DNA from: Rhodovulum kholense
Lineage (GTDB): Bacteria; Pseudomonadota; Alphaproteobacteria; Rhodobacterales; Rhodobacteraceae
Assembly: GCF_003053725.1 (NCBI RefSeq)
Contig: NZ_QAYC01000010.1
Coordinates: forward strand, 62,001-126,000
Length of the DNA: 64,000 nt
Reading direction: 5' to 3'
Positions 1 through 64,000 of this stretch are shown piece after piece. A program made the position numbers and the translations under genes. The notes beneath the pieces are model-generated. The model ran no database searches, was not told the DNA's origin, and saw only the letters and a list, made by a program, of their open reading frames with translations. Each line of letters starts with the position of its first letter. The stretch's first letter is position 1.

Positions 1-335
1 ACAAGCCCGAGGCGCCCTCGCGCGCCATCCTCAAGACCTTCGGCATCGACGGCTTCTTCGGCGCGGTGGTCGGCGGCGACACGCTCGAGGTCAAGAAGCC
101 CGACCCGAAACCGCTTCTGGCGGTGCGCGACCAGCTTCAGGCCAAGCAGGCGGTCTTTGTCGGCGACAGCGAGATCGACGCGGCGACGGCACTGGCCACC
201 GGCATGCGCTTTGCGCTCTTTACCGAGGGCTATCACCGGTCCGAGGATGTCGACGACATCCCGCAGGATGCACGGTTTTCCGATTATGACGTGCTGGTCG
301 CCATCGTGGCGCGGCTCGCCGACGAGCTGAGATGA
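1..335 (+). CDS. gph: Phosphoglycolate phosphatase, C-terminal part (cut by window edge)
   Basis: The window begins inside this gene; about 110 C-terminal residues are visible and the N-terminus with the nucleophile Asp motif lies outside. It is a HAD-superfamily phosphatase. The conserved lysine motif is seen in VKKPDPKP and the acidic motif IV in FVGDSEIDAATA. These, and the sequence around GIDGFF and VVGGDTLEVKKPDP, fit phosphoglycolate phosphatase, which removes phosphate from 2-phosphoglycolate formed by DNA repair or by Rubisco oxygenation. The stop codon overlaps the start of the next HAD gene (ATGA), so the two are probably translated together. The exact substrate within the HAD family is inferred. 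Confidence 0.82.
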   Translation, partial: KPEAPSRAILKTFGIDGFFGAVVGGDTLEVKKPDPKPLLAVRDQLQAKQAVFVGDSEIDAATALATGMRFALFTEGYHRSEDVDDIPQDARFSDYDVLVAIVARLADELR

Positions 336-1033
336 CCATCAAGGCCCTGATCTTCGATCTCGACGGCACGCTGGCCGAGACCGAGGAAACCCACCGGGCG
401 GCGTTCAACGCGACTTTCGCCGCCCATGGGCTCGACTGGCACTGGTCGCGCGAGGACTATGCCGTTCTGCTGAAGACCGGCGGCGGCAAGGAGCGGCTGC
501 GCGCCTTTCAGGCGGGGCTGCCCGAGGCGGCGCGGCTGCCCGAGGCCGATATCCTGCGGCTTCATGCCGAAAAGACCGAAACCTTCGGCCGGATGATCGC
601 CGAAGGCGCGGTCGGGCTGCGCCCCGGGGTCGAGGACCTGATCCTGCATGCCCGCGAGGCCGAGATGGCCATCGCCATGGCCACCACCACCTCGCGGCCG
701 AATGTCGAGGTGCTGGCGCGGACCTGCTGGGGCAGGCCCGCCGACCGGGTCTTCGACGTGATCGCCTCGGGCGACGAGGTCGAGCGCAAGAAGCCCGACC
801 CCGCGATCTACCGGCTGGCGCTCGACCGGCTGGGGATGCCGCCGCGTGAGTGCCTTGCCTTCGAGGACAGCCATATCGGCCTGCAATCGGCGCGGGCGGC
901 AGGGCTTGGGGTCGTCATCACCCCCAGCACCTATACCGAGGGCGAGGATTTCACCGGCGCCGCGCATTGCGCGCCGACGCTGGAACAGCGCAACTGGCCG
1001 CTGATCCTGAAGGCGATGCTGCTGAGCTACTAG
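332..1033 (+). CDS. CbbY-like HAD family phosphatase
   Basis: A complete 233-residue HAD hydrolase. Motif I is FDLDGTLAE (Asp9 and Asp11), the motif III lysine is in KKPDPAIYRL and motif IV is FEDSHIGLQSA. The cap region with TGGGKERLRAF matches CbbY proteins of Rhodobacter, whose characterised member dephosphorylates xylulose-1,5-bisphosphate, an inhibitor of Rubisco. It overlaps the preceding gph stop by four bases, pairing two phosphatases that both clean up by-products of Rubisco. No Rubisco genes are in the window, so a Calvin-cycle role is inferred from family only; other sugar phosphates such as beta-glucose-1-phosphate are possible substrates. Confidence 0.85.
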   Translation: MTIKALIFDLDGTLAETEETHRAAFNATFAAHGLDWHWSREDYAVLLKTGGGKERLRAFQAGLPEAARLPEADILRLHAEKTETFGRMIAEGAVGLRPGVEDLILHAREAEMAIAMATTTSRPNVEVLARTCWGRPADRVFDVIASGDEVERKKPDPAIYRLALDRLGMPPRECLAFEDSHIGLQSARAAGLGVVITPSTYTEGEDFTGAAHCAPTLEQRNWPLILKAMLLSY

Positions 1034-1299
1034 CGCCAGGACAGCAGACGGCCGCCGGTCCAGAGCCGCGTCTTCGACCGGCGGCGGAAGATCAGCGGCA
1101 GGTGCAGCGCGCCCGAGAAGGGCGTCGGCCGCCGCGTCGTCAGCGCCGCCGTGACCGCGCCCTTCGACAGCATCGCCACGCCGAAGAAATCGGAAAACGG
1201 GGTCGAGCCGTTCTCGGCCATGTTCCATTTGGTATCGGTCACGATCCGGTCGGCCTGGATCAGGCTTTTCGGAAACCGCTCGTCATTCTTTCCGGTCAT
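1030..1299 (-). CDS. Small conserved-looking protein of unknown function
   Basis: An 89-residue protein that I do not recognise. It is basic, with an Arg-rich C-terminus (IFRRRSKTR, GGRLLSWR) and no obvious signal peptide or membrane segment. Codon third positions are almost all G or C in this frame, as in neighbouring genes, which supports coding. I chose the ATG at 1299 because a GAGGGA ribosome site lies about five bases upstream; an in-frame ATG at 1314 would add five residues. Its stop overlaps the 3' end of the convergent cbbY-like gene by four bases. Confidence 0.65.
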   Translation of the reverse strand: MTGKNDERFPKSLIQADRIVTDTKWNMAENGSTPFSDFFGVAMLSKGAVTAALTTRRPTPFSGALHLPLIFRRRSKTRLWTGGRLLSWR

Positions 1300-1439
1300 G
1301 GGGGTCCCTCGCATGCGCCTCTTTTCAGCAGGTTACCCCCGGACCGAAGATCGCGCCATAGGCCCAGAGAGCGCAGGGACGAGGCCGCGGCCGGGCCGTG
1401 GCGAGACGGCCGCAGCCGACCCCGCGCCCGTCGCCGCGC

Positions 1440-2606
1440 TCAGGCGGCGGGCAGGCGGTTCTCGACCAGTTCGACATACCAGGAGGACCCGAAGGGGATC
1501 GCCTCGTCGTCGAAATTGTAGGCCGGGTGGTGCACCGAGGCGGTGTCGCCATTGCCGAGGAAGATATAGGCGCCGGGCCGTTCTAGCAGCATGTAGCTGA
1601 AATCCTCGCCCCCCATCAGCGGCGCGGTGGCCGGATCGACCCGGCCCGAGACCTTCTCGGCCATCGCGACCGCGAAATCGGTCTGCTCGGGGGCGTTGGC
1701 GGTCACCGGATAGTTGCGCTGATAGCGCACCTTGGCCGTCGCGCCATAGGCCGCCGCCGTCGCCTCGGCCACCGCGGCAACGCGCGCCTCGGCCAGATCG
1801 CGCATGCCCTCTTCCAGCGTCCGGACCGTGCCTTTCAGCTCGACGGTCTGGGGGATCACGTTATAGGCCTCGGATTCGGTGCGGAAGGTGCAGACCGACA
1901 CCACGATCTGTTTCAGCGGATCGGCATTCCGCGACGCGATGGATTGCAGCGCGACGACGATATGCGAGGCCACCAGCGTCGTGTCGATGCATTCATGGGG
2001 CTTGGCGGCATGCCCGCCCCTGCCGGTGACGGTGATGTCGAATTCGTCGGTCGCGGCCATGATCGGCCCGGGCCGGATCGCGAAGGCGCCGACCGGGATG
2101 CCGGGCATGTTGTGCATGCCATAGACTTCCTCGATGCCGAACCGCTCCATCAGCCCGTCCTCGCACATCGCCAGACCGCCCGCGCCGCCCTCTTCGGCGG
2201 GCTGGAAGATCACCACCGCGCGGCCGTCGAAATTGCGGGTCTCGGCCAGGTATCTGGCGGCCCCCAGCAGCATCGCGGTATGGCCGTCATGGCCGCAGGC
2301 ATGCATCTTGCCGGGCGTCTTCGAGGCATAGGGCAGCCCCGTCGCCTCGAGGATCGGCAAGGCGTCCATGTCGGCCCGCAGCCCGATCGCCCGCCCCTGC
2401 CCGTCCGAGCGGCCCTTGATCACCCCGACCACGCCCGACCGCCCGATCCCTTCAACCACCTCGTCGCAGCCGAATTCCCTCAGCTTCGCGGCCACCAGCG
2501 CCGAGGTGCGCGGCAGGTCGTACATCAGTTCGGGATTCTCGTGGATGTCCCGGCGCCAGGCGGCAATCTCGGGCTGCATCTCGGCGAGGCGGTTCTTGAC
2601 GGGCAT
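1440..2606 (-). CDS. M20 family amidohydrolase (hippurate hydrolase / N-acyl-amino-acid amidohydrolase)
   Basis: A 388-residue M20D metallopeptidase-like amidohydrolase that would cleave N-acyl or N-benzoyl amino acids. Visible motifs in order are the DMDALPI segment, HACGHDGHTAMLLGAA with metal ligands, QPAEEGGAGG with the catalytic glutamates, MHNMPGIPVG, and MGGEDFSYML near the C-terminus. The length fits the HipO/AmhX family (about 380-400). It lies six bases downstream of the ArgE-like gene and is surely co-transcribed with it; both are divergent from a peptide ABC importer, suggesting intracellular hydrolysis of imported conjugates. The precise acyl group cannot be read from sequence. 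Confidence 0.9.
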   Translation of the reverse strand: MPVKNRLAEMQPEIAAWRRDIHENPELMYDLPRTSALVAAKLREFGCDEVVEGIGRSGVVGVIKGRSDGQGRAIGLRADMDALPILEATGLPYASKTPGKMHACGHDGHTAMLLGAARYLAETRNFDGRAVVIFQPAEEGGAGGLAMCEDGLMERFGIEEVYGMHNMPGIPVGAFAIRPGPIMAATDEFDITVTGRGGHAAKPHECIDTTLVASHIVVALQSIASRNADPLKQIVVSVCTFRTESEAYNVIPQTVELKGTVRTLEEGMRDLAEARVAAVAEATAAAYGATAKVRYQRNYPVTANAPEQTDFAVAMAEKVSGRVDPATAPLMGGEDFSYMLLERPGAYIFLGNGDTASVHHPAYNFDDEAIPFGSSWYVELVENRLPAA

Positions 2607-2612
2607 GCGCGT

Positions 2613-3779
2613 TTACTCCTTCAGATGGTCGAGCAGCCGGGCCATGAAGGCCTCGCCCTGCCGGAACTGGTCGAGGGTGATGTATTCGTCGGGCTGATGC
2701 GCCTGGGCGATGTCGCCGGGGCCGCAGACGACGGTGGAAAAGCCGCCCTCCTGGAATTGCCCGGCCTCGGTCGCGTAGCTGACCACATGGGTGGCGTTGT
2801 CGCCGGTCAGCCGGCGAGCCAGAGCCTCGGCCGCGCCGTCCGCCTCGGGGGCAAGCGCGGGCACCGAGAAGGTGTCCTCGACCGTGATCGCGGTCTCGGG
2901 ACGGATCGCCTTCATGCCCGCCTCGACCCGCGCCACCTCGGCCATCAGCGCCTCGCGGCAGGCGGCGAGACTGTCCGAGGGCACGCAGCGGTAATCGAGC
3001 CCCATCCGGCAATCGGCGGCAGTGATGTTCTGCGCGGTGCCGCCCGCGATCTCGCCGACATGCACGGTGGTCCAGGGCGGATCGAAAAGCCCGTCATCGC
3101 CTTCGGGCGGGCGGGAACGGTTCAGGTCATTCGCGTCATTCGCCCACTGGATCAGCCGCCCCGCCTCCATCACCGCCGAGACGCCCTTGTGCTGCATCGA
3201 GGAATGCACCTCATGGCCCTTCAGCCGGATCTCGAAACCGATATTGCCCTTGTGGCCGGTCACCACCTGCAGCATCGAGGGCTCGCCCACGATCACCGCC
3301 GCGGCCTTGGGCAGGTCCGCGCGCGCCATTGCCGCGATCAGCGCCGGTGCGGCCAGGCAGCCCAGCTCTTCGTCATAGCTCAGCGCCAGTTGCAGCGGGC
3401 GCGCCACGTCGCGGGATTTGGCCTCGACCAGCGCCCAGATCGCCAGCGCGTCGAAGCCCTTCATGTCGCAGGCGCCGCGCCCGTAGAGCCGTCCGTTCCG
3501 TTCGGTCAGCTCCCAGGGGTCCGAGCTCCAGTCCTGTCCGTCGACGGGCACCACATCGGTATGGCCCGACAGCATCACGCCGCCCGGGACCCAAGGTCCG
3601 GCATGGGCATAAAGGCTGGCCTTGGACCGCACCGGGTTCCAGACCCGGGCGCAATGGATGCCGAACCCGGTCAGATACTCTTCGACCCAGTCGATGAGAT
3701 CGAGGTTGCCATCGCGGCTGACCGTAGGGAAAGATACAAGTTTTTCAAACAGTTGACGCTGTGTCAGCGGGCTGACCAT
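2613..3779 (-). CDS. argE: Acetylornithine deacetylase-type M20 peptidase
   Basis: A 388-residue M20A peptidase that matches acetylornithine deacetylase, which releases acetate from N-acetylornithine in arginine synthesis. The metal-binding motif GHTDVVPVDGQDW, the bridging Asp in GACDMKGFDAL, the Glu pair in YDEELGCLAAP, GEPSM and a late His in AHQPDEYI are all seen. The first residues (SFPTVSRDGN) are typical of ArgE. In Rhodobacteraceae arginine synthesis is often done by ArgJ, so paralogues of this type can act on other acyl amino acids; the pairing with HipO and a peptide importer supports that reading. Start ATG at 3779 follows the long divergent intergenic region. Confidence 0.88.
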   Translation of the reverse strand: MVSPLTQRQLFEKLVSFPTVSRDGNLDLIDWVEEYLTGFGIHCARVWNPVRSKASLYAHAGPWVPGGVMLSGHTDVVPVDGQDWSSDPWELTERNGRLYGRGACDMKGFDALAIWALVEAKSRDVARPLQLALSYDEELGCLAAPALIAAMARADLPKAAAVIVGEPSMLQVVTGHKGNIGFEIRLKGHEVHSSMQHKGVSAVMEAGRLIQWANDANDLNRSRPPEGDDGLFDPPWTTVHVGEIAGGTAQNITAADCRMGLDYRCVPSDSLAACREALMAEVARVEAGMKAIRPETAITVEDTFSVPALAPEADGAAEALARRLTGDNATHVVSYATEAGQFQEGGFSTVVCGPGDIAQAHQPDEYITLDQFRQGEAFMARLLDHLKE

Positions 3780-3828
3780 GGGGGGGCTCCGGGATGGGTC
3801 TTGCGCCGAGACTGCGGCCCGCGCCGGA

Positions 3829-3885
3829 CAAGGTCAAGCGTCAACGCTGAAATATTGAACGCAAGGTCAAAATTTCCGCAAGGTC
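3829..3885. repeat. Three direct CAAGGTC repeats in the argE / dpp divergent promoter region
   Basis: CAAGGTC occurs at 3829-3835, 3862-3868 and 3879-3885. The last two are extended to an identical nine-base CGCAAGGTC at 3860 and 3877, 17 bases apart. They sit in the 233-base region between the divergent argE-like and dpp genes, so they could be operator half-sites for a shared regulator. No convincing -35/-10 pair could be chosen for the dpp side, although TACAAT at 3981-3986 is a possible -10. Confidence 0.4.
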
Positions 3886-4012
3886 GGGCGGCCCTGAGGC
3901 AGATTGATATTGCGGAGCGCGGTTTCACTGGTCACACTTTGGGCGAAATCACCGGCGCCACGTCCGGGAAACCAGAAAAGTACAATCATAGCAGCAACTT
4001 CAGGGAGTTTGC

Positions 4013-5017
4013 ATGCCAGATGGGGCTTCGCCCATCCTCGAGGTGCAGGGTCTGCAGACCGTGTTTCGCACCCGGGGCGGTGATATTCACGCGGTCAATT
4101 CCGTCGATTTCCACCTGCAGCCGGGCGAGTTGCTGGGCGTGGTCGGCGAAAGCGGGTCGGGCAAATCGGTCACCATGATGTCGCTGATCGGGCTTCTGCC
4201 CTCGCCCCCGGCCGAGGTCCGGGCGGGCACGGTGCGGTTTGGCGGCGACGACCTGCTGCGGATGCCCGCCCGACAGCTGCGCGACATTCGCGGCGCGCGC
4301 ATCGGCTTTGTCTTCCAGGACCCGATGACCAGCCTCAACCCGGTCTTTCCGGTGGGCTTTCAGATCATGGAGCCGCTGCGCAAGCATATGGGGCTTGACC
4401 GCGCCGCCGCGCGGCGCCGCGCGCAAGAGCTGCTGGAACTGGTCGGCATCCCCGATGCCGCGCGGCGGCTGGGCGATTTCCCGCACCAGTTCTCGGGCGG
4501 CATGCGCCAGCGGGTGATGATCGCGATGGCGCTGGCCTGCGACCCCGAGGTGCTGATCGCGGACGAGCCCACCACCGCGCTGGACGTCACGATCCAGGCC
4601 CAGATCCTCGTGCTGATGAAGGACCTGCGCGAACGGCTGGGCATGGCGGTGATCTGGATCACCCATGATCTGGGCGTGATCGCGGGCATCGCCGACCGGG
4701 TGATGGTGATGTATGGCGGCCAGGTGGTGGAACAGGCGCCGGTCAAGGCGCTGTTCGCGCGGCCCCAGCACCCCTATACCCGCGCGCTTCTGCAGACCGT
4801 GCCCCATGTCACCGGCGCCCGGGCCGACCGGCTGAAGGTGATCGAGGGCCAGCCTCCGGTGCTGTCGGGCCCGCCCCGCGCCTGCCCGTTCCGCGCCCGC
4901 TGTCCCCATGCCTTCGAGACCTGCGCCCGCGCCAACCCGGCGCGCGTCGCGGTCGGCCCGGACCATGACGCCGCCTGTTTCTGGGATGTCGACCGGGGAG
5001 CGCCCCGCCATGTCTGA
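4013..5017 (+). CDS. dppD: Peptide ABC transporter ATP-binding protein (DppD/OppD type)
   Basis: A 334-residue cytoplasmic ATPase of the dipeptide/oligopeptide importer family. Walker A is GESGSGKS (about residues 45-52), the signature is FSGGMRQRV and Walker B is [12 protein letters not shown] followed by the H-loop WITHDLGV. The C-terminal oligopeptide-transporter domain with its cysteine cluster ([15 protein letters not shown]) is present. A GGGAG ribosome site precedes the ATG at 4013. It is first in a five-gene operon and overlaps the next ATPase by eight bases. The substrate (peptide, opine or other) is inferred from the family. Confidence 0.93.
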
Positions 5018-6071
5018 AACCACAATGTCTGATCAAAGCCCCCGGCCGCTGGTCGAGATACGCGATCTCAGGATGCATTTCCCGATCCATGCCGGGGTGC
5101 TGCGCCGCCGGGTCGGCGCGGTGCGCGCGGTCGACGGTGTCAGCTTCGACATCCACGAGGGCGAGACGCTGGGCCTCGTGGGCGAATCGGGCTGCGGGAA
5201 ATCCACCTGCGGCCGCGCGATCCTCAGGCTTTACGACATCACCTCGGGCTCGATCCGGATCGAGGGCGACGAGATCGGCACGCTTGGTCAGGACGCGCTG
5301 CGCCCGCGCCGGCCGCGGATGCAGATGGTGTTTCAGGACCCGCAGGCCAGCCTCAATCCGCGCATGACGGTGGCCCGCATCATCGGCGAACCGCTCGACG
5401 AACACACGACGCTGAGCCGCGCCGAAAAGCTGGACCGGATCTACGAGCTGATGGACGCGGTCGGGCTGAACCGGAATTTCGCGAACCGCTACCCGCACCA
5501 GTTCTCGGGGGGACAGCGCCAGCGGATCGGGATCGCCCGGGCGCTGGCCTTGAACCCGAAATTCATCGTCTGCGACGAACCCATCGCGGCGCTCGACGTC
5601 TCGATTCAGGCGCAGGTGGTGAACCTGCTGGAGGACCTGCAGGACCGGTTCGGGCTGACCTATCTTTTCATCAGCCACGACCTGTCGATGGTGCGCCATA
5701 TCGCCGACCGGGTGGCGGTGATGTATCTGGGCCGCGTGGTCGAGCTGGCGCCCCGCGACAGCCTGTATGGCGCACCGCTGCACCCCTACACGCAGGCGCT
5801 TCTGTCGGCGGTGCCCGAACCCGACCCGGGCCTGGAAGCGAGCCGCCGCCACATCATCCTGAAGGGCGACGTGCCCTCGCCGGCCAATCCGCCCGAGGGG
5901 TGCAACTTCTGCACCCGCTGCCCGCAGGCGATGCCGGTCTGCCACCGGATCGACCCCGAGATGCGCGAGCTGAGGCCCGGGCATTTCGCGGCCTGCCACC
6001 TGCACGACCCGGATCATGCCCCGACCGCCGAACCTACGGCGGCGAACGACCAACCCCAACAAGGAGAGTGA
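5010..6071 (+). CDS. dppF: Peptide ABC transporter ATP-binding protein (DppF/OppF type)
   Basis: The second ATPase of the importer, 353 residues from the ATG at 5010; a GGGGAG ribosome site at 4995-5000 supports this start, and an ATG at 5025 is an alternative. Walker A is GESGCGKS (about residues 58-65), the signature [10 protein letters not shown], Walker [13 protein letters not shown] and the H-loop FISHDLSM. The C-terminal [13 protein letters not shown] motif is typical of OppF. The N-terminal insertion [20 protein letters not shown] is characteristic of this subfamily. It heterodimerises with DppD to drive transport. The gene overlaps dppD and ends two bases before the binding-protein start. 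Confidence 0.93.
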
Positions 6072-6072
6072 C

Positions 6073-7770
6073 ATGACAGCGAAACACGCCCTTCTGGGCG
6101 CCGCCGCGGCCCTTGCCCTGGCGCCCGCCGCGTTCGCCGAACGCGGCAGCGACGGTCAGGTGAACATCATCTACTGGCAGGGCCCCTCGACGATGAACCC
6201 GTACCTGTCGGGCGGCATCAAGGAACTGGAGGCGGCGAGCCTGTCGCTGGAGCCGCTGGCGCGCTACGATCCCGATGGCAACATGGTGCCGTTCCTGGCC
6301 GAAAGCGTGCCGACGCTGGAAAACGGCGGCGTGTCCGAAGACCTGAAATCGGTCACCTGGAAGATCAAGCCGGGCCTGCTGTGGTCGGACGGCACCCCCG
6401 TCACCTCGGCCGATGTGCGGTTCACCTGGCAATACTGCACGGCCGACGGCGGCGGCTGTTCGCAGTCGGAAAAATACAACGACGTGGCCGATGTCGAGAC
6501 GCCCGACGAGCTGACCGCCATTGTCCGCTTCTCGGTGCCGAAGCCCTATCCCTACGGTCCCTTCGTCGGCAACCAGGCCCCGATCCTGCAGGCCGCGCAA
6601 TTCGCCGACTGCCTCGGCGCCAAGGCCCCCGGTTGCACCGACGCCAATTTCATGCCGGTCGGCACCGGCCCCTTCATCGTCACCGATTTCCGGCCCAATG
6701 ACGTGATCGCGCTGAAAGCCAACGAGCATTACCGCGACCCCGAGAAACCCGCCTTCGCCACGGTGAACTTCAAGGGCGGCGGCGATGCCATGGCCGCGGG
6801 CCGGTCGGTGCTGGAAACCGGCGAATACGATTTCGCCTGGAACCTGCAACTGGCGCCCGAGGTGCTGGACCAGATGGCCGCCGCCGGCAAGGGCGAGGTC
6901 GAGGTCGCCTTCGGCACGCTGGTCGAGCGGATCATGGTCAACTTCACCGATCCCGACCCGAAATGGGGGGAGCGCCGCGCGACCGCCGACCATCCGCACC
7001 CGTTCCTGACCGACAAGGCGGTGCGCAAGGCGCTGTCGATGGCCATCGACCGCGACCTCCTGACCGAGATCGGCTACGGGCAGGCCGGGCGGACCACCTG
7101 CAACGTGCTGGCCGCACCCGAGATCTATGCCTCGGAGGCCAACGAGGGCTGCCTCGTGCAGGATATCGAGGGCGCAAAGGCGCTGCTCGATCAGGCGGGC
7201 TGGGTCCCCGGCCCCGACGGCGTGCGCCAGAAGGACGGGATGCGGCTGAGCATGCTCTTCCAGTCCTCGACCAATGCGGTCCGGCAGGACTTTCAGGCGC
7301 TGATCAAGCAGTGGTGGTCGGAAATCGGCGTCGAGAGCGAGCTGCGCAATGTCGATTCGTCGGTCTTCTTCGGCGGCGATCCCGGCAGCCCCGACACGTT
7401 CCAGAAGTTCTATGCCGATGTCGAGATGTATGCCAACAGCTTCGACGGCACCGATCCCGAGGCCTACATGGCCAACTGGATCTGCGAAGAGGCGCCCCGC
7501 CCCGAAACCCAGTGGCAGGGCAACAACATGCCGCGCTACTGCAACGAGGCCTATGACGGGCTGGTCGCCGAAATGGCCAAGACCGGCAAGATGGACGAAC
7601 GGATCGCGCTGGCCAAGGAGATGAACGACATCCTGATGCAGGATTACGTGATGCTGCCTCTGGTCCATCGGGGCCGGGTCTCGGCCCGGGCCACGTCGCT
7701 GGGCGGCTTCGTCATGAATGCCTGGGACAGCGAGCTCTGGAACGCGGCCGACTGGTACCGCGTGAAATGA
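6073..7770 (+). CDS. dppA: Periplasmic peptide-binding protein of the ABC importer
   Basis: A 565-residue family 5 extracellular solute-binding protein. A cleavable signal peptide is clear (hydrophobic LLGAAAALALAPAAFA, cleavage near residue 23), so the protein is periplasmic. Typical family features include the early WQGPSTMNPYLSGG segment, KPGLLWSDGTPVTSADVRFTWQY and the late VMLPLVHRGRVSA. The chosen ATG has an excellent AAGGAGAG ribosome site at 6061-6068. It captures the substrate for the membrane complex encoded around it; the ligand is unknown. A strong stem-loop follows the stop, which may raise its mRNA level relative to the permeases. Confidence 0.92.
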   Translation: MTAKHALLGAAAALALAPAAFAERGSDGQVNIIYWQGPSTMNPYLSGGIKELEAASLSLEPLARYDPDGNMVPFLAESVPTLENGGVSEDLKSVTWKIKPGLLWSDGTPVTSADVRFTWQYCTADGGGCSQSEKYNDVADVETPDELTAIVRFSVPKPYPYGPFVGNQAPILQAAQFADCLGAKAPGCTDANFMPVGTGPFIVTDFRPNDVIALKANEHYRDPEKPAFATVNFKGGGDAMAAGRSVLETGEYDFAWNLQLAPEVLDQMAAAGKGEVEVAFGTLVERIMVNFTDPDPKWGERRATADHPHPFLTDKAVRKALSMAIDRDLLTEIGYGQAGRTTCNVLAAPEIYASEANEGCLVQDIEGAKALLDQAGWVPGPDGVRQKDGMRLSMLFQSSTNAVRQDFQALIKQWWSEIGVESELRNVDSSVFFGGDPGSPDTFQKFYADVEMYANSFDGTDPEAYMANWICEEAPRPETQWQGNNMPRYCNEAYDGLVAEMAKTGKMDERIALAKEMNDILMQDYVMLPLVHRGRVSARATSLGGFVMNAWDSELWNAADWYRVK

Positions 7771-7776
7771 GCCCAT

Positions 7777-7803
7777 GGGGGGCGCCCTGCCCGGGCGCCT
7801 CCT
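7777..7803 (+). other. Intra-operon stem-loop after the binding-protein gene
   Basis: GGCGCCC at 7781-7787 pairs perfectly with GGGCGCC at 7793-7799 around a five-base loop, and the stem can extend outward by G-C and G-T pairs to 7777/7803. It lies between dppA and dppB. Such hairpins behind binding-protein genes are known to act as mRNA stabilisers or partial terminators so that the binding protein is made in excess; that role here is inferred. Confidence 0.6.
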
Positions 7804-7837
7804 CCCTGCCCGCCCATCGAGCCCGAGGCCGTCCATA

Positions 7838-8848
7838 ATGTTCACCTACACGATCCGCCGGCTGCTGATCGCGATCCCGACGCTGCTGGTCATCAGCCTC
7901 ATCATCTTTCTTGTGGTGACGCTCGCCCCCAGCGACCCGACCGCGAACCTGCCGCTGTCGATCCCCTCCGAGGTCCGCGCCCAGATGCGCGAGGCGCTGG
8001 GGCTGAACGAACCGATCCTCGTGCGCTACCTGCTGTGGCTGAGGCAGTTCTTCCTCTACGAGCCCCTGCACATGCTGGACCAGGCCTTCGGCCTCAGCCT
8101 CGCCGGCGAGGACATGCAGCGCATCCTCAGCTGGCAGACCCGCAGCCCGGTCGCCGACCTGATCGTCCAGCGCCTGCCGCAGACGCTCTGGGTCGTCGGC
8201 ACCTCCTATGTGGTGGGGGTGCTGATCGCGCTGCCCATCGGCATCGTCTCGGCCTACCGGCAATACAGCTGGTTCGACCAGATCGGCACCTTCGTCTCGA
8301 TGGTGGGCTTTTCGGTGCCGACCTTCTTCACGGGCGTGCTGCTGATCGTGATCTTCTCGGTCCATCTGGGCTGGTTCCCCTCGATCTACGACACGACGCT
8401 GAGGGTCACCGACCTGTCGACCTTCTGGCTGCAGATCAAGCAGATGATCATGCCGGTCGCGGTGCTGGCGCTGTATAACGCGGCCCAGATCAGCCGCTTC
8501 ATGCGCGCCTCGATGCTGGACAACCTCAACCAGGACTATGTGCGCACCGCCCGCGCCAAGGGCATGACCGAGCGCGTCGTGGTGCTGTTGCACGTCCTGA
8601 GAAACTCGATGATCCCGGTCGTCACGGTGATCGCGCTGGGGGTGCCCACGGTCTTTGGCGGCGCCATCATCACCGAACAGGTCTTCAAGGTGAACGGCAT
8701 CGGCCAGCTGCTGATCATCGCGATCCAGGGCGGCGACGTGCCCACGGTGCAGACCCTGACCTTCATCTTCGCCGTGCTGATCGTCCTGTTCAACCTGATC
8801 GCCGATGTGCTTTACGGCCTGCTCGACCCGAGGATCCGCTATGACTGA
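7838..8848 (+). CDS. dppB: Peptide ABC transporter permease (DppB type)
   Basis: A 336-residue inner-membrane permease. The start at 7838 (MFTYTIRRLLIAIPTLLVIS) gives the standard first membrane helix of DppB; upstream in-frame codons lack homology. About six hydrophobic segments are visible and the EAA loop is represented by the region YVRTARAKGMTERVVVLLHVLRNS, which contacts the ATPases. The C-terminus NLIADVLYGLLDPRIRYD is typical. It overlaps the next permease by eight bases. Family members form a heterodimeric channel with DppC. Confidence 0.93.
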   Translation: MFTYTIRRLLIAIPTLLVISLIIFLVVTLAPSDPTANLPLSIPSEVRAQMREALGLNEPILVRYLLWLRQFFLYEPLHMLDQAFGLSLAGEDMQRILSWQTRSPVADLIVQRLPQTLWVVGTSYVVGVLIALPIGIVSAYRQYSWFDQIGTFVSMVGFSVPTFFTGVLLIVIFSVHLGWFPSIYDTTLRVTDLSTFWLQIKQMIMPVAVLALYNAAQISRFMRASMLDNLNQDYVRTARAKGMTERVVVLLHVLRNSMIPVVTVIALGVPTVFGGAIITEQVFKVNGIGQLLIIAIQGGDVPTVQTLTFIFAVLIVLFNLIADVLYGLLDPRIRYD

Positions 8849-9761
8849 CGCCCCGATGATCGAGACGATGGAAATCGCCCGGCCGCCCCGCAACCAGTGG
8901 CTCGATGTCTGGGACCAGTTCCGCAGCCATCGCGGCGCGCTTCTGGGCGCGGCCTTCTTCGCCTTCATCCTGGCCGCGGTGTTTCTGGGCCCGCTGATCT
9001 GGCAGATCGACCCGACCTATATCGACATCCGCGCCCGCAACCAGGGCCCGAGCCTCGCCCACCCGTTCGGCACCGACCAGCTGGGGCGCGACACGCTGGC
9101 GCGGATGCTGGCGGGCGGGCAGGTCTCGCTGGCGGTGGGGCTGACCGCGATGGGCCTGTCGCTGGTGCTGGGCACGCTGATCGGCGTGCTCGCGGGCTAT
9201 TTCCGGCGGCTCGACGGGGCGCTGATGCGGCTGACCGACCTGTTCCTCGCGCTGCCGCTGCTGCCCTTGCTGCTGGTCATCATCATGCTTTTCCGCGACG
9301 CGCTGCGCAGCGCCTTCGGCCCCGAGGGCGGCATCTTCGTGCTGATCGTCTTCGTGATCGGCATCACGTCCTGGATGCAGACCGCGCGGATCGTGCGGGG
9401 CGATGTGCTGGCACTGAAGGAACAGGAATTCGTGCTGGCCGCGCGGTCCATCGGCACGCCCTCGCGGCGGATGATCACGCGCCATATCCTGCCCAACGTG
9501 CTGTCGCCGATCATGGTCTCGGCGACGCTGGGGATCGCCAACGCGATCATCACCGAAAGTGCCCTGTCCTTTCTGGGGCTCGGCTTCCCGTCCGATTTCC
9601 CGACCTGGGGGCGGCTTCTGTTCGATTCGACCGATTATCTGCAGCAATATCCCGAACGCGTGATCTGGCCCGGACTCGCGATCTCGCTGACGGTGCTGAG
9701 CGTGAACTACATGGGCGACGGGCTGCGCGACGCGCTCGATCCGCGGATCCGGGGGCGCTGA
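8841..9761 (+). CDS. dppC: Peptide ABC transporter permease (DppC type)
   Basis: A 306-residue second permease of the importer. The N-terminal cytoplasmic segment (RNQWLDVWDQFRSHRGALLGA) precedes the first helix, as in OppC/DppC proteins. The characteristic HPFGTDQLGRDTLARMLAGG motif and the EAA-type loop VLAARSIGTPSRRMITRHILPN are present, and the end reads DPRIRGR. The ATG at 8841 overlaps the dppB stop; an ATG at 8859 is less likely. This closes the dppDFABC operon, in which the ATPase genes unusually come first. Confidence 0.93.
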   Translation: MTDAPMIETMEIARPPRNQWLDVWDQFRSHRGALLGAAFFAFILAAVFLGPLIWQIDPTYIDIRARNQGPSLAHPFGTDQLGRDTLARMLAGGQVSLAVGLTAMGLSLVLGTLIGVLAGYFRRLDGALMRLTDLFLALPLLPLLLVIIMLFRDALRSAFGPEGGIFVLIVFVIGITSWMQTARIVRGDVLALKEQEFVLAARSIGTPSRRMITRHILPNVLSPIMVSATLGIANAIITESALSFLGLGFPSDFPTWGRLLFDSTDYLQQYPERVIWPGLAISLTVLSVNYMGDGLRDALDPRIRGR

Positions 9762-9768
9762 GCCCCCG
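9750..9768 (+). terminator. Possible hairpin terminator of the dpp operon
   Basis: CGGGGGC (9750-9756) pairs with GCCCCCG (9762-9768); the loop contains the dppC stop codon. There is no T-run behind it, so termination is uncertain. It lies between the convergent dppC and DUF3422 genes. Confidence 0.35.
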
Positions 9769-9780
9769 AAGGGCGGCGGC

Positions 9781-11064
9781 TCAGTGCTCCATGCCGCGGC
9801 GGATCTGGCGGATCATCAGCCAGACCACCAGCACGACAACGGGCGTCACGACGGCGGTGGCCAGCGCCTTCGACACGCCCAGGACCTCGGCGCCCGGGGC
9901 AATCATGTAGGCCACGAGGCTGACCGCGTAATAGCTGATCGCGACCACCGACAGCCCCTCGACCGTGCGCTGGAGGCGCAGTTGCAGATCGGCCCGCCGG
10001 TCCATGCTTTCCAGCAGCTTCTGGTTCTGGGCCGAGCGTTCGACATCGACCTGGGTTCGCAGAAGGTTCGCGGCGCGGACCGCGCGCCGGGTCATCGAAT
10101 CGAGCTGCGCCTCGGTCGCCTTCACCGTCCGCATCGACGGATCGTAGCGACGCATCATGAATTCGGCGAAGGTCTGGCGGTGCTGGAACCGCTCTTCGCG
10201 CAGGATCTCGATCCGCTGATGCACCAAAGCCTCGTAGGCGGTGGTAGCCGAAAAGCGGAAGGCCGATTGCGCCAGCAGGCTTTCCAGCTCGGCCGAGACG
10301 GCCAGAAGGTTCCGAAGCGTCTCTTCGGGGATCCGGTTGCCGCGGTTCATCTCGCCCACCAGCTCGCTCAGCTGCGGGTCAAGCTCGGCCAGGCGCTCAT
10401 TGACCTGCCGCGCCCGGGGCAAGCCCAGCATCGACATCGCCTTGTAGGTCTCGATCTCGGTCAGCCGCTGGACGATACGCCCGATCCGCCGCTGGCCGAT
10501 CCCCGGCTCGACGAAGACCGCCATGCGCATGTGTCCGCCATTGTCGATGCGGAAATCGGTGGCCATCACCGCGGCATCGTCGAGGATTGCCGCCGCCGAC
10601 AGGCTGTCGGGCGCGAACCATTCGCCCAGCCGCGCGCCGATCTGGTCCGGCCCTTCCCTCACCTGCTCGATCCGGATCAGCGCCGAGGTCAGCCGCGCGC
10701 CGGGCGCGGTGTCGAGCCAGTCGTCGGGAAAGACCTCGAAGGCGGACGGGTCGAACGCGCGGTCGGCGACACCGGGGGTGAAGACGGTGTAGGTCACGAA
10801 CTCGGTATGGCTTTCCCATTTCATCTTGTGCCGGCCCATCTGGCCGAAGAAATGGGTGTCGCCGGGCTTGGGATGCTGCGCGCCGAACCGGTCGAGCAGG
10901 TCGATCACATGCGCCCGGTCGGCATCGCGGTCACGGATCGCGGCGTCAAGCGGCGGCTTGATGGCCAGAAAGGCCGCATGGCAGGGCGCCTCGAGCGAGG
11001 GGAACGGCCGGGCATGCAGCTCGTTCGTCAGCGCATAGCGCAGCGGATGGTCCTGGATCGGCAT
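9781..11064 (-). CDS. DUF3422 family membrane protein
   Basis: A 427-residue protein matching the DUF3422 family, whose function is unknown. The family signature at the start (DHPLRYALTNELHARPFPSL) is clear. The long middle part is largely helical and charged, and the C-terminus carries two hydrophobic segments (around VEGLSVVAISYYAVSLVAYMI and ALATAVVTPVVVLVVWLMI), so it is probably anchored in the inner membrane with most of the chain soluble. I chose the ATG at 11064, just before the conserved motif; 11094 would add ten residues. The gene stands alone, convergent with dppC. Confidence 0.85.
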   Translation of the reverse strand: MPIQDHPLRYALTNELHARPFPSLEAPCHAAFLAIKPPLDAAIRDRDADRAHVIDLLDRFGAQHPKPGDTHFFGQMGRHKMKWESHTEFVTYTVFTPGVADRAFDPSAFEVFPDDWLDTAPGARLTSALIRIEQVREGPDQIGARLGEWFAPDSLSAAAILDDAAVMATDFRIDNGGHMRMAVFVEPGIGQRRIGRIVQRLTEIETYKAMSMLGLPRARQVNERLAELDPQLSELVGEMNRGNRIPEETLRNLLAVSAELESLLAQSAFRFSATTAYEALVHQRIEILREERFQHRQTFAEFMMRRYDPSMRTVKATEAQLDSMTRRAVRAANLLRTQVDVERSAQNQKLLESMDRRADLQLRLQRTVEGLSVVAISYYAVSLVAYMIAPGAEVLGVSKALATAVVTPVVVLVVWLMIRQIRRGMEH

Positions 11065-11151
11065 GGAGGCTGGCCTTCTGTTCCCGCGAGTCACACCACC
11101 TCTAGCCGAGCCGCGCGATTTGTAAACGCGTCAGGGCGCGCTTGTGCGCGC

Positions 11152-11166
11152 GGCCCCTGCGGGGCC
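11152..11166. other. GC-rich perfect hairpin next to the GGGTATTT repeat
   Basis: GGCCCC (11152-11157), loop TGC, GGGGCC (11161-11166). It directly precedes the GGGTATTT inverted repeat. The second copy of that repeat at 63149 is likewise preceded by a GC-rich hairpin with a TGC loop, so this is probably part of the same element. Confidence 0.6.
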
Positions 11167-11167
11167 C

Positions 11168-11223
11168 GGGTATTTGGACCAAGAAGAAATGGAAAGCGGG
11201 GCTTCTTCTTGGCCAAAATACCC
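11168..11223. repeat. Large inverted repeat, GGGTATTT...CCAAGAAGAA family (copy 1)
   Basis: The left arm (11168-11188) starts GGGTATTT and ends CCAAGAAGAA; the right arm (11203-11223) is its reverse complement with 19 of 21 positions matching and a 14-base loop between. A 20 of 21 match to the left arm occurs at 63149-63169. It lies in the 299-base region between the DUF3422 and pntB genes. It may work as a bidirectional terminator or be a dispersed extragenic palindrome. Confidence 0.8.
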
Positions 11224-11304
11224 CAAATCCGGCGGCCCGGTCAGGGCCGCCCGCTGAAGGATTGCGCCGAAGGCGCGCCTCTGGACAAGCTGCCGGATGC
11301 AGAA

Positions 11305-11327
11305 CGCCCCGCCGGAGGGGCGGGGCG
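11305..11327 (-). terminator. Terminator-like hairpin downstream of pntB
   Basis: CGCCCCGCC and GGCGGGGCG (11305-11313 and 11319-11327) form a nine-base perfect stem with a five-base loop. Read on the minus strand it lies about 37 bases after the pntB stop and is followed by TTCT, a weak T-tract. A rho-independent terminator for the pnt operon is the simplest reading. Confidence 0.6.
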
Positions 11328-11363
11328 CTTGCTGGTCTAGGCCAGGACTGGCTAGGACTAGCC

Positions 11364-12809
11364 TCAGCGGATCATCGACAGCAGCTTGTCGAGGCTCTGC
11401 TTGGCGTCACCATAGAACATCCGCGTGTTCTCCTTGTAGAACAGCGGGTTCTCGATCCCCGAATAGCCGGTGCCCTGACCGCGCTTCGACACGATCACCT
11501 GCTTGGCCTTCCAGACTTCCAGAACCGGCATGCCCGCGATGGGCGAGTTCGGGTCGTCCTGGGCCGCCGGGTTCACGATGTCGTTCGAGCCGATGACGAT
11601 GGCCACGTCGGTCTGCGGGAAGTCCTCGTTGATCTCGTCCATTTCCAGCACGATGTCGTAGGGGACCTTGGCCTCGGCCAGCAGCACGTTCATGTGCCCC
11701 GGCAGACGGCCCGCCACCGGGTGGATGGCAAAGCGCACGGTCTTGCCCTGCTTGCGCAGATGCTCGGTCAGCACGGAAACCGAGTTCTGCGCCTGGGCGA
11801 CGGCCATGCCGTAGCCCGGCACGATGATGACGCTGTCCGCATCCTCGAGCGCCGCGGCCACGCCATCGGCGTCGATCGCGACCATCTCGCCCTCGACCTC
11901 GGCCGCGGGGCCGCCGGTGCCGCCGAAGCCGCCCAGGATCACGCTGACGAAATGCCGGTTCATCGCGCGGCACATGATGTAGCTGAGGATCGCCCCCGAC
12001 GAACCGACAAGCGCGCCGGTCACGATCAGCAGGTCATTGCCCAACGTGAAGCCGATGGCGGCCGCGGCCCAGCCCGAATAGCTGTTCAGCATCGAGACTA
12101 CGACCGGCATGTCGGCGCCGCCGATGCCCATGATCAGGTGCCAGCCGATGAAGCCCGCGAGAAGCGCCATCAGGACCATGGTCCAGATGCCCGCGCCGGT
12201 GAAGTAGAGATAACCCAGCGCGATGGCCGCGAGCACCGCGACCAGGTTCAGGATGTGACCGCCCGGCAGCTTGTGCGGCTTGCCGTCGATCTTGCCCGCA
12301 AGCTTGCCGAAGGCCACGACGGACCCGGTGAAGGTCACCGCCCCGATGAAGATGCCGAGGAAGACCTCGACCTTCAGGATCGAGATCTCGACAGGCGTCT
12401 TGTGCGCCAGCACGGCGGCGAAGCCCCGCAGCGCCTCGACCGCGGCGCCGTCATCAGCCGCCTTCAGCGCCATGACGTGGTTGAGTTCAAGCTGGGCATT
12501 GAGACCGATGAAGACCGCAGCGAGGCCGACGAAGCTGTGCAGCGCCGCCACCAGCTGCGGCATCTCGGTCATCTCGACCCGGCGCGCGACCTCGTAGCCG
12601 GCATAGCCGCCGATCAGGACGGCCGGGATCAGCAGCCAGTAATGGCCGATGCCGGGGCCGAAGACGGTGCCCAGCACCGCAAGCCCCATGCCGACGATGC
12701 CGTACCAGACGGCGCGCTTGGCCTTTTCCTGGTTCGACAGCCCGCCGAGCGCGAGGATGAAGAGAACGGCGGCGGCGATATAGGCCGCGGAAACGATACC
12801 GATGGACAT
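11364..12809 (-). CDS. pntB: NAD(P) transhydrogenase subunit beta
   Basis: A 481-residue subunit of the proton-translocating transhydrogenase. The N-terminal half is a series of membrane helices (for example [16 protein letters not shown] and [12 protein letters not shown]-type segments). The C-terminal domain III binds NADP(H), with [43 protein letters not shown] and [17 protein letters not shown] all present. With PntA it uses proton motive force to reduce NADP+ with NADH, supplying NADPH. The start ATG at 12809 is 13 bases from the pntA stop and has a GGGG-rich ribosome site. A hairpin terminator follows. Confidence 0.96.
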
Positions 12810-12822
12810 ATCCCCTGCCCCC

Positions 12823-14397
12823 TCAAGATTTCTGGAACATGGCCAGCATCCGGCGTGTCACCAGGAAGCCACCCACGATGTTGATCGTCGCGATCAGGAC
12901 AGAGAATGTGGCGAGGATCACCACCAGCCAGTTGCCCGACCCGATCTGCAGAAGCGCGCCCAGGATGATGATCCCCGAGATCGCGTTGGTCACCGCCATC
13001 AGCGGCGTGTGCAGCGAGTGGCTGACATTCCAGATCACCTGGAAGCCGACGAAGCAGCTCAGCGCGAAGACGATGAAATGGCTCATGAAGCTTTCCGGCG
13101 CGAAGGCTCCGATCAGCGCCATCAGAAGACCGCCCGCGACCAGCATGCCGACCTGGGTGATCGTCTGCTTGCGGAAGGCGGCGGCCTCCTGGGCCTTCTT
13201 CTCTTCGGGGGTCAGCTCTTTCGGCTTTTCCTTCCTGGGCGCAGCCGCGATCGCCTTCACCTTGGGCGGCGGCGGCGGGAAGGTGATCTCGCCCTCATGG
13301 GTGACGGTCGCGCCCCGGATCACGTCGTCTTCCATGTTATGCACGACCTGGCCATCCTTGCCGGGCGTCAGGTCGGTCATCATGTGACGGATGTTGGTGG
13401 CGTAAAGCGTCGAGGATTGCGTCGCCATGCGGCTGGCGAAATCGGTATAGCCGACCACGGTCACGCCATTGTCGCTGACGATCTTCTCGCCGGGCCGGGT
13501 CAGGTCGCAGTTGCCGCCCTTCTCGGCGGCCAGATCGACCACGACCGAGCCGGGCTTCATCGCCGCCACCATGTCCTCGAGCCAGAGCTTGGGCGCGGGA
13601 CGGCCGGGGATCAGCGCGGTGGTGATGACGATGTCCATGTCGGGCGCCAGCTCGCGGAATTTCTCAAGCTGCTTTTCCCGGAATTCCGGCGAGGAAGGCT
13701 TGGCATAGCCGCCCGATTCAGACCCGTCGGCGGTGCTGTCCTCGAAGTCGAGGAACACGAATTCGGCGCCCATCGACTCGATCTGCTCGGCCACTTCGGG
13801 ACGCACGTCGAAGGCATAGACCATGGCCCCCAGCGAGGTCGCCGTGCCGATCGCGGCCAGACCCGCGACACCCGCGCCGACCACCAGCACCTTGGCCGGG
13901 GGCACCTTGCCCGCCGCCGTCACCTGGCCGGTGAAGAAGCGCCCGAAATTCGACCCCGCCTCGATCACCGCGCGGTAGCCCGCGATATTGGCCATCGACG
14001 AAAGCGCATCCATCTTCTGCGCCCGGCTGATCCGCGGCACCATGTCCATCGCGATCACGGTGGCGCCCCTGGCCTTGCACTGCTCGAGCAGTGCCTCGTT
14101 CTGAGCGGGCCAGAAGAAGCTGATCAGCGTCTGCCCCTTGCGCAGCCGCGCCACCTCCTCGGCGACAGGCTCGCGCACCTTGACGACGATGTCGGCGCCC
14201 TGCCAGAGCGCCGCGGCGGATTGCACCACCTTGACGCCGGCCTTTTCATAAGCCGCATCGGCGAAGCCGGCGGCCTCGCCCGCGCCGGCCTCGATCAGAC
14301 AGTCATAGCCCAGCTTCCGAAGCTGGACCGCAGAGTCGGGGGTCATGGCCACGCGGGCCTCACCCTCCAGGATCTCTTTCGGTGCCCCGATTTTCAC
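12823..14397 (-). CDS. pntA: NAD(P) transhydrogenase subunit alpha (single-chain form)
   Basis: A 524-residue alpha subunit. The N-terminal domain I starts [19 protein letters not shown] and holds the NAD(H) Rossmann motif [15 protein letters not shown]; a Pro-rich linker with charged [12 protein letters not shown] follows and the C-terminus has about four membrane helices. The single chain resembles the E. coli-type PntA rather than the split PntAA/PntAB of Rhodospirillum. The start is GTG at 14397, with GAGGGGA as ribosome site. It heads the pntAB operon, with a possible promoter about 45 bases upstream. Confidence 0.96.
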
Positions 14398-14442
14398 GTT
14401 CTAGTCCCCTCTTTCAGGCGTTGGGCCGCTGCAGGCCGCTGT

Positions 14443-14472
14443 CTCATAGCATTGCGCAACAATGTTTCACAA
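14443..14472 (-). promoter_or_regulatory. Candidate sigma-70 type promoter of pntAB
   Basis: On the minus strand TTGTGA (14467-14472) and TATGAG (14443-14448) are separated by 18 bases, some 45 bases before the pntA GTG. The spacer contains the inverted repeat CATTG-n5-CAATG. The match to consensus is only moderate. Confidence 0.35.
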
Positions 14473-14516
14473 GTTGCAGGGTTGGCTATTCCCTTGTTTC
14501 AGGTTTTTCCGTCAGA

Positions 14517-14990
14517 TCAGATCCAGCGCCGCACCCGGGCGCAATAGGCGTCATACTCCGATCCGAAGGCGTCCCGGATCAGCGCTTCTTCCCGCCGGAT
14601 GAAGCGCCATTCGATCAGCTTCAGGAAGACCGGCACGAGGATCAGGCTCGGCACCGCGTCCCAGATCAGGATCAGCCCAAGCAGGATGGCCGCGTCGGCA
14701 AGATAGATCGGATTGCGCGAAAGGCGATAAGGACCTTCGACCACCAGGCAATCGGGCCGCTCGCGCGGGATCAGCGAGGTTCCCGCCAGAACCACCCGCA
14801 GCGCCGCCCAACCCGAAAGCCCCAGCCCGAAGGCCAGCGCCACCGCCCCCGCGACGTCGCCCGCCCGGCCGAGAAAGGCCAGCGGAAGCACTGACGCTTG
14901 CGCCCAGGCCAGCCCCGCGAAGAGCGCCAGCCAGACCGGCGGTAGTTCCAGGTAGTGCAGCAGCCGGGCCATCGGATCTCCGTCACGCAT
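14517..14990 (-). CDS. Small membrane methyltransferase, isoprenylcysteine/PEMT-like family
   Basis: A 157-residue integral membrane protein with about four hydrophobic segments and the C-terminal motif of the ICMT/phospholipid methyltransferase family: VVEGPYRLSRNPIYLADAAILLG, then a conserved EEALIRDAFGSEYDAYCARVRRWI. Family members bind S-adenosylmethionine between the last helices; the substrate of these bacterial homologues is mostly unknown. The ATG at 14990 is preceded by an AAGGGGGG ribosome site. It is divergent from kynU and stands alone. Confidence 0.8.
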   Translation of the reverse strand: MRDGDPMARLLHYLELPPVWLALFAGLAWAQASVLPLAFLGRAGDVAGAVALAFGLGLSGWAALRVVLAGTSLIPRERPDCLVVEGPYRLSRNPIYLADAAILLGLILIWDAVPSLILVPVFLKLIEWRFIRREEALIRDAFGSEYDAYCARVRRWI

Positions 14991-15099
14991 GTCGCCCCCC
15001 TTTAGAGAGTCCCTGCCGCCACGATCAAGGGGCTGAATCGTCATCCCCCTTGAACCCGGCGCCGTCCCGCGCCTAGTCTGTAGGCAAGGAGACCTCGAT

Positions 15100-16293
15100 A
15101 TGACCGATTTTGCGGCCACGCGAGCCCAGTTCCATATTCCCGAGGATGTGATCTATCTCGACGGAAATTCGCTCGGGCCATTGCCGCGAACGGCAGAGGC
15201 GCGGGTGGCCGCGGCGGTCCGCGAGGAATGGGGCGAAATGCTGATCGGCGGCTGGAACCGGGCCGGCTGGATCGAGATGCCCCGCATCCTGGGCGACCGG
15301 ATCGGCACGCTGATCGGGGCCGAGCCCGGATCGGTCGTCCTGGGCGACACGGTGTCGATCAAGATCTACCAGGCGCTCGCGGCGGCGCTGGAGATGCGGC
15401 CCGACCGCCGCGTGGTGCTGAGCGATCGCGGCAATTTCCCGACCGATCTCTATATGGCGCAAGGGCTGATCGCGAGCCTCGGCCGGGGCCACACCTTGCG
15501 CATGGTCGCGCCCGAAGAGGTCGAGGCGGCCATCGACGAGGACGTCGCGGTCGTGCTGCTGACCGAGGTCGACTACCGCACCGGGCGGCTGCATGACATG
15601 GCCCGGCTGACCGCGCGGGCGCAGGCGGCAGGCGCCCTGACGATCTGGGATCTCGCGCATTCGGCGGGCGCGCTGCCCGTCGATCTGGCGGGCGCCGGCG
15701 CCGATTTCGCAGCCGGCTGCACCTACAAGTACCTCAATGCCGGGCCCGGCGCCCCGGCCTACATCTATGTGGCGCCGCGCCATTCCGACAGGGCGCTGCC
15801 TGCGCTGTCGGGCTGGTTCGGCCATGCCGCCCCCTTCGCATTCGAGCCCGGCTACCGGCCCGGCGTGGGTATCGACCGGATGCGGATCGGCACGCCGCCG
15901 GTGTTGCAGATGGCGGTGGTCGAGGCCGCGCTGGGGGTCTGGGAGGGCGTCTCGCTTGCGGACGTGCGGCAGCGGTCGATCCAGCTGTCCGACCTGTTCA
16001 TCGCCGAGGTCGAAAGCCGCTGCCCGCAGCTGACCCTGCTGACCCCGCGCGATCCAAGCCGCCGCGGCAGTCAGGTGTCGTTCGGTTTCTCCGAAGGTTA
16101 TGCTGCGATCCAGGCGCTGATCGCGCGCGGCGTCGTCGGCGATTTCCGCGCCCCCGACATCATGCGCTTCGGCATCACCCCGCTTTACATCGGCGAGGAG
16201 GAGCTTATGCGCGCGGCACTGATCCTTCAGGACGTGATGGAGAACCGGCTATGGGACGAACCGGCCTATCGTTTCCGCGCCGCCGTCACCTGA
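15100..16293 (+). CDS. kynU: Kynureninase
   Basis: A 397-residue PLP enzyme that splits kynurenine to anthranilate and alanine in tryptophan degradation. The start (YLDGNSLGPLP) and the internal IWDLAHSAGALPVDL (cofactor-binding Asp and His) and CTYKYLNAGPGAPAYIYV (Schiff-base lysine) are diagnostic, as is HAAPFAFEPGYRPGVGIDRMRIGTPP. A strong AAGGAGA ribosome site precedes the ATG. The other kynurenine pathway genes (kynA, kynB) are not in the window. The downstream GNAT gene overlaps the 3' end. Confidence 0.95.
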   Translation: MTDFAATRAQFHIPEDVIYLDGNSLGPLPRTAEARVAAAVREEWGEMLIGGWNRAGWIEMPRILGDRIGTLIGAEPGSVVLGDTVSIKIYQALAAALEMRPDRRVVLSDRGNFPTDLYMAQGLIASLGRGHTLRMVAPEEVEAAIDEDVAVVLLTEVDYRTGRLHDMARLTARAQAAGALTIWDLAHSAGALPVDLAGAGADFAAGCTYKYLNAGPGAPAYIYVAPRHSDRALPALSGWFGHAAPFAFEPGYRPGVGIDRMRIGTPPVLQMAVVEAALGVWEGVSLADVRQRSIQLSDLFIAEVESRCPQLTLLTPRDPSRRGSQVSFGFSEGYAAIQALIARGVVGDFRAPDIMRFGITPLYIGEEELMRAALILQDVMENRLWDEPAYRFRAAVT

Positions 16294-16772
16294 CCGGCCG
16301 CCCCCCGCGCCTGCGGCTGCGCCGCGCCCGGCCCGGCGACGGGGCGCCGACCCGCGCGGTGTTTCACGATGCGGTGCATCGCGGCGCCTCGCTCAGCTAT
16401 TCGCCGGAAGAGCGCGATGCCTGGTCGCCCTCGCCCGAGGTGCCAGACGATTGGGAACAGAAGCTGCTGAGCCGCCACACCGTCATCGCCGAAATCCGCG
16501 GCGCGCTGGTGGGGTTCATGACGCTGAGCGAGGACGGCTATCTGGATTTCGCCTATGTCGCCCCCGACTGGACCGGGCGCGGCATCGGCCGGGCGCTGTT
16601 GCAGGCGATCCTGCGCGAGGCGCGCCGGACCGGGCTCGGCCGCCTTTCGACCGAGGCAAGCCTTGTGGCCCGGCCCTTCTTCGCCCGCCATGGCTGGCGC
16701 GAAACGGCCCGGCAAAGCGTCATCCGCCATGGCGTTGCCCTGACGAATTTCCGCATGGAAATAGATCTTTAG
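16251..16772 (+). CDS. GNAT family N-acetyltransferase
   Basis: A 173-residue acetyltransferase. The acetyl-CoA binding core is visible as YVAPDWTGRGIGRALLQAILREA, followed by the beta-strand/helix segment RLSTEASLVARPFFARHGW typical of the family. The first 20 residues are Arg/Pro-rich and translate the 3' end of kynU in another frame (43-base overlap), so the true start may be a later non-ATG codon. The acceptor substrate is unknown. It probably shares the kynU transcript. Confidence 0.85.
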   Translation: MGRTGLSFPRRRHLTGRPPRLRLRRARPGDGAPTRAVFHDAVHRGASLSYSPEERDAWSPSPEVPDDWEQKLLSRHTVIAEIRGALVGFMTLSEDGYLDFAYVAPDWTGRGIGRALLQAILREARRTGLGRLSTEASLVARPFFARHGWRETARQSVIRHGVALTNFRMEIDL

Positions 16773-16780
16773 ACGGCACT

Positions 16781-16799
16781 CCTCGCGCGATGCGCGAGG
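16781..16799. terminator. Hairpin between convergent GNAT and hydrolase genes
   Basis: CCTCGCGC (16781-16788) and GCGCGAGG (16792-16799) form a perfect eight-base stem with a GAT loop. It sits in the 39-base gap between convergent stop codons and is the likely bidirectional end point, though there is no clear T-run. Confidence 0.5.
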
Positions 16800-16811
16800 T
16801 CTGGCATGGGC

Positions 16812-17588
16812 TCAGGCGGTCTTCAGCACCGCCGGGCGTTCGCCCTCGGCCCAGGCGGCCACGGCCTTCCCGAATGCCTCGAACAGCGGCCGCGACACCG
16901 GATCGCGGGCGGCGCGGTATTCGGGATGCCATTGCACCGCCAGCGCAAAGCCCGGCGCATCGGCCACATGGATCGCCTCGGGCGTGCCGTCCGGCGCCAC
17001 CCCCTCGATAACGATCCGCGGCCCGGGCCGCTTGATGCCCTGCCCGTGCAGCGTGTTGGTCATCACCTCGGTCGCACCCAGGATGCGGTGGAAAATGCCG
17101 CCCTCGGTCAGGCAGACCTTGTGGCGCAGGGCGAATTTCTCTTCCAGCGAGCCATCGGGCGGCATCCGGTGGTTCATGCGCCCGGGCAGGTCGCGGATTT
17201 CGGGATGCAGCGTGCCACCCATCGCGACATTGACTTCCTGAAAGCCGCGGCAGATGGCGAAGAAGGGCTGGCCGCGCTCGACAAGGGCGCGGATCAGCGG
17301 CAGGGCGATGGCATCGCGCGCCCGGTCGAAGGCGCCATGCGCCTCGGTCTCGGCCTCGCCATATTCCTCGGGATGGACGTTGGGCCGCCCGCCGGTGAAC
17401 AGGAAGCCATCGAAACAGTCGAGCAGCTCGGGCACGGAGACGAAGCGCGGATCGGCCGGGATCAGCAGCGGGATCGCGCCCACGACCTCGGCCACTGCCT
17501 CGGAGTTCATCGTGCCACCGGCATGGGCGGGGTATTGGTCGTTCAGAAGATAGCTGTTGCCGATGATACCGACCCTGGGGCGTGCCAT
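16812..17588 (-). CDS. Gamma-glutamyl-gamma-aminobutyrate hydrolase-like class I amidotransferase (PuuD family)
   Basis: A 258-residue class I glutamine amidotransferase-type hydrolase. The nucleophile Cys is in FFAICRGFQEVN (about residue 113) and the His-Glu pair in QWHPEY. The first strand PRVGIIGNSY and the GFLFTGGRPNVHPEEY loop match the PuuD/peptidase C26 group, which releases glutamate from gamma-glutamyl amides such as gamma-Glu-GABA in polyamine breakdown. The ATG at 17588 was chosen because family homology begins there. No other put genes are nearby, so the substrate is uncertain. Confidence 0.87.
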   Translation of the reverse strand: MARPRVGIIGNSYLLNDQYPAHAGGTMNSEAVAEVVGAIPLLIPADPRFVSVPELLDCFDGFLFTGGRPNVHPEEYGEAETEAHGAFDRARDAIALPLIRALVERGQPFFAICRGFQEVNVAMGGTLHPEIRDLPGRMNHRMPPDGSLEEKFALRHKVCLTEGGIFHRILGATEVMTNTLHGQGIKRPGPRIVIEGVAPDGTPEAIHVADAPGFALAVQWHPEYRAARDPVSRPLFEAFGKAVAAWAEGERPAVLKTA

Positions 17589-17789
17589 GGGAGCCTCGTG
17601 TTCGCGTTTCCTCAGAGGATATAGGGCATTTCCACGGGGGTGAAGAGCCGGGGCCGGGGCGCGGCAATGCTGCGGCATGACGCCCTCCGGACGCACATTT
17701 CCCGGCGATTCCGCCTATTTCCCGGGCCTGTCCGGTCCGGCGCGACCGGATCTGCACAGGCGCTGTGCATCTCGGCCCCCGGCGCGGGC

Positions 17790-19001
17790 CTAGAGATCGA
17801 ATGCCAGTTGCCGCCGGTCGGCCGGGCGTCGCCGCGCCCGTGCAGGCGCGGGACGAACGGGCCGCGCGGGGTCGGTCGCAATGTCGATCACCGGCGCCGG
17901 ATAGCGCCGCCCGGGCCGAGCCAACGGTCCTCTCCAGGTCCAGGGCGCATGGCGCGCGGGCCCGGGCAGATCGGCAAGTTCGGGCAGCCAGGCGCCCAGC
18001 ATCGCGCCCTCGGGATCAAGATCGCGCGCCTGCCGCAGCGGATCGGCGGGCCGGGCCGCCGCCGCCCGCATCCGCGCCCGATGGAGCACAGGGTGGTAAT
18101 CGAGGCAAAGCCGCGCCAGCACCCGCCCGCAATCCTCCGGATCGAGGCCCAGGAGCCCGATCCCGGCCGAGGCCAGCAGCCCCAGCCAGGACGGATCGAT
18201 GAGGCCCGAATGGCAAAGCGCCCGCATCGGCGCATCGACCGCGGGCAGCCCGGTCTCGCCCTTCTCCCAGGCGGCAAAGCGGGCGGCATGGTCCGGCGGC
18301 CGGGGCGTGTCGCCGCGTCCGGTCGGGGCGCGCATCAGACGTGCCCGGCGGGCGAGCCCGGCTGTCAGCGGCCCCGCGCCAGCGGCCCGTGCCGCGCGCG
18401 ACACCTCGGCCGCCGAGAGCGTGCCCCAGGCCAGATGCGCCGACAGCGCGCGCTCCGGCGCCGGATCGGACAGAGCCGCCTCCAGAACCCGCTCGGCTTC
18501 GGCCCGGCCGCCGCGTGGCCGTCCCGGACAGGGATCGAAGCCAAGCCCCAGATCGCGCGCCCCGGGGATCGCGGCGGGGACCAGCCCGTCGAGCCCGCGA
18601 AGCGCCCCGGGCGGCGGCAGGGCGGCCCCGCGCGGCGCCCGGACTTCCTCGAAGGCGATGCCGCTCCCCCGCGCCCAAGGCGCGGCGTCACCGCCCGTGC
18701 CATCGTCCAGCGTCAGCACGCGCGTCACCGGCCAGCGCGCCGCGCACCGCGCCAGCACCTCGGCGGGCGGCCCCGCCTCGATCTGCAGGGCCGCGCCCCG
18801 GGCGGCCAGCGCGTCCGACAGCGCGGCCAGCCCCTCGGCCACAAAGCGCCAGTGCCGGGCCGAGGCCTCGGGCGCGGCCCAGACCGCCGGATCGACGATG
18901 TAAAGCGGCAGCACGGCGCCCTCGCCCGCCGCGGCCCGCGCCAGCGCCGGGTGATCCTCAAGACGCAGATCGCGCCGGAGCCAGAGAATCGTGACCTCCA
19001 T
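17790..19001 (-). CDS. Degenerate photolyase/cryptochrome-family protein
   Basis: A 403-residue protein with the photolyase fold order: an N-terminal Rossmann-type domain (ILWLRRDLRLEDHPAL) and a C-terminal FAD-type domain (LSAHLAWGTLSAAEV, TGLPAVDAPMRAL, LCLDYHPVLH, RDLDPEGAMLGAWLPELADLP). It is about 70 residues shorter than usual and the segments that normally hold FAD and contact DNA are altered: the region that in related proteins reads like W/N-x-R-x-R is DPSWLG, and the NPxKQ-like stretch is replaced by Ala/Arg-rich sequence. It may be a cryptochrome with changed chemistry, or decaying. Its start is divergent from pepN. Confidence 0.75.
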   Translation of the reverse strand: MEVTILWLRRDLRLEDHPALARAAAGEGAVLPLYIVDPAVWAAPEASARHWRFVAEGLAALSDALAARGAALQIEAGPPAEVLARCAARWPVTRVLTLDDGTGGDAAPWARGSGIAFEEVRAPRGAALPPPGALRGLDGLVPAAIPGARDLGLGFDPCPGRPRGGRAEAERVLEAALSDPAPERALSAHLAWGTLSAAEVSRAARAAGAGPLTAGLARRARLMRAPTGRGDTPRPPDHAARFAAWEKGETGLPAVDAPMRALCHSGLIDPSWLGLLASAGIGLLGLDPEDCGRVLARLCLDYHPVLHRARMRAAAARPADPLRQARDLDPEGAMLGAWLPELADLPGPARHAPWTWRGPLARPGRRYPAPVIDIATDPARPVRPAPARARRRPADRRQLAFDL

Positions 19002-19098
19002 GACCGGAACATAAATCGAACATCCGGGGCCCCGCCACGGGCATCTTGCGCTTGGGCCTGAGGGGTATAGGTCTGGGGGGTCCGAATTGGAGAGACAG

Positions 19099-21666
19099 AT
19101 GACAGACGCCGCGCCGCAGCCCGTGTTCCTGAAGGACTACACCCCTTTCGGTTTTCTGGTGGACCAGGTCGAGCTGAACTTTCACCTGCAGCCGACCGCG
19201 ACGCGGGTCCGCGCGAAGATCGCCTTCCGCCCCAATCCGGCGGCCCGCGACCGGCGCTTCTTCCTGCATGGCGAGGATCTGACGCTGATCTCGGCCGCCA
19301 TCGACGGCAGCCCCGTCACCCCCGAGATCACCCCCGAGGGTCTGAGCTGTCCGGTGCCCGAGGCGCCTTTCGTCTGGGAGGCCGAGGTCGAAATCGCACC
19401 GGCGGAAAATACAGCTCTGGAAGGGCTTTACATGTCGAACGGCATGTATTGCACGCAGTGCGAGGCGGAAGGGTTCCGCAAGATCACCTTCTATCCCGAC
19501 CGCCCCGACGTGATGGCGCCGTTCCGGGTGCGCGTCGATTGCGACCTGCCGGTGCTGCTGTCGAACGGCAACCCGGTGGCCCAAGGCGCGGGCTGGGCCG
19601 AATGGAACGACCCCTGGCCCAAGCCCAGCTATCTGTTCGCGCTGGTCGCGGGCGAGCTGGTGGCGACCTCGGACCGGTTCACCACCTCGGAAGGCCGCGA
19701 GGTCGCGCTGAATGTCTGGGTCCGCCCCGCCGATCAGGGCAAGGCCGACTATGCCCTCGACAGCCTGATCCGGTCGATGAAATGGGACGAAGAGGTCTAT
19801 GGCCGGGCTTATGACCTTGACGTCTTCAACATCGTCGCGGTCGACGATTTCAACATGGGCGCGATGGAGAACAAGGGGCTCAACGTCTTCAACTCGCGCT
19901 ATGTGCTGGCCAGCCCCGAGACCGCGACCGACCGCGATTACGAGAATATCGAGCGGATCATCGCGCACGAATATTTCCACAACTGGACCGGCGACCGCAT
20001 CACCTGCCGCGACTGGTTCCAGCTGTCGCTGAAAGAGGGGCTGACGGTCTTCCGCGACTCGCAATTCTCGGCCGACATGCGGTCCGCCGCGGTCAAGCGG
20101 ATCGAGGATGTGATGACCCTGCGCGCGCGTCAGTTCCGCGAGGATAACGGCCCGCTGGCGCATCCGGTGCGGCCCGAAAGCTATACTGAAATCAACAACT
20201 TCTACACCGCGACCGTCTATGAGAAAGGCGCCGAGGTGATCGGCATGCTGCGCCGTCTGGTGGGGCCCGAGGGCTATGCCAGGGCGCTCGATCTCTACTT
20301 TGCGCGCCATGACGGGCAGGCCTGCACCATCGAGGACTGGCTGCAGGTCTTCGAGGAGGCGACGGGCCGCGACCTGACCCAGTTCAAGCGCTGGTATTCG
20401 CAGGCCGGAACGCCCCGCGTGAAGGTCACGGAAGACTTCAGGGACGGCACGTATACTCTTCATCTGGAACAGAAAACGCCACCCACCCCGGGGCAGGACG
20501 AAAAGCAGCCGCAAGTCATTCCGCTGGCGGTGGGGCTGCTGTCGTCCAATGGCGACGAGGTATTGCCGACGACCGTCATCGAACTGACCGAGGCACGGCA
20601 GGACGCCGTCTTCGAGGGGCTTGCGGCGAAGCCCGTGCCCTCGCTCTTGCGCGGCTTCTCGGCGCCGGTGATCCTTGAACGCGACAGCGCGCCCGAGGAA
20701 CGCGCCTTCCTGCTGGCCCATGACACCGACCCGTTCAACAAATGGGAGGCCGGGCGGTCGCTGGCGCGCGAGGTGCTGATCGCGATGGTGACCGAGGAAG
20801 CGGCGCCTGCGCCTGCCTGGCTGGACGCGCTGGCCGCCGTCGCCCGCGACGAGGCGCTGGACCCAGCCTTCCGGGCGCTGGCGCTGAGGCTGCCGGGCGA
20901 GGACGAACTGGCCGAGGCGCTGGCCGAGCGCGGCACCGTGCCCGACCCGCTGGCGATCCATGCCGCGCGCGAACGCGCCAAGACCGCCGTCGCCCGCCAT
21001 CTGGACCCGCTCTGGGCGGGGCTTTACGCGCAGATGGACTGCCCCGGCCCCTACAGCCCCGGGGCGGCCGATGCCGGGCGGCGCGCGCTGAGGCTCGCGG
21101 CACTTGGCTACATGGCGCGGCTTGACGGCGGCGCCCGGGCGCAGGCGCATTTCGCGGCCGCCGACAACATGACCGACGAGATCGGCGCGCTGAGCGTGCT
21201 TCTGGAAACCGGCGGCGCGGACGAGGCGCTTGACCGCTTTGCCCGGCGCTGGGGCCATGACCGGCTGGTGATGGACAAGTGGTTCGGGTTGCAGGCGACG
21301 CTGGCCGCGCCCGAGCGCGCGGTGGCGGTGACCCGCGCGCTGACCGAGCATCCCGAGTTCACCTGGAAGAACCCCAACCGGTTCCGCGCGGTGATCGGCG
21401 GCTTTTCAGCCAATGCCGCGGGCTTCCACGACGCCTCGGGCGCGGGCTACGATCTGGTCGCGGACTGGCTGATCCGGCTCGATGCGGTCAACCCGCAGAC
21501 CGCGGCCCGGATGTCGACCGCCTTCGAGACCTGGGCGCGCTATGACGCGGGCCGCCGGGAAAAAGCGCAGGCGGCGCTGGAACGGATCGCCGCCCGCGAG
21601 GGTTTGAGCCGGGACATGGGAGAGATGGTGGACCGGCTGCTTGCCGCCGGGCGGATCGCCGCCTGA
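19099..21666 (+). CDS. pepN: Aminopeptidase N
   Basis: An 855-residue M1 zinc aminopeptidase that removes N-terminal amino acids from peptides in the cytoplasm. The exopeptidase motif GAMEN is at about residues 254-258 and the zinc site HEYFH at 290-294 with the third ligand Glu in LKEGLTVFRD about 19 residues later. The length and the helical C-terminal domain (ending DMGEMVDRLLAAGRIAA) match the E. coli-type PepN. The ATG at 19099 has GGAGA upstream; an earlier TTG at 19087 is less likely. It stands alone downstream of the divergent photolyase-like gene. Confidence 0.96.
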   Translation: MTDAAPQPVFLKDYTPFGFLVDQVELNFHLQPTATRVRAKIAFRPNPAARDRRFFLHGEDLTLISAAIDGSPVTPEITPEGLSCPVPEAPFVWEAEVEIAPAENTALEGLYMSNGMYCTQCEAEGFRKITFYPDRPDVMAPFRVRVDCDLPVLLSNGNPVAQGAGWAEWNDPWPKPSYLFALVAGELVATSDRFTTSEGREVALNVWVRPADQGKADYALDSLIRSMKWDEEVYGRAYDLDVFNIVAVDDFNMGAMENKGLNVFNSRYVLASPETATDRDYENIERIIAHEYFHNWTGDRITCRDWFQLSLKEGLTVFRDSQFSADMRSAAVKRIEDVMTLRARQFREDNGPLAHPVRPESYTEINNFYTATVYEKGAEVIGMLRRLVGPEGYARALDLYFARHDGQACTIEDWLQVFEEATGRDLTQFKRWYSQAGTPRVKVTEDFRDGTYTLHLEQKTPPTPGQDEKQPQVIPLAVGLLSSNGDEVLPTTVIELTEARQDAVFEGLAAKPVPSLLRGFSAPVILERDSAPEERAFLLAHDTDPFNKWEAGRSLAREVLIAMVTEEAAPAPAWLDALAAVARDEALDPAFRALALRLPGEDELAEALAERGTVPDPLAIHAARERAKTAVARHLDPLWAGLYAQMDCPGPYSPGAADAGRRALRLAALGYMARLDGGARAQAHFAAADNMTDEIGALSVLLETGGADEALDRFARRWGHDRLVMDKWFGLQATLAAPERAVAVTRALTEHPEFTWKNPNRFRAVIGGFSANAAGFHDASGAGYDLVADWLIRLDAVNPQTAARMSTAFETWARYDAGRREKAQAALERIAAREGLSRDMGEMVDRLLAAGRIAA

Positions 21667-21759
21667 GCCCGTGGTCAGGGTCGGGAATTGCTTTGACCGG
21701 AGCCGGCGGAATCGGCTCTGGTGTCACGGAAGCGTCATTCGGGTGTGGTGACAAGGCGC

Positions 21760-22635
21760 ATGAAAGAAAGAATCGATCCGCTCATCGAGGAACGGGCCCC
21801 CTGGCTATTTGCCGATCATCCCTGGAGCGGGCCGTCCCGGCGGCTCTTGAACGGGGTTTTGGGCTATGACCGGACCGTTGCCCTGGGCGAGGTCCTGCAG
21901 GACCATCCCTCGCATGTGATCATGGACGAAATGGCCCGGCTGCTGGCGCGCGACCTGCGCGGCACCGGGATCGAGAACATTCCGGCCTCGGGTCCGGCGA
22001 TGATCGTGGCGAACCACCCGACGGGCATCGCCGACGGGGTTATGCTGTGGAGCCTCCTGCGCCAGCGCCGCCCCGATCTGTTCTTCTACGCCAACCGCGA
22101 CATCCTGCGGGTACTGCCGCAGATGGAAGAGATCATTGCCCCGGTCGAGTGGCGCGAGGAAAAGCGCAGCCATGCCAAGACCCGCGAGACCATGGCCTAT
22201 ACCCGCGCCGCGATCGAGAAGGGGCGGCTGGCGGTGATCTTCCCCTCGGGGCGGCTGGCCAAGCGGCGCGGGCTGTCGCTGCACGAGCGGCCCTGGATGC
22301 CGTCGGCGGCGATGATCGCGCGCAAGTTCGACCTGCCGGTGATCCCCATCAATATCCGCGCCCGGAACTCGGTGCTGTTCTATCTGTTCGATCTGATCCA
22401 CCCGACGTTGAGGGATATCACGCTCTTTCACGAGACCCTCAACAAGGAGCGTCAGCCCTATCGGATGACGGTGGGCGAACCGATCGCGCCGGGCGCCCTG
22501 CCGGTTCGGTCGGAGGACGGGATCGAGATGCTGCGCGCGGCGACGCTCGCACTTGGCGGGCGCTACGCGCCGCGGGTGAGCCTGGTGCAGAATTCGCGCC
22601 GGCCGAGCTGGGTGAAATCGACCGCGCTGAGCTAA
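21760..22635 (+). CDS. PlsC-like lysophospholipid/glycerol acyltransferase
   Basis: A 291-residue acyltransferase of the PlsC-like superfamily. The catalytic motif reads VANHPTGIADG, that is His-x5-Asp instead of the usual His-x4-Asp, and the substrate motif FPSGRLAKRRG follows about 70 residues later. The segment DLPVIPINIRARNS also fits. It likely acylates a lysophospholipid or related amphiphile at the membrane; no long membrane helix is obvious. I prefer the ATG at 21760 to a GTG at 21721 because AAGG lies just before it, although the spacing is short. Its stop overlaps the convergent SDR gene. Confidence 0.82.
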   Translation: MKERIDPLIEERAPWLFADHPWSGPSRRLLNGVLGYDRTVALGEVLQDHPSHVIMDEMARLLARDLRGTGIENIPASGPAMIVANHPTGIADGVMLWSLLRQRRPDLFFYANRDILRVLPQMEEIIAPVEWREEKRSHAKTRETMAYTRAAIEKGRLAVIFPSGRLAKRRGLSLHERPWMPSAAMIARKFDLPVIPINIRARNSVLFYLFDLIHPTLRDITLFHETLNKERQPYRMTVGEPIAPGALPVRSEDGIEMLRAATLALGGRYAPRVSLVQNSRRPSWVKSTALS

Positions 22636-23411
22636 AGCACGGAATTGGTGGCCCCGCCGTCGAGCAGGATGTTCTGGCCGACGATGAACCCCGCCTGGGT
22701 CGAGCAAAGGAACGCACAGGCGGCGCCGAATTCGGCGGGCGTGCCGTAGCGACGCGCCGGAATGGTTGCCGCGCGCCGGGCCCGCGCCTCGTCGAGGGTG
22801 ATGCCATCGGCCTCGGCCACGCCTCGATCCAGCGCGTCGGCCCGGTCGGTGGCATGGATCCCGGGCAGCAGGTTGTTGATTGTCACCCCATGCGGCGCCA
22901 CCTGCCGAGCGGTGCCCGCGACATAGCCGGTCAGCCCGGCCCGGGCCGAATTCGACAGACCCAGCACCGGGATCGGCGCCTTGACCGACTGGCTGGTGAT
23001 GTTGACCACCCGGCCCCAGCCCCGGTCGATCATTCCGGGCAGTAGCGCCTTCATCAGCGCGATGGGCGTCAGCATGTTGGCATCGAGCGCCGCGATGAAA
23101 TCGGCGCGCTCCCAGTCCGACCAGAGCCCGGGCGGCGGGCCGCCGGCATTGGTGACGAGGATGTCGACCGGACCGGCTGCCTCCAGCACCGTGGCGCGCC
23201 CGTCTTCCGACACGATGTCGGCCGCGACCGGGGTCACCGTCACGCCATGCCGCTCGCGGATGTCTTCGGCGGTGGCCAAAAGCGCCTCGGCGCCACGGGC
23301 GTTGATCACAAGGTCGACCCCTGCGGCCGCCAGCGCTTCGGCGCAGCCCCGGCCAAGCCCCTTCGACGCGGCGCAGACCAGCGCCCGTTTGCCCTTCAGT
23401 CCCAGATCCAT
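22632..23411 (-). CDS. SDR-like protein lacking the usual catalytic residues (BKR-like group)
   Basis: A 259-residue short-chain dehydrogenase/reductase-like protein. The nucleotide motif is CAASKGLGRG in place of TGxxxGxG, NAGG is normal and the catalytic Ser is present in ITSQS, but where Tyr-x3-Lys is expected the sequence is GLSNSARAGL, so Tyr and Lys are both missing. The C-terminus (GTPAEFGAACAFLCS, VGQNILLDGG) is standard. This pattern matches a known conserved SDR subgroup resembling beta-ketoacyl reductases but without the tetrad. The start ATG at 23411 opens the homologous region. Function is unknown. Confidence 0.87.
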   Translation of the reverse strand: MDLGLKGKRALVCAASKGLGRGCAEALAAAGVDLVINARGAEALLATAEDIRERHGVTVTPVAADIVSEDGRATVLEAAGPVDILVTNAGGPPPGLWSDWERADFIAALDANMLTPIALMKALLPGMIDRGWGRVVNITSQSVKAPIPVLGLSNSARAGLTGYVAGTARQVAPHGVTINNLLPGIHATDRADALDRGVAEADGITLDEARARRAATIPARRYGTPAEFGAACAFLCSTQAGFIVGQNILLDGGATNSVL

Positions 23412-23527
23412 TGCGGTTCTCCCTGTCGACGTCCGCCCCGGCTTAGCAGCCGCGGGTGCTGCGGAAAAGCCCAGGCGCGGAGGCCAGGGCGCGTTGCGCC
23501 CCGACGCGACGCGGGCGGGTCCGGGTG

Positions 23528-23547
23528 CGAAAATTCGCGAATTTTCG
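23528..23547. repeat. Perfect 20-base palindrome CGAAAATTCGCGAATTTTCG
   Basis: A fully self-complementary 20-base sequence in the 209-base gap between the ParA-like gene and the SDR gene. It could be a protein-binding palindrome or a cruciform-forming extragenic repeat. Another palindrome follows 19 bases later. Confidence 0.75.
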
Positions 23548-23566
23548 TGTTGTGGCGTTCGGAAGC

Positions 23567-23589
23567 GCAATTCTTCTGCGAAGAATTGC
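23567..23589. repeat. Stem-loop with CTTC-TGC-GAAG core (repeat family, copy 1)
   Basis: GCAATTCTTC and GAAGAATTGC form a perfect ten-base stem around TGC. On the other strand the core is CTTCGCAGAAG, identical to the core of the stem-loop at 63099-63121. It lies directly downstream of the ParA-like gene and may serve as its terminator. Confidence 0.7.
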
Positions 23590-23620
23590 AGCGCGAGCGA
23601 TGGCCGGGCGCCGGTCCCGA

Positions 23621-24247
23621 TCAGGCAGTGAGGGCCGCCAGCAGCGGGGTCCATTGCGCGCGAAGCGCGGCATAGGCGCGCTGCGGCTTGTCGAAGACCG
23701 TCAATCCCTGCTCGGCCAGGTCGCCATAGGCCACGCGGTCCGCGATCTCGGCCACCGGCGCCTGCCCGACCTGCTCGGCCAGGGCCCGGATCCGGTGCGC
23801 GTCGCGACCGCGCGGGCGGACCCGGTTCGCAACCAGTTCGACCCCGACCTTGCCCTTCCGGATCCGTTTCAACTCGGCGATCTCCTTCAGAAACCGCCGG
23901 GTCGCATCCTCGTCGAAGAAGGACGGCATGACCGGCACCACCACCGCGCGCGCCTCGGCCACGAGACCGGCCGCGGCCTCGTCATAGATCGCCCCCGGCG
24001 CATCGACGATCACCCAGTCGGTGCCCTTGCCGCCCTTGCCGGCGCCGATCTCGGCCGACCAGTCCAGCGAACGGATCTCGGGCACGCCTGCGGGGCGGCG
24101 CTTGAGCCAGCGCAGCGCGGATTTCTGCGGGTCCGCATCGGCCAGAGCCACCTTCCAGCCGCCATCGGCCAGCGCCGCGGCCAGCGTCACCGCGATCGTC
24201 GTCTTGCCGCAGCCGCCCTTGCGATTGGCGATCAGCACCGTCTTCAT
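23621..24247 (-). CDS. Orphan ParA/MinD-type ATPase
   Basis: A 208-residue P-loop ATPase of the ParA/MinD class. The deviant Walker A is KGGCGKTT (residues 9-16), the A' motif ALADADPQKSAL follows and the B motif is WVIVDAPGA. Unlike plasmid or chromosomal parA it has no parB beside it and no N-terminal HTH, so it resembles short chromosomal ParA-like proteins that position protein clusters or other cargo. The ATG at 24247 is where homology begins; earlier in-frame codons add only an unconserved basic leader. The cargo is unknown. Confidence 0.87.
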   Translation of the reverse strand: MKTVLIANRKGGCGKTTIAVTLAAALADGGWKVALADADPQKSALRWLKRRPAGVPEIRSLDWSAEIGAGKGGKGTDWVIVDAPGAIYDEAAAGLVAEARAVVVPVMPSFFDEDATRRFLKEIAELKRIRKGKVGVELVANRVRPRGRDAHRIRALAEQVGQAPVAEIADRVAYGDLAEQGLTVFDKPQRAYAALRAQWTPLLAALTA

Positions 24248-24389
24248 CCCCACCCCTTTCGTCTTCGACCGCCCCACCATACCCGTTCACACCTGCTATG
24301 CAATGTATATACGGAACCGACACCATGTCGCCCTTGAAGCCTGCCCCTGGCGCCCCGACCTGACGTTGACAGACCCAAGGGAGGACACG

Positions 24390-25220
24390 ATGACTGCCAC
24401 GATCCTGATTGCCACCGATCTCAGCCCGCGCGCCGACCGCGCCGTGAACCGCGCCTTCCGGCTGGCCCGCGCGATGGACGCCGACGTCCTGTTGGCGACG
24501 GTCATCGACAGCGACTTGCCCGAGGACGTGGCCCGCCCGATGGCCGAGGCCGCCGCCGCGCGGCTGACCCGCTTTGCCGCCGCGATCCCGCAGGCGGCCG
24601 AGGTCCGCCACGCCACCCGCATCGTGACCGGCGATCCCAGCAGCGCGATCCCCCGGCTGGCCGATGAGACCGACGCCGCGCTGGTGGTGCTGGGCCTGCA
24701 TCGCGACCGGCCCTTCCTCGATCTGCTGCGCGAAACCACGATGGAGCGGATCGTCCGCCACATCTCGCGCCCGGTTCTGCTGGTGCGCGACCCGGTCGAT
24801 CACGACTATGCCGCGCTGCTGGCTGCGCTCGACTTTGCCCCGGCCTCGACCGCCGCGCTGCAGATCGCCGCGCGTCTGGCACCCGAGGCCGCGATCCACG
24901 GCGTGCACGCGCTGCACATCCCCTATCGCGGCTTCATCGCGCCCCATGGCAGTTCCATCGCCATCGCCCCCTTCCGCCGCAGCGCCGAGATGCGCCTGGC
25001 CGAGTGGCGCGCGCAGAACGACCTGCCCGCCCGGCTGGCCGATGTCGCCCTCGTCGAAGGCGCCGCCCATCTGGTGCTGAACGCCGAGATCGAGGCCCGT
25101 CGCCCCGACCTTCTGGTCCTTGGCGCCCATGGCCGCGCGGGCGCCGCGCCCTCGATCCTGGGCTCGCTGGCCAATGACCTGATGCGCGCCCCGCCCTGCG
25201 ACCTGCTGGTCGCGCGCTAG
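24390..25220 (+). CDS. Universal stress protein, tandem UspA domains
   Basis: A 276-residue cytoplasmic protein with two UspA folds. Each starts with a typical strand and helix (ILIATDLSPRADRAVNRAF; and AALLAALDFAPASTAAL). The second domain keeps the ATP-binding spacing G-2x-G-9x-G-S in GAHGRAGAAPSILGS, while the first, around GLHRDRPFLDLL, has lost it. Such proteins respond to starvation, redox or anaerobic stress. The ATG at 24390 has a strong AAGGGAGG ribosome site. It is divergent from the ParA-like gene with a 142-base gap. Confidence 0.9.
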   Translation: MTATILIATDLSPRADRAVNRAFRLARAMDADVLLATVIDSDLPEDVARPMAEAAAARLTRFAAAIPQAAEVRHATRIVTGDPSSAIPRLADETDAALVVLGLHRDRPFLDLLRETTMERIVRHISRPVLLVRDPVDHDYAALLAALDFAPASTAALQIAARLAPEAAIHGVHALHIPYRGFIAPHGSSIAIAPFRRSAEMRLAEWRAQNDLPARLADVALVEGAAHLVLNAEIEARRPDLLVLGAHGRAGAAPSILGSLANDLMRAPPCDLLVAR

Positions 25221-25280
25221 CGCCCGCTTTACGCCTGGGCGGGGCCGATCTAGGCTTCGCCCGGGCGGAGGAGACGGGCG

Positions 25281-26741
25281 GTGGGCAATCCCCAACATCT
25301 GGAGTGGCTGCTGGAAGGCGTTGAGGCCTGGAACGCGCGGCGGAGGAGGCAGGGTTTTGCGCCAGATTTGAGCGGCATGGATGTCCGGGAAGCTTTCGAG
25401 AAGGCAGGAAAACTCGCGAACAATAGCATTGATCTTACGAGAGCGGATCTTCGGCAAGCAGATTTTCGGAAAGCAACTCTCAAAGGGGCCAATCTCAAAC
25501 GAGCGGACTTGTGGGGCGCGGACTTCTCTGGCGCGGACCTCGAAGCAGCAAACCTGGAGAACCTAGATCTCCTCGGGTCCAATTTCAGTTGGGCAAAACT
25601 TAAGAACGCAAAACTCGTAGCCGCCAACTTTACTTTTGCTATTCTGGACGGGGCAGATCTCGAAGGGGCATGTCTGCGGCAAACGATCTTGGACGCGGCT
25701 GAACTAGATCAGACAAACTTCACGAAAACTGTTTTCGAGGCCACTAGAATACGGACAGTATTTGTTCGGCCGCGTGAAGAAGAATCCAGCCGCCCCGAAT
25801 ACACAGATATGTCTTTATCCTTCGGACTTACGCAAGCTCAGATTGAAGGAATATGGGGAGATACTGGCACGATTCTGCCCGAGCGGCTGCACTATCCGGC
25901 GCATTGGCCTGATCCGAAACCGCCGCAGGTGTCCATCGACGGGAACGCGCCGCCGCCCCTCCCCGCAGGCACTGCACCCAGCGATATCGAAGAACAGGAC
26001 GGGCGGCTGGTTCTGGTGAATATCTCCCCGCCGCCCCGGAGCGATCTGGAAACGATCCATGGCGATCTGCGCGAGGACCTGGCCGCGCTGCTGTCGAGTG
26101 GCGCTTTCGACAACATTTCCAGAGGCCTCGGAACCGCCTTGTCGCGCTATGCCGGGATCGTCGATTGCGCCTATGCCGATCTCGATCAGATCCGGTTCGG
26201 CGTTCAAACCAAGGCCCTGAGACTGAAACTCGACGCCTCCCGGCAAGACCTTTCGGAGGCCGCGCCGGAGAAGACCGGCGATCTGGACGCTGCCCTGTTG
26301 TCGGCGGAACTGATCGCCGCCCGACTGCCGGACTGGCAGGCGTTTCTCAAGGAAACCGCCGAAGACAGGGCACCGGTGGCCGCGCATGAAGACGAGATCG
26401 CGGAGGCCATCGAGGGCGCGGCCGAGCGGATGAAGGAGGACCCCACACATTTTGCCCCGGCTCTGCCGGAGCGGCTGTCGGAATACGTGAACACGGCCAC
26501 CATCGAAGGCTACCTTGCTGCGACGACGCTTCTGAACGATCTGACCTTCGTCACCATGACCGAACTGAGGCGACTGGTCCGGGACACCGGCAGTGAGGCT
26601 CGCGAGCTGGCGATCAAGGGACTGGCCCTCGGCGTGGTCACGGGGCTTGGGGCCACCCTGAGCAAGCTGGCCGGAATTCTGCCCGCCGAATTCGACTGGA
26701 TCCTGCCCTGGCTGAGGTACATTCCGACGCTGTTCGGGTAA
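25281..26741 (+). CDS. Pentapeptide-repeat protein with uncharacterised C-terminal domain
   Basis: A 486-residue protein. Residues about 50-152 are tandem A(D/N)LxX pentapeptides (for example ADLRQADFRKATLKGANLKR), which fold as a right-handed quadrilateral helix. A Pro-rich linker follows (PPPLPAGTAPS), then about 230 residues of mostly helical sequence I do not recognise, ending in hydrophobic stretches (LALGVVTGLGATLSKLAGIL and FDWILPWLRYIPTLFG) that may insert in a membrane. The start is GTG at 25281 with an ideal GGAGGAG site eight bases before. The first 600 bases are visibly richer in A and T than neighbouring genes, which suggests horizontal acquisition. Function is unknown. Confidence 0.85.
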   Translation: MGNPQHLEWLLEGVEAWNARRRRQGFAPDLSGMDVREAFEKAGKLANNSIDLTRADLRQADFRKATLKGANLKRADLWGADFSGADLEAANLENLDLLGSNFSWAKLKNAKLVAANFTFAILDGADLEGACLRQTILDAAELDQTNFTKTVFEATRIRTVFVRPREEESSRPEYTDMSLSFGLTQAQIEGIWGDTGTILPERLHYPAHWPDPKPPQVSIDGNAPPPLPAGTAPSDIEEQDGRLVLVNISPPPRSDLETIHGDLREDLAALLSSGAFDNISRGLGTALSRYAGIVDCAYADLDQIRFGVQTKALRLKLDASRQDLSEAAPEKTGDLDAALLSAELIAARLPDWQAFLKETAEDRAPVAAHEDEIAEAIEGAAERMKEDPTHFAPALPERLSEYVNTATIEGYLAATTLLNDLTFVTMTELRRLVRDTGSEARELAIKGLALGVVTGLGATLSKLAGILPAEFDWILPWLRYIPTLFG

Positions 26742-26777
26742 TGGACAGTGCCACCCCGCTCGCTTATATCCGCGGCC

Positions 26778-28388
26778 ATGCTGGATGCCCCGCCGAACCG
26801 CCCCGCCCTGCCGCCGGAAATTGCCCGGAGGCGCACCTTTGCCATCATCTCGCACCCCGATGCGGGCAAGACCACGCTGACCGAGAAGTTCCTGCTGTAT
26901 GGCGGTGCGATCCAGATGGCCGGACAGGTGCGGGCCAAGGGCGAGGCGCGGCGGACGCGGTCGGACTTCATGAAGATGGAACAGGACCGGGGCATTTCCG
27001 TCTCGGCCTCGGCGATGTCCTTTGACTATCGCGAGTTCCGCTTCAATCTGGTCGACACCCCCGGCCACAGCGACTTTTCCGAGGATACCTATCGCACCCT
27101 GACCGCGGTCGACGCGGCGGTGATGGTGATCGACGGCGCCAAGGGTGTGGAAAGCCAGACCCGGAAGCTGTTCGAGGTCTGCCGGCTGCGCGATCTGCCG
27201 ATCCTGACCTTCTGCAACAAGATGGACCGCGAAAGCCGCGACACCTTCGAGATCATCGACGAGATCCAGGAGATGCTGGCGATCCATGTGACGCCCGCTT
27301 CCTGGCCGATCGGGGTCGGGCGCGAGTTTCTGGGCTGCTACGACATGCTCAGGAACCGGCTCGAGCTGATGGACCGGGCCGACCGCAACAAGGTGGCCGA
27401 GTCGATCAAGATCGAGGGGCTCGACGATCCGAAACTGGCCGAGCATGTGCCGCAGGATCTGCGCGAGAAGCTGATCGAAGAGGTCGAGATGGCGAAGGAG
27501 CTTTTGCCCGCGCTCGACCCGCAGGCGGTGCTGGAAGGGCATATGACGCCGATCTGGTTCGGCTCGGCGATCAACTCGTTCGGGGTGAAGGAGCTGATGG
27601 ACGGCATCGCCACCTATGGCCCCGAGCCGCAGATCCAGGCGGCCGAACCGCGCCAGATCGCGCCCGAGGAACCGACCGTCGCGGGCTTCGTCTTCAAGGT
27701 GCAGGCCAACATGGACCCCAAGCACCGCGACCGGGTGGCCTTCGTGCGTCTCGCCTCGGGCCATTTCCAGCGCGGCATGAAGCTGACCCATGTGCGCTCG
27801 AAAAAGCCGATCACGGTGTCGAGCCCGGTGCTGTTTCTGGCGGCCGACCGCGAACTGGCCGAAGAGGCCTGGGCGGGCGACATCATCGGCATCCCGAACC
27901 ACGGGCAATTGCGCATCGGCGACACGCTGACCGAGGGCGAGGCGCTGAAGGTCACGGGCATTCCTTCGTTTGCGCCGGAGCTGCTGAAGAACTGCCGCGC
28001 GGGCGACCCGATGAAGGCCAAGCATCTCGACAAGGCCCTGATGCAGTTCGCCGAGGAGGGCGCGGCCAAGGTCTTCAAGCCGATGGTGGGCGCGGGCTTC
28101 ATCGTGGGCGTCGTGGGCGCGCTGCAATTCGAGGTGCTGGCCAGCCGGATCGAACAGGAATACGGCCTGCCGGTGCGCTTCGAGCCCTCGCAATTCACCT
28201 CGGCCCGCTGGGTCCATGGCGAGAAGACGGCGGTCGAGAGCTTCGTTCAGAAGAACAAGCAGCACATGGCGACCGACAATGACGGCGACGTGGTCTACAT
28301 GACCCGGCTGCAATGGGACATCGACCGCGTGGTCCGCGACCATCCCGAACTGACGCTGTCGGCAACCAAGGAAATGCAGACCAACTGA
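26778..28388 (+). CDS. prfC: Peptide chain release factor 3
   Basis: A 536-residue translational GTPase that recycles RF1/RF2 from the ribosome after termination. G1 is SHPDAGKTT, switch/G3 is DTPGHSDFSEDTYRTL, G4 NKMD. The C-terminal part (GFIVGVVGALQFEVLASRIEQEYGLPVRFEPS) is specific for RF3 rather than EF-G. The ATG at 26778 gives the usual N-terminal length; a GTG at 26748 would overlap the region just after the pentapeptide gene. A strong terminator follows. Confidence 0.96.
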   Translation: MLDAPPNRPALPPEIARRRTFAIISHPDAGKTTLTEKFLLYGGAIQMAGQVRAKGEARRTRSDFMKMEQDRGISVSASAMSFDYREFRFNLVDTPGHSDFSEDTYRTLTAVDAAVMVIDGAKGVESQTRKLFEVCRLRDLPILTFCNKMDRESRDTFEIIDEIQEMLAIHVTPASWPIGVGREFLGCYDMLRNRLELMDRADRNKVAESIKIEGLDDPKLAEHVPQDLREKLIEEVEMAKELLPALDPQAVLEGHMTPIWFGSAINSFGVKELMDGIATYGPEPQIQAAEPRQIAPEEPTVAGFVFKVQANMDPKHRDRVAFVRLASGHFQRGMKLTHVRSKKPITVSSPVLFLAADRELAEEAWAGDIIGIPNHGQLRIGDTLTEGEALKVTGIPSFAPELLKNCRAGDPMKAKHLDKALMQFAEEGAAKVFKPMVGAGFIVGVVGALQFEVLASRIEQEYGLPVRFEPSQFTSARWVHGEKTAVESFVQKNKQHMATDNDGDVVYMTRLQWDIDRVVRDHPELTLSATKEMQTN

Positions 28389-28396
28389 TCGCGAGG

Positions 28397-28422
28397 CGGC
28401 GGGCCCCGAGGCCCGCCGTTTT
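28397..28422 (+). terminator. Rho-independent terminator of prfC
   Basis: CGGCGGGC (28397-28404) pairs with GCCCGCCG (28411-28418) around a six-base loop and is followed by TTTT. It begins nine bases after the prfC stop, before the convergent dehydrogenase gene. Confidence 0.8.
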
Positions 28423-28429
28423 CCGGTCG

Positions 28430-29422
28430 TCAGGCGACGGCTTTTTCCGGCCCGGTGCCGGCATCGCGCATCGCGGACTGGATAAAGGCGATGCTTTCGG
28501 CCAGCTTCGCCGTTTCCCAGTCGTTCAGGCTGACCGGAAGCTGTTTCACGATCCCCTCGCGCCCCAGCACGCAGGGCATGCTGAGCGCCACGTCGCCGTC
28601 ATGGCCATACTGGCCGCGCAGGGTGGTGCAGGCGGGAAAGACGCTGCGTTCATCCAGCAGCACGGCGCGCGCCATCGTCACCGCCGACTGGGCGACACCC
28701 GCATTGGTCCAGCCCTTGCCGTTGAAGACGTCATAGGCGGCGCTGATGACCCGGGCCTTGACCGTCTCGGGGTCGCGGATGTCGTCCAGCGCCTCGAAAT
28801 GGCGGCCGAGATCTGCGAAGGGGATGCCCGCCACATTGACATGGCTCAGGACCGGGAAGGCGGTGCTGCCATGTTCGCCCATCATGAAGCCGGTGACCGA
28901 TTTCGGGTCGATCCCGCAGGCGTCGGCCACGACCTTCCGGAGCCGCGCTGAATCAAGCATCGTCCCCGTCCCGAAGACCCGCCCGCGCGGATAGCCGAAT
29001 TCGTTCTCGGCGATGTAGACCATGGTATCGAGCGGATTGGTGATCAGGATGACGATGGCCTCGGTCGTGTGCCTGACGATCCCCGCCATCACCTCGCGGA
29101 TGACCTTGCAATTGGTGGTGGTCAAGAGGGTGCGGTCGGGCTCGGCCTTGGGATCGTCGGGGTCGGGAATGACGCTTGGCCCCGCGGCCACAACAATCAC
29201 GTCGGCGTCGACGCATTGCTCGTAGCCGCCCGAGGTGACCTTGATATTGCTCATATAGGGCAAGGCCGTCGCCTGCGCCTGGTCGAGCGCCTCGCCGAAG
29301 GCCACGTTTTCGAGGATGTCGATGACGCCGATCTCGGCAAAAAGGCCGATCTTCATGGCATCGGCCAGGACATAGGACCCGACATGCCCTGCCCCGATGA
29401 CAACGAGCTTGTTGGTGTGCAT
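28430..29422 (-). CDS. Lactate/malate dehydrogenase family protein (L-2-hydroxyacid dehydrogenase)
   Basis: A 330-residue NAD-dependent enzyme of the LDH/MDH family. The Rossmann motif is GAGHVGSYV, the substrate Arg/His elements are in GTGTMLDSARLRK and MMGEHGST with the catalytic His. The active-site loop (GPSVIPDPDDPKAEPDRT) is longer than in standard lactate or malate dehydrogenase and recalls L-2-hydroxyisocaproate dehydrogenases, so the substrate may be a branched 2-oxo acid. An AAGGAGAAG ribosome site supports the ATG at 29422. It is a single gene. Confidence 0.85.
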   Translation of the reverse strand: MHTNKLVVIGAGHVGSYVLADAMKIGLFAEIGVIDILENVAFGEALDQAQATALPYMSNIKVTSGGYEQCVDADVIVVAAGPSVIPDPDDPKAEPDRTLLTTTNCKVIREVMAGIVRHTTEAIVILITNPLDTMVYIAENEFGYPRGRVFGTGTMLDSARLRKVVADACGIDPKSVTGFMMGEHGSTAFPVLSHVNVAGIPFADLGRHFEALDDIRDPETVKARVISAAYDVFNGKGWTNAGVAQSAVTMARAVLLDERSVFPACTTLRGQYGHDGDVALSMPCVLGREGIVKQLPVSLNDWETAKLAESIAFIQSAMRDAGTGPEKAVA

Positions 29423-29738
29423 TCTCTTCTCCTTGCATCTTCCAGACGGCCGCCGGACAGCCCCGCTGGCGCCGCCCGGGGGCCGCTCTCGCGCCGGGCG
29501 GCCGCAGCACCCGCATCGCTTGGGTCGCAGACCGCAACCGGCCGCGGCGCCGGGCGCCAGAGTCTCGCGCGAAAGCTGAGCCGAGCTAGATCACCTTTCG
29601 GCGGCAGCCGAAATGGCAAATGGCGCAAAAGCGCGCGAGCCAGGAAATCCCCCGATCCCGGCGCGCGTCCCCCGGCAAAAGAAAGGCGCGAGAGCCGCCG
29701 CCCCCCGCGCCTTCCCCATTGTCCGGTTTGTCGGGCGA
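29423..29738. other. 316-base intergenic region between the dehydrogenase and esterase genes
   Basis: No credible gene was found here. It holds the dehydrogenase ribosome site at its left end, a perfect stem-loop TTTCGGC-GGCA-GCCGAAA at 29596-29613, and the esterase terminator at 29683-29713. The rest is GC-rich with several short self-complementary runs (around 29470-29500). No convincing promoter hexamers could be chosen on the minus strand. Confidence 0.6.
29683..29713 (-). terminator. Rho-independent terminator of the phytase-like gene
   Basis: On the minus strand AAGGCGCG pairs with CGCGCCTT across a 15-base loop and is followed by TCTTTTG. It begins about 25 bases after the esterase stop codon. 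Confidence 0.65.
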
Positions 29739-31094
29739 TTACTTCGCCGACAGCAGCTCCGGCACGCTCAGCAGCATCACCTCGTTATCGGCGGCGGCGT
29801 CGAGCTTGCGGCCCGACGAGAACGGCAGGTTGTTGTCGTTGGCGACCAGGATATGGGTGTCGTCGACCCGCATCACGTCCTCGATGGTGAAGAACGGGAA
29901 GGTGAACTTGCCCGTCAGATCGCGTGCCGCATCGGTGTCAAGCCGGGCCACCCCGTCGGGATCGGCGATGTCCATCAGGTCGATATGGCCGATCCGGCGG
30001 ACGAACCCGTCGGCATCCACATCCGACGTGTCGATCAGCACGATCCACTTGTGCAGCGCGGGTTCCGGGAAGCAGTCGGCGGCTGGCGCGCCGTCGCATT
30101 TCAGGCTGGGATCGCCCTCGCCGTTGTCGCGCTCGATCACCAGCGCGTGGGTGTCGTCGATGAAGTTGAAATCGCCGATGGCCGTCGCGCCCTCGGCAAG
30201 GGCGAACTTGAACATCTCGCCGGTCCAGTCCTTCGATGCCGTATCGAAAGCCATCACCCGCAGGAAATCGCCCTCGGGCTTGCCGTCATCGCCGAGGATC
30301 GGTTTTTCGAGCATCGCCCAGAGCTTGGACGTGCCGGGCTGCAGGGCCATGCCCTCGTAGCCGCCCGAGCGCTGCGATTTCCAGTCGGTGCCGGGCACCG
30401 AGGTCGCGGACACGGCGGGGTTGTCGGCGCCTTTCAGTTCCTTGCCATCGGCCATGGTCGGGTAGACGCCCAGCACCACGCCGTCGAGCGAGACGTTCAG
30501 CAGGTAGGGGCCGAATTCCTCGCCGATCCAGAGCGAGCCGTCGACCAGCTGAAGGCTTTCGAGGTCGAAATCGGCGCCGGTCAGATAGCGGCCCTCGCTG
30601 CCCTCATAGGCGATGCGGAAGGGCACCCTGAAATCGGGATCGCGCAGGAAGACGGTTTCCTTCACGTCCACCTTGCCGGTCGCGAAATCGGGCGCGATGC
30701 GGTGGAAGAACAGCATCGCGTCGGGGCTGTTGGCCTTGGACCCGAAGCCGTTATCGGTCAGCGCATAGACCGACCCGTCCTCGGCGCGGTCCATCGCGAA
30801 ACCCGAAAAGCCCTGCAGCGGCTGGCCGATGAAGGGCAGCGCGATGCCGGTCGCGCGGTTGCCGTGCAGCTTGCCAGTGTCGCCCATCGCGCTCATCGGC
30901 ACCATGTTCCGCGCGGTCCCGGTGAACTTGCCCGAGATCCAGGCGTCGCGCGGCGCATCGGCGGGCGGCGCGACCATGGTCATCGCGGGCAGCACCGCGT
31001 GACCGGCCAGCGTTGCCGGAAAGGTCTCTTCGGCCAGCGCCGGCGCGGCGCAGGCGATGGCCGCGGCCGAAAGCAGGAACAGACTGTTTTTCAT
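29739..31094 (-). CDS. Exported esterase-like activity of phytase family protein
   Basis: A 451-residue secreted protein. The signal peptide (KNSLFLLSAAAIACAAPALA) puts it in the periplasm or outside. The rest matches the phytase-like esterase family, a beta-propeller type fold, with LTGADFDLESLQLVDGSLWIGEEFGPYLL, a segment GGYEGMALQP and ATAIGDFNFIDDTHALVIERDNGEGD. Such proteins are thought to act on phosphate esters, but enzymatic proof is sparse. The start MKNS at 31094 begins the signal peptide. A Pho-box-like sequence 74 bases upstream suggests phosphate-starvation control. Confidence 0.87.
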   Translation of the reverse strand: MKNSLFLLSAAAIACAAPALAEETFPATLAGHAVLPAMTMVAPPADAPRDAWISGKFTGTARNMVPMSAMGDTGKLHGNRATGIALPFIGQPLQGFSGFAMDRAEDGSVYALTDNGFGSKANSPDAMLFFHRIAPDFATGKVDVKETVFLRDPDFRVPFRIAYEGSEGRYLTGADFDLESLQLVDGSLWIGEEFGPYLLNVSLDGVVLGVYPTMADGKELKGADNPAVSATSVPGTDWKSQRSGGYEGMALQPGTSKLWAMLEKPILGDDGKPEGDFLRVMAFDTASKDWTGEMFKFALAEGATAIGDFNFIDDTHALVIERDNGEGDPSLKCDGAPAADCFPEPALHKWIVLIDTSDVDADGFVRRIGHIDLMDIADPDGVARLDTDAARDLTGKFTFPFFTIEDVMRVDDTHILVANDNNLPFSSGRKLDAAADNEVMLLSVPELLSAK

Positions 31095-31167
31095 CGTTGA
31101 TTCCCTATCTCGATGAGCGTGTGCCCGTTGCCCTACAGAGGCCCTGCAACAGCCGCGAATCCGCCCC

Positions 31168-31185
31168 GTGTCAGTTCCATGACAA
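31168..31185 (-). promoter_or_regulatory. Probable Pho box upstream of the phytase-like gene
   Basis: Read on the minus strand the sequence is TTGTCAT-GGAA-CTGACAC, two seven-base half-sites 11 bases apart, each with one mismatch to the PhoB consensus CTGTCAT-n4-CTGTCA(T/C). It lies 74 bases before the start of a gene whose family acts on phosphate esters. Confidence 0.6.
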
Positions 31186-31303
31186 GATCCCGGGCGCAGG
31201 TCCCGCCCCTTGAATTCGCGCGCCGCCGCCGCGACATGACAGCGAGACCCGTTTTCGTCCGCGCCGCCCGTCGGCCGTCCTCCGTTCACCCGACCGACCG
31301 CCG

Positions 31304-31894
31304 ATGAGTGCCCCAGACGACTGGATCATCTCGAGCCTTCTCGAAGACCTTGCGGCGCTGGCGCTGGCGAGCGACCGCGTCAGCGTGGCCGATCTGATCG
31401 AGACGCTGGGCGCGCGCGGCTTCGGGCCGCTGCTGGTGATGCTCTCGGCCTTCCTGATCCTGCCGGTCGGCATGCTGCCCGGCCTGCCCGGGGTGGTCGC
31501 GGTCTTCATGATCCTGATCGGCGGGCGAATGATCACCGGCAAGACCACGCTCTGGCTGCCCGGGCGGCTGCGTCGGGTGCATCTTTCGGGCCATGTGCTG
31601 GCGGTCTCGGTCGCACGGGCACAACCGGCCGCCCTGTGGCTGCGCCCGCTGCTGGCGCCGCGGCTTGTGACGTTTGTGGAAAGCGGTCTGGCCACCCGCC
31701 TGATCGCGCTGATCCTGATGGCGACGGGGGTTCTGATCTTCCTGCTGGGCTTCATCCCCGGCCTGCCCTTCGTGCTGTCACTGCATGTGCTGATGCTGGG
31801 GCTTGCGATGTCGACCCGCGACGGGCTGGTCGCGTTCCTGGCCTATTGCATGCTCTTGCCGGAAATCGTCTTCATCTGGCGGGTCTTCACCTGA
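31304..31894 (+). CDS. ExoD family membrane protein
   Basis: A 196-residue inner-membrane protein of the ExoD family, with about four hydrophobic segments. The conserved centre GFGPLLVMLSAFLILPVGMLPGLPG and the C-terminal LGFIPGLPFVLSLHVLMLGL are characteristic. In Sinorhizobium ExoD affects exopolysaccharide production and alkaline tolerance; the molecular role is unknown. It is divergent from the phytase-like gene and its ribosome site is weak, so another start is possible. Confidence 0.85.
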   Translation: MSAPDDWIISSLLEDLAALALASDRVSVADLIETLGARGFGPLLVMLSAFLILPVGMLPGLPGVVAVFMILIGGRMITGKTTLWLPGRLRRVHLSGHVLAVSVARAQPAALWLRPLLAPRLVTFVESGLATRLIALILMATGVLIFLLGFIPGLPFVLSLHVLMLGLAMSTRDGLVAFLAYCMLLPEIVFIWRVFT

Positions 31895-31932
31895 CCCATG
31901 ACACCTCAGGCGCGCGCACACGGGCGTTCAAC

Positions 31933-31961
31933 TTGACGAAAGCGCGAGTTTGCTCTATCGA
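31933..31961 (+). promoter_or_regulatory. Candidate sigma-70 promoter of the RhlE-type helicase gene
   Basis: TTGACG (31933-31938) and TATCGA (31956-31961) are separated by exactly 17 bases. Transcription would start near 31968, leaving a leader of about 85 bases before the ATG at 32053, as is common for cold-responsive helicase genes. Confidence 0.5.
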
Positions 31962-32052
31962 GCCGCGAATGAGGATCTGACTGGCAATACGGCCGGTCTA
32001 GGCCGCGTGCGACAGGTGCGGCCATGATGCTGCAACTGAGCCAAGGACTTAC

Positions 32053-33600
32053 ATGACGACTTTTGCTGAACTGGGGCTCGACCCCAAGGTTCTTTCCGCC
32101 GTTTCCGACGCGGGCTACACCGCGCCGACCCCGATCCAGGCCGGGGCCATCCCCCCTGCGCTTGAAGGTCGCGACGTTCTGGGCATCGCCCAGACCGGCA
32201 CCGGCAAGACGGCCAGCTTCGTTCTGCCGATGATCACCCTGCTCGGCCGCGGCCGGGCCCGGGCGCGGATGCCGCGCAGCCTGGTGCTGGCGCCGACCCG
32301 CGAACTGGCCGCCCAGGTCGCCGAGAACTTCGACACCTATGCCAAGAAGACCAAGCTGTCGAAGGCGCTTCTGATCGGCGGTGTCAGCTTCAAGGAACAG
32401 GACGCGCTGATCGACAAGGGCGTCGACGTGCTGATCGCGACGCCCGGCCGCTTGCTGGACCATTTCGAGCGCGGCAAGCTGCTGCTGACCGGCGTCCAGA
32501 TCATGGTAGTGGACGAGGCCGACCGGATGCTCGACATGGGCTTCATCCCGGATATCGAGCGGATCTTCCAGCTGACCCCCTTCACCCGGCAGACGCTGTT
32601 CTTCTCGGCCACCATGGCGCCCGAGATCGAGCGTGTGACCAACACCTTCCTCTCGGCCCCGGCCAAGATCGAGGTCGCCCGCCGCGCCAGTGCCGCCGAA
32701 AGCATCGAACAGGCCGTGATCTGCTATACCGCCTCGCGCAAGGACCGGCAGGCCAAGGAAAAGCGCGAGCTGCTGCGCGCGCTGATCGACCGCGAGGGCG
32801 AGGGCTGCAAGAACGCCATCATCTTCTGCAACCGCAAGACCGAGGTCGACATCGTCGCCAAGTCGCTCAAGACCCATGGTTATGACGCGGCCCCGATCCA
32901 TGGCGATCTGGACCAGTCGCAGCGGACCCGGACGCTGGAATCCTTCCGCGAAGGCAAGCTGCGGTTCCTGATCGCCTCGGACGTCGCCGCGCGCGGTCTG
33001 GACGTGCCCGCGGTCAGCCATGTGTTCAACTACGACGTGCCCTCCCATGCCGAGGATTACGTGCACCGGATCGGCCGCACCGGCCGCGCGGGCCGCGAGG
33101 GCAAGGCGCTGACCATCTGCGTGCCCCATGACGAGAAATGGCTGACTGCCATCGAGGATCTGGTCGAAAAGCAGATCCCCCGCGTCGACAGCCCGCTGAA
33201 AGGCGGCAGCGACGATCGCGGCAAGCGCGGCCGTCATGCCGACGAGGCCGGCGCCTCGGCGCCGGAGCGGACCGAAGAGCGCAGCAGCGCCCGGCCCCAG
33301 CGCGGCGACCGCCGGGAGCGGAACAGCGACAGGGGGGCCGAGCGACAGCCCGACAGGACCGCCGACCGGCATGGCGAGGACCGCAACTCTCATACCCACG
33401 AGCGGTCGGACAGCCACGACCGCAACAGGCAGGGCCGGAGCGGCGCCAACAACCGGCGCGGCGGCCGCGACCGCGGCTATCGGGACGAACCCGTGGTGGG
33501 GATGGGCGATCACATGCCCGCCTTCCTGCTGCGGTCGTTCAAGCCGAAAAGCGAACCCGAACCGGTGACCGAGGATCAGGTGGAAGAGAGCGCCGAATAA
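32053..33600 (+). CDS. rhlE: DEAD-box RNA helicase, RhlE type
   Basis: A 515-residue ATP-dependent RNA helicase. Motifs in order: Q motif PTPIQAGAIP, motif I AQTGTGKT (about 46-53), Ia PTRELAAQ, II DEAD (about 154), III SAT, and VI HRIGRTGRAG. The last 140 residues are disordered and rich in Arg, Gly, Asp and His (repeats of ER, RD, NRRGGRDRGY), an RNA-binding tail typical of RhlE homologues and of proteins that form condensates. It probably helps RNA decay and ribosome assembly, especially in the cold. A clear terminator follows. RNase J is encoded convergently next to it. Confidence 0.92.
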   Translation: MTTFAELGLDPKVLSAVSDAGYTAPTPIQAGAIPPALEGRDVLGIAQTGTGKTASFVLPMITLLGRGRARARMPRSLVLAPTRELAAQVAENFDTYAKKTKLSKALLIGGVSFKEQDALIDKGVDVLIATPGRLLDHFERGKLLLTGVQIMVVDEADRMLDMGFIPDIERIFQLTPFTRQTLFFSATMAPEIERVTNTFLSAPAKIEVARRASAAESIEQAVICYTASRKDRQAKEKRELLRALIDREGEGCKNAIIFCNRKTEVDIVAKSLKTHGYDAAPIHGDLDQSQRTRTLESFREGKLRFLIASDVAARGLDVPAVSHVFNYDVPSHAEDYVHRIGRTGRAGREGKALTICVPHDEKWLTAIEDLVEKQIPRVDSPLKGGSDDRGKRGRHADEAGASAPERTEERSSARPQRGDRRERNSDRGAERQPDRTADRHGEDRNSHTHERSDSHDRNRQGRSGANNRRGGRDRGYRDEPVVGMGDHMPAFLLRSFKPKSEPEPVTEDQVEESAE

Positions 33601-33637
33601 GCGCCCCCGCACCTGCTGGCACAACGAGACATGACGA

Positions 33638-33663
33638 AAAAGGCGCCCCGTCGGGCGCCTTTT
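33638..33663. terminator. Bidirectional rho-independent terminator between rhlE and rnj
   Basis: AAAAGGCGCCC (33638-33648) and GGGCGCCTTTT (33653-33663) form an eleven-base perfect stem with a CGTC loop. It has a T-run on both strands, so it can end both rhlE and the convergent nuo-birA-coaX-rnj transcript. Confidence 0.85.
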
Positions 33664-33689
33664 CATTTCCTGTCGCGTGCTGGCGCTAA

Positions 33690-33797
33690 GGCCGGGGCCC
33701 CGGCCCCTGATCTCAGGCCCCAGACTGAGGCTCGAGACCGGGACTTGGGGCCGGGGCTTGAAACCGGGCCCGGGGCTCAGGCGCTCAGGCGCTCAGG
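33690..33797. repeat. Low-complexity G/C-rich repeats before the rnj stop
   Basis: This gap contains a perfect 16-base palindrome GGCCGGGGCCCCGGCC at 33690-33705, several CGGGGC/GGGCCC words and three direct copies of GCTCAGGC just around the rnj stop. It looks like slippage-prone filler; no gene is supported. Confidence 0.5.
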
Positions 33798-35455
33798 CGG
33801 CTGATGACCACCACGACCTCGGGCTTCTTGCCGATCTCGGTCTGTGCCGACTGACGCACGATCCGGCGCATCGCCTCCTCGATCTTGTCGTCATCGGCCA
33901 GCGTCTTGTCGTCGGCCCGGCGCAGGAACTGGTCCAGATCCTCCTCCAGCACCTCGGACAGCGCCGCGCGGGACCGCCCGGTCTCGGGCAGGCCGGTCAG
34001 ATCGACCCAGGGCTCGCCCAGCGGCTCGTCCTCTTCGTCGAGGATCACGGTCACGACCACCAGCCCGTTCAGCGCCATGCGGATGCGGTCGCGGACGATC
34101 CCGTCCATCGCGCCGATCTGCACCGCGCCGTCAAGATAGGTCCGCCCGGTCTCGATGAATTCGACCGGCTGCGGCCGGTCGCCGCCCAGATCCAGCATCG
34201 TGCCGTTGACCGCCACCACCGCCGGCAGCCCGTTCTCGGCGGCCAGTTTCACATGCTCGCGCAGGTGGCGGTGTTCGCCATGCATCGGCACGACCATTTC
34301 GGGCTTCATCAGGGTATGGATGCGCGACAGGTCCGGCCGGTTGGCATGGCCCGAGACGTGGTAAAGATCGGCATCGTCCGACACCACGTCGACGCCCATT
34401 TCGGACAGTGCGTTGACGATGCGGATCACGTCGCGCTCGTTGCCCGGAATGGTCTTGGACGAAAAGAGGAAAAGATCGCCCGCAGCGAGGCTGAGCCCCA
34501 TGTACTTGCCGCGCGACAGCTGGGCCGAGGCGGCGCGCCGTTCGCCCTGGCTGCCGGTCACGATCAGCATCACCTTGTCACGCGGCAGGTCGGCCGCCTC
34601 TTCGGGGCTGACGACCTTGGGAAAATCGGTCAGCACGCCGCTTTCGACGCCCGCCTCGATCATCCGCCGCATCGCCCGGCCCAGAAGACAGATCGACCGA
34701 CCCGCATCGCGCCCGGCCTCGGCCAGGGTCTTCAGCCGCGCGATGTTCGAGGCGAAGGTGGTGGCCACCACCATGCCCTCGGCCCGTTCCACAAGCTGGC
34801 GGATCGCCGGACCCACCGTGGTTTCGGACCGACCCGGATTGGGCGAGAAGACGTTGGTCGAATCGCAGGTCAGCACCTTGACGCCGTCCGCCGCGACCTC
34901 GGCCCAGAGATCGGGGTCGAAGGGGTCGCCGACGATGGGCGTGCGGTCGAGCTTGAAATCGCCGGTATGAACGATCCGCCCCACCGGCGTGTCGATGACC
35001 AGCCCCGAGCTTTCGGGAATCGAATGCGACACCGGCAGATAGGACACCTGGAACGGTCCCGCCGCGATCCGGTTCGGCCAGGGCTCGACGAAGCGGACGG
35101 TTTCGGGGTCCTGGCCCTGATCCTCCATCTTCAGCCGGGCAATGGTGCCGGTGAAGGGTCGGGCATAGACCGGCGCCTTGAGCCGCGGCCAGAGATGCCC
35201 CAAAGCGCCCACATGATCCTCATGGGCATGGGTGATGAAGATCGCCTCGAGCCGGTCGCGGCGTTCCTCGAGCCAGGCGATGTCGGCGAAGATCAGGTCG
35301 ACGCCGGGGCTTGTGTCCATGTTGGGAAAGGTCACGCCCAGGTCCACGAGGATCAGACGCTCCTTCCCGGGGGCGCCATAGCCGTAGACATAGGCGTTCA
35401 TGCCGATTTCCCCGGCGCCGCCGAGGGGAAGGTAGATCAGTCTGTTCTTGCTCAT
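33785..35455 (-). CDS. rnj: Ribonuclease J
   Basis: A 556-residue metallo-beta-lactamase fold nuclease with 5' exonuclease and endonuclease activity on RNA. The zinc motif is HAHEDH at residues 76-81, followed by LPVSHSIPESSG, HTGDFKLD, CDSTNVFSPNPGRSE of the beta-CASP domain and HGEHRHLREH. The starting LPLGGAGEIGMN is diagnostic. Its ATG overlaps the coaX stop by four bases, placing it at the end of the long nuo transcript. In Rhodobacter, RNase J works beside RNase E in mRNA and rRNA 5' processing. Confidence 0.95.
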   Translation of the reverse strand: MSKNRLIYLPLGGAGEIGMNAYVYGYGAPGKERLILVDLGVTFPNMDTSPGVDLIFADIAWLEERRDRLEAIFITHAHEDHVGALGHLWPRLKAPVYARPFTGTIARLKMEDQGQDPETVRFVEPWPNRIAAGPFQVSYLPVSHSIPESSGLVIDTPVGRIVHTGDFKLDRTPIVGDPFDPDLWAEVAADGVKVLTCDSTNVFSPNPGRSETTVGPAIRQLVERAEGMVVATTFASNIARLKTLAEAGRDAGRSICLLGRAMRRMIEAGVESGVLTDFPKVVSPEEAADLPRDKVMLIVTGSQGERRAASAQLSRGKYMGLSLAAGDLFLFSSKTIPGNERDVIRIVNALSEMGVDVVSDDADLYHVSGHANRPDLSRIHTLMKPEMVVPMHGEHRHLREHVKLAAENGLPAVVAVNGTMLDLGGDRPQPVEFIETGRTYLDGAVQIGAMDGIVRDRIRMALNGLVVVTVILDEEDEPLGEPWVDLTGLPETGRSRAALSEVLEEDLDQFLRRADDKTLADDDKIEEAMRRIVRQSAQTEIGKKPEVVVVISRLSA

Positions 35456-36231
35456 ATCGCCCCGTTTTCCTTGTTATAGGCGTGGATCACGGTCAGCCCG
35501 TGCATGGTCAGGTCGTCCTCGATCTGGTCGAACAGGACATCGCCCTGCGCGAACAGAGGCGCAAGCCCCCCGGTGCCGATGACGCGCATCGGCCGGTCAT
35601 ATTCCGTGCGGATCCTGTCGCAGATCTCGCGCACCAGACCCACATAGCCCCAGAACACACCTGACTGCATGCAGGCAACCGTATTCGTGCCGATCACCCG
35701 GTCGGGCTTTGTTACATCCACATGCGGCAGCGCCGCCGCCGCCATGTGCAGCGCCTCGAGGCTGAGATTCACCCCCGGCGCGATCACGCCGCCCAGATAG
35801 GCCCCGTCCTGCCCGACCACGTCGAAGGTGGTGGCAGTGCCGAAATCGACCACGATCAGATCGCCCCCGTGCCGGTCGAAGGCCCCGGCCGTGTTGACCA
35901 GCCGGTCGGGCCCGACATTGGTGCCCTGATCGACCCGGGGCAAGTGCGGCAACAGGCATTCGGGCTTGCCCACGACCCAGGGGCGGATGTTGAAGAACCG
36001 GTCGGTGAAGACCCGCAGGTTGAAGACGACCCGCGGCACCGTCGACGAGATGATGGCGTCGGTGATCTCGGGCTCGATCCGATAGCGCGCCAGCAAGGTC
36101 GAGAACCAGACATAGTACTGATCGGCCGTTCGGGTATGCTCGGTCGCCGTCCTGAGCGTGCAGAGGAACCTTTCACCGTCCCAAAGCGAAAACACCGTAT
36201 TGGTGTTGCCGCAGTCGATGCAAAGAAGCAT
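35452..36231 (-). CDS. coaX: Type III pantothenate kinase
   Basis: A 259-residue enzyme for the first step of coenzyme A synthesis (pantothenate to phosphopantothenate). The phosphate motif DCGNTNTVFSL at the N-terminus, GPDRLVNTAGA and DFGTATTFDVV are the three CoaX signatures. The length fits. It lies eleven bases downstream of birA and overlaps rnj, an arrangement common behind nuoN in Alphaproteobacteria. The start ATG has a GGGGGA site. Confidence 0.95.
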   Translation of the reverse strand: MLLCIDCGNTNTVFSLWDGERFLCTLRTATEHTRTADQYYVWFSTLLARYRIEPEITDAIISSTVPRVVFNLRVFTDRFFNIRPWVVGKPECLLPHLPRVDQGTNVGPDRLVNTAGAFDRHGGDLIVVDFGTATTFDVVGQDGAYLGGVIAPGVNLSLEALHMAAAALPHVDVTKPDRVIGTNTVACMQSGVFWGYVGLVREICDRIRTEYDRPMRVIGTGGLAPLFAQGDVLFDQIEDDLTMHGLTVIHAYNKENGAI

Positions 36232-36242
36232 GGGGTCCCCCG

Positions 36243-37007
36243 TCAGAAGAACACGTCCGCAGCAGCGATGGCACGCCGCCCGCCGGGCGTCTCTAGGACA
36301 AGCTGCCCGTCCTCGTCCACTGTCAGGAACCGCCCCGACACCTCTTCGGCGCCCATCCGCGCGGTGATCGTGTCGCCCAGCCGCGCGGCGCGTTCCAGCC
36401 AGGCTGACCGCAACGGCCCGAAACCCTCGTCGCGGAAGAAGCGGTCCTGATGGGCGAAATGCTCGGCGAAGAAGGCCAGGAATTCCAGCGGATCGACGGC
36501 ATCGCCGATCTCTTCGGCCAGCGTCACCGGCATCAAGGCCCGGGGCTCGACCACCGAGGCCTCGGGCAAGGCGTTGAGATTGACCCCCAGCCCGATCGAC
36601 AGCCGCCCGACCTCGGACATCGTCCCTTCGGATTCAAGCAGGATGCCCGCCAGCTTGCCGCCGTTCAGCAGCACGTCATTGGGCCATTTCAGCGTGATCG
36701 CCTCGCGGTCCTCGACATAGGCCAGACAGGTTGCATACAGCGAAAACGAGGTCACGAAGGAATAAAGCGCGGCCGTCGCGGGCGGGCAGCCCGGCGCCAG
36801 CACCAGGGTCGCGGCAAGGTTTCCCTCGGGCGCGCCCCAGGCCCGGCCCCGGCGGCCGACGCCCGCCGTCTGGCGGCGGGCGACGATCCAGGTCGGCCGC
36901 GTGATGTCGCGGCGCCGCCGGGCCTCGGCCATGGTGCTGTCGACCTCGTCGAGCAGGATCAGGTCATGCCCGGCCGGCCAGTGCCAGCCCTGCCCCTCAG
37001 TTGACAA
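36243..37007 (-). CDS. birA: Biotin--[acetyl-CoA-carboxylase] ligase, catalytic form without HTH
   Basis: About 254 residues. The biotinyl-AMP site [18 protein letters not shown] and [20 protein letters not shown] identify biotin protein ligase, which attaches biotin to acetyl-CoA carboxylase. The N-terminal DNA-binding domain of E. coli BirA is missing, so it is an enzyme only. I place the start at a TTG (37007) overlapping the nuoN stop by eleven bases, because homology begins a few residues later ([12 protein letters not shown]); an ATG at 37043 would add twelve residues from within nuoN. It is translationally coupled to nuoN. Confidence 0.88.
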
Positions 37008-38439
37008 GGGTCTGAGCCGCGGCCAGCGCCAGCCCCTCGACACCGAAGAGGTTCACGACCCCCACGATCATCGCGAAGGACGCGACCATCATGATGCCCC
37101 ACATCACCGGCGGCATGGTTCCGTCGAGGCGGCGGTCGCCCTCCTCGCCGAAATACATGTAGAAGACGATGCGCAGGTAGTAGAAGGCCGAGATCACCGA
37201 GGCGATCACGCCCGCCACGGCCAGCCAGACATAGCCGCCATCGACCGCCGCCTTGATGACGTAGAACTTCCCGAAGAAGCCCACGAAGGGCGGCACGCCC
37301 GCAAGGCTGAACAGAAGCATCATCAGCGCCAGCGCCTTCAGCGGCTCGACCGAGGCATACATGTTCAGGCTGCGGATATCGACGACCGGCTGGCCGTCCT
37401 TCTGCATGCCCATGATGAAGGCGAAGGTGCCGATGCTCATGGTGACATAGATCGCCATGTAGACCAGCATCGCCTGCACGCCAAGCGCGGTGCCCGCGAC
37501 CAGCCCCATCAGCGCGAAGCCCATATGGGCAATCGAGGAATAGGCCATCAGCCGCTTGAAGTTGCGCTGGCCGATCCCGGCGAAGGCCCCAAGGAACATC
37601 GACAGCAGCGACAGAACCGCGATCACCTGCCCCCAGTCGCCCGGGACCGACCCGAAGGCGTCGAACAGCACCCGCGCGAACAACGCCATCGCGGCCATCT
37701 TGGGCGCGGTCGCGAAGAAGGCGGTCACGGGCGTCGGCGCACCCTCATAGACATCGGGCGTCCACATGTGGAAGGGCACGGCCGAGACCTTGAAGGCAAG
37801 GCCCGTGATCATGAAGACCAGCCCGAAAAGCAGCCCGATGCCGATCGGCCCGTCGCCGATCGAGGCAAGGATGCCCGCAAACAGCGTGGTGCCGGAATAG
37901 CCGTAGGTCAGCGAGGCGCCATAGAGCAGCAAGCCCGAAGACAGCGCGCCGAGTACGAAGTACTTCAGCCCGGCCTCGGTCGATTTCAGGTTGTCGCGCC
38001 GGATCGCGGCGACGACATACAGCGCCAGCGATTGCAGCTCGAGCCCCATGTAAAGCGTCATCAGATCGCCCGCCGAGACCATCAGCATCATGCCGACGAC
38101 CGCCAGCGTGATCAGCACCGGGAATTCAAACAGCAACGTCTTCTGGCGGCGCATGTAGTCCTGGCTCATCAGCATGACAAGCGCGGCCGAGGCCAGCACC
38201 ACCACCTTGGCGAAGCGGGCGAAGCCGTCATCGATCAGCGCGCCGCCGAAGGCGGTTTCGGTGGGCCCCGCGGTCAGCCCGATCCAGACCGCCAGCGCCA
38301 GCATCAGCGCCGAGGTGGTCCAGACCAGCATTGGCGCCGCCTTGTCCTTGCCGGTATAGACGGCCCCGACCAGCGCCAGCATCGCGTAGACCGAAAGGAT
38401 GATTTCCGGCAGGACGACGGAAAGATCGTCAGAGATCAT
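36997..38439 (-). CDS. nuoN: NADH-quinone oxidoreductase subunit N
   Basis: A 480-residue antiporter-like membrane subunit of complex I with about 14 helices, involved in proton pumping. The conserved core [19 protein letters not shown] (with the broken-helix Lys), a helix with [21 protein letters not shown] and [13 protein letters not shown] are seen. It is the last complex I gene of the operon and overlaps birA. Ten bases separate it from nuoM. Confidence 0.97.
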
Positions 38440-38449
38440 CTCGTTCCCC

Positions 38450-39990
<1,541 letters not shown>

Positions 39991-39991
<1 letters not shown>

Positions 39992-42039
39992 TACTCGGCC
40001 CCTCCGGTCAGAGCCATCCAGGTAACGAGTACGGCAATGCCGATGACCATGGCGAAGGCGTAGTGGAACAGATAGCCCGACTGCAGCCGCCCGGCGACGC
40101 GGGTGAAGAAGGGCACGATGCCCATCGCCACCCCGTTGATGCCGCCGTCGATGATGCTGCCATCGCCTCCCTTCCAGAGCGCCCGGCCGATATTGCGCGC
40201 GGGCTGGACGATGATCGCGTCATAAAGCTCGTCGAAATACCACTTGTTCAGCAGGAACAGGTACAGCGGACGGGCCGCACGCGCGGTCTGGCCCGGAAGC
40301 TCGGGCTTGTTGATGTAGAAGAGCCACGCCACGGCGAAACCCGCAAGCATCGCCAGGAAGGGCGCGGCCTTGACCCATTGCGGCGCGTGATGGGCGTTTT
40401 CCATCGCGTGGTTGTCGGGCGCGGTATAGATCGCGCCCTGCCCCGGCAACGCGGCCGCGGCTTCGCCCTCGGCGGCGGTCTCGCCATGCCCCGCGACGGC
40501 GGCCACCTCATGCGAGGGCACCCCGTAGAAGCGGTTCACGCTGTCATGGTCGCCGAAGAAGTTGCCGTACCACATCATGCCCGCCAGCACCGCCCCGACG
40601 CTCAGCACGCCCAGCGGCACCAGCATGGTCACGGGGCTTTCATGGGCATGGTCATGGGCATGCCGGTCGCCCTTCGGTTCGCCGAAGAAGGTCATGAAGA
40701 TCAGCCGCCAGGAATAGAAGCTGGTGAAGGCCGCGGCGATCACGAGCATCCAGAAGGCGAAATAGGCATGCCCGCCCCAGGCGCTTTCGATGATGGCATC
40801 CTTCGACAGGAAGCCCGCGAAGCCGATATGGGTCAGCGGAATGCCGACGCCGGTGATCGCGAGCGTGCCGATCACCATGGTCCAGAAGGTGAACGGGATC
40901 TTCTTGCGAAGCCCGCCATAGTTCCGCATGTCCTGTTCGTGATGCATGGCATGGATCACCGAGCCCGCGCAGAGGAACAGCAGCGCCTTGAAGAAGGCAT
41001 GCGTCAGCAGGTGGAACATCGCCGCCGAATAGACCCCGACGCCCGCCGCCACGAACATGTAGCCCAGCTGCGAGCAGGTCGAATAGGCGATCACCCGCTT
41101 GATGTCGTTCTGCACCAGCCCCACGGTCGCCGCGAAGAAGGCCGTGGTGGCGCCGATGAAGACGATCATGTTTTTCGCATCGGGCGCGAATTCCAGCACC
41201 GGCGACATCCGGCAGACCAGGAACACCCCGGCCGTGACCATGGTCGCGGCGTGGATCAGCGCCGAGACGGGCGTCGGCCCCTCCATCGCGTCGGGCAGCC
41301 AGGTATGCAGGAACAGCTGCGCCGATTTCCCCATCGCCCCGATGAACAGCAGCACACCGACCACATTAGCCGCGCTCCAGGTCCCGTTCAGGAAGCTCAG
41401 CTGCATCGTCGCCAGCTGGGGCGCATTGTCGAAGATGTCGTCGAAGCGGACGCTGTCGAGCAGGAAGAACAGCGCGAACATCGCCAGCAGGAAGCCGAAA
41501 TCGCCGACCCGGTTGACCACGAAGGCCTTGATCGCCGCGGCATTGGCCGAGGGCTTGCGGTAATAGAACCCGATCAAGAGGTAGGAGGCGACGCCCACGC
41601 CCTCCCAGCCGAAGAACAGCTGCACGAGGTTGTCGGCCGTCACCAGCGCCAGCATGGTGAAGGTGAAGAAGGACAGATAGGCGAAGAAGCGCGGCTTGTA
41701 GCTTTCGCCCTCGCGCCATTCGGGGTCATGCGCCATGTAGCCGAAGCTGTAGAGATGGACGAAGGCCGACACCGTCGTCACCACGATCAGCATGATAGCG
41801 GTCAGCCGGTCGACCCGGATCGCCCAGTCGGCCACGAAGCTGCCGCTGTCGATCCAGCGGAAGATCTCGACCTGGCGCATCTCGCCGTCGAAGCCCATGA
41901 ACACGACCCAGGAGAACAGCATCGACAGGAATACCATCGCGGTGGTGATCCACATCGCGGCCTTCTCGCCGAACATCCGGTAGCCGAAGCCGCACAGCAG
42001 CGCGCCGATCAGCGGGGCGAAGAGGATGATCTTTTCCAT
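39991..42039 (-). CDS. nuoL: NADH-quinone oxidoreductase subunit L
   Basis: A 682-residue distal antiporter-like subunit, including the long lateral helix at the C-terminus. Key segments are [54 protein letters not shown] and [17 protein letters not shown] His/Ala/Glu-rich insertion with HAHDHAHE and [16 protein letters not shown] lies in the loop before the last helices and makes it longer than the E. coli form (about 613). It starts six bases after nuoK. Confidence 0.97.
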
Positions 42040-42045
42040 GAGCCC

Positions 42046-42351
42046 CTAGCCTTTCATCACGTTGACATCATCGACCGCGATCGACCCGCGGTTGCGGTAG
42101 AAGCAGACCAGGATGGCAAGCCCGATGGCGGCCTCGGCCGCGGCGACGGTCAGCACGAACATGGTGAAGATCTGGCCGACCAGATCGCCCAGATAGGCCG
42201 AGAAGGCGACCAGGTTGATGTTGACCGACAAGAGCATCAGCTCGATCGACATCAGGATGACGATCACGTTCTTGCGGTTCACGAAGATCCCGAAGATGGC
42301 GATGACGAACAACGCCGCGGCCACCGTCAGGTAATGTTCCAGTCCGATCAT
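42046..42351 (-). CDS. nuoK: NADH-quinone oxidoreductase subunit K
   Basis: A 101-residue subunit with three membrane helices. The second helix carries the conserved Glu in [20 protein letters not shown] and the third has [20 protein letters not shown]; both glutamates take part in proton transfer. The length is standard. It is separated from nuoJ by 58 bases, one of the larger gaps inside the nuo unit. Confidence 0.97.
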
Positions 42352-42409
42352 TCCGTCCCTCCGGGCCGTCCGCCCGCTATTCCCGTCCGTTCCGGGGTCG
42401 CGGCGCCGC

Positions 42410-43024
42410 TCACAGCCCCTGCCCCGGTTTCACGTCTTTCAGTTCCATCGCCTTCGCCGGGTCGCGATACATCTGCGCCAGCACGTTCTGACGCTTGACG
42501 TTCGGCCGGTGGCGAAGCGTCAGCACGATGGCCCCGATCATCGCGACCAGCAGCACCAGCCCGGCGGCCTGGAAGAGATGGATGTAGTCGTCATAGATGA
42601 GCTGACCGATCGCCAGCGTGTTGTGAATCTCGGCCGGATCGGGCGTCGGCGCGCCCCGCAGCGCCGCAGCGCCGTCCGAGCTTTTCCAGACGCCGTAGAC
42701 CAGCACCAGCTGCGCCAGGAAAACCGCGCCGATGAGCCCCGCGATGGGGAAATAGGCCGCCATCTTCGCCTTGAGCTCGGTGAAATCGACATCGAGCATC
42801 ATCACGACGAACAGGAACAGCACGGCGACGGCGCCGACATAGACGATCACCATCAGCATCGCCACGAATTCGGCCCCGAGCAGCACGAAGAGCCCGGCCG
42901 AGCTCAGAAAGGCGAGGATCAGCCACAGGACCGAATGCACGGGGTTGCGCGCCAGGACCACGAAGAGGCCCGAGACCACGGTCACCACCGAAAACGCATA
43001 GAACGCGAATTCACCCAGGGTCAT
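42410..43024 (-). CDS. nuoJ: NADH-quinone oxidoreductase subunit J
   Basis: A 204-residue membrane subunit with about five helices. [32 protein letters not shown] and [25 protein letters not shown] (the pi-bulge helix near the quinone gate) are typical. The ATG at 43024 overlaps the stop of the preceding carboxymuconolactone decarboxylase family gene (ATGA), so the two are coupled. Confidence 0.95.
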
Positions 43025-43431
43025 TTGCCCGTCTCCTCGTCCTTTTCGTCGAACACCGTCTGCGCCAGTTCCAGCGCCCGGCTCATGGCGGGAATGCCGC
43101 CCAGCATCGCCATCTGGTAGATCACCTCGGCGACTTCCCGTTCCGTGGCCCCCGCCTCGAGCGCGTGGCGCACGGTGACCTTGAACTGGGCATCGGCCTG
43201 CGCGCCCAGCACCGTGAGCCCCGCGATCACCGCCAGCAGCCGGGTCTTGCTGTCCAGCCCCTCGGGGTTGAACGTGTTGCCCCACATCATGTCCATGAAG
43301 TCCTTGGGCATGGTCGGGATCAGCTTGTCGAACCCGTGCACCTGGAAGCTTTCCAACGCCGGGTTGAAGGCGCGGGCCATCTTGTGGCTCTGCTCCAGCA
43401 TCTGTTCGAAGAGTTTCGCGTATCCGCTCAT
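43021..43431 (-). CDS. Carboxymuconolactone decarboxylase (AhpD-like) family protein within the nuo operon
   Basis: A 136-residue helical protein of the CMD family (core [53 protein letters not shown]). There is no cysteine in the whole protein, so the CxxC peroxidase chemistry of AhpD is impossible. The ATG overlaps the nuoI stop and its own stop overlaps the nuoJ start, so it is tightly coupled to complex I. Similar genes are known in nuo operons of related bacteria. Role unknown; an assembly or stability factor is conceivable. Confidence 0.87.
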
Positions 43432-43922
43432 CTGTAGGGCGCGTCCAGTTCGAGGTTGCGGGCGATCTCGGCCTCCCAGCGGTCGCCGTTCTCCAGCAGC
43501 TTGGCCTTGTCGTAGAACAGCTCTTCGCGGGTTTCGGTCGCGAATTCGAAATTCGGCCCCTCGACGATGGCATCGACCGGGCAGGCCTCCTGGCAGAAGC
43601 CGCAATAGATGCACTTGGTCATGTCGATGTCGTAGCGCGTGGTCCGGCGCGAGCCGTCCTCGCGGGGTTCGGCGTCGATGGTGATGGCCTGGGCCGGGCA
43701 GATCGCCTCGCAGAGCTTGCAGGCGATGCAGCGTTCCTCGCCCGAGGGATAGCGCCGCAGCGCATGCTCGCCCCGGAAACGCGGGCTGAGCGGCCCCTTT
43801 TCATGCGGATAGTTCAGCGTGGCCTTGGGGGCGAAGAAATACTTCATCCCGAGCTTGAAGCCTTCGAAGAAGTCCAGAAGCAGGAAGTACTTGCCCGCCC
43901 GTTGCCAGTCGATTGCAGCCAT
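43428..43922 (-). CDS. nuoI: NADH-quinone oxidoreductase subunit I
   Basis: A 164-residue subunit that carries Fe-S clusters N6a and N6b leading to the quinone. Two ferredoxin motifs, [12 protein letters not shown] and [12 protein letters not shown], are intact. The N-terminal amphipathic helix ([19 protein letters not shown]) docks it on the membrane. The ATG at 43922 was chosen from homology and nearly abuts the nuoH stop at 43924. Confidence 0.97.
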
Positions 43923-43923
43923 G

Positions 43924-44961
43924 TCAGCCTCCCACCGCCCAGCGGGCATAGGCGCCGCCGAACAGTTCGAATTGTGCGAAGAAGGCCACCGCGACGACCC
44001 AGATCAGCGACATCGGCAGGAACACCTTCCAGCCCAGCCGCATCAGCTGGTCGTAGCGGTAGCGCGGGACGATGGCCTTGACCATCGAGAAGAGGAAGAA
44101 GAACACCGCCATCTTGGCCACCATCCAGATCGCGCCGTCGGGCAGACCCGGGATCGGCGACAGCCAGCCGCCGAAGAACAGAAGGCTGATCAGCGCGCAC
44201 ATCAGGAAGATCGCGATGTATTCGCAGGCCATGAACAGCAGGAAGGGCGTCGAGCCGTATTCCACCTGATAGCCCGCGACCAGTTCGGACTCGGCCTCGG
44301 GAAGGTCGAAGGGCGGGCGGTTGGTTTCGGCCAGCGCCGAGATGAAGAACAGGAACACCATCGGGAAATGCGGCAGCCAGTACCAGGACAGGAAGCCGAA
44401 GCGGCCGTCCTGGGCGGCGACGATGTCGCCGAAGTTCAAAGAGCCCGTCGACAGGATCACCCCGATGATGATCAGCCCGATCGACACCTCGTAGGAGATC
44501 ATCTGCGCCGCAGACCGCAGCGAGCCGAGGAAGGCGTATTTCGAGTTCGAGGCCCAGCCGCCCATGATGACGCCGTAAACCTCGAGCGACGAGATCGCGA
44601 GGATGTAGAGCACGGCCACGTTGATGTCGGCCATCACCAGCCGGTCCGAGAACGGGATCACCGCCCAGCACAAGAGCGGCATCACGAAGGCGATGAGCGG
44701 CGCGATGAAGAAGACCGGGCGGTCGACCCCCGCGGGGATCACCACCTCCTTGACCACGTATTTCAGCGCGTCGGCCACGGTCTGCAGGATCCCGAAGACC
44801 CCCACCACGTTGGGCCCGCGCCGCATCTGCACCGCCGCCCAGATCTTGCGGTCGCCATAGACCAGGAACAGCAGCGAAACCATCACGAAGGCAATGACCA
44901 GCAGGCCATGTCCCATGATCGTCAGCGCCAGCCCAATGCCGGTATCCATGAAGTCAGCCAT
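43924..44961 (-). CDS. nuoH: NADH-quinone oxidoreductase subunit H
   Basis: A 345-residue membrane subunit with about eight helices that forms the quinone chamber with NuoB and NuoD. The signatures [44 protein letters not shown] and the end [17 protein letters not shown] are clear. It follows the putative lipoprotein gene by 16 bases. Confidence 0.97.
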
Positions 44962-44977
44962 CTCGCCTCGTCATTCC

Positions 44978-45391
44978 TCAGACCGTCGGTACGCCCCGCG
45001 CGGCGCAGTCTTTTATTTCCTGCCGGGCATCGACCCGGCTGACGCCCCGCGGAAACGTCCTTGTCATCATGTAGACCGCGTCTGCCGTCCAGACGCCGCC
45101 CTGCTCGCGGCCGATCCGCGTGCGCAGATGGCGCGCGAAGCCGAACCCGGTGTCGAGCGCATGCCGCGCGACCGCGCAGCGCCCGTACTCGTCCAGCGCC
45201 GCGACCCCGCCGGGATCGCGCATCTTCAGCGCCACCTCGACCAGCCCGTCCTTCAGCGCCGTGGTCTCGGCACCCAGATAGGCGGGCACGACGCCCTCAC
45301 GATTGGCGCCCGGCAACGGCGAACAGCCCGCCGCGGTTCCGGTGGCCACCGCAACGGCCAGCCCGGCCATATGTCGGGGCGCCAGACCCAC
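44978..45391 (-). CDS. Putative small lipoprotein between nuoG and nuoH
   Basis: A 137-residue protein I do not recognise. Starting from GTG at 45391 it has a lipoprotein signal: a short basic start with Arg and His, a hydrophobic stretch LAVAVATG and the lipobox TAAGC. An ATG at 45370 would remove the basic part. The mature chain has three more cysteine-bearing or charged segments (DEYGRCAVARHALDTGFGFARHL, IKDCAARG) but no known domain. It begins two bases after the nuoG stop and ends 16 bases before nuoH, so it is co-expressed with complex I. Location in the periplasm is inferred. Confidence 0.65.
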   Translation of the reverse strand: MGLAPRHMAGLAVAVATGTAAGCSPLPGANREGVVPAYLGAETTALKDGLVEVALKMRDPGGVAALDEYGRCAVARHALDTGFGFARHLRTRIGREQGGVWTADAVYMMTRTFPRGVSRVDARQEIKDCAARGVPTV

Positions 45392-45392
45392 C

Positions 45393-47402
45393 CTACTCTG
45401 CCGCCATCGGTGCGGCGCGCCGGGCCTTGGCATTGGCCGACAGCTCGGCCATCAGCGCCGAGGCGCGGGCAATCGGGTTGGTCAGGTAGAAATCCTTGAC
45501 CGCGTAGCGGAACTCGGCCCGGGCGGGCTCGGAGACCGGCAGCGGCTGCCAGTGGTTCACGATCACCTCGTCGACCAGCGCCAGATCCGGCGCCGCCGCG
45601 ACCAGCTTGCGGCGCAGCTGCACCAGATCGTTGAAGGGCAGCGTCGCGCCCAGTTCGGCCGACAGCGCCCGCAGGATCGCCCAGTTTTCCTTGGCCTCGC
45701 CCGGCGGGAAGCCCGCGCGCAGCGCCATCTGCGGCCGCCCTTCGGTATTGACGAACAGCCCCGCCTCTTCGGTGTAGGCCGCGCCGGGCAGGATGATGTC
45801 GGCACGATGCGCGCCGCGGTCGCCATGGCTGCCCTGATAGATGACGAAGGGCCCCTCGCCGATCTCGACCTCGTCGGCACCCAGATTGTAGATGACCTCG
45901 GCGCCTTTCGTCGCGGCCTCGATCCCGCCCTCGGTGACGGCGCCCAGATCCAGCGCGCCGACCCGCGAGGCGGCGGTGTGCAGCACCAGAAGTCCCGCGC
46001 CCAGCCCGCCCGCCAGCGCCATCGCCTGGCTGAGGACGGCCGCGCCATCGACCTCGATCAGCGCGCCCTGCCCGACGATGACCAGCGCGCCTTCTGCCGG
46101 TTTCGCGGCTTTCGCCAGCTTCACCAGCGCCGCGCGGTCCGAGCCTTCCTCAATCACGTCATAGGTCAGATCGACGGCCGGGCCGACCCTATGCACGGCC
46201 GCGCCGTGCATCCAGGCCTTGCGGATGCGGGCGTTCAGCACCGGCGACTCGGCGCGGGGATTGGTGCTGATCAGATAGATCTGCCGGGCATGGTCGATAT
46301 CCTCGATGGCCGCGGTGCCGACATAGGCCGAGCGGTTGCCCGCAGGCAGCTTGGCCCCGTCGGTCCGGCATTCGACCGTGCCGCCCAGACCCTCGACCAG
46401 CGATTTCAGCGCGAAGATCGCCTCGGCCGGGGCCAGATCGCCGATGAGCCCGGTCACCTTGCGCCCGGTCATGGCGGCGGCGGCGGCGCGCAGCGCCTCG
46501 GGCCAGGTTGCGGGCCGAAGCTTGCCGTTCTCGCGGAGATAGGGCCGGTCGAGCCGCTGGCGTTTCAGCCCGTCCCAGACAAAGCGGGTCTTGTCCGAGA
46601 TCCATTCCTCGTTCACGCCGTCATGGTTGCGCGGCAGGATCCGCATCACCTCGCGGCCCTTGGTATCGACCCGGATGTTCGAACCGAGCGCGTCCATCAC
46701 GTCGATGGTTTCGGTCTTGGTCAGCTCCCAGGGCCGGGCGGTGAAGGCATAGGGTTTCGAGGTCAGCGCGCCCACGGGGCACAGGTCGATGATGTTGCCC
46801 TGCAACTCGCTGTCGAGCGTCTGGCCCAGATAGGAGGTGATCTCGGCATCCTCGCCGCGCCCGGTCTGGCCCATCTGGGTGATGCCCGCGACCTCGGTCG
46901 TGAAGCGCACGCAGCGGGTACAGGAGATGCAGCGGGTCATGCAGGTGCCGACCAGCGGTCCCAGATCGGGGTCGATCGAGGCGCGCTTGGGTTCGCGATA
47001 GCGGCTGAAATCGACGCCATAGGCCATCGCCTGGTCCTGCAGGTCGCATTCGCCGCCCTGATCGCAGATCGGGCAGTCGAGCGGGTGGTTGATCAGCAGG
47101 AACTCCATCACCCCCTCGCGGGCCTTCTTGACCATGGGCGAGTTGGTCTTGACGACCGGCGGCGCACCGTCGGGGCCGGGGCGCAGGTCCTTGACCTGCA
47201 TCGCGCAGGAGGCGGCGGGCTTCGGCGGGCCGCCGACGATCTCGACCAGACACATCCGGCAGTTCCCGGCGATGGACAGGCGTTCATGGTAGCAGAAGCG
47301 CGGGATCTCGATCCCGGCGACCTCGCAGGCCTGAAGCACCGTCATGGCCGGGTCGACCTCGATCTCTGTGCCGTCGATGATGATCTTGCGTAGCTGTGCC
47401 AT
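45393..47402 (-). CDS. nuoG: NADH-quinone oxidoreductase subunit G
   Basis: A 669-residue, Fe-S-rich subunit of the peripheral arm. N1b ligands lie in [15 protein letters not shown] plus a following Cys, the His-ligated N5 in [14 protein letters not shown], and N4 in CISCTRC plus CPVGAL. The C-terminal part is the catalytically inactive molybdopterin-enzyme-like domain. The ATG at 47402 starts [10 protein letters not shown], as in Paracoccus. A 162-base gap to the upstream DUF5333 gene shows no convincing gene. Confidence 0.97.
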
Positions 47403-47564
47403 GCTCTTGCCTTGTCGCTTGCTGCGTCCCGCCCCCGGTCCGGCGGGCTGCGTCCTAGATCCCGGGGCGGGCGCGCCCGGCGCCCGTCCCCGCCGCAAAG
47501 GCCGCCCATCCGGCGCCCCTCCGGCCTGTTCCTGCCCCCATCGGCCCTGCCCGCAGCGCCATGC

Positions 47565-48005
47565 CTAGCGCGCCCTCAGCAGCCGGCCGATTTCGGTCCG
47601 GGCCCTGATTTCGGCCAGACCGACCGGGCAATAGCTTTCGGGCTGGTCGCTCCGGACGCCCCGCGCCGCCAGCCAGTCGCGCGCGGCGCCCTCGACCCGC
47701 GCCTTCTCGGCCTTGTCCTCGACGAAGGCCCGGATCTCGGCATCCGAATAGCCAAGCCGCGATGCCCGCGATTTCAACCCGCGCATATAGCCATAGGCGG
47801 TCAGCATCCGCGCCTCGATCCGCGGGCATTTCTTGCGGATCATGTTGGCGGTCGCGATCACCTGCAGCCCCTCGACGATCCCGGCCTGGTCGCGAAGCGC
47901 CGGACGCGCCTCGGCCCCCTCGGCCGTGGCCGCGGCGGCAAGGGCAAGCGTCGCGGCAAGCGCCGCAGCCCGTCCTCGGGGCGATATGACCGCCCCCGCG
48001 ATCAC
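47565..48005 (-). CDS. DUF5333 family exported protein within the nuo operon
   Basis: A 146-residue protein of the DUF5333 type, often found in nuo operons of Rhodobacteraceae. An N-terminal hydrophobic signal (AAALAATLALAAAATAEGAEA) suggests export to the periplasm; the mature part is helical (KSRASRLGYSDAEIRAFVEDKAEKARV) with cysteines in RKKCPRIEARM and SYCPVG that could form a disulfide. It starts with GTG at 48005, overlapping the stop of the 28-residue microprotein (GTGA). Function is unknown. Confidence 0.82.
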   Translation of the reverse strand: MIAGAVISPRGRAAALAATLALAAAATAEGAEARPALRDQAGIVEGLQVIATANMIRKKCPRIEARMLTAYGYMRGLKSRASRLGYSDAEIRAFVEDKAEKARVEGAARDWLAARGVRSDQPESYCPVGLAEIRARTEIGRLLRAR

Positions 48006-48088
48006 GCCGCCGCCACCGCGCTGTCGCGCCCGATGGTCCGCGCCTCGAACTCCGCGCGGTCGGTGATGATCTTCCTGAGCTCGCTCAT
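48002..48088 (-). CDS. 28-residue microprotein resembling the NuoG N-terminus
   Basis: A short frame just behind nuoF: ATG at 48088, TGA at 48002-48004. A GGAG ribosome site formed by the last codons of nuoF lies seven bases before the ATG, and the stop overlaps the GTG of the DUF5333 gene, so it sits in a coupled chain. It begins MSELRKIITDRAEFEA; NuoG begins [16 protein letters not shown], nine of the first 15 residues being identical. The rest (RTIGRDSAVAAA) has no counterpart. It may be a leftover of a duplicated nuoG start or a functional peptide. Confidence 0.55.
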   Translation of the reverse strand: MSELRKIITDRAEFEARTIGRDSAVAAA

Positions 48089-48092
48089 CCGC

Positions 48093-49388
48093 CTACTCCG
48101 CCGCCAGGACGCCCGAACGCCCGGTCTTCTGCGACCGGATCCGATCCTCGATCTCGTCGCGGAAATGCCGGATCAGGCCCTGGATCGGCCAGGCGGCCGC
48201 GTCGCCGAGGGCGCAGATTGTGTGGCCCTCGACCTGCTTGGTGACATCGAACAGCATGTCGATCTCTTCGATCTCGGCTTCGCCCCTCACCAGACGGTCC
48301 ATCACCCGCATCATCCAGCCGGTGCCCTCGCGGCAGGGCGTGCACTGGCCGCAGCTTTCATGCTTGTAGAATTTCGCGAAGCGCCAGATCGCCTTGATGA
48401 TATCGGTCGACTGGTCCATCACGATGACCGCCGCGGTGCCGAGCCCCGAGCGCTGCTCGCGCAGCCAGTCGAAATCCATGATCGCATCCTCGCAGATGCT
48501 GGCAGGCAGAAGCGGCACCGAACAGCCGCCCGGGATCACCGCCTTGAGATTGTCCCAGCCGCCGCGCACGCCGCCGCAATGGCGGTCCAGCAACTCGCGC
48601 AGCCCGATCGACATGCTTTCCTCGACCACGCAGGGACGGTTCACATGGCCCGAGACGGCGAAAAGCTTGGTGCCCGCGTTGTTCGGCCGCCCGAAGGACG
48701 CGAACCAGTCGCCGCCCCGGCGCAGGATGGTCGGCACGACCGCGATGGATTCGACATTGTTGACCGTGGTCGGGCAGCCGTAAAGCCCCGAGCCCGCCGG
48801 GAAGGGCGGCTTCATCCGCGGCATGCCCTTCTTGCCCTCGAGGCTTTCGAGCAGGGCGGTTTCCTCGCCGCAGATATAGGCGCCGGCGCCGTGATGCAGG
48901 TACAGGTCGAAATCCCAGCCCGACTTGGCGGCATTGGCGCCCAGAAGCCCGGCGTCATAGGCCTCGTCGATGGCCGCCTGCAGCGCCTCGCGCTCGCGGA
49001 TATATTCGCCCCGGATGTAGATATAGGCGGCATGCGCGCCCATCGCGAAAGAGGCGATCAGCGCGCCCTCGATCAGCGTATGGGGGTCGTGCCGCATGAT
49101 TTCGCGGTCCTTGCAGGTGCCCGGCTCGGACTCGTCGGCGTTGATTACAAGGTAGTGCGGCCTTCCGTCGCTTTCCTTCGGCATGAAGGACCATTTAAGC
49201 CCGGTAGGGAAACCAGCCCCGCCACGGCCGCGCAAACCGGATTTCTTCATCTCGTCGATGATCCAGTCCCGGCCCTTGGCGATGACCTGAGCCGTGCCGT
49301 CCCAATGTCCCCGGGCGCGCGCGCCGGAGAGGCTGCGGTCGAACATCCCGTAGAGATTGGTAAAGATCCGGTCCTGATCGGTCAGCAT
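48093..49388 (-). CDS. nuoF: NADH-quinone oxidoreductase subunit F
   Basis: A 431-residue subunit that binds NADH, FMN and cluster N3. The nucleotide site [15 protein letters not shown], the FMN segment [16 protein letters not shown] and the N3 ligands [12 protein letters not shown] with the distant Cys in TICALGDAA are intact. The ATG at 49388 begins [14 protein letters not shown] as in related species. A perfect stem-loop lies in the 154-base gap before it. Confidence 0.97.
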
Positions 49389-49507
49389 GGTTCGTCCCCG
49401 CTGTGGTGTCCTGACGCGGCCTCGCGGCCTGCTGGGTCTTGGCGCGGCCGGCGGGCTGGCATGGCCACCCGCCGGGCGCTTTGATGATCTTGCAGGACCC
49501 CGGCCGC

Positions 49508-49525
49508 GGCCGTTCGCAAACGGCC
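49508..49525 (-). other. Intra-operon stem-loop upstream of nuoF
   Basis: GGCCGTT-CGCA-AACGGCC is a perfect seven-base stem with a four-base loop, 18 bases downstream of the helix-hairpin-helix gene stop. There is no T-run, so an mRNA processing or stability element is more likely than a terminator. Confidence 0.5.
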
Positions 49526-49542
49526 CGCCTGCCCTGCCTCGC

Positions 49543-50226
49543 TCAGGCCTCGCTGGCCAGAGCCTTGGCCTGTGCCACCCAGTCATCCCGGCTGACACGG
49601 CCTTTGAAGCCTTCCAGGTTCTCGTCCATCCAGGCAATGTCTTCGGCCGTCCAGGACGCGATCTGGTCGTAGTGATAGATCCCCAGATCGTTCACCTGCT
49701 TCTCCAGTTTAGGACCGACGCCCTTGATCTTCTTGAGGTCGTCAGCACCGCCGGCCCGAGGAGCCGACAGAGCGGCGGGACGGCTCCCCACCTTTTCTTC
49801 AGCGGCAGTGGGCGCCGCTTCAGGCTTTGGGGACGCGGTCTCCATCACCGGAGCCTTGGGCGCCGCCTTGGGGGCAGGCGCGGCCTTCGGCGCCGATTTC
49901 GGCACAGTGGGGGCCACTTTCGGACCGCCGGGCTTCGGACGGTTCGGGATCACGATTGCGGCATTGGCATCGCGATAGGGCTTCATCGCGGCCATCGCCT
50001 CGCGCTTCTTGGCGACCATGGCCGAGAATTCGGCATCGGTGTGGCAGAAGCCCCAGGTCAGGACGGCGCCAGCCACAAAGAAGGTGCCAACGCCACCAAT
50101 GAAGGCGCCGAGGGCCCAGAGGCCGATGGCATAGCCGATGGTGGCCACGGTCAGACCGCAAAGCGCGGCGACCAGCCACCAGAAGATGGCAAACTTGAGT
50201 CTTGCTTCTGTGCGAGAAATGTTCAT
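49543..50226 (-). CDS. Membrane-anchored helix-hairpin-helix protein of the nuo operon
   Basis: A 227-residue protein with three parts: two hydrophobic helices near the N-terminus ([21 protein letters not shown] and [18 protein letters not shown]), a disordered Pro/Ala/Lys linker (about residues 95-155), and a C-terminal helix-hairpin-helix domain ([29 protein letters not shown], then [17 protein letters not shown]). A similar C-terminal domain is fused to NuoE in rhizobia, so this looks like the separated counterpart. GGAGAGA precedes the ATG. It may tether a nucleic acid or protein partner to the membrane beside complex I; the role is unknown. Confidence 0.85.
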
Positions 50227-50275
50227 GCGTTCTCTCCGCTACGACGGTTTTTCTTCCGAAGCCATTTGTAACGCC

Positions 50276-51019
50276 TTAGCTTCCGCCTGTCTTGACGTCT
50301 TCCGCCGCAGCCCCCGCCCGACGCCAGGACGTCAGCAGCGGCACTTCGGTTCCATCGATCCGCTTGACCGTATCGCCGATATCGAGCGCCCGCGCCGCGG
50401 ACGCATTGTGGGCGTTGACCTTCTCGCCGCCGGTCAGGCTGGACAGCGCCCCCTTGGGTTCCGAGGCGAACCGGCCGTTCTGCGGCCCCGGCACCGGGAC
50501 GTCGCCCTTCGCCAGCGCATCGAGGATCTCGGCCAGCCGGTCGGCGGTGAGGTCTTCGTAATAGTCCTTGCCGACCTGCATCATCGGCGCGTTCGAGCAG
50601 GCGCCGAGGCATTCGACCTCTTCCCAGCTGAACTTGCCGTCGGCCGACAGCGTGTGCGGGGTCGGCGCGATCTTGTCCTTGCAGATCGCGATCAGGTCCT
50701 CGGCGCCGCAGATCAGGCAAGACGTGGTGCCGCAGATCTGCACATGGGCGACCGAGCCGGTCGGCACCAGCTGGAACATGAAATAGAAGGTCGCGACCTC
50801 GAGCGCCCGGATATAGGGCATGCCCAGCATGTCGGCGACATATTCGATGGCCGGGCGGGTCAGCCAGCCTTCCTGCTCTTGCGCGCGCCACAGCAGCGGA
50901 ATGATCGCCGAGGCCTGGCGGCCTTCGGGATATTTCGTCAGCTGCGCCTCGGCCCATTTGCGATTCTCGGGCGTGAAGGCGAAGCTGTCGGGCTGGTGGG
51001 GGTGGAGGCGTCTCAGCAT
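50276..51019 (-). CDS. nuoE: NADH-quinone oxidoreductase subunit E
   Basis: A 247-residue subunit with the thioredoxin-like domain that holds cluster N1a. The four ligands are in CGTTSC and CLGAC. The helical N-terminus ([30 protein letters not shown]) is typical. About 80 extra C-terminal residues follow the Fe-S domain compared with E. coli, low in conservation and ending in a basic/Ala-rich tail. The gene is 43 bases after nuoD. Confidence 0.95.
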
Positions 51020-51062
51020 CGGTCGGAAAACTCTTGGTATTCAGGGGATTGGGCGCCGCATA

Positions 51063-52274
51063 TCATCGGTCGACCTCGCCGAAGACGATGTCGAGCGTGC
51101 CGATGATGGCCGCCACGTCGGCCAGCATGTGGCCTTTCGAGATATGATCCATGGACTGCATGTGCAGGAAGCCCGGCGCACGCAGCTTGGCCCGGTAGGG
51201 CTTGTTGGTGCCGTCGGCCACGAGATAGACCCCGAATTCGCCCTTCGGCGCCTCGACCGCGGCATAGACCTCGCCTGCGGGCACGTGGAAACCCTCGGTG
51301 TACAGCTTGAAGTGATGGATCAGCGCTTCCATCGAGGTCTTCATGTCGGACCGTTTCGGCGGCGTGATCTTGCCGCGCGCCAGCACCTCGCCCGGTTCCT
51401 TGCGCAGCTTGGCGCAGGCCTGGCGGATGATGTGAGTCGACTGGCGCATCTCTTCCATGCGGACCAGATAGCGGTCGTAACAGTCGCCGTTCTTGCCGAC
51501 CGGGATCTCGAAATCGAACTCGCTGTAGCATTCATAGGGCTGCGCCCGGCGCAAATCCCACGCCAGACCCGAGCCGCGCACCATCACGCCCGAGTAGCCC
51601 CAGTCGAGGATGTCCTGTTCGCTGACGATGCCGATATCGACGTTGCGCTGCTTGAAGATCCGGTTCTCGGTCAGAAGCCCGTTCAGATCGTCAAGCACCC
51701 GCGGGAAGTCCACGGCCCAGGCGTCGATATCCTCGATCAGCTGGGGCGGCAGGTCCTGATGCACGCCGCCGGGGCGGAAATAGGCGGCGTGAAGCCGGGC
51801 CCCGCAGGCGCGCTCGTAGAAGACCATCAGCTTCTCGCGCTCTTCGAAGCCCCAGAGAGGGGGCGTCAGCGCGCCCACATCCATCGCCTGAGTCGTGACG
51901 TTCAGCAGGTGGTTCAACACCCGCCCGATTTCGCAGAACAGCACCCGGATCAGCTGCGCCCGGCGCGGCACCTCGATCCCGGTCAGTTTCTCGATGGCCA
52001 GGCACCAGGCATGTTCCTGGTTCATCGGGGCCACGTAATCGAGCCGGTCGAGATAGGGCAGGTTCTGCAGATAGGTGCGGCTTTCCATCAGCTTCTCGGT
52101 GCCGCGATGCAAAAGCCCGATATGCGGGTCGGCGCGCTCGACGATCTCGCCGTCAAGCTCCAGCACAAGACGCAGAACCCCGTGCGCCGCAGGGTGTTGC
52201 GGGCCGAAGTTGATGTTGAAGTTGCGGATCTTCTGTTCGTCGGTCCGCACGTCCTGGAAGGCGTTGTCCTTCAT
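51063..52274 (-). CDS. nuoD: NADH-quinone oxidoreductase subunit D
   Basis: A 403-residue, 49-kDa-type subunit that lines the quinone site; not fused to Nuo[22 protein letters not shown] (quinone-site His and the loop), [25 protein letters not shown] and the C-terminal end DIVFGEVDR are diagnostic. The ATG at 52274 lies one base after the stop of the sulfotransferase gene, so their translation is closely linked. Confidence 0.97.
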
Positions 52275-52275
52275 G

Positions 52276-53127
52276 TCAGACCCCCATCCGGTGAGCTTGC
52301 CAGGCTGCGGGCACCCGCCCCAGCCGGTCGGCCACGTAATCGTATTGCGGCGCCAGCCACCGGGCGGCGGCATCGCGCTGATCGTCGGTCATCGGCAATT
52401 CGGGGCCAGCATGGACCCGCAGCGCCAGTTGCGCCGGCCTTGGCGCGATCCCCAGAAACCGGCACAGCCGATCGACGGTCTCGTCCGAGAACAGCTCTTC
52501 GTAGAAGGCCAGCCAGAGCCGCGCCGGATCGATGGCTGCCCGGACCCGGCCCAGCACAGCGCGATAATCGCCGCGCCGCGCAATGTGGTCCTCGCCCCCC
52601 TTCAGCACGCGCGCCAGGATACGCCCGGCGCGCGGCCCCAGCGCCTCGCCCTCGGCCGCCCGGCGCCGCGCGATCATCCGCACATGGCTCCAGAGCCGCT
52701 CGACCGGGTCGCGCAGCAGGTAGACAAAGCGCACATCGGCGGCGAGCCCGGCCATCCGGTGCAGCCGCGCCTCGGGCAGCAGGCCATAGGCGGGCGTGAT
52801 GTCGGCCACCAGCGGCCGCGCGCCGCGACCCTTTTCGAGATAGGCCAGATAGGCGGCCTCGTCCCCGCTGGCCATCACTCCCGCCAGATCGCGCAGATCG
52901 GCAAGACGCGTGCCGCGCGGCACCGGACGGCGCCCGGCCAGCCCGGCGGCCTTCTCTTCCAGCAGGGTCCGTTCCCGTTCCAGTCGGCCCTCTTCCAGGG
53001 CATCGAAGAAATGCAGCTCTTTCACCGACCGCATGTGACAGTCGGGATGGTCCGCCAGATAGCGGCCAAGCCAGCTGGTCCCCGCCTTGGGGGCCCCGAG
53101 ACCGAAGAGGATACGCGCGACTGCCAT
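52276..53127 (-). CDS. Sulfotransferase family protein inserted between nuoC and nuoD
   Basis: A 283-residue sulfotransferase. The 5'-phosphosulfate loop is [14 protein letters not shown] (residues 11-24) and the 3'-phosphate site is [16 protein letters not shown]; both bind PAPS. KELHFF and the fold order match bacterial sulfotransferases that modify lipids, saccharides or peptides. The start shares a base with the nuoC stop (TGATG) and its stop is one base from the nuoD ATG, so it is locked into the complex I operon. Composition is like its neighbours. The acceptor is unknown, and no link between sulfation and complex I is known to me. Confidence 0.88.
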
Positions 53128-53729
53128 CAGGCCTTGGCCTTCTCGTCGCCGGGCAGGATGTAGTCGGCGCCTTCCCAGGGCGACATGAAGTCGAACTGGC
53201 GGAATTCCTGCACCAGCTTGACGGGTTCGTAGACGACGCGTTTCTGCGCCTCGTCATAGCGGACCTCGGTATAGCCGGTGGTCGGGAAGTCCTTGCGCAG
53301 CGGATGGCCGCGGAAGCCGTAATCGGTCAGCAGCCGCCTCAGGTCGGGATGGCCCGAGAAGACGATCCCGAACATGTCGAACACCTCGCGCTCGAACCAG
53401 TTGGCCGAGGGGTGGACCGACACGATCGACGGGATCATCTCGTCCTCGCGCACCGCACAGCGAATGCGGACCCGCTGGTTCTGGTACATAGACAGGAAGT
53501 GATAGACGACGACAAAGCGGGCATCGCGTTCGGGGTGGTCGACCGCGGTGATGTCGACCAGCGACGAGAACCGGCAGCCCGCATCCGAGCGCAGGAATTC
53601 GGTGAAGGCCACGATCGCGGCCGGGGCGGCGTCGATGTTCAGCTCGCCATGCGCGACCTCCCAGCCGATCACGCAATCGGGGCGCTTGGCCGCGATCAGG
53701 GCGCCGAGTTCTTTCAGCGTCTCGTCCAT
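53127..53729 (-). CDS. nuoC: NADH-quinone oxidoreductase subunit C
   Basis: A 200-residue, 30-kDa-type subunit. The signature is [27 protein letters not shown], then [40 protein letters not shown], which is specific to NuoC. It is separate from NuoD, unlike in E. coli. It overlaps the sulfotransferase start by one base and lies three bases after nuoB. Confidence 0.97.
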
Positions 53730-53732
53730 GGC

Positions 53733-54622
<890 letters not shown>

Positions 54623-54882
54623 CTCGGTCTCCCTGTCTTGCGTGCCGCGCGCGGCCCGGTGCCGTGCGCACTGGTTTTCCGACCATGACGTTAGTCGGGG
54701 CCACGGCAGAGGGTCAACCGCCCCGCCCCGCGATCCGCGCCACTCTGTTACAGTGCCGCAGCAGAAATGTATACAGTCGTGCGCATTGAAAATGCGACGA
54801 TCCGGCTTTTGCCGTCAAAGCCATGTTAAAAAGGGTTTTCCGCCTTGGTTTCGGTCGGTTTACGTGCCGAAACGCAGGTGGC
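54623..54882 (-). promoter_or_regulatory. Presumed promoter region of the nuo operon
   Basis: This 260-base, relatively AT-rich gap separates nuoA from the enoyl-CoA hydratase 3' end. On the minus strand TTGACG at 54813-54818 and TATACA at 54768-54773 resemble -35 and -10 elements, but they are not at a proper mutual spacing and neither has a good partner. The long transcript of more than 20 genes must start here or just upstream. Confidence 0.35.
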
Positions 54883-55677
54883 TCACCGGTCGGACGGCAG
54901 CGCCCAGCCGGGTTTGCGGCGGTCGAAGAAGGCCGCGATTCCCTCAGCCGCTTCGGGGGTTTCCCAGGCCGCGACCAGCCGGGCGATGCTGGCCTCGATG
55001 ACCACGTCGTCGATCCGCGGCCCGAGGCTCAGCACCTGCGCCTTGGCCCGCGCGACCGCCTCCGGCGCGCAGGCCAGATAGGGCGCGATCTCGGCCTCGA
55101 CCGCGTCGTCCAGACCGGCGGCGGGCACCGCGCGGGCCAGCAGGCCAAGCGCCACCGCCTCGGCCGCGTCGAAGCGCCGCCCCGACATGAACACCCGCCG
55201 GGCACGGGCCTCGCCCAGCCGCGCCACGACATAGGGGCCGATGGTGGCGGGAATCAGCCCCAGCCGGGTCTCGGTCAGCGCGAACCGGGCGGTCTCGACG
55301 CCGATGGCCACGTCGCAGACGGAAATCAGCCCGATGCCGCCGCCGAAGGCCTGTCCTTGGACCCGGCCGATCAGCGGTTTCGGCATCTCGTTCAGCGCGC
55401 GCAGCATCCCGGCCAGCTTGCGCGCCTCGGCCGCGCGGGTGGCGGCATCGGCCTGCATCTGTTCCTTCATCCAGCCCAGATCGCCGCCCGCGCAAAAGCT
55501 TTCGCCCGCCCCGGTCAGCACCACCGCACGGACCGCCGGATCGGCGCCCAGAGCCTCGGCGGCCCCGGTCAGCGCCGCGATCAGGTCCGAGGACAGCGCA
55601 TTATGCTTGTCCTCGCGCCGCAGCGTGACCCGCGCGACGCCGCGCCCGTCGATCCCGATCTCAAGCCCGTCCTGCAT
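54883..55677 (-). CDS. Enoyl-CoA hydratase/isomerase family (methylglutaconyl-CoA hydratase-like)
   Basis: A 264-residue crotonase-fold enzyme. The oxyanion-hole segments are SFCAGGDLGWMKEQM and GQAFGGGIGLISVCD; the catalytic Glu position fits FALTETRLGLIPATIGPYVV. The phrase RREDKHNALSSDLIAAL and GGDLGWMK are typical of 3-methylglutaconyl-CoA hydratase of leucine breakdown, but no other leucine-pathway genes are near, so the assignment is not firm. The ATG at 55677 opens the homology. It is divergent from radA with a 115-base gap. Confidence 0.88.
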   Translation of the reverse strand: MQDGLEIGIDGRGVARVTLRREDKHNALSSDLIAALTGAAEALGADPAVRAVVLTGAGESFCAGGDLGWMKEQMQADAATRAAEARKLAGMLRALNEMPKPLIGRVQGQAFGGGIGLISVCDVAIGVETARFALTETRLGLIPATIGPYVVARLGEARARRVFMSGRRFDAAEAVALGLLARAVPAAGLDDAVEAEIAPYLACAPEAVARAKAQVLSLGPRIDDVVIEASIARLVAAWETPEAAEGIAAFFDRRKPGWALPSDR

Positions 55678-55792
55678 CCTGCCCCTCCCGTTGGCGGTTT
55701 CGGGCCAAAGCCTAGCCGCGGCCCCGGCCCGGGGGCAAGCCGGCCCGCCGAAGCGGCCTTGCAACGCCGCCCGGCCTCGGGCAGCTAGAGGC

Positions 55793-57160
55793 ATGGCCAA
55801 ACCCAGCACCGTCTTCACCTGCACCGCTTGCGGCGCGACCCAGACCAAATGGTCCGGGCGCTGCGAGGCCTGCGGCGCCTGGAACACCATCGTCGAGGAC
55901 GTGCCGCTGAGCGCGGGCCCGGCGAAGAAGTCGTTGGGACCCGCGCGCGGGCGGCGGCTGGCGCTCAGCGATCTGGCGACGTCGGAACCCGAACCGCCCC
56001 GCGCGGCCTCGGGCCTGGGCGAATTCGACCGGGTGCTGGGCGGCGGGCTGGTCCCGGCCTCGGCGATTCTGGTCGGCGGCGATCCGGGCATCGGCAAGTC
56101 GACACTGTTGCTGCAGGCGGCGGCGGCCTTCGCCAATCAGGGGCTCAAATGCCTTTACATCTCGGGCGAGGAGGCCAGCGCGCAGGTGCGGATGCGGGCG
56201 CGGCGGCTGGGGCTGGCCGAGGCGCCGGTGAAGCTGGCCACCGAAACCGACCTCCGCGCGATCCTGACCACGCTCGAGGCCGAAAAGCCCGACCTGGCCA
56301 TCATCGACTCGATCCAGACGCTCTGGGCCGACATGGTCGACAGCGCGCCGGGCTCGGTCGCGCAGGTGCGCGCCTCGGCGCATGAACTGACCGTCTTCGC
56401 CAAGCGCCACGGCACCGCGGTGATGCTGGTCGGCCATGTCACCAAGGAAGGCCAGATCGCTGGCCCCCGTGTCGTCGAGCACATGGTCGACACGGTGCTT
56501 TATTTCGAGGGCGAGCGCGGCCACCAGTTCCGCATCCTGCGCAGCGTCAAGAACCGCTTCGGCCCGGCCGACGAAATCGGCGTCTTCGAGATGACCAGCG
56601 GCGGGCTGGCCGAGGTGGCGAATCCTTCGGCGCTGTTCCTGTCCGAACGCGGCACCCCTGCCCCGGGCGCGGCCGTCTTCGCGGGCATCGAGGGCACCCG
56701 GCCGGTGCTGACCGAAATCCAGGCGCTGGTCGCGCCCTCGCCGCTGGGTACACCGCGGCGAAGTGCTGTCGGGCTCGATGCCGGGCGGCTCTCGACGACG
56801 CTGGCGGTGCTGGAGGCGCGCTGCGGCATCCCCTTTGCCGGCTTCGACGTCTATCTGAACGTGGCCGGCGGGCTGAAGGTCACCGAACCCGCCGCCGATC
56901 TGGCGGTCGCGGCCGCCTTGCTGTCGGCGCGCGAAGATGTCGCCCTGCCCCCCGACTGTGTCCTTTTCGGCGAAATTTCCCTGTCCGGGGCGCTGCGGCC
57001 CGTGGCCCAGACCGAAAACCGGTTGAAAGAGGCGCTGAAACTTGGTTTTTCCAGCGCGATCGCGCCCGAACGCAGCAAGCTCGGCGCACCCGGCGGCATG
57101 AAGGTCCGGCAAATGCCCGACCTGACCGCCTTCGTCGGGGAAATATTCGGCGCCGGCTAG
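55793..57160 (+). CDS. radA: DNA repair protein RadA
   Basis: A 455-residue protein that helps branch migration in recombination. The zinc finger CTACGATQTKWSGRCEACG is at the N-terminus, the RecA-like ATPase has Walker A GGDPGIGKST and the RadA-specific KNRFGPADEIG motif, and the C-terminus is the Lon-like domain (ILFGEISLSG-type segment LFGEISLSGALRPV). The ATG at 55793 was chosen because the zinc finger begins eight residues later. It is 20 bases from cvpA. Confidence 0.96.
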   Translation: MAKPSTVFTCTACGATQTKWSGRCEACGAWNTIVEDVPLSAGPAKKSLGPARGRRLALSDLATSEPEPPRAASGLGEFDRVLGGGLVPASAILVGGDPGIGKSTLLLQAAAAFANQGLKCLYISGEEASAQVRMRARRLGLAEAPVKLATETDLRAILTTLEAEKPDLAIIDSIQTLWADMVDSAPGSVAQVRASAHELTVFAKRHGTAVMLVGHVTKEGQIAGPRVVEHMVDTVLYFEGERGHQFRILRSVKNRFGPADEIGVFEMTSGGLAEVANPSALFLSERGTPAPGAAVFAGIEGTRPVLTEIQALVAPSPLGTPRRSAVGLDAGRLSTTLAVLEARCGIPFAGFDVYLNVAGGLKVTEPAADLAVAAALLSAREDVALPPDCVLFGEISLSGALRPVAQTENRLKEALKLGFSSAIAPERSKLGAPGGMKVRQMPDLTAFVGEIFGAG

Positions 57161-57180
57161 CCCGAGGAGGGACCTGATCC

Positions 57181-57741
57181 ATGGACTCATTCACCGTCGT
57201 TGACGGCATCGTTGCCGCCGTGATCCTGGTCTCGGCCGTGCTTGCCTATTCGCGCGGCGTGGTGCGCGAGGTCATGGCCATAGCGGGCTGGATCATCGCG
57301 GCAATCGTCGCCTTCACCTTCGCGCCGCAGGCCGAGCCGCTGGTGCGCGAGATCCCGTACCTGGGCGATTTCATCGGAAGCTCCTGCGAAATCGCGATCC
57401 TGGCCTCCTTCGCGGCGGTGTTCGCTGCAGCGCTGGTCGTGGTGTCGCTGTTCACGCCGCTTCTGTCCTCGATGATCCAGGGCTCGGTGCTGGGGGGCGT
57501 CGACCAGAGCCTCGGGTTTCTCTTCGGCGCGGTGCGCGGCGCGCTTCTGGTGGCCGTCGCCTTCTTCGTCTACGGCATGGTCATCACCGATCACAGCTTC
57601 CCGGCGGTTGAAAACTCGCGCTCGTCCGCGGTCTTCGCGTCGCTGACCGCCAAGATCGCCGAGACCAATCCCGACCAGGCGCTTGGCTGGCTGACGACCC
57701 AGTACGAACAGCTCGTGGGCACCTGCGGCGCGCCGCAATAA
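57181..57741 (+). CDS. cvpA: CvpA family membrane protein
   Basis: A 186-residue inner-membrane protein with about four helices (VVDGIVAAVILVSAVLAYSRG; VMAIAGWIIAAIVAFTF; ILASFAAVFAAALVVVSLF; LGFLFGAVRGALLVAVAFFV). The pattern matches CvpA, known from colicin V production and, more recently, envelope and bile tolerance. It stands just before purF, the same order as in E. coli. GAGGAGGGA precedes the ATG. Confidence 0.92.
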   Translation: MDSFTVVDGIVAAVILVSAVLAYSRGVVREVMAIAGWIIAAIVAFTFAPQAEPLVREIPYLGDFIGSSCEIAILASFAAVFAAALVVVSLFTPLLSSMIQGSVLGGVDQSLGFLFGAVRGALLVAVAFFVYGMVITDHSFPAVENSRSSAVFASLTAKIAETNPDQALGWLTTQYEQLVGTCGAPQ

Positions 57742-57889
57742 GCCCCGCGCCGCTTTCCCCTTCGCTGCCCCGCGCACAGCCGAGTCGCGCGGGCGTGAAC
57801 CTTTCTTAATGATCCTTTCGTGACACCGGACGCCGGAGGGACTAGAGAAGGGCCAACTTCCTTCAGACGGATTCGGAGCCCCGCTGCCC

Positions 57890-59371
57890 ATGCGCCAGCA
57901 ATCCTTCCGCACCATGCCCCCTGCGCATCCCTTTGACGACGACAAGCTCAAGGAGGAATGCGGGGTCTTCGGCGTGATCGGCCTGGCGGATGCCGCCAAT
58001 TTCGTGGCCCTCGGCCTGCACGCCCTTCAGCATCGCGGCCAGGAGGCAGGCGGGATCGTCTCTTACGACCCGGTCACCGGCTTCCAGTCGGCCCGCCGCT
58101 TCGGCTATGTGCGCGACAACTTTACCAAGGCCAGCCTGATGGAGACCCTGCCCGGGTCGCTGGCCATCGGCCATGTGCGCTATTCGACCGCCGGGTCCAA
58201 GGGTCAGACCGCCATCCGCGACGTGCAACCCTTCTTCGGCGAATTCTCGATGGGCGGCGCGGCCATCGCCCATAACGGCAACATCACCAATGCCGAGGCA
58301 CTGCGCCGCGAGCTGATCGAGCATGGCTCGATCTTCCAGAGCTCGTCGGACAGCGAATGCATCATCCATCTGATGGCGCGCTCGTTCCAGAAGACCATTC
58401 CCGAACGCATGAAGGACGCGCTGCGCCGGGTCGAGGGCGCCTTTTCGGTCGTCGCGATGACCCGCACCAAGCTCATTGGCGTGCGCGACCCGCTGGGGGT
58501 GCGCCCGCTGGTGCTGGGCCGGATCGGCGACGGCTGGGTCCTGAGTTCGGAAACCTGCGCGCTCGACATCATCGGGGCCGAATTCGTGCGCGAGGTGGCG
58601 CCGGGGGAAATGGTGCTGATCTCGCCCGAGAAGGGCGTCGAGAGCTTTCACCCCTTCGAGCGCCGCGCCTCGCGCTTCTGCATCTTCGAGCATGTCTATT
58701 TCTCGCGCCCCGACTCGATCCTGGGCGGCCGCTCGGTCTACGAGACCCGGCGCCAGATCGGGATCGAACTGGCCCGCGAGGCGCCGGTAGAGGCCGATCT
58801 GGTCTGCCCGGTGCCCGACAGCGGCACCCCCGCCGCCATCGGCTTCAGCCATGAAAGCGGCATCCCCTACGGGATGGGGATCATCCGCAACCAGTATATG
58901 GGCCGGACCTTCATCGAGCCGACCGAACAGATCCGCAACATGGGCGTGCGGCTCAAGCTGAACGTCAACCGCGCCCTGATCGCGGGCAAGCGGATCATTC
59001 TGGTCGACGACAGCGTCGTGCGCGGCACCACCAGTCGCAAGATCCGCGAGATGATTCTGGATGCGGGTGCGGCCGAGGTCCATTTCCGGATCGCCAGCCC
59101 GCCCACCGCCTGGCCCTGCTTTTACGGGGTCGACACGCCCCAGCGCGACAAGCTTCTCGCCAGCCACATGTCCGAGGACGAGATGCGCGACTATCTGGGC
59201 GTCGACAGCCTCAAGTTCATCTCGCTCGACGGGCTTTATCGCGCCGTGGGCGAGGTCGAAGGCCGCAACAACCGCTGCCCGCAATATTGCGACGCCTGCT
59301 TCTCGGGCGAATACCCGGTGGCGCCCAGCGACATGATCCAGAAGGGCTTCCAGACCAAGGCGGCCGAATAG
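57890..59371 (+). CDS. purF: Amidophosphoribosyltransferase
   Basis: A 493-residue enzyme of the first committed step of purine synthesis (PRPP plus glutamine to phosphoribosylamine). A propeptide of about 23 residues precedes the nucleophile Cys24 in KEECGVFGVIG. The PRPP motif is ILVDDSVVRGTTSRK. Cysteines in RFCIFEHVYFSRPDS, WPCFYGVD and QYCDACFSGEYP match the four [4Fe-4S] ligands of the B. subtilis-type oxygen-sensitive enzyme. It follows cvpA by 148 bases. Confidence 0.96.
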   Translation: MRQQSFRTMPPAHPFDDDKLKEECGVFGVIGLADAANFVALGLHALQHRGQEAGGIVSYDPVTGFQSARRFGYVRDNFTKASLMETLPGSLAIGHVRYSTAGSKGQTAIRDVQPFFGEFSMGGAAIAHNGNITNAEALRRELIEHGSIFQSSSDSECIIHLMARSFQKTIPERMKDALRRVEGAFSVVAMTRTKLIGVRDPLGVRPLVLGRIGDGWVLSSETCALDIIGAEFVREVAPGEMVLISPEKGVESFHPFERRASRFCIFEHVYFSRPDSILGGRSVYETRRQIGIELAREAPVEADLVCPVPDSGTPAAIGFSHESGIPYGMGIIRNQYMGRTFIEPTEQIRNMGVRLKLNVNRALIAGKRIILVDDSVVRGTTSRKIREMILDAGAAEVHFRIASPPTAWPCFYGVDTPQRDKLLASHMSEDEMRDYLGVDSLKFISLDGLYRAVGEVEGRNNRCPQYCDACFSGEYPVAPSDMIQKGFQTKAAE

Positions 59372-59398
59372 GCCGCCTGCGCCGGATTGTCGCCCGGC

Positions 59399-59416
59399 CG
59401 GTCCCGCCCGGGACCG
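59399..59416 (+). terminator. Possible hairpin after purF
   Basis: CGGTCCC-GCCC-GGGACCG forms a seven-base stem some 28 bases after the purF stop. No T-run follows, so this is only a possible terminator. Confidence 0.35.
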
Positions 59417-59456
59417 AGATCTTGACGCCATCGCTCAGGTATTCCAAGGACCGTCC

Positions 59457-60119
59457 ATGACAGACCAGAAACTCGCCCTTGTGACTGGCGCCTCGCGCGG
59501 ATTCGGCGCGGCGGTGGCCGAAGAACTGGCCCGCGCGGGCTATCACGTCGTCGCCGTCGGCCGCACCACCGGTGCGCTCGAAGAGCTTGACGACCGGATC
59601 AAGGCTCTGGGCGGCAGCGCCACGCTGGCGCCCATGGACATCACCGAAACCGACGCGATGCGGACGCTGTGCCGGGGCATCTACGACCGCTGGGGCCATG
59701 TCGATCTGTGGGTCCATGCCGCGATCCAGTCGCCGCCCTTCAGCCCGGCCGAGCAGATCGACCTGCCGTTCTGGACCAAGGCCGTCAAGGCCGATGTCGA
59801 GGCGCTGGGGGTGCTGGTGTCCTTCGTCGCGCCCTTGCTGCGGGTTGCGCCGGGCGGCGGCAGCGCGGTCCTGATCGACGATCTGGCCGAAGGCCCCTTC
59901 CTCGGCGCCTATGCCGCCTGCAAGGCCGCGCAGCGCGCCCTGTTCGCGGCCTGGGAGGCGGAACAGGCGCGGCTGCAGGACGTGCATGTCCGCCGCTTCG
60001 TGCCCGCGCCGATGGCCACCAATCACCGCAACCGGCTGTATCCCGGCGAAAACACCGAGACGCTGGCGCGCCCGGCCGACGAGGCGCGCCGTCTGGCCGC
60101 CGATCTCGGCCTGGCCTGA
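59457..60119 (+). CDS. SDR family protein
   Basis: A 220-residue short-chain dehydrogenase. The cofactor motif TGASRGFG is normal and Tyr-x3-Lys is present in AYAACKAAQ, but the segment that usually carries the catalytic Ser reads VLIDDLAEG, and the NAG motif is replaced by VHAAIQS. It is short and ends soon after the RRFVPAPMATN region. Substrate is unknown. It follows purF by 85 bases on the same strand. Confidence 0.85.
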   Translation: MTDQKLALVTGASRGFGAAVAEELARAGYHVVAVGRTTGALEELDDRIKALGGSATLAPMDITETDAMRTLCRGIYDRWGHVDLWVHAAIQSPPFSPAEQIDLPFWTKAVKADVEALGVLVSFVAPLLRVAPGGGSAVLIDDLAEGPFLGAYAACKAAQRALFAAWEAEQARLQDVHVRRFVPAPMATNHRNRLYPGENTETLARPADEARRLAADLGLA

Positions 60120-60284
60120 CCGCACCGCGCCGCTTGCGCGACCGGAGCCCGGAGAGCGCCCGCGTTCTCCGGGGCGGGATGTCGGTCCCACCCTCCCGCA
60201 AGGTTTCCGGTCCCGGGCCCCGGCATCGCCTTTACGCCTCGGGCCCGCTCCACTATGGAAGGGCCATAAGGCAAGGTTGAGCAG

Positions 60285-61070
60285 ATGCGCATTCTCATCA
60301 CGAATGACGACGGGATCAACGCCCCCGGGCTGGCGGTGCTCGAGGCCATCGCGGCCGAGGTCGCGGGCCCGACCGGCGAGGTCTGGGTGGTCGCGCCCGC
60401 CTTCGAGCAGTCGGGCGTCGGCCACATGATTTCCTATACCCGTCCGATGATGATCGCAGAGCTGGGGCCGCGCCGCTTCGCGGCCGAGGGCTCGCCCGCC
60501 GATTGCGTGCTGGCCGGGCTTTACGACGTGATGACCGAGGCCCGGCCCGATCTGGTGCTGTCCGGCGTCAATCGCGGCAACAACGCCGCCGAGAACGTTC
60601 TGTATTCGGGCACCATCGGCGGGGCGATGGAGGCCGCGCTGCAGGGCCTGCCCGCGATCGCGCTGTCGCAATATCTGGGGCCGCTGAATTACGACGAGGA
60701 TCTGCAATTCGCGGCGGCTGCGGCCCATGGCGCGGCGACGGTCAATGCGCTGCTTGACCGGGGGTCCTGGGACGGCGCCGATTACCGGCTGTTCTACAAC
60801 GTGAATTTCCCGCCCGTCCCGGCCGATCAGGTCAAGGGGCTGAGGGTCGGGCCGCAGGGCTACCGCCGCGACGCCTCTTTCGGGGTCGAGCCGCATCTGT
60901 CGCCCTCGGGGCGCAGGTTTCTCTGGATCCGGGGCGGCGCGCAGAACCTGCCGACCGCGCCCGGGTCGGACGCGGCGCTGAACCTCGACGGCTATATCGC
61001 GGTGACGCCGCTGCGCGCCGATCTGACCGCCCATGACTGCATCGCCGACGTGAAGGCCCGACTGGAATGA
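60285..61070 (+). CDS. surE: 5'/3'-nucleotidase SurE
   Basis: A 261-residue survival-protein phosphatase that removes phosphate from nucleoside monophosphates. The metal site [10 protein letters not shown] at the N-terminus and the [25 protein letters not shown] segment with the second set of ligands are diagnostic. Its stop overlaps the pcm start by four bases (ATGA). AAGG lies about nine bases before the ATG. The surE-pcm-nlpD order is classical for stationary-phase maintenance. Confidence 0.96.
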
Positions 61071-61717
61071 CCGGAGACGACGCGACGGCAGAACGCAAGA
61101 TGCAGTTCCTGTTCGCGCTGCGGTCGAAGGGCGTGACCGACAAGCGGGTGCTGACCGCGATGGAAGAGATCGACCGGGGCCAGTTCGTCACCGGCCATTT
61201 CGCGCGGCATGCCTATGACGACACGCCGCTGCCCATCGCCTGCGGCCAGACCATAAGCCAGCCCTCGGTGGTGGCGATCATGACCCAGGCGCTGAACCTG
61301 CAGCCGCGCAACAAGGTGCTCGAAATCGGCACCGGCTCGGGCTATCAGGCGGCGGTGCTGTCGCGGCTGTCGCGCCGCGTCTATACCGTCGAGCGTCACC
61401 GCAGGCTTGCCGCCGAGGCGCAGAAGCGGTTCGAGGCGCTGGGGCTGACCAATGTCACCGCGATGGCCGCCGACGGATCGCGCGGGCTGCCCGATCAGGC
61501 GCCCTTCGACCGCATTCTTGTGACCGCCGCCGCCGAAGACCCGCCCGGCCCCCTATTGGCCCAGTTGCGGGTTGGCGGTATCATGATCGTGCCGGTCGGA
61601 CAGTCGGACACGGTGCAGCGGCTGATCAAGGTCACCCGCGGCGAGACCGGGTTCGACTATGAAGAGCTTCGGCAGGTCCGGTTCGTGCCGCTTCTCGAGG
61701 GGCTCGGTCAGGACTGA
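61067..61717 (+). CDS. pcm: Protein-L-isoaspartate O-methyltransferase
   Basis: A 216-residue AdoMet-dependent enzyme that starts repair of damaged aspartyl residues. Motif I is [18 protein letters not shown]; the substrate segment [21 protein letters not shown] and motif [16 protein letters not shown] follow. The C-terminus LLEGLGQD is normal. It overlaps surE and is followed by a 139-base gap of short CTGAGG repeats before the lipoprotein gene. Confidence 0.96.
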
Positions 61718-61765
61718 GACGAAAGACGACTGAGGCCTGAGGACTGAGGACTGAGACGCCTGAGG
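61711..61765. repeat. Imperfect tandem CTGAGG/ACTGAGG repeats after pcm
   Basis: About six copies of a seven- to nine-base unit around CTGAG(G/A) occur here, including two directly adjacent GGACTGA units near 61741-61750. They overlap the last codons of pcm. They look like slippage products in non-coding DNA and might vary between strains. Confidence 0.55.
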
Positions 61766-61856
61766 CACTTGTTGGCGACTCCAGGAGCCGACGGACGCAA
61801 GACGAGAGACCCGAGGGTCCGGCGGAACGGGCCCCGTACGCAGTGAGGATCGAGCG

Positions 61857-63056
61857 ATGGCCCACACCTCCCCCGACCGCCGGTTTCCGGCCCGGCTTCT
61901 GGCCCTTGGCCTCGGGATGACCCTGGTCGCCGGCTGCGAGAGCGGCTGGGACTACGATTTCCGCAATCTCGGCAACAACCCCGAGCCGCCGCGGGTCGAG
62001 GCCGCGCCCCGGCCCGAGCCCGATCAGCGCGGCGTGATTTCCTACCCGACCTATCAGGTCGCGGTGGCGCGGCGCGGCGATCGCCTTTCGGATGTGGCCG
62101 CGCGGGTCGGCCTGCCCGCCTCCGAGCTCGCCTCCTATAACGGCATCTCCGCCGATGCGACGCTGAACAATGGAGAGGTGATCGCCCTGCCCCGCCGGGT
62201 CGCGGATGCGGGCGGTGTCGTCGCCGCGCCGCCGGGCAACGGCACGATCACGCCCGCGGGCGCGGCCCCGGGCCAGGTCGACATCGCGACGCTGGCGGGC
62301 AACGCGCTCGACCGCGCGGGCGGCACCGCCCCGGCCGCCGGCCAGCCCGCCGGGCAGGAGCCGATCCGGCACAAGGTCGTGCGCGGCGAGACCGCCTATT
62401 CCATCGCGCGGCTCTACAACGTGACGCCCCGCTCGCTGGCGGACTGGAACGGGCTGGGGCCCGATCTGACGGTGCGCGAGGGGCAGTACCTGCTGATCCC
62501 GGTCGCGGCACAGCAAAGCCAGCCCTCGGGCGCGGCGGCCGCGGGCACGGCGGTCGCCACCGCGCAGACCACCGAACGTCCGGGCCAGGGCTCGGCGCTG
62601 GCGGCGCCACCCTCGGCAGCGACCCCGCTGCCCAAGCCCGAACCCTCGGCCAAGCCCGCGGTGCCGGCCTCGCCGGAGATGGCCAAGGAACAAAGCACCC
62701 CCGCCGCGCGCTTCGCGATGCCGGTTTCGGGCAGCATCATCCGCGGCTATCAGAAGGGCAAGAACGACGGGATCGACATCTCGGCCAAGGCGGGAACGGC
62801 GGTCAAGGCCGCCGCCGACGGCACGGTCGCCGCGATCACCCGGGATACCGACCAGGTGCCGATCCTCGTCGTGCGTCATTCCGACAACATGCTGTCGGTC
62901 TATGCGAATATCGACGGCATCGCGGTTCAGAAGGGCGCGAAGGTCACCCGTGGGCAGACCGTGGCGCAGGTCCGTTCCGGCAACCCCGCCTTCCTGCATT
63001 TCGAACTGCGCAAGGGCTTCGAGAGCGTCGACCCGATGCCCTATCTGACGCCGTAA
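61857..63056 (+). CDS. NlpD/EnvC-like lipoprotein with two LysM domains and a degenerate M23 domain
   Basis: A 399-residue envelope protein. The N-terminus has a lipoprotein signal (LLALGLGMTLVAGC). Two LysM repeats that bind peptidoglycan follow (VARRGDRLSDVAARV...; KVVRGETAYSIARLYNVTP), then an Ala/Pro-rich linker and a LytM/M23 domain (about residues 285-399). In that domain the zinc ligands are changed: the usual HxGxD is KNDGID and the HxH is LHFE only, with YANI for YGHL, so it is likely an amidase activator rather than an enzyme, as for NlpD. The surE-pcm-nlpD order supports this. Confidence 0.9.
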   Translation: MAHTSPDRRFPARLLALGLGMTLVAGCESGWDYDFRNLGNNPEPPRVEAAPRPEPDQRGVISYPTYQVAVARRGDRLSDVAARVGLPASELASYNGISADATLNNGEVIALPRRVADAGGVVAAPPGNGTITPAGAAPGQVDIATLAGNALDRAGGTAPAAGQPAGQEPIRHKVVRGETAYSIARLYNVTPRSLADWNGLGPDLTVREGQYLLIPVAAQQSQPSGAAAAGTAVATAQTTERPGQGSALAAPPSAATPLPKPEPSAKPAVPASPEMAKEQSTPAARFAMPVSGSIIRGYQKGKNDGIDISAKAGTAVKAAADGTVAAITRDTDQVPILVVRHSDNMLSVYANIDGIAVQKGAKVTRGQTVAQVRSGNPAFLHFELRKGFESVDPMPYLTP

Positions 63057-63084
63057 GAGCCCGCGAGGCGTCCCCGGAAGGGGG

Positions 63085-63144
63085 CGCCCTCCGGGCGAAA
63101 AAATCTTCGCAGAAGATTTTTGGCCCGGCGCCTGCGGCGCCGGG
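63085..63144. terminator. Three consecutive hairpins after the NlpD-like gene
   Basis: In order: CGCCC-TCC-GGGCG (63085-63097), AAAAATCTTC-GCA-GAAGATTTTT (63099-63121) and CCCGGCGCC-TGC-GGCGCCGGG (63124-63144). The middle one ends in a T-run on both strands and can terminate both the NlpD-like gene and the convergent DUF815 gene. Its core CTTCGCAGAAG is the same as that of the hairpin at 23567-23589. Confidence 0.7.
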
Positions 63145-63148
63145 TTTC

Positions 63149-63170
63149 GGGTATTTGAACCAAGAAGAAG
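63149..63170. repeat. GGGTATTT...CCAAGAAGAA repeat (copy 2, single arm)
   Basis: This copy matches the left arm of the inverted repeat at 11168-11188 in 20 of 21 positions, and the following GGAA also recurs. The reverse arm is missing here. It lies between convergent genes and follows a GC-rich hairpin with a TGC loop, as copy 1 does. Confidence 0.75.
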
Positions 63171-63183
63171 CGGAAGGGCGCGG

Positions 63184-64000
63184 TCAAATCCGAATGCCGC
63201 GGCGTGCCGCGAGGTCGGTGAAATACTGCCAGGCGACACGGCCCGACCGCGCCCCGCGCGTGGCCTGCCATTCGATCGCCTCGGCACGCAGCGTTTCGGG
63301 TTCGATCTCGATGCCGTGCGCCGCGCAATAGGCCCGGATCATCCCGAGGTACTCGTCCTGGCTGCAGGGGTGGAACCCGAGCCAGAGCCCGAACCGGTCC
63401 GAAAGCGACACCTTCTCTTCCGTCGCCTCCGAGGGGCTGATCGCGGTCGAGCGTTCGTTCTCGATCATGTCGCGGGGCATCAGGTGGCGCCGGTTCGACG
63501 TGGCGTAGAACACGACATTGGCCGGGCGCCCCTCGATCCCGCCGTCAAGCACCGCCTTCAGCGACTTGTAATGCTGGTCATCATGGCTGAACGACAGGTC
63601 ATCGCAGAACAGCACGAAACGTTCGGACGCCCCGCGCAGCAGCGTCAGAAGCCGTCCCACCGAGGGCAGATCTTCGCGCTGGACCTCGACCAGCTTCAGC
63701 GGATGCCCTTCGGCCGCCACCGCGGCATGGACCGCCTTGACGAGGCTCGACTTGCCCATCCCGCGTGCGCCCCAGAGAAGCGCGTTGTTGGCGGGCAGGC
63801 CGCGGGCGAAATGCCGGGTATTCTCAAGCAGCGTATCCCGCGACCGGTCGATCCCCTGCAAGAGCGTCAGATCGACCCGATTGACCTCGGGCACCGGCAT
63901 CAGCCGGTCGGGCGAGACCTGCCACAGAAACGCCTCGGCGGCCGCGAAATCGGGCGCCGCAGCCGGGGCGGGATAGCGCCGCTCGAGCGCCTCGGCGATC
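63184..64000 (-). CDS. DUF815 family AAA-type ATPase (N-terminus outside window)
   Basis: The visible 271 residues run to the natural C-terminus; the frame stays open to the window edge, so the N-terminus is missing. Walker A is GARGMGKSSLVKA and Walker B FVLFCDDLSF, followed by the sensor region VVFYATSNRRHLMPRDM and the motif EEKVSLSDRFGLWLGFHP that defines the DUF815 family. An in-frame ATG at 63900 is probably internal, since upstream sequence (DFAAAEAFLWQVSPDRL) is also family-like. The role of DUF815 ATPases is unknown. Confidence 0.85.
   Translation of the reverse strand, partial: IAEALERRYPAPAAAPDFAAAEAFLWQVSPDRLMPVPEVNRVDLTLLQGIDRSRDTLLENTRHFARGLPANNALLWGARGMGKSSLVKAVHAAVAAEGHPLKLVEVQREDLPSVGRLLTLLRGASERFVLFCDDLSFSHDDQHYKSLKAVLDGGIEGRPANVVFYATSNRRHLMPRDMIENERSTAISPSEATEEKVSLSDRFGLWLGFHPCSQDEYLGMIRAYCAAHGIEIEPETLRAEAIEWQATRGARSGRVAWQYFTDLAARRGIRI

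Follow-up and report, generated by a model that had tools for sequence, protein, structure and literature searches.

Introduction

The nuo/nqo operons of Rhodobacter and Paracoccus hold extra reading frames between their nuo genes. The locus described here lies in Rhodovulum kholense (contig NZ_QAYC01000010.1), within a stretch of 64,000 nucleotides that was analyzed as a whole and is called the window below. It is like those operons in that an extra frame, a DUF5333 gene, stands between nuo genes, and it differs from them in the 28-codon frame placed between nuoF and DUF5333, which is no conserved operon member.

The closest described process is homology-facilitated illegitimate recombination, in which one end of a fragment is homologous and the other is joined at a short match or none; it was reported for E. 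coli conjugation (PMC3240628) and put forward to explain displaced gene ends in Vibrio (PMC5361080). The present locus is similar to this process in that a native gene end appears to have been pushed behind one that came in, and a short word shared by the joined sequences marks the seam. It departs from it in that no donor was found, the homologous crossover could not be located and the event is known from sequence alone. The likeness to the 3' ends of the T6SS effectors of Vibrio cholerae lies in a conserved upstream part, proposed as anchor, and an old 3' part shifted downstream (PMC5361080); the present locus, by contrast, belongs to a respiratory operon, and what was left over is a fusion of 28 codons. 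We propose that the frame, which is shared with one congeneric genome (G212), is a nuoG-start::nuoF-end fusion scar left by a putative recombination event, a reading to which we give a probability of roughly 0.87.

Results

Gene order and translation signals

On the minus strand of the window the genes follow in the order nuoF (49388..48093), 28-codon frame (48088..48002), DUF5333 (48005..47565) and nuoG (47402..45393), with these features:

48002..48088, minus strand: 28-codon frame, putative nuoG-start::nuoF-end fusion scar (open reading frame call; composite origin by model searches and ranks)
48050..48088, minus strand: putative nuoG-derived half, codons 1-13, matching the NuoG N-terminus (model searches, ranks, base comparison)
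48002..48049, minus strand: putative nuoF-derived half, last 15 codons and stop, with its match in the NuoF C-terminus; the G212 copy is longer by 12 bases (weak for the own copy alone in the NuoF-tail model)
48093..49388, minus strand: nuoF, ending in ..GVLAAE as compared to ..SAVAAE in 14 scar-free relatives of the genus
48096..48099, minus strand: GGAG, a ribosome-site-like word inside the last two nuoF codons
48095..48105, minus strand: 11-base stretch that aligns to both sides of an extra segment of about 400 bases (gene X) in G212
47565..48005, minus strand: DUF5333 gene, its GTG overlapping the TGA of the scar
45393..47402, minus strand: nuoG

The frame, found where a preliminary description made from the letters had placed it, encodes the 28-residue peptide MSELRKIITDRAEFEARTIGRDSAVAAA (48002..48088, minus strand). 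Its ATG lies 4 bases past the nuoF stop and 7 bases behind GGAG, and its TGA shares bases with the DUF5333 start GTG in the word GTGA (48005..48002); the ribosome-site word and the GTGA overlap noted earlier are thus both present. The DUF5333 gene was identified by Pfam PF17267 (E 9.3e-36), and searches with the frame gave no match above cut-off in Pfam and no match in NCBIfam. No literature on DUF5333 was found, and that on extra frames or insertions in nuo operons held nothing on such a scar. At three other places (G089:C120, G022:C182 and G105:C1) two DUF5333-like matches stand close together, possibly as tandem copies.

Likeness of the first half to the nuoG start

The NuoG-like N-terminus, which was the core of the preliminary description, was borne out: nine of the first 15 residues equal those of the NuoG start, and the codons align as well, with 33 of the first 45 bases matching nuoG of the window as compared to a median of 31 and a best of 36 over 103 nuoG starts. 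The fetched DNA holds 26,549 candidate starts; ranked by likeness to the first 15 residues, the top 56 for the own copy and the top 58 for the G212 copy all fitted the NuoG-start pattern, by which the labels in this ranking were assigned. With the first 10 residues only, the match loses its uniqueness, as a chance start in the window comes 37th (own) and 33rd (G212).

End models were built without the frame from 119 NuoF tails and 114 NuoG starts, and every open stretch in 119 nuoF-nuoG intervals was searched with them (80 named loci, 20 further, 16 of the genus and 3 others). The NuoG-start model matched the own frame at E 9.5e-4 and the G212 frame at 6.3e-3; its other matches were L092 at 3.4e-6, which is nuoG itself with its start missed by the automatic call, and two with E above 2.

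Likeness of the second half to the nuoF end

The preliminary description overlooked that the second half of the frame matches the NuoF C-terminus (..GR.SAVAA). In the same 119 intervals the NuoF-tail model gave its best match in another genus (G125, 1.7e-21), followed by the G212 frame (6.2e-5), L008 (1.5), the own frame (1.9), and L067 and L117 (both above 4); taken alone the own frame is not significant in this model, standing behind a chance match at 1.5. With the last 45 bases the 12 best of 3,545 frame ends were all NuoF for both copies; when the own copy was ranked by its last 60 bases, NuoF tails shared the top 12 with a tied frame that crosses the nuoF end of L092 in a different phase. 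The own copy agrees with nuoF tails of the genus in only 19-29 of 36 bases, and in blastn its last 31 bases fall on the nuoF tail of G210 with 77% identity. The G212 frame, from GAG ATC GAG onward, matches nuoF tails in up to 48 of 60 bases (L141, L043, L036); the values are 37-48 of 60 for the 14 other genomes of the genus and 41 of 60 each for its own front nuoF and for nuoF of the window. The TGA of the G212 frame aligns with the native nuoF TGA of the relatives G210 and G204, and DUF5333 (GCGGTCATATCGCCC) lies at the same distance behind; stop and DUF5333 of the scar thus align with native nuoF of these relatives as a displaced native gene end downstream would. The proposed nuoF-end origin of the second half depends on the G212 copy and on this aligned stop. 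In G210 and G204 (loci L034 and L035, respectively) DUF5333 itself apparently starts with TTG, two bases past the nuoF stop, with a poor ribosome-site score in G204.

Proposed composite origin

A model built from the two copies of the frame (own and G212) was searched over 394 genomes of the family from 393 genera, in which the genus was represented by the own genome and G200 and not by G212. Some match at E<=1, chance matches included, was obtained in 358 of the 394 genomes. Among the 150 matches listed, which were counted by hand, 83 covered positions 11-31 (NuoF end) and lay in frames of 60-620 residues, mostly 430-500; 56 covered positions 1-15, one of them 1-17 (NuoG start), in frames of 57-804 residues, mostly 670-730; 10 lay elsewhere, and a single one, in the own genome, extended over the full 1-32. 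At the nine loci of the best matches outside the own genome nuoF ends at the match in nine of nine, and the two matches in G200 sit on its nuoF end and its nuoG start; the remaining listed matches are assigned by the model positions that they cover. On the 80 named loci the same model gave 121 hits at E<=10, labelled as 64 NuoF ends, 37 NuoG starts and 20 other, at least three of the last (L076, L092, L102) being also nuoF or nuoG by position. Sixty column-shuffled models gave 5-54 hits on these loci, with a best E of 0.03 as compared to 3e-4 for the real model. The named loci had been fetched by nuoF, and therefore the search of the 394 genomes is the less biased of the two.

The resemblance of the first half to the nuoG start and of the second half to the nuoF end is, by these searches, well beyond chance. 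That the frame opened by chance, as short frames do in GC-rich DNA full of them, is accordingly given almost no weight by us: ranks and shuffled models speak against it, and both halves match the flanking genes in the right orientation and phase. The halves are short, only 13-20 codons, which counts against the scar reading. A relic of a copied nuoG 5' end, one of the two readings of the preliminary description, holds for about codons 1-13. A plain nuoG 5' duplication requires a nuoG match over the whole frame, whereas only positions 1-15 (in few cases 1-17) match nuoG and positions 11-31 match NuoF; the rest of the frame would thus be a copy of the nuoF 3' end, and the whole a fusion seam.

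The seam word and the order of events

The word GAGATCGAG occurs in the same phase at three places, in nuoG of the window (codons 13-15), in the nuoF tail of the window and where the two halves of the G212 copy meet, and a fusion through it would therefore be in frame without further change. The scar of the window now reads GAGTTCGAG at this place. G210 and G204 have GAAATCGAG in nuoF, which differs from GAGATCGAG in one base, and the word of the resident gene at the time of the event is therefore not fixed by these relatives. The front nuoF ends in GVLAAE in both scar genomes and in SAVAAE in the 14 other genomes of the genus. The junction in front of the frame, GCGGCGGAG TAG GCGG ATG, resembles direct nuoF-nuoG junctions elsewhere in the family (GCGGCGGAG TAG GCTC ATG in L134 and GCGGCGGAG TAA GCG ATG in L105).

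The same final order, nuoF - nuoG start::nuoF end - DUF5333 - nuoG, would also follow from a tandem duplication inside the genome, by which the segment from the nuoF end to the nuoG start was doubled via GAGATCGAG and most of the first copy, with DUF5333, was then lost, no foreign DNA being involved. The short shared word fits this course, as does the fact that the 33 of 45 bases shared between scar and own nuoG exceed the median of 103 nuoG starts. However, an extra deletion is needed, the nuoG half of the scar (MSELRK, CTC AGG) differs from the own nuoG (MAQLRK, CTA CGC), and the GVLAAE end is not of the genus type; we regard the duplication as unlikely. The differences in the nuoG half and in the nuoF end hint at DNA from outside, and relaxed selection or drift could explain either.

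The order of events may also have been the reverse, with an ancestor in which nuoF stood directly before nuoG and a fragment [nuoF end - DUF5333 - nuoG] that was inserted by an anchor in nuoG, the first half of the scar being the old nuoG start. This course leads to the same structure, comes close to the preliminary description, and direct junctions do occur in the family (3 of 114 intervals are of 10 bases or fewer; L099, L105 and L134 have such junctions). DUF5333 is present in all 14 other genomes of the genus, however, and a prior loss would be required, which makes this order somewhat less probable still than the duplication. By the same 14 of 14 scar-free relatives, in which DUF5333 follows nuoF, the DUF5333 gene is, judged from gene order, older than the scar, and its insertion as the event accompanying the relic, as suggested earlier, is doubtful.

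Distribution in the genus and selection on the peptide

All 16 genomes of the genus carry nuoF, and the frame is found in two of them, the own genome and G212, whose NuoF proteins are 98% identical; the named genome collection may omit records near the genome of the window. In the other 14, DUF5333 follows nuoF directly or past a spacer, and the interval gave no scar with either end model. Absence of the frame from close relatives that keep DUF5333, the observation named beforehand as one that would refute the preliminary description, is thus what 14 of the 16 genomes present. The G212 copy (MSEIRKIVTDSPEIEPRIEARTIGRASAVAAA, 32 codons) is longer by 12 bases, in frame. Between the two copies there are eight differences, six nonsynonymous and two synonymous, which gives dN 0.100 and dS 0.106 from few sites and one pair; for the neighbours dN and dS are 0.029 and 0.174 (DUF5333) and 0.007 and 0.132 (nuoG), and the contrast in selection between frame and DUF5333 is weak (p 0.046). 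The change between the two scar copies looks neutral, and the peptide sequence shows no sign of being preserved.

A functional microprotein that competes with NuoG or assists its assembly, the other reading of the preliminary description, could draw on the NuoG-like first 15 residues and the ribosome site. It is set against the lack of the frame in 14 of 16 genomes of the genus, the lack of any other full-length match among the 150 listed for 394 genomes, a dN close to dS with no purifying selection detectable in the one possible comparison, and a half that resembles a NuoF tail; we consider it very improbable, and as a protein the scar peptide probably does nothing.

Translation of the scar is plausible from its signals. 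The ribosome-site energy is -6.1 kcal/mol for the scar, with about 12% of random places reaching -6, and -5.1 for DUF5333, with about 24% of random places reaching -5; the DUF5333 site is within background and that of the scar only moderately good, and so these scores do not show DUF5333 to depend on coupling. A short leader cistron that passes ribosomes to DUF5333 by termination and reinitiation at GTGA, with the frame kept and its sequence free, would be compatible with a scar origin and is suggested by the GGAG site, the GTGA overlap and the sole length difference between the copies, which keeps the frame. An indel keeps the frame one time in three anyway, the two site scores give little distinction to either start, and only two copies are known. 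We put this role forward tentatively, as the less probable outcome.

Gene X and a parallel case in another genus

In G212 a gene for 126 residues, gene X, stands between nuoF and the frame. By eye it has a signal-peptide-like start (loci L033, L146 and L152 in G212, G046 and G408), and it gave no Pfam match above cut-off and no NCBIfam match. It also follows nuoF in G046 and G408, which belong to one other genus and are 2 of its 18 genomes. Gene X was matched in 4 of the 394 genomes of the family sample, in three of which no nuoF lies within the 10-12 kb fetched (matches without nuoF in the fetched DNA: G193, G367 and, partial, G010), and in 3 of 390 genomes of the order sample, one of these being G212. 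The X segment of G212 is flanked by an 11-base near-repeat that matches positions 48105..48095 of the window. We lean towards a later gain of X by G212, rather than a loss in the lineage of the window, because this repeat reads as a leftover nuoF end. As X may have come later, its presence in G046 and G408 does not settle whether foreign DNA came in.

In G125 (L165, G125:C10:66000-74000) nuoF is followed by a frame of 89 residues, membrane-like by eye, and then, about 600 bases after nuoF, by a duplicate nuoF tail within a frame of 58 residues; this would be an independent nuoF-tail duplication with cargo in another genus. The NuoF-tail model had a match in 376 of the 394 genomes searched and two matches in seven; in six of these the second match is distant or on a different contig, within frames of 459-599 residues, and only G125 has it locally. 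This search gave one match in the own genome and did not see the scar, which means that short scars are missed by it. The candidate G078 was rejected as a second scar case, its match being at a contig end. Across 114 loci of the family the nuoF-nuoG interval ranges from 3 to 3,374 bases.

Discussion

Here, a short frame between nuoF and DUF5333 was traced to two sources in the genes on either side. Following this, we propose that a fragment with a nuoF end joined to a nuoG start entered the ancestor of the genome of the window and of G212, that homology let its left side pair with the resident nuoF, and that its right side was joined via GAGATCGAG. The resident gene would thereby have received its present end from the fragment, and its native tail would have come to stand downstream, continuing the nuoG start in frame. 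The scar peptide may be translated and could couple translation to DUF5333 through the GGAG site and the overlapping stop, and gene X in G212 would be a later insertion or have been lost in the lineage of the window. The scar would be of a known kind, and its two sources are well supported; no donor of the nuoG half and no donor genome was found.

Between the two scar carriers dS is 0.305 in the 3' half of nuoF as compared to 0.069 in the 5' half. This rise separates the own genome from G212, both of which carry the scar, and is therefore not evidence of the founding crossover; it is probably due to later recombination, with a probably recombined tract at 48743-48096 of the window as compared to L153. 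As regards delivery of the fragment, the gene-transfer agents of Rhodobacter capsulatus carry random fragments of about 4.5 kb and bring about allelic replacement (PMC9690577), and the own genome has a gene-transfer-agent marker (Pfam GTA_TIM, E 5.9e-156). Such an agent would be a possible route.

In a wider reading, the nuoF end would be a recurrent landing place for cargo genes in Rhodobacteraceae, at which nuoF is made whole each time by the arriving end and its former tail is stranded; the leftover in the lineage of the window would then have become a short leader cistron by which the nuo operon is coupled to DUF5333. We offer this as speculation and think it improbable. Taken together, the apparent microprotein would be explained as a readable recombination seam, which is a warning that short frames whose halves match neighbouring genes may turn out to be junctions. 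The interval between nuoF and nuoG is unusually variable for a respiratory operon, and one genome of another genus has a further nuoF-tail copy; this core respiratory operon may therefore have a slot at which cargo is exchanged.
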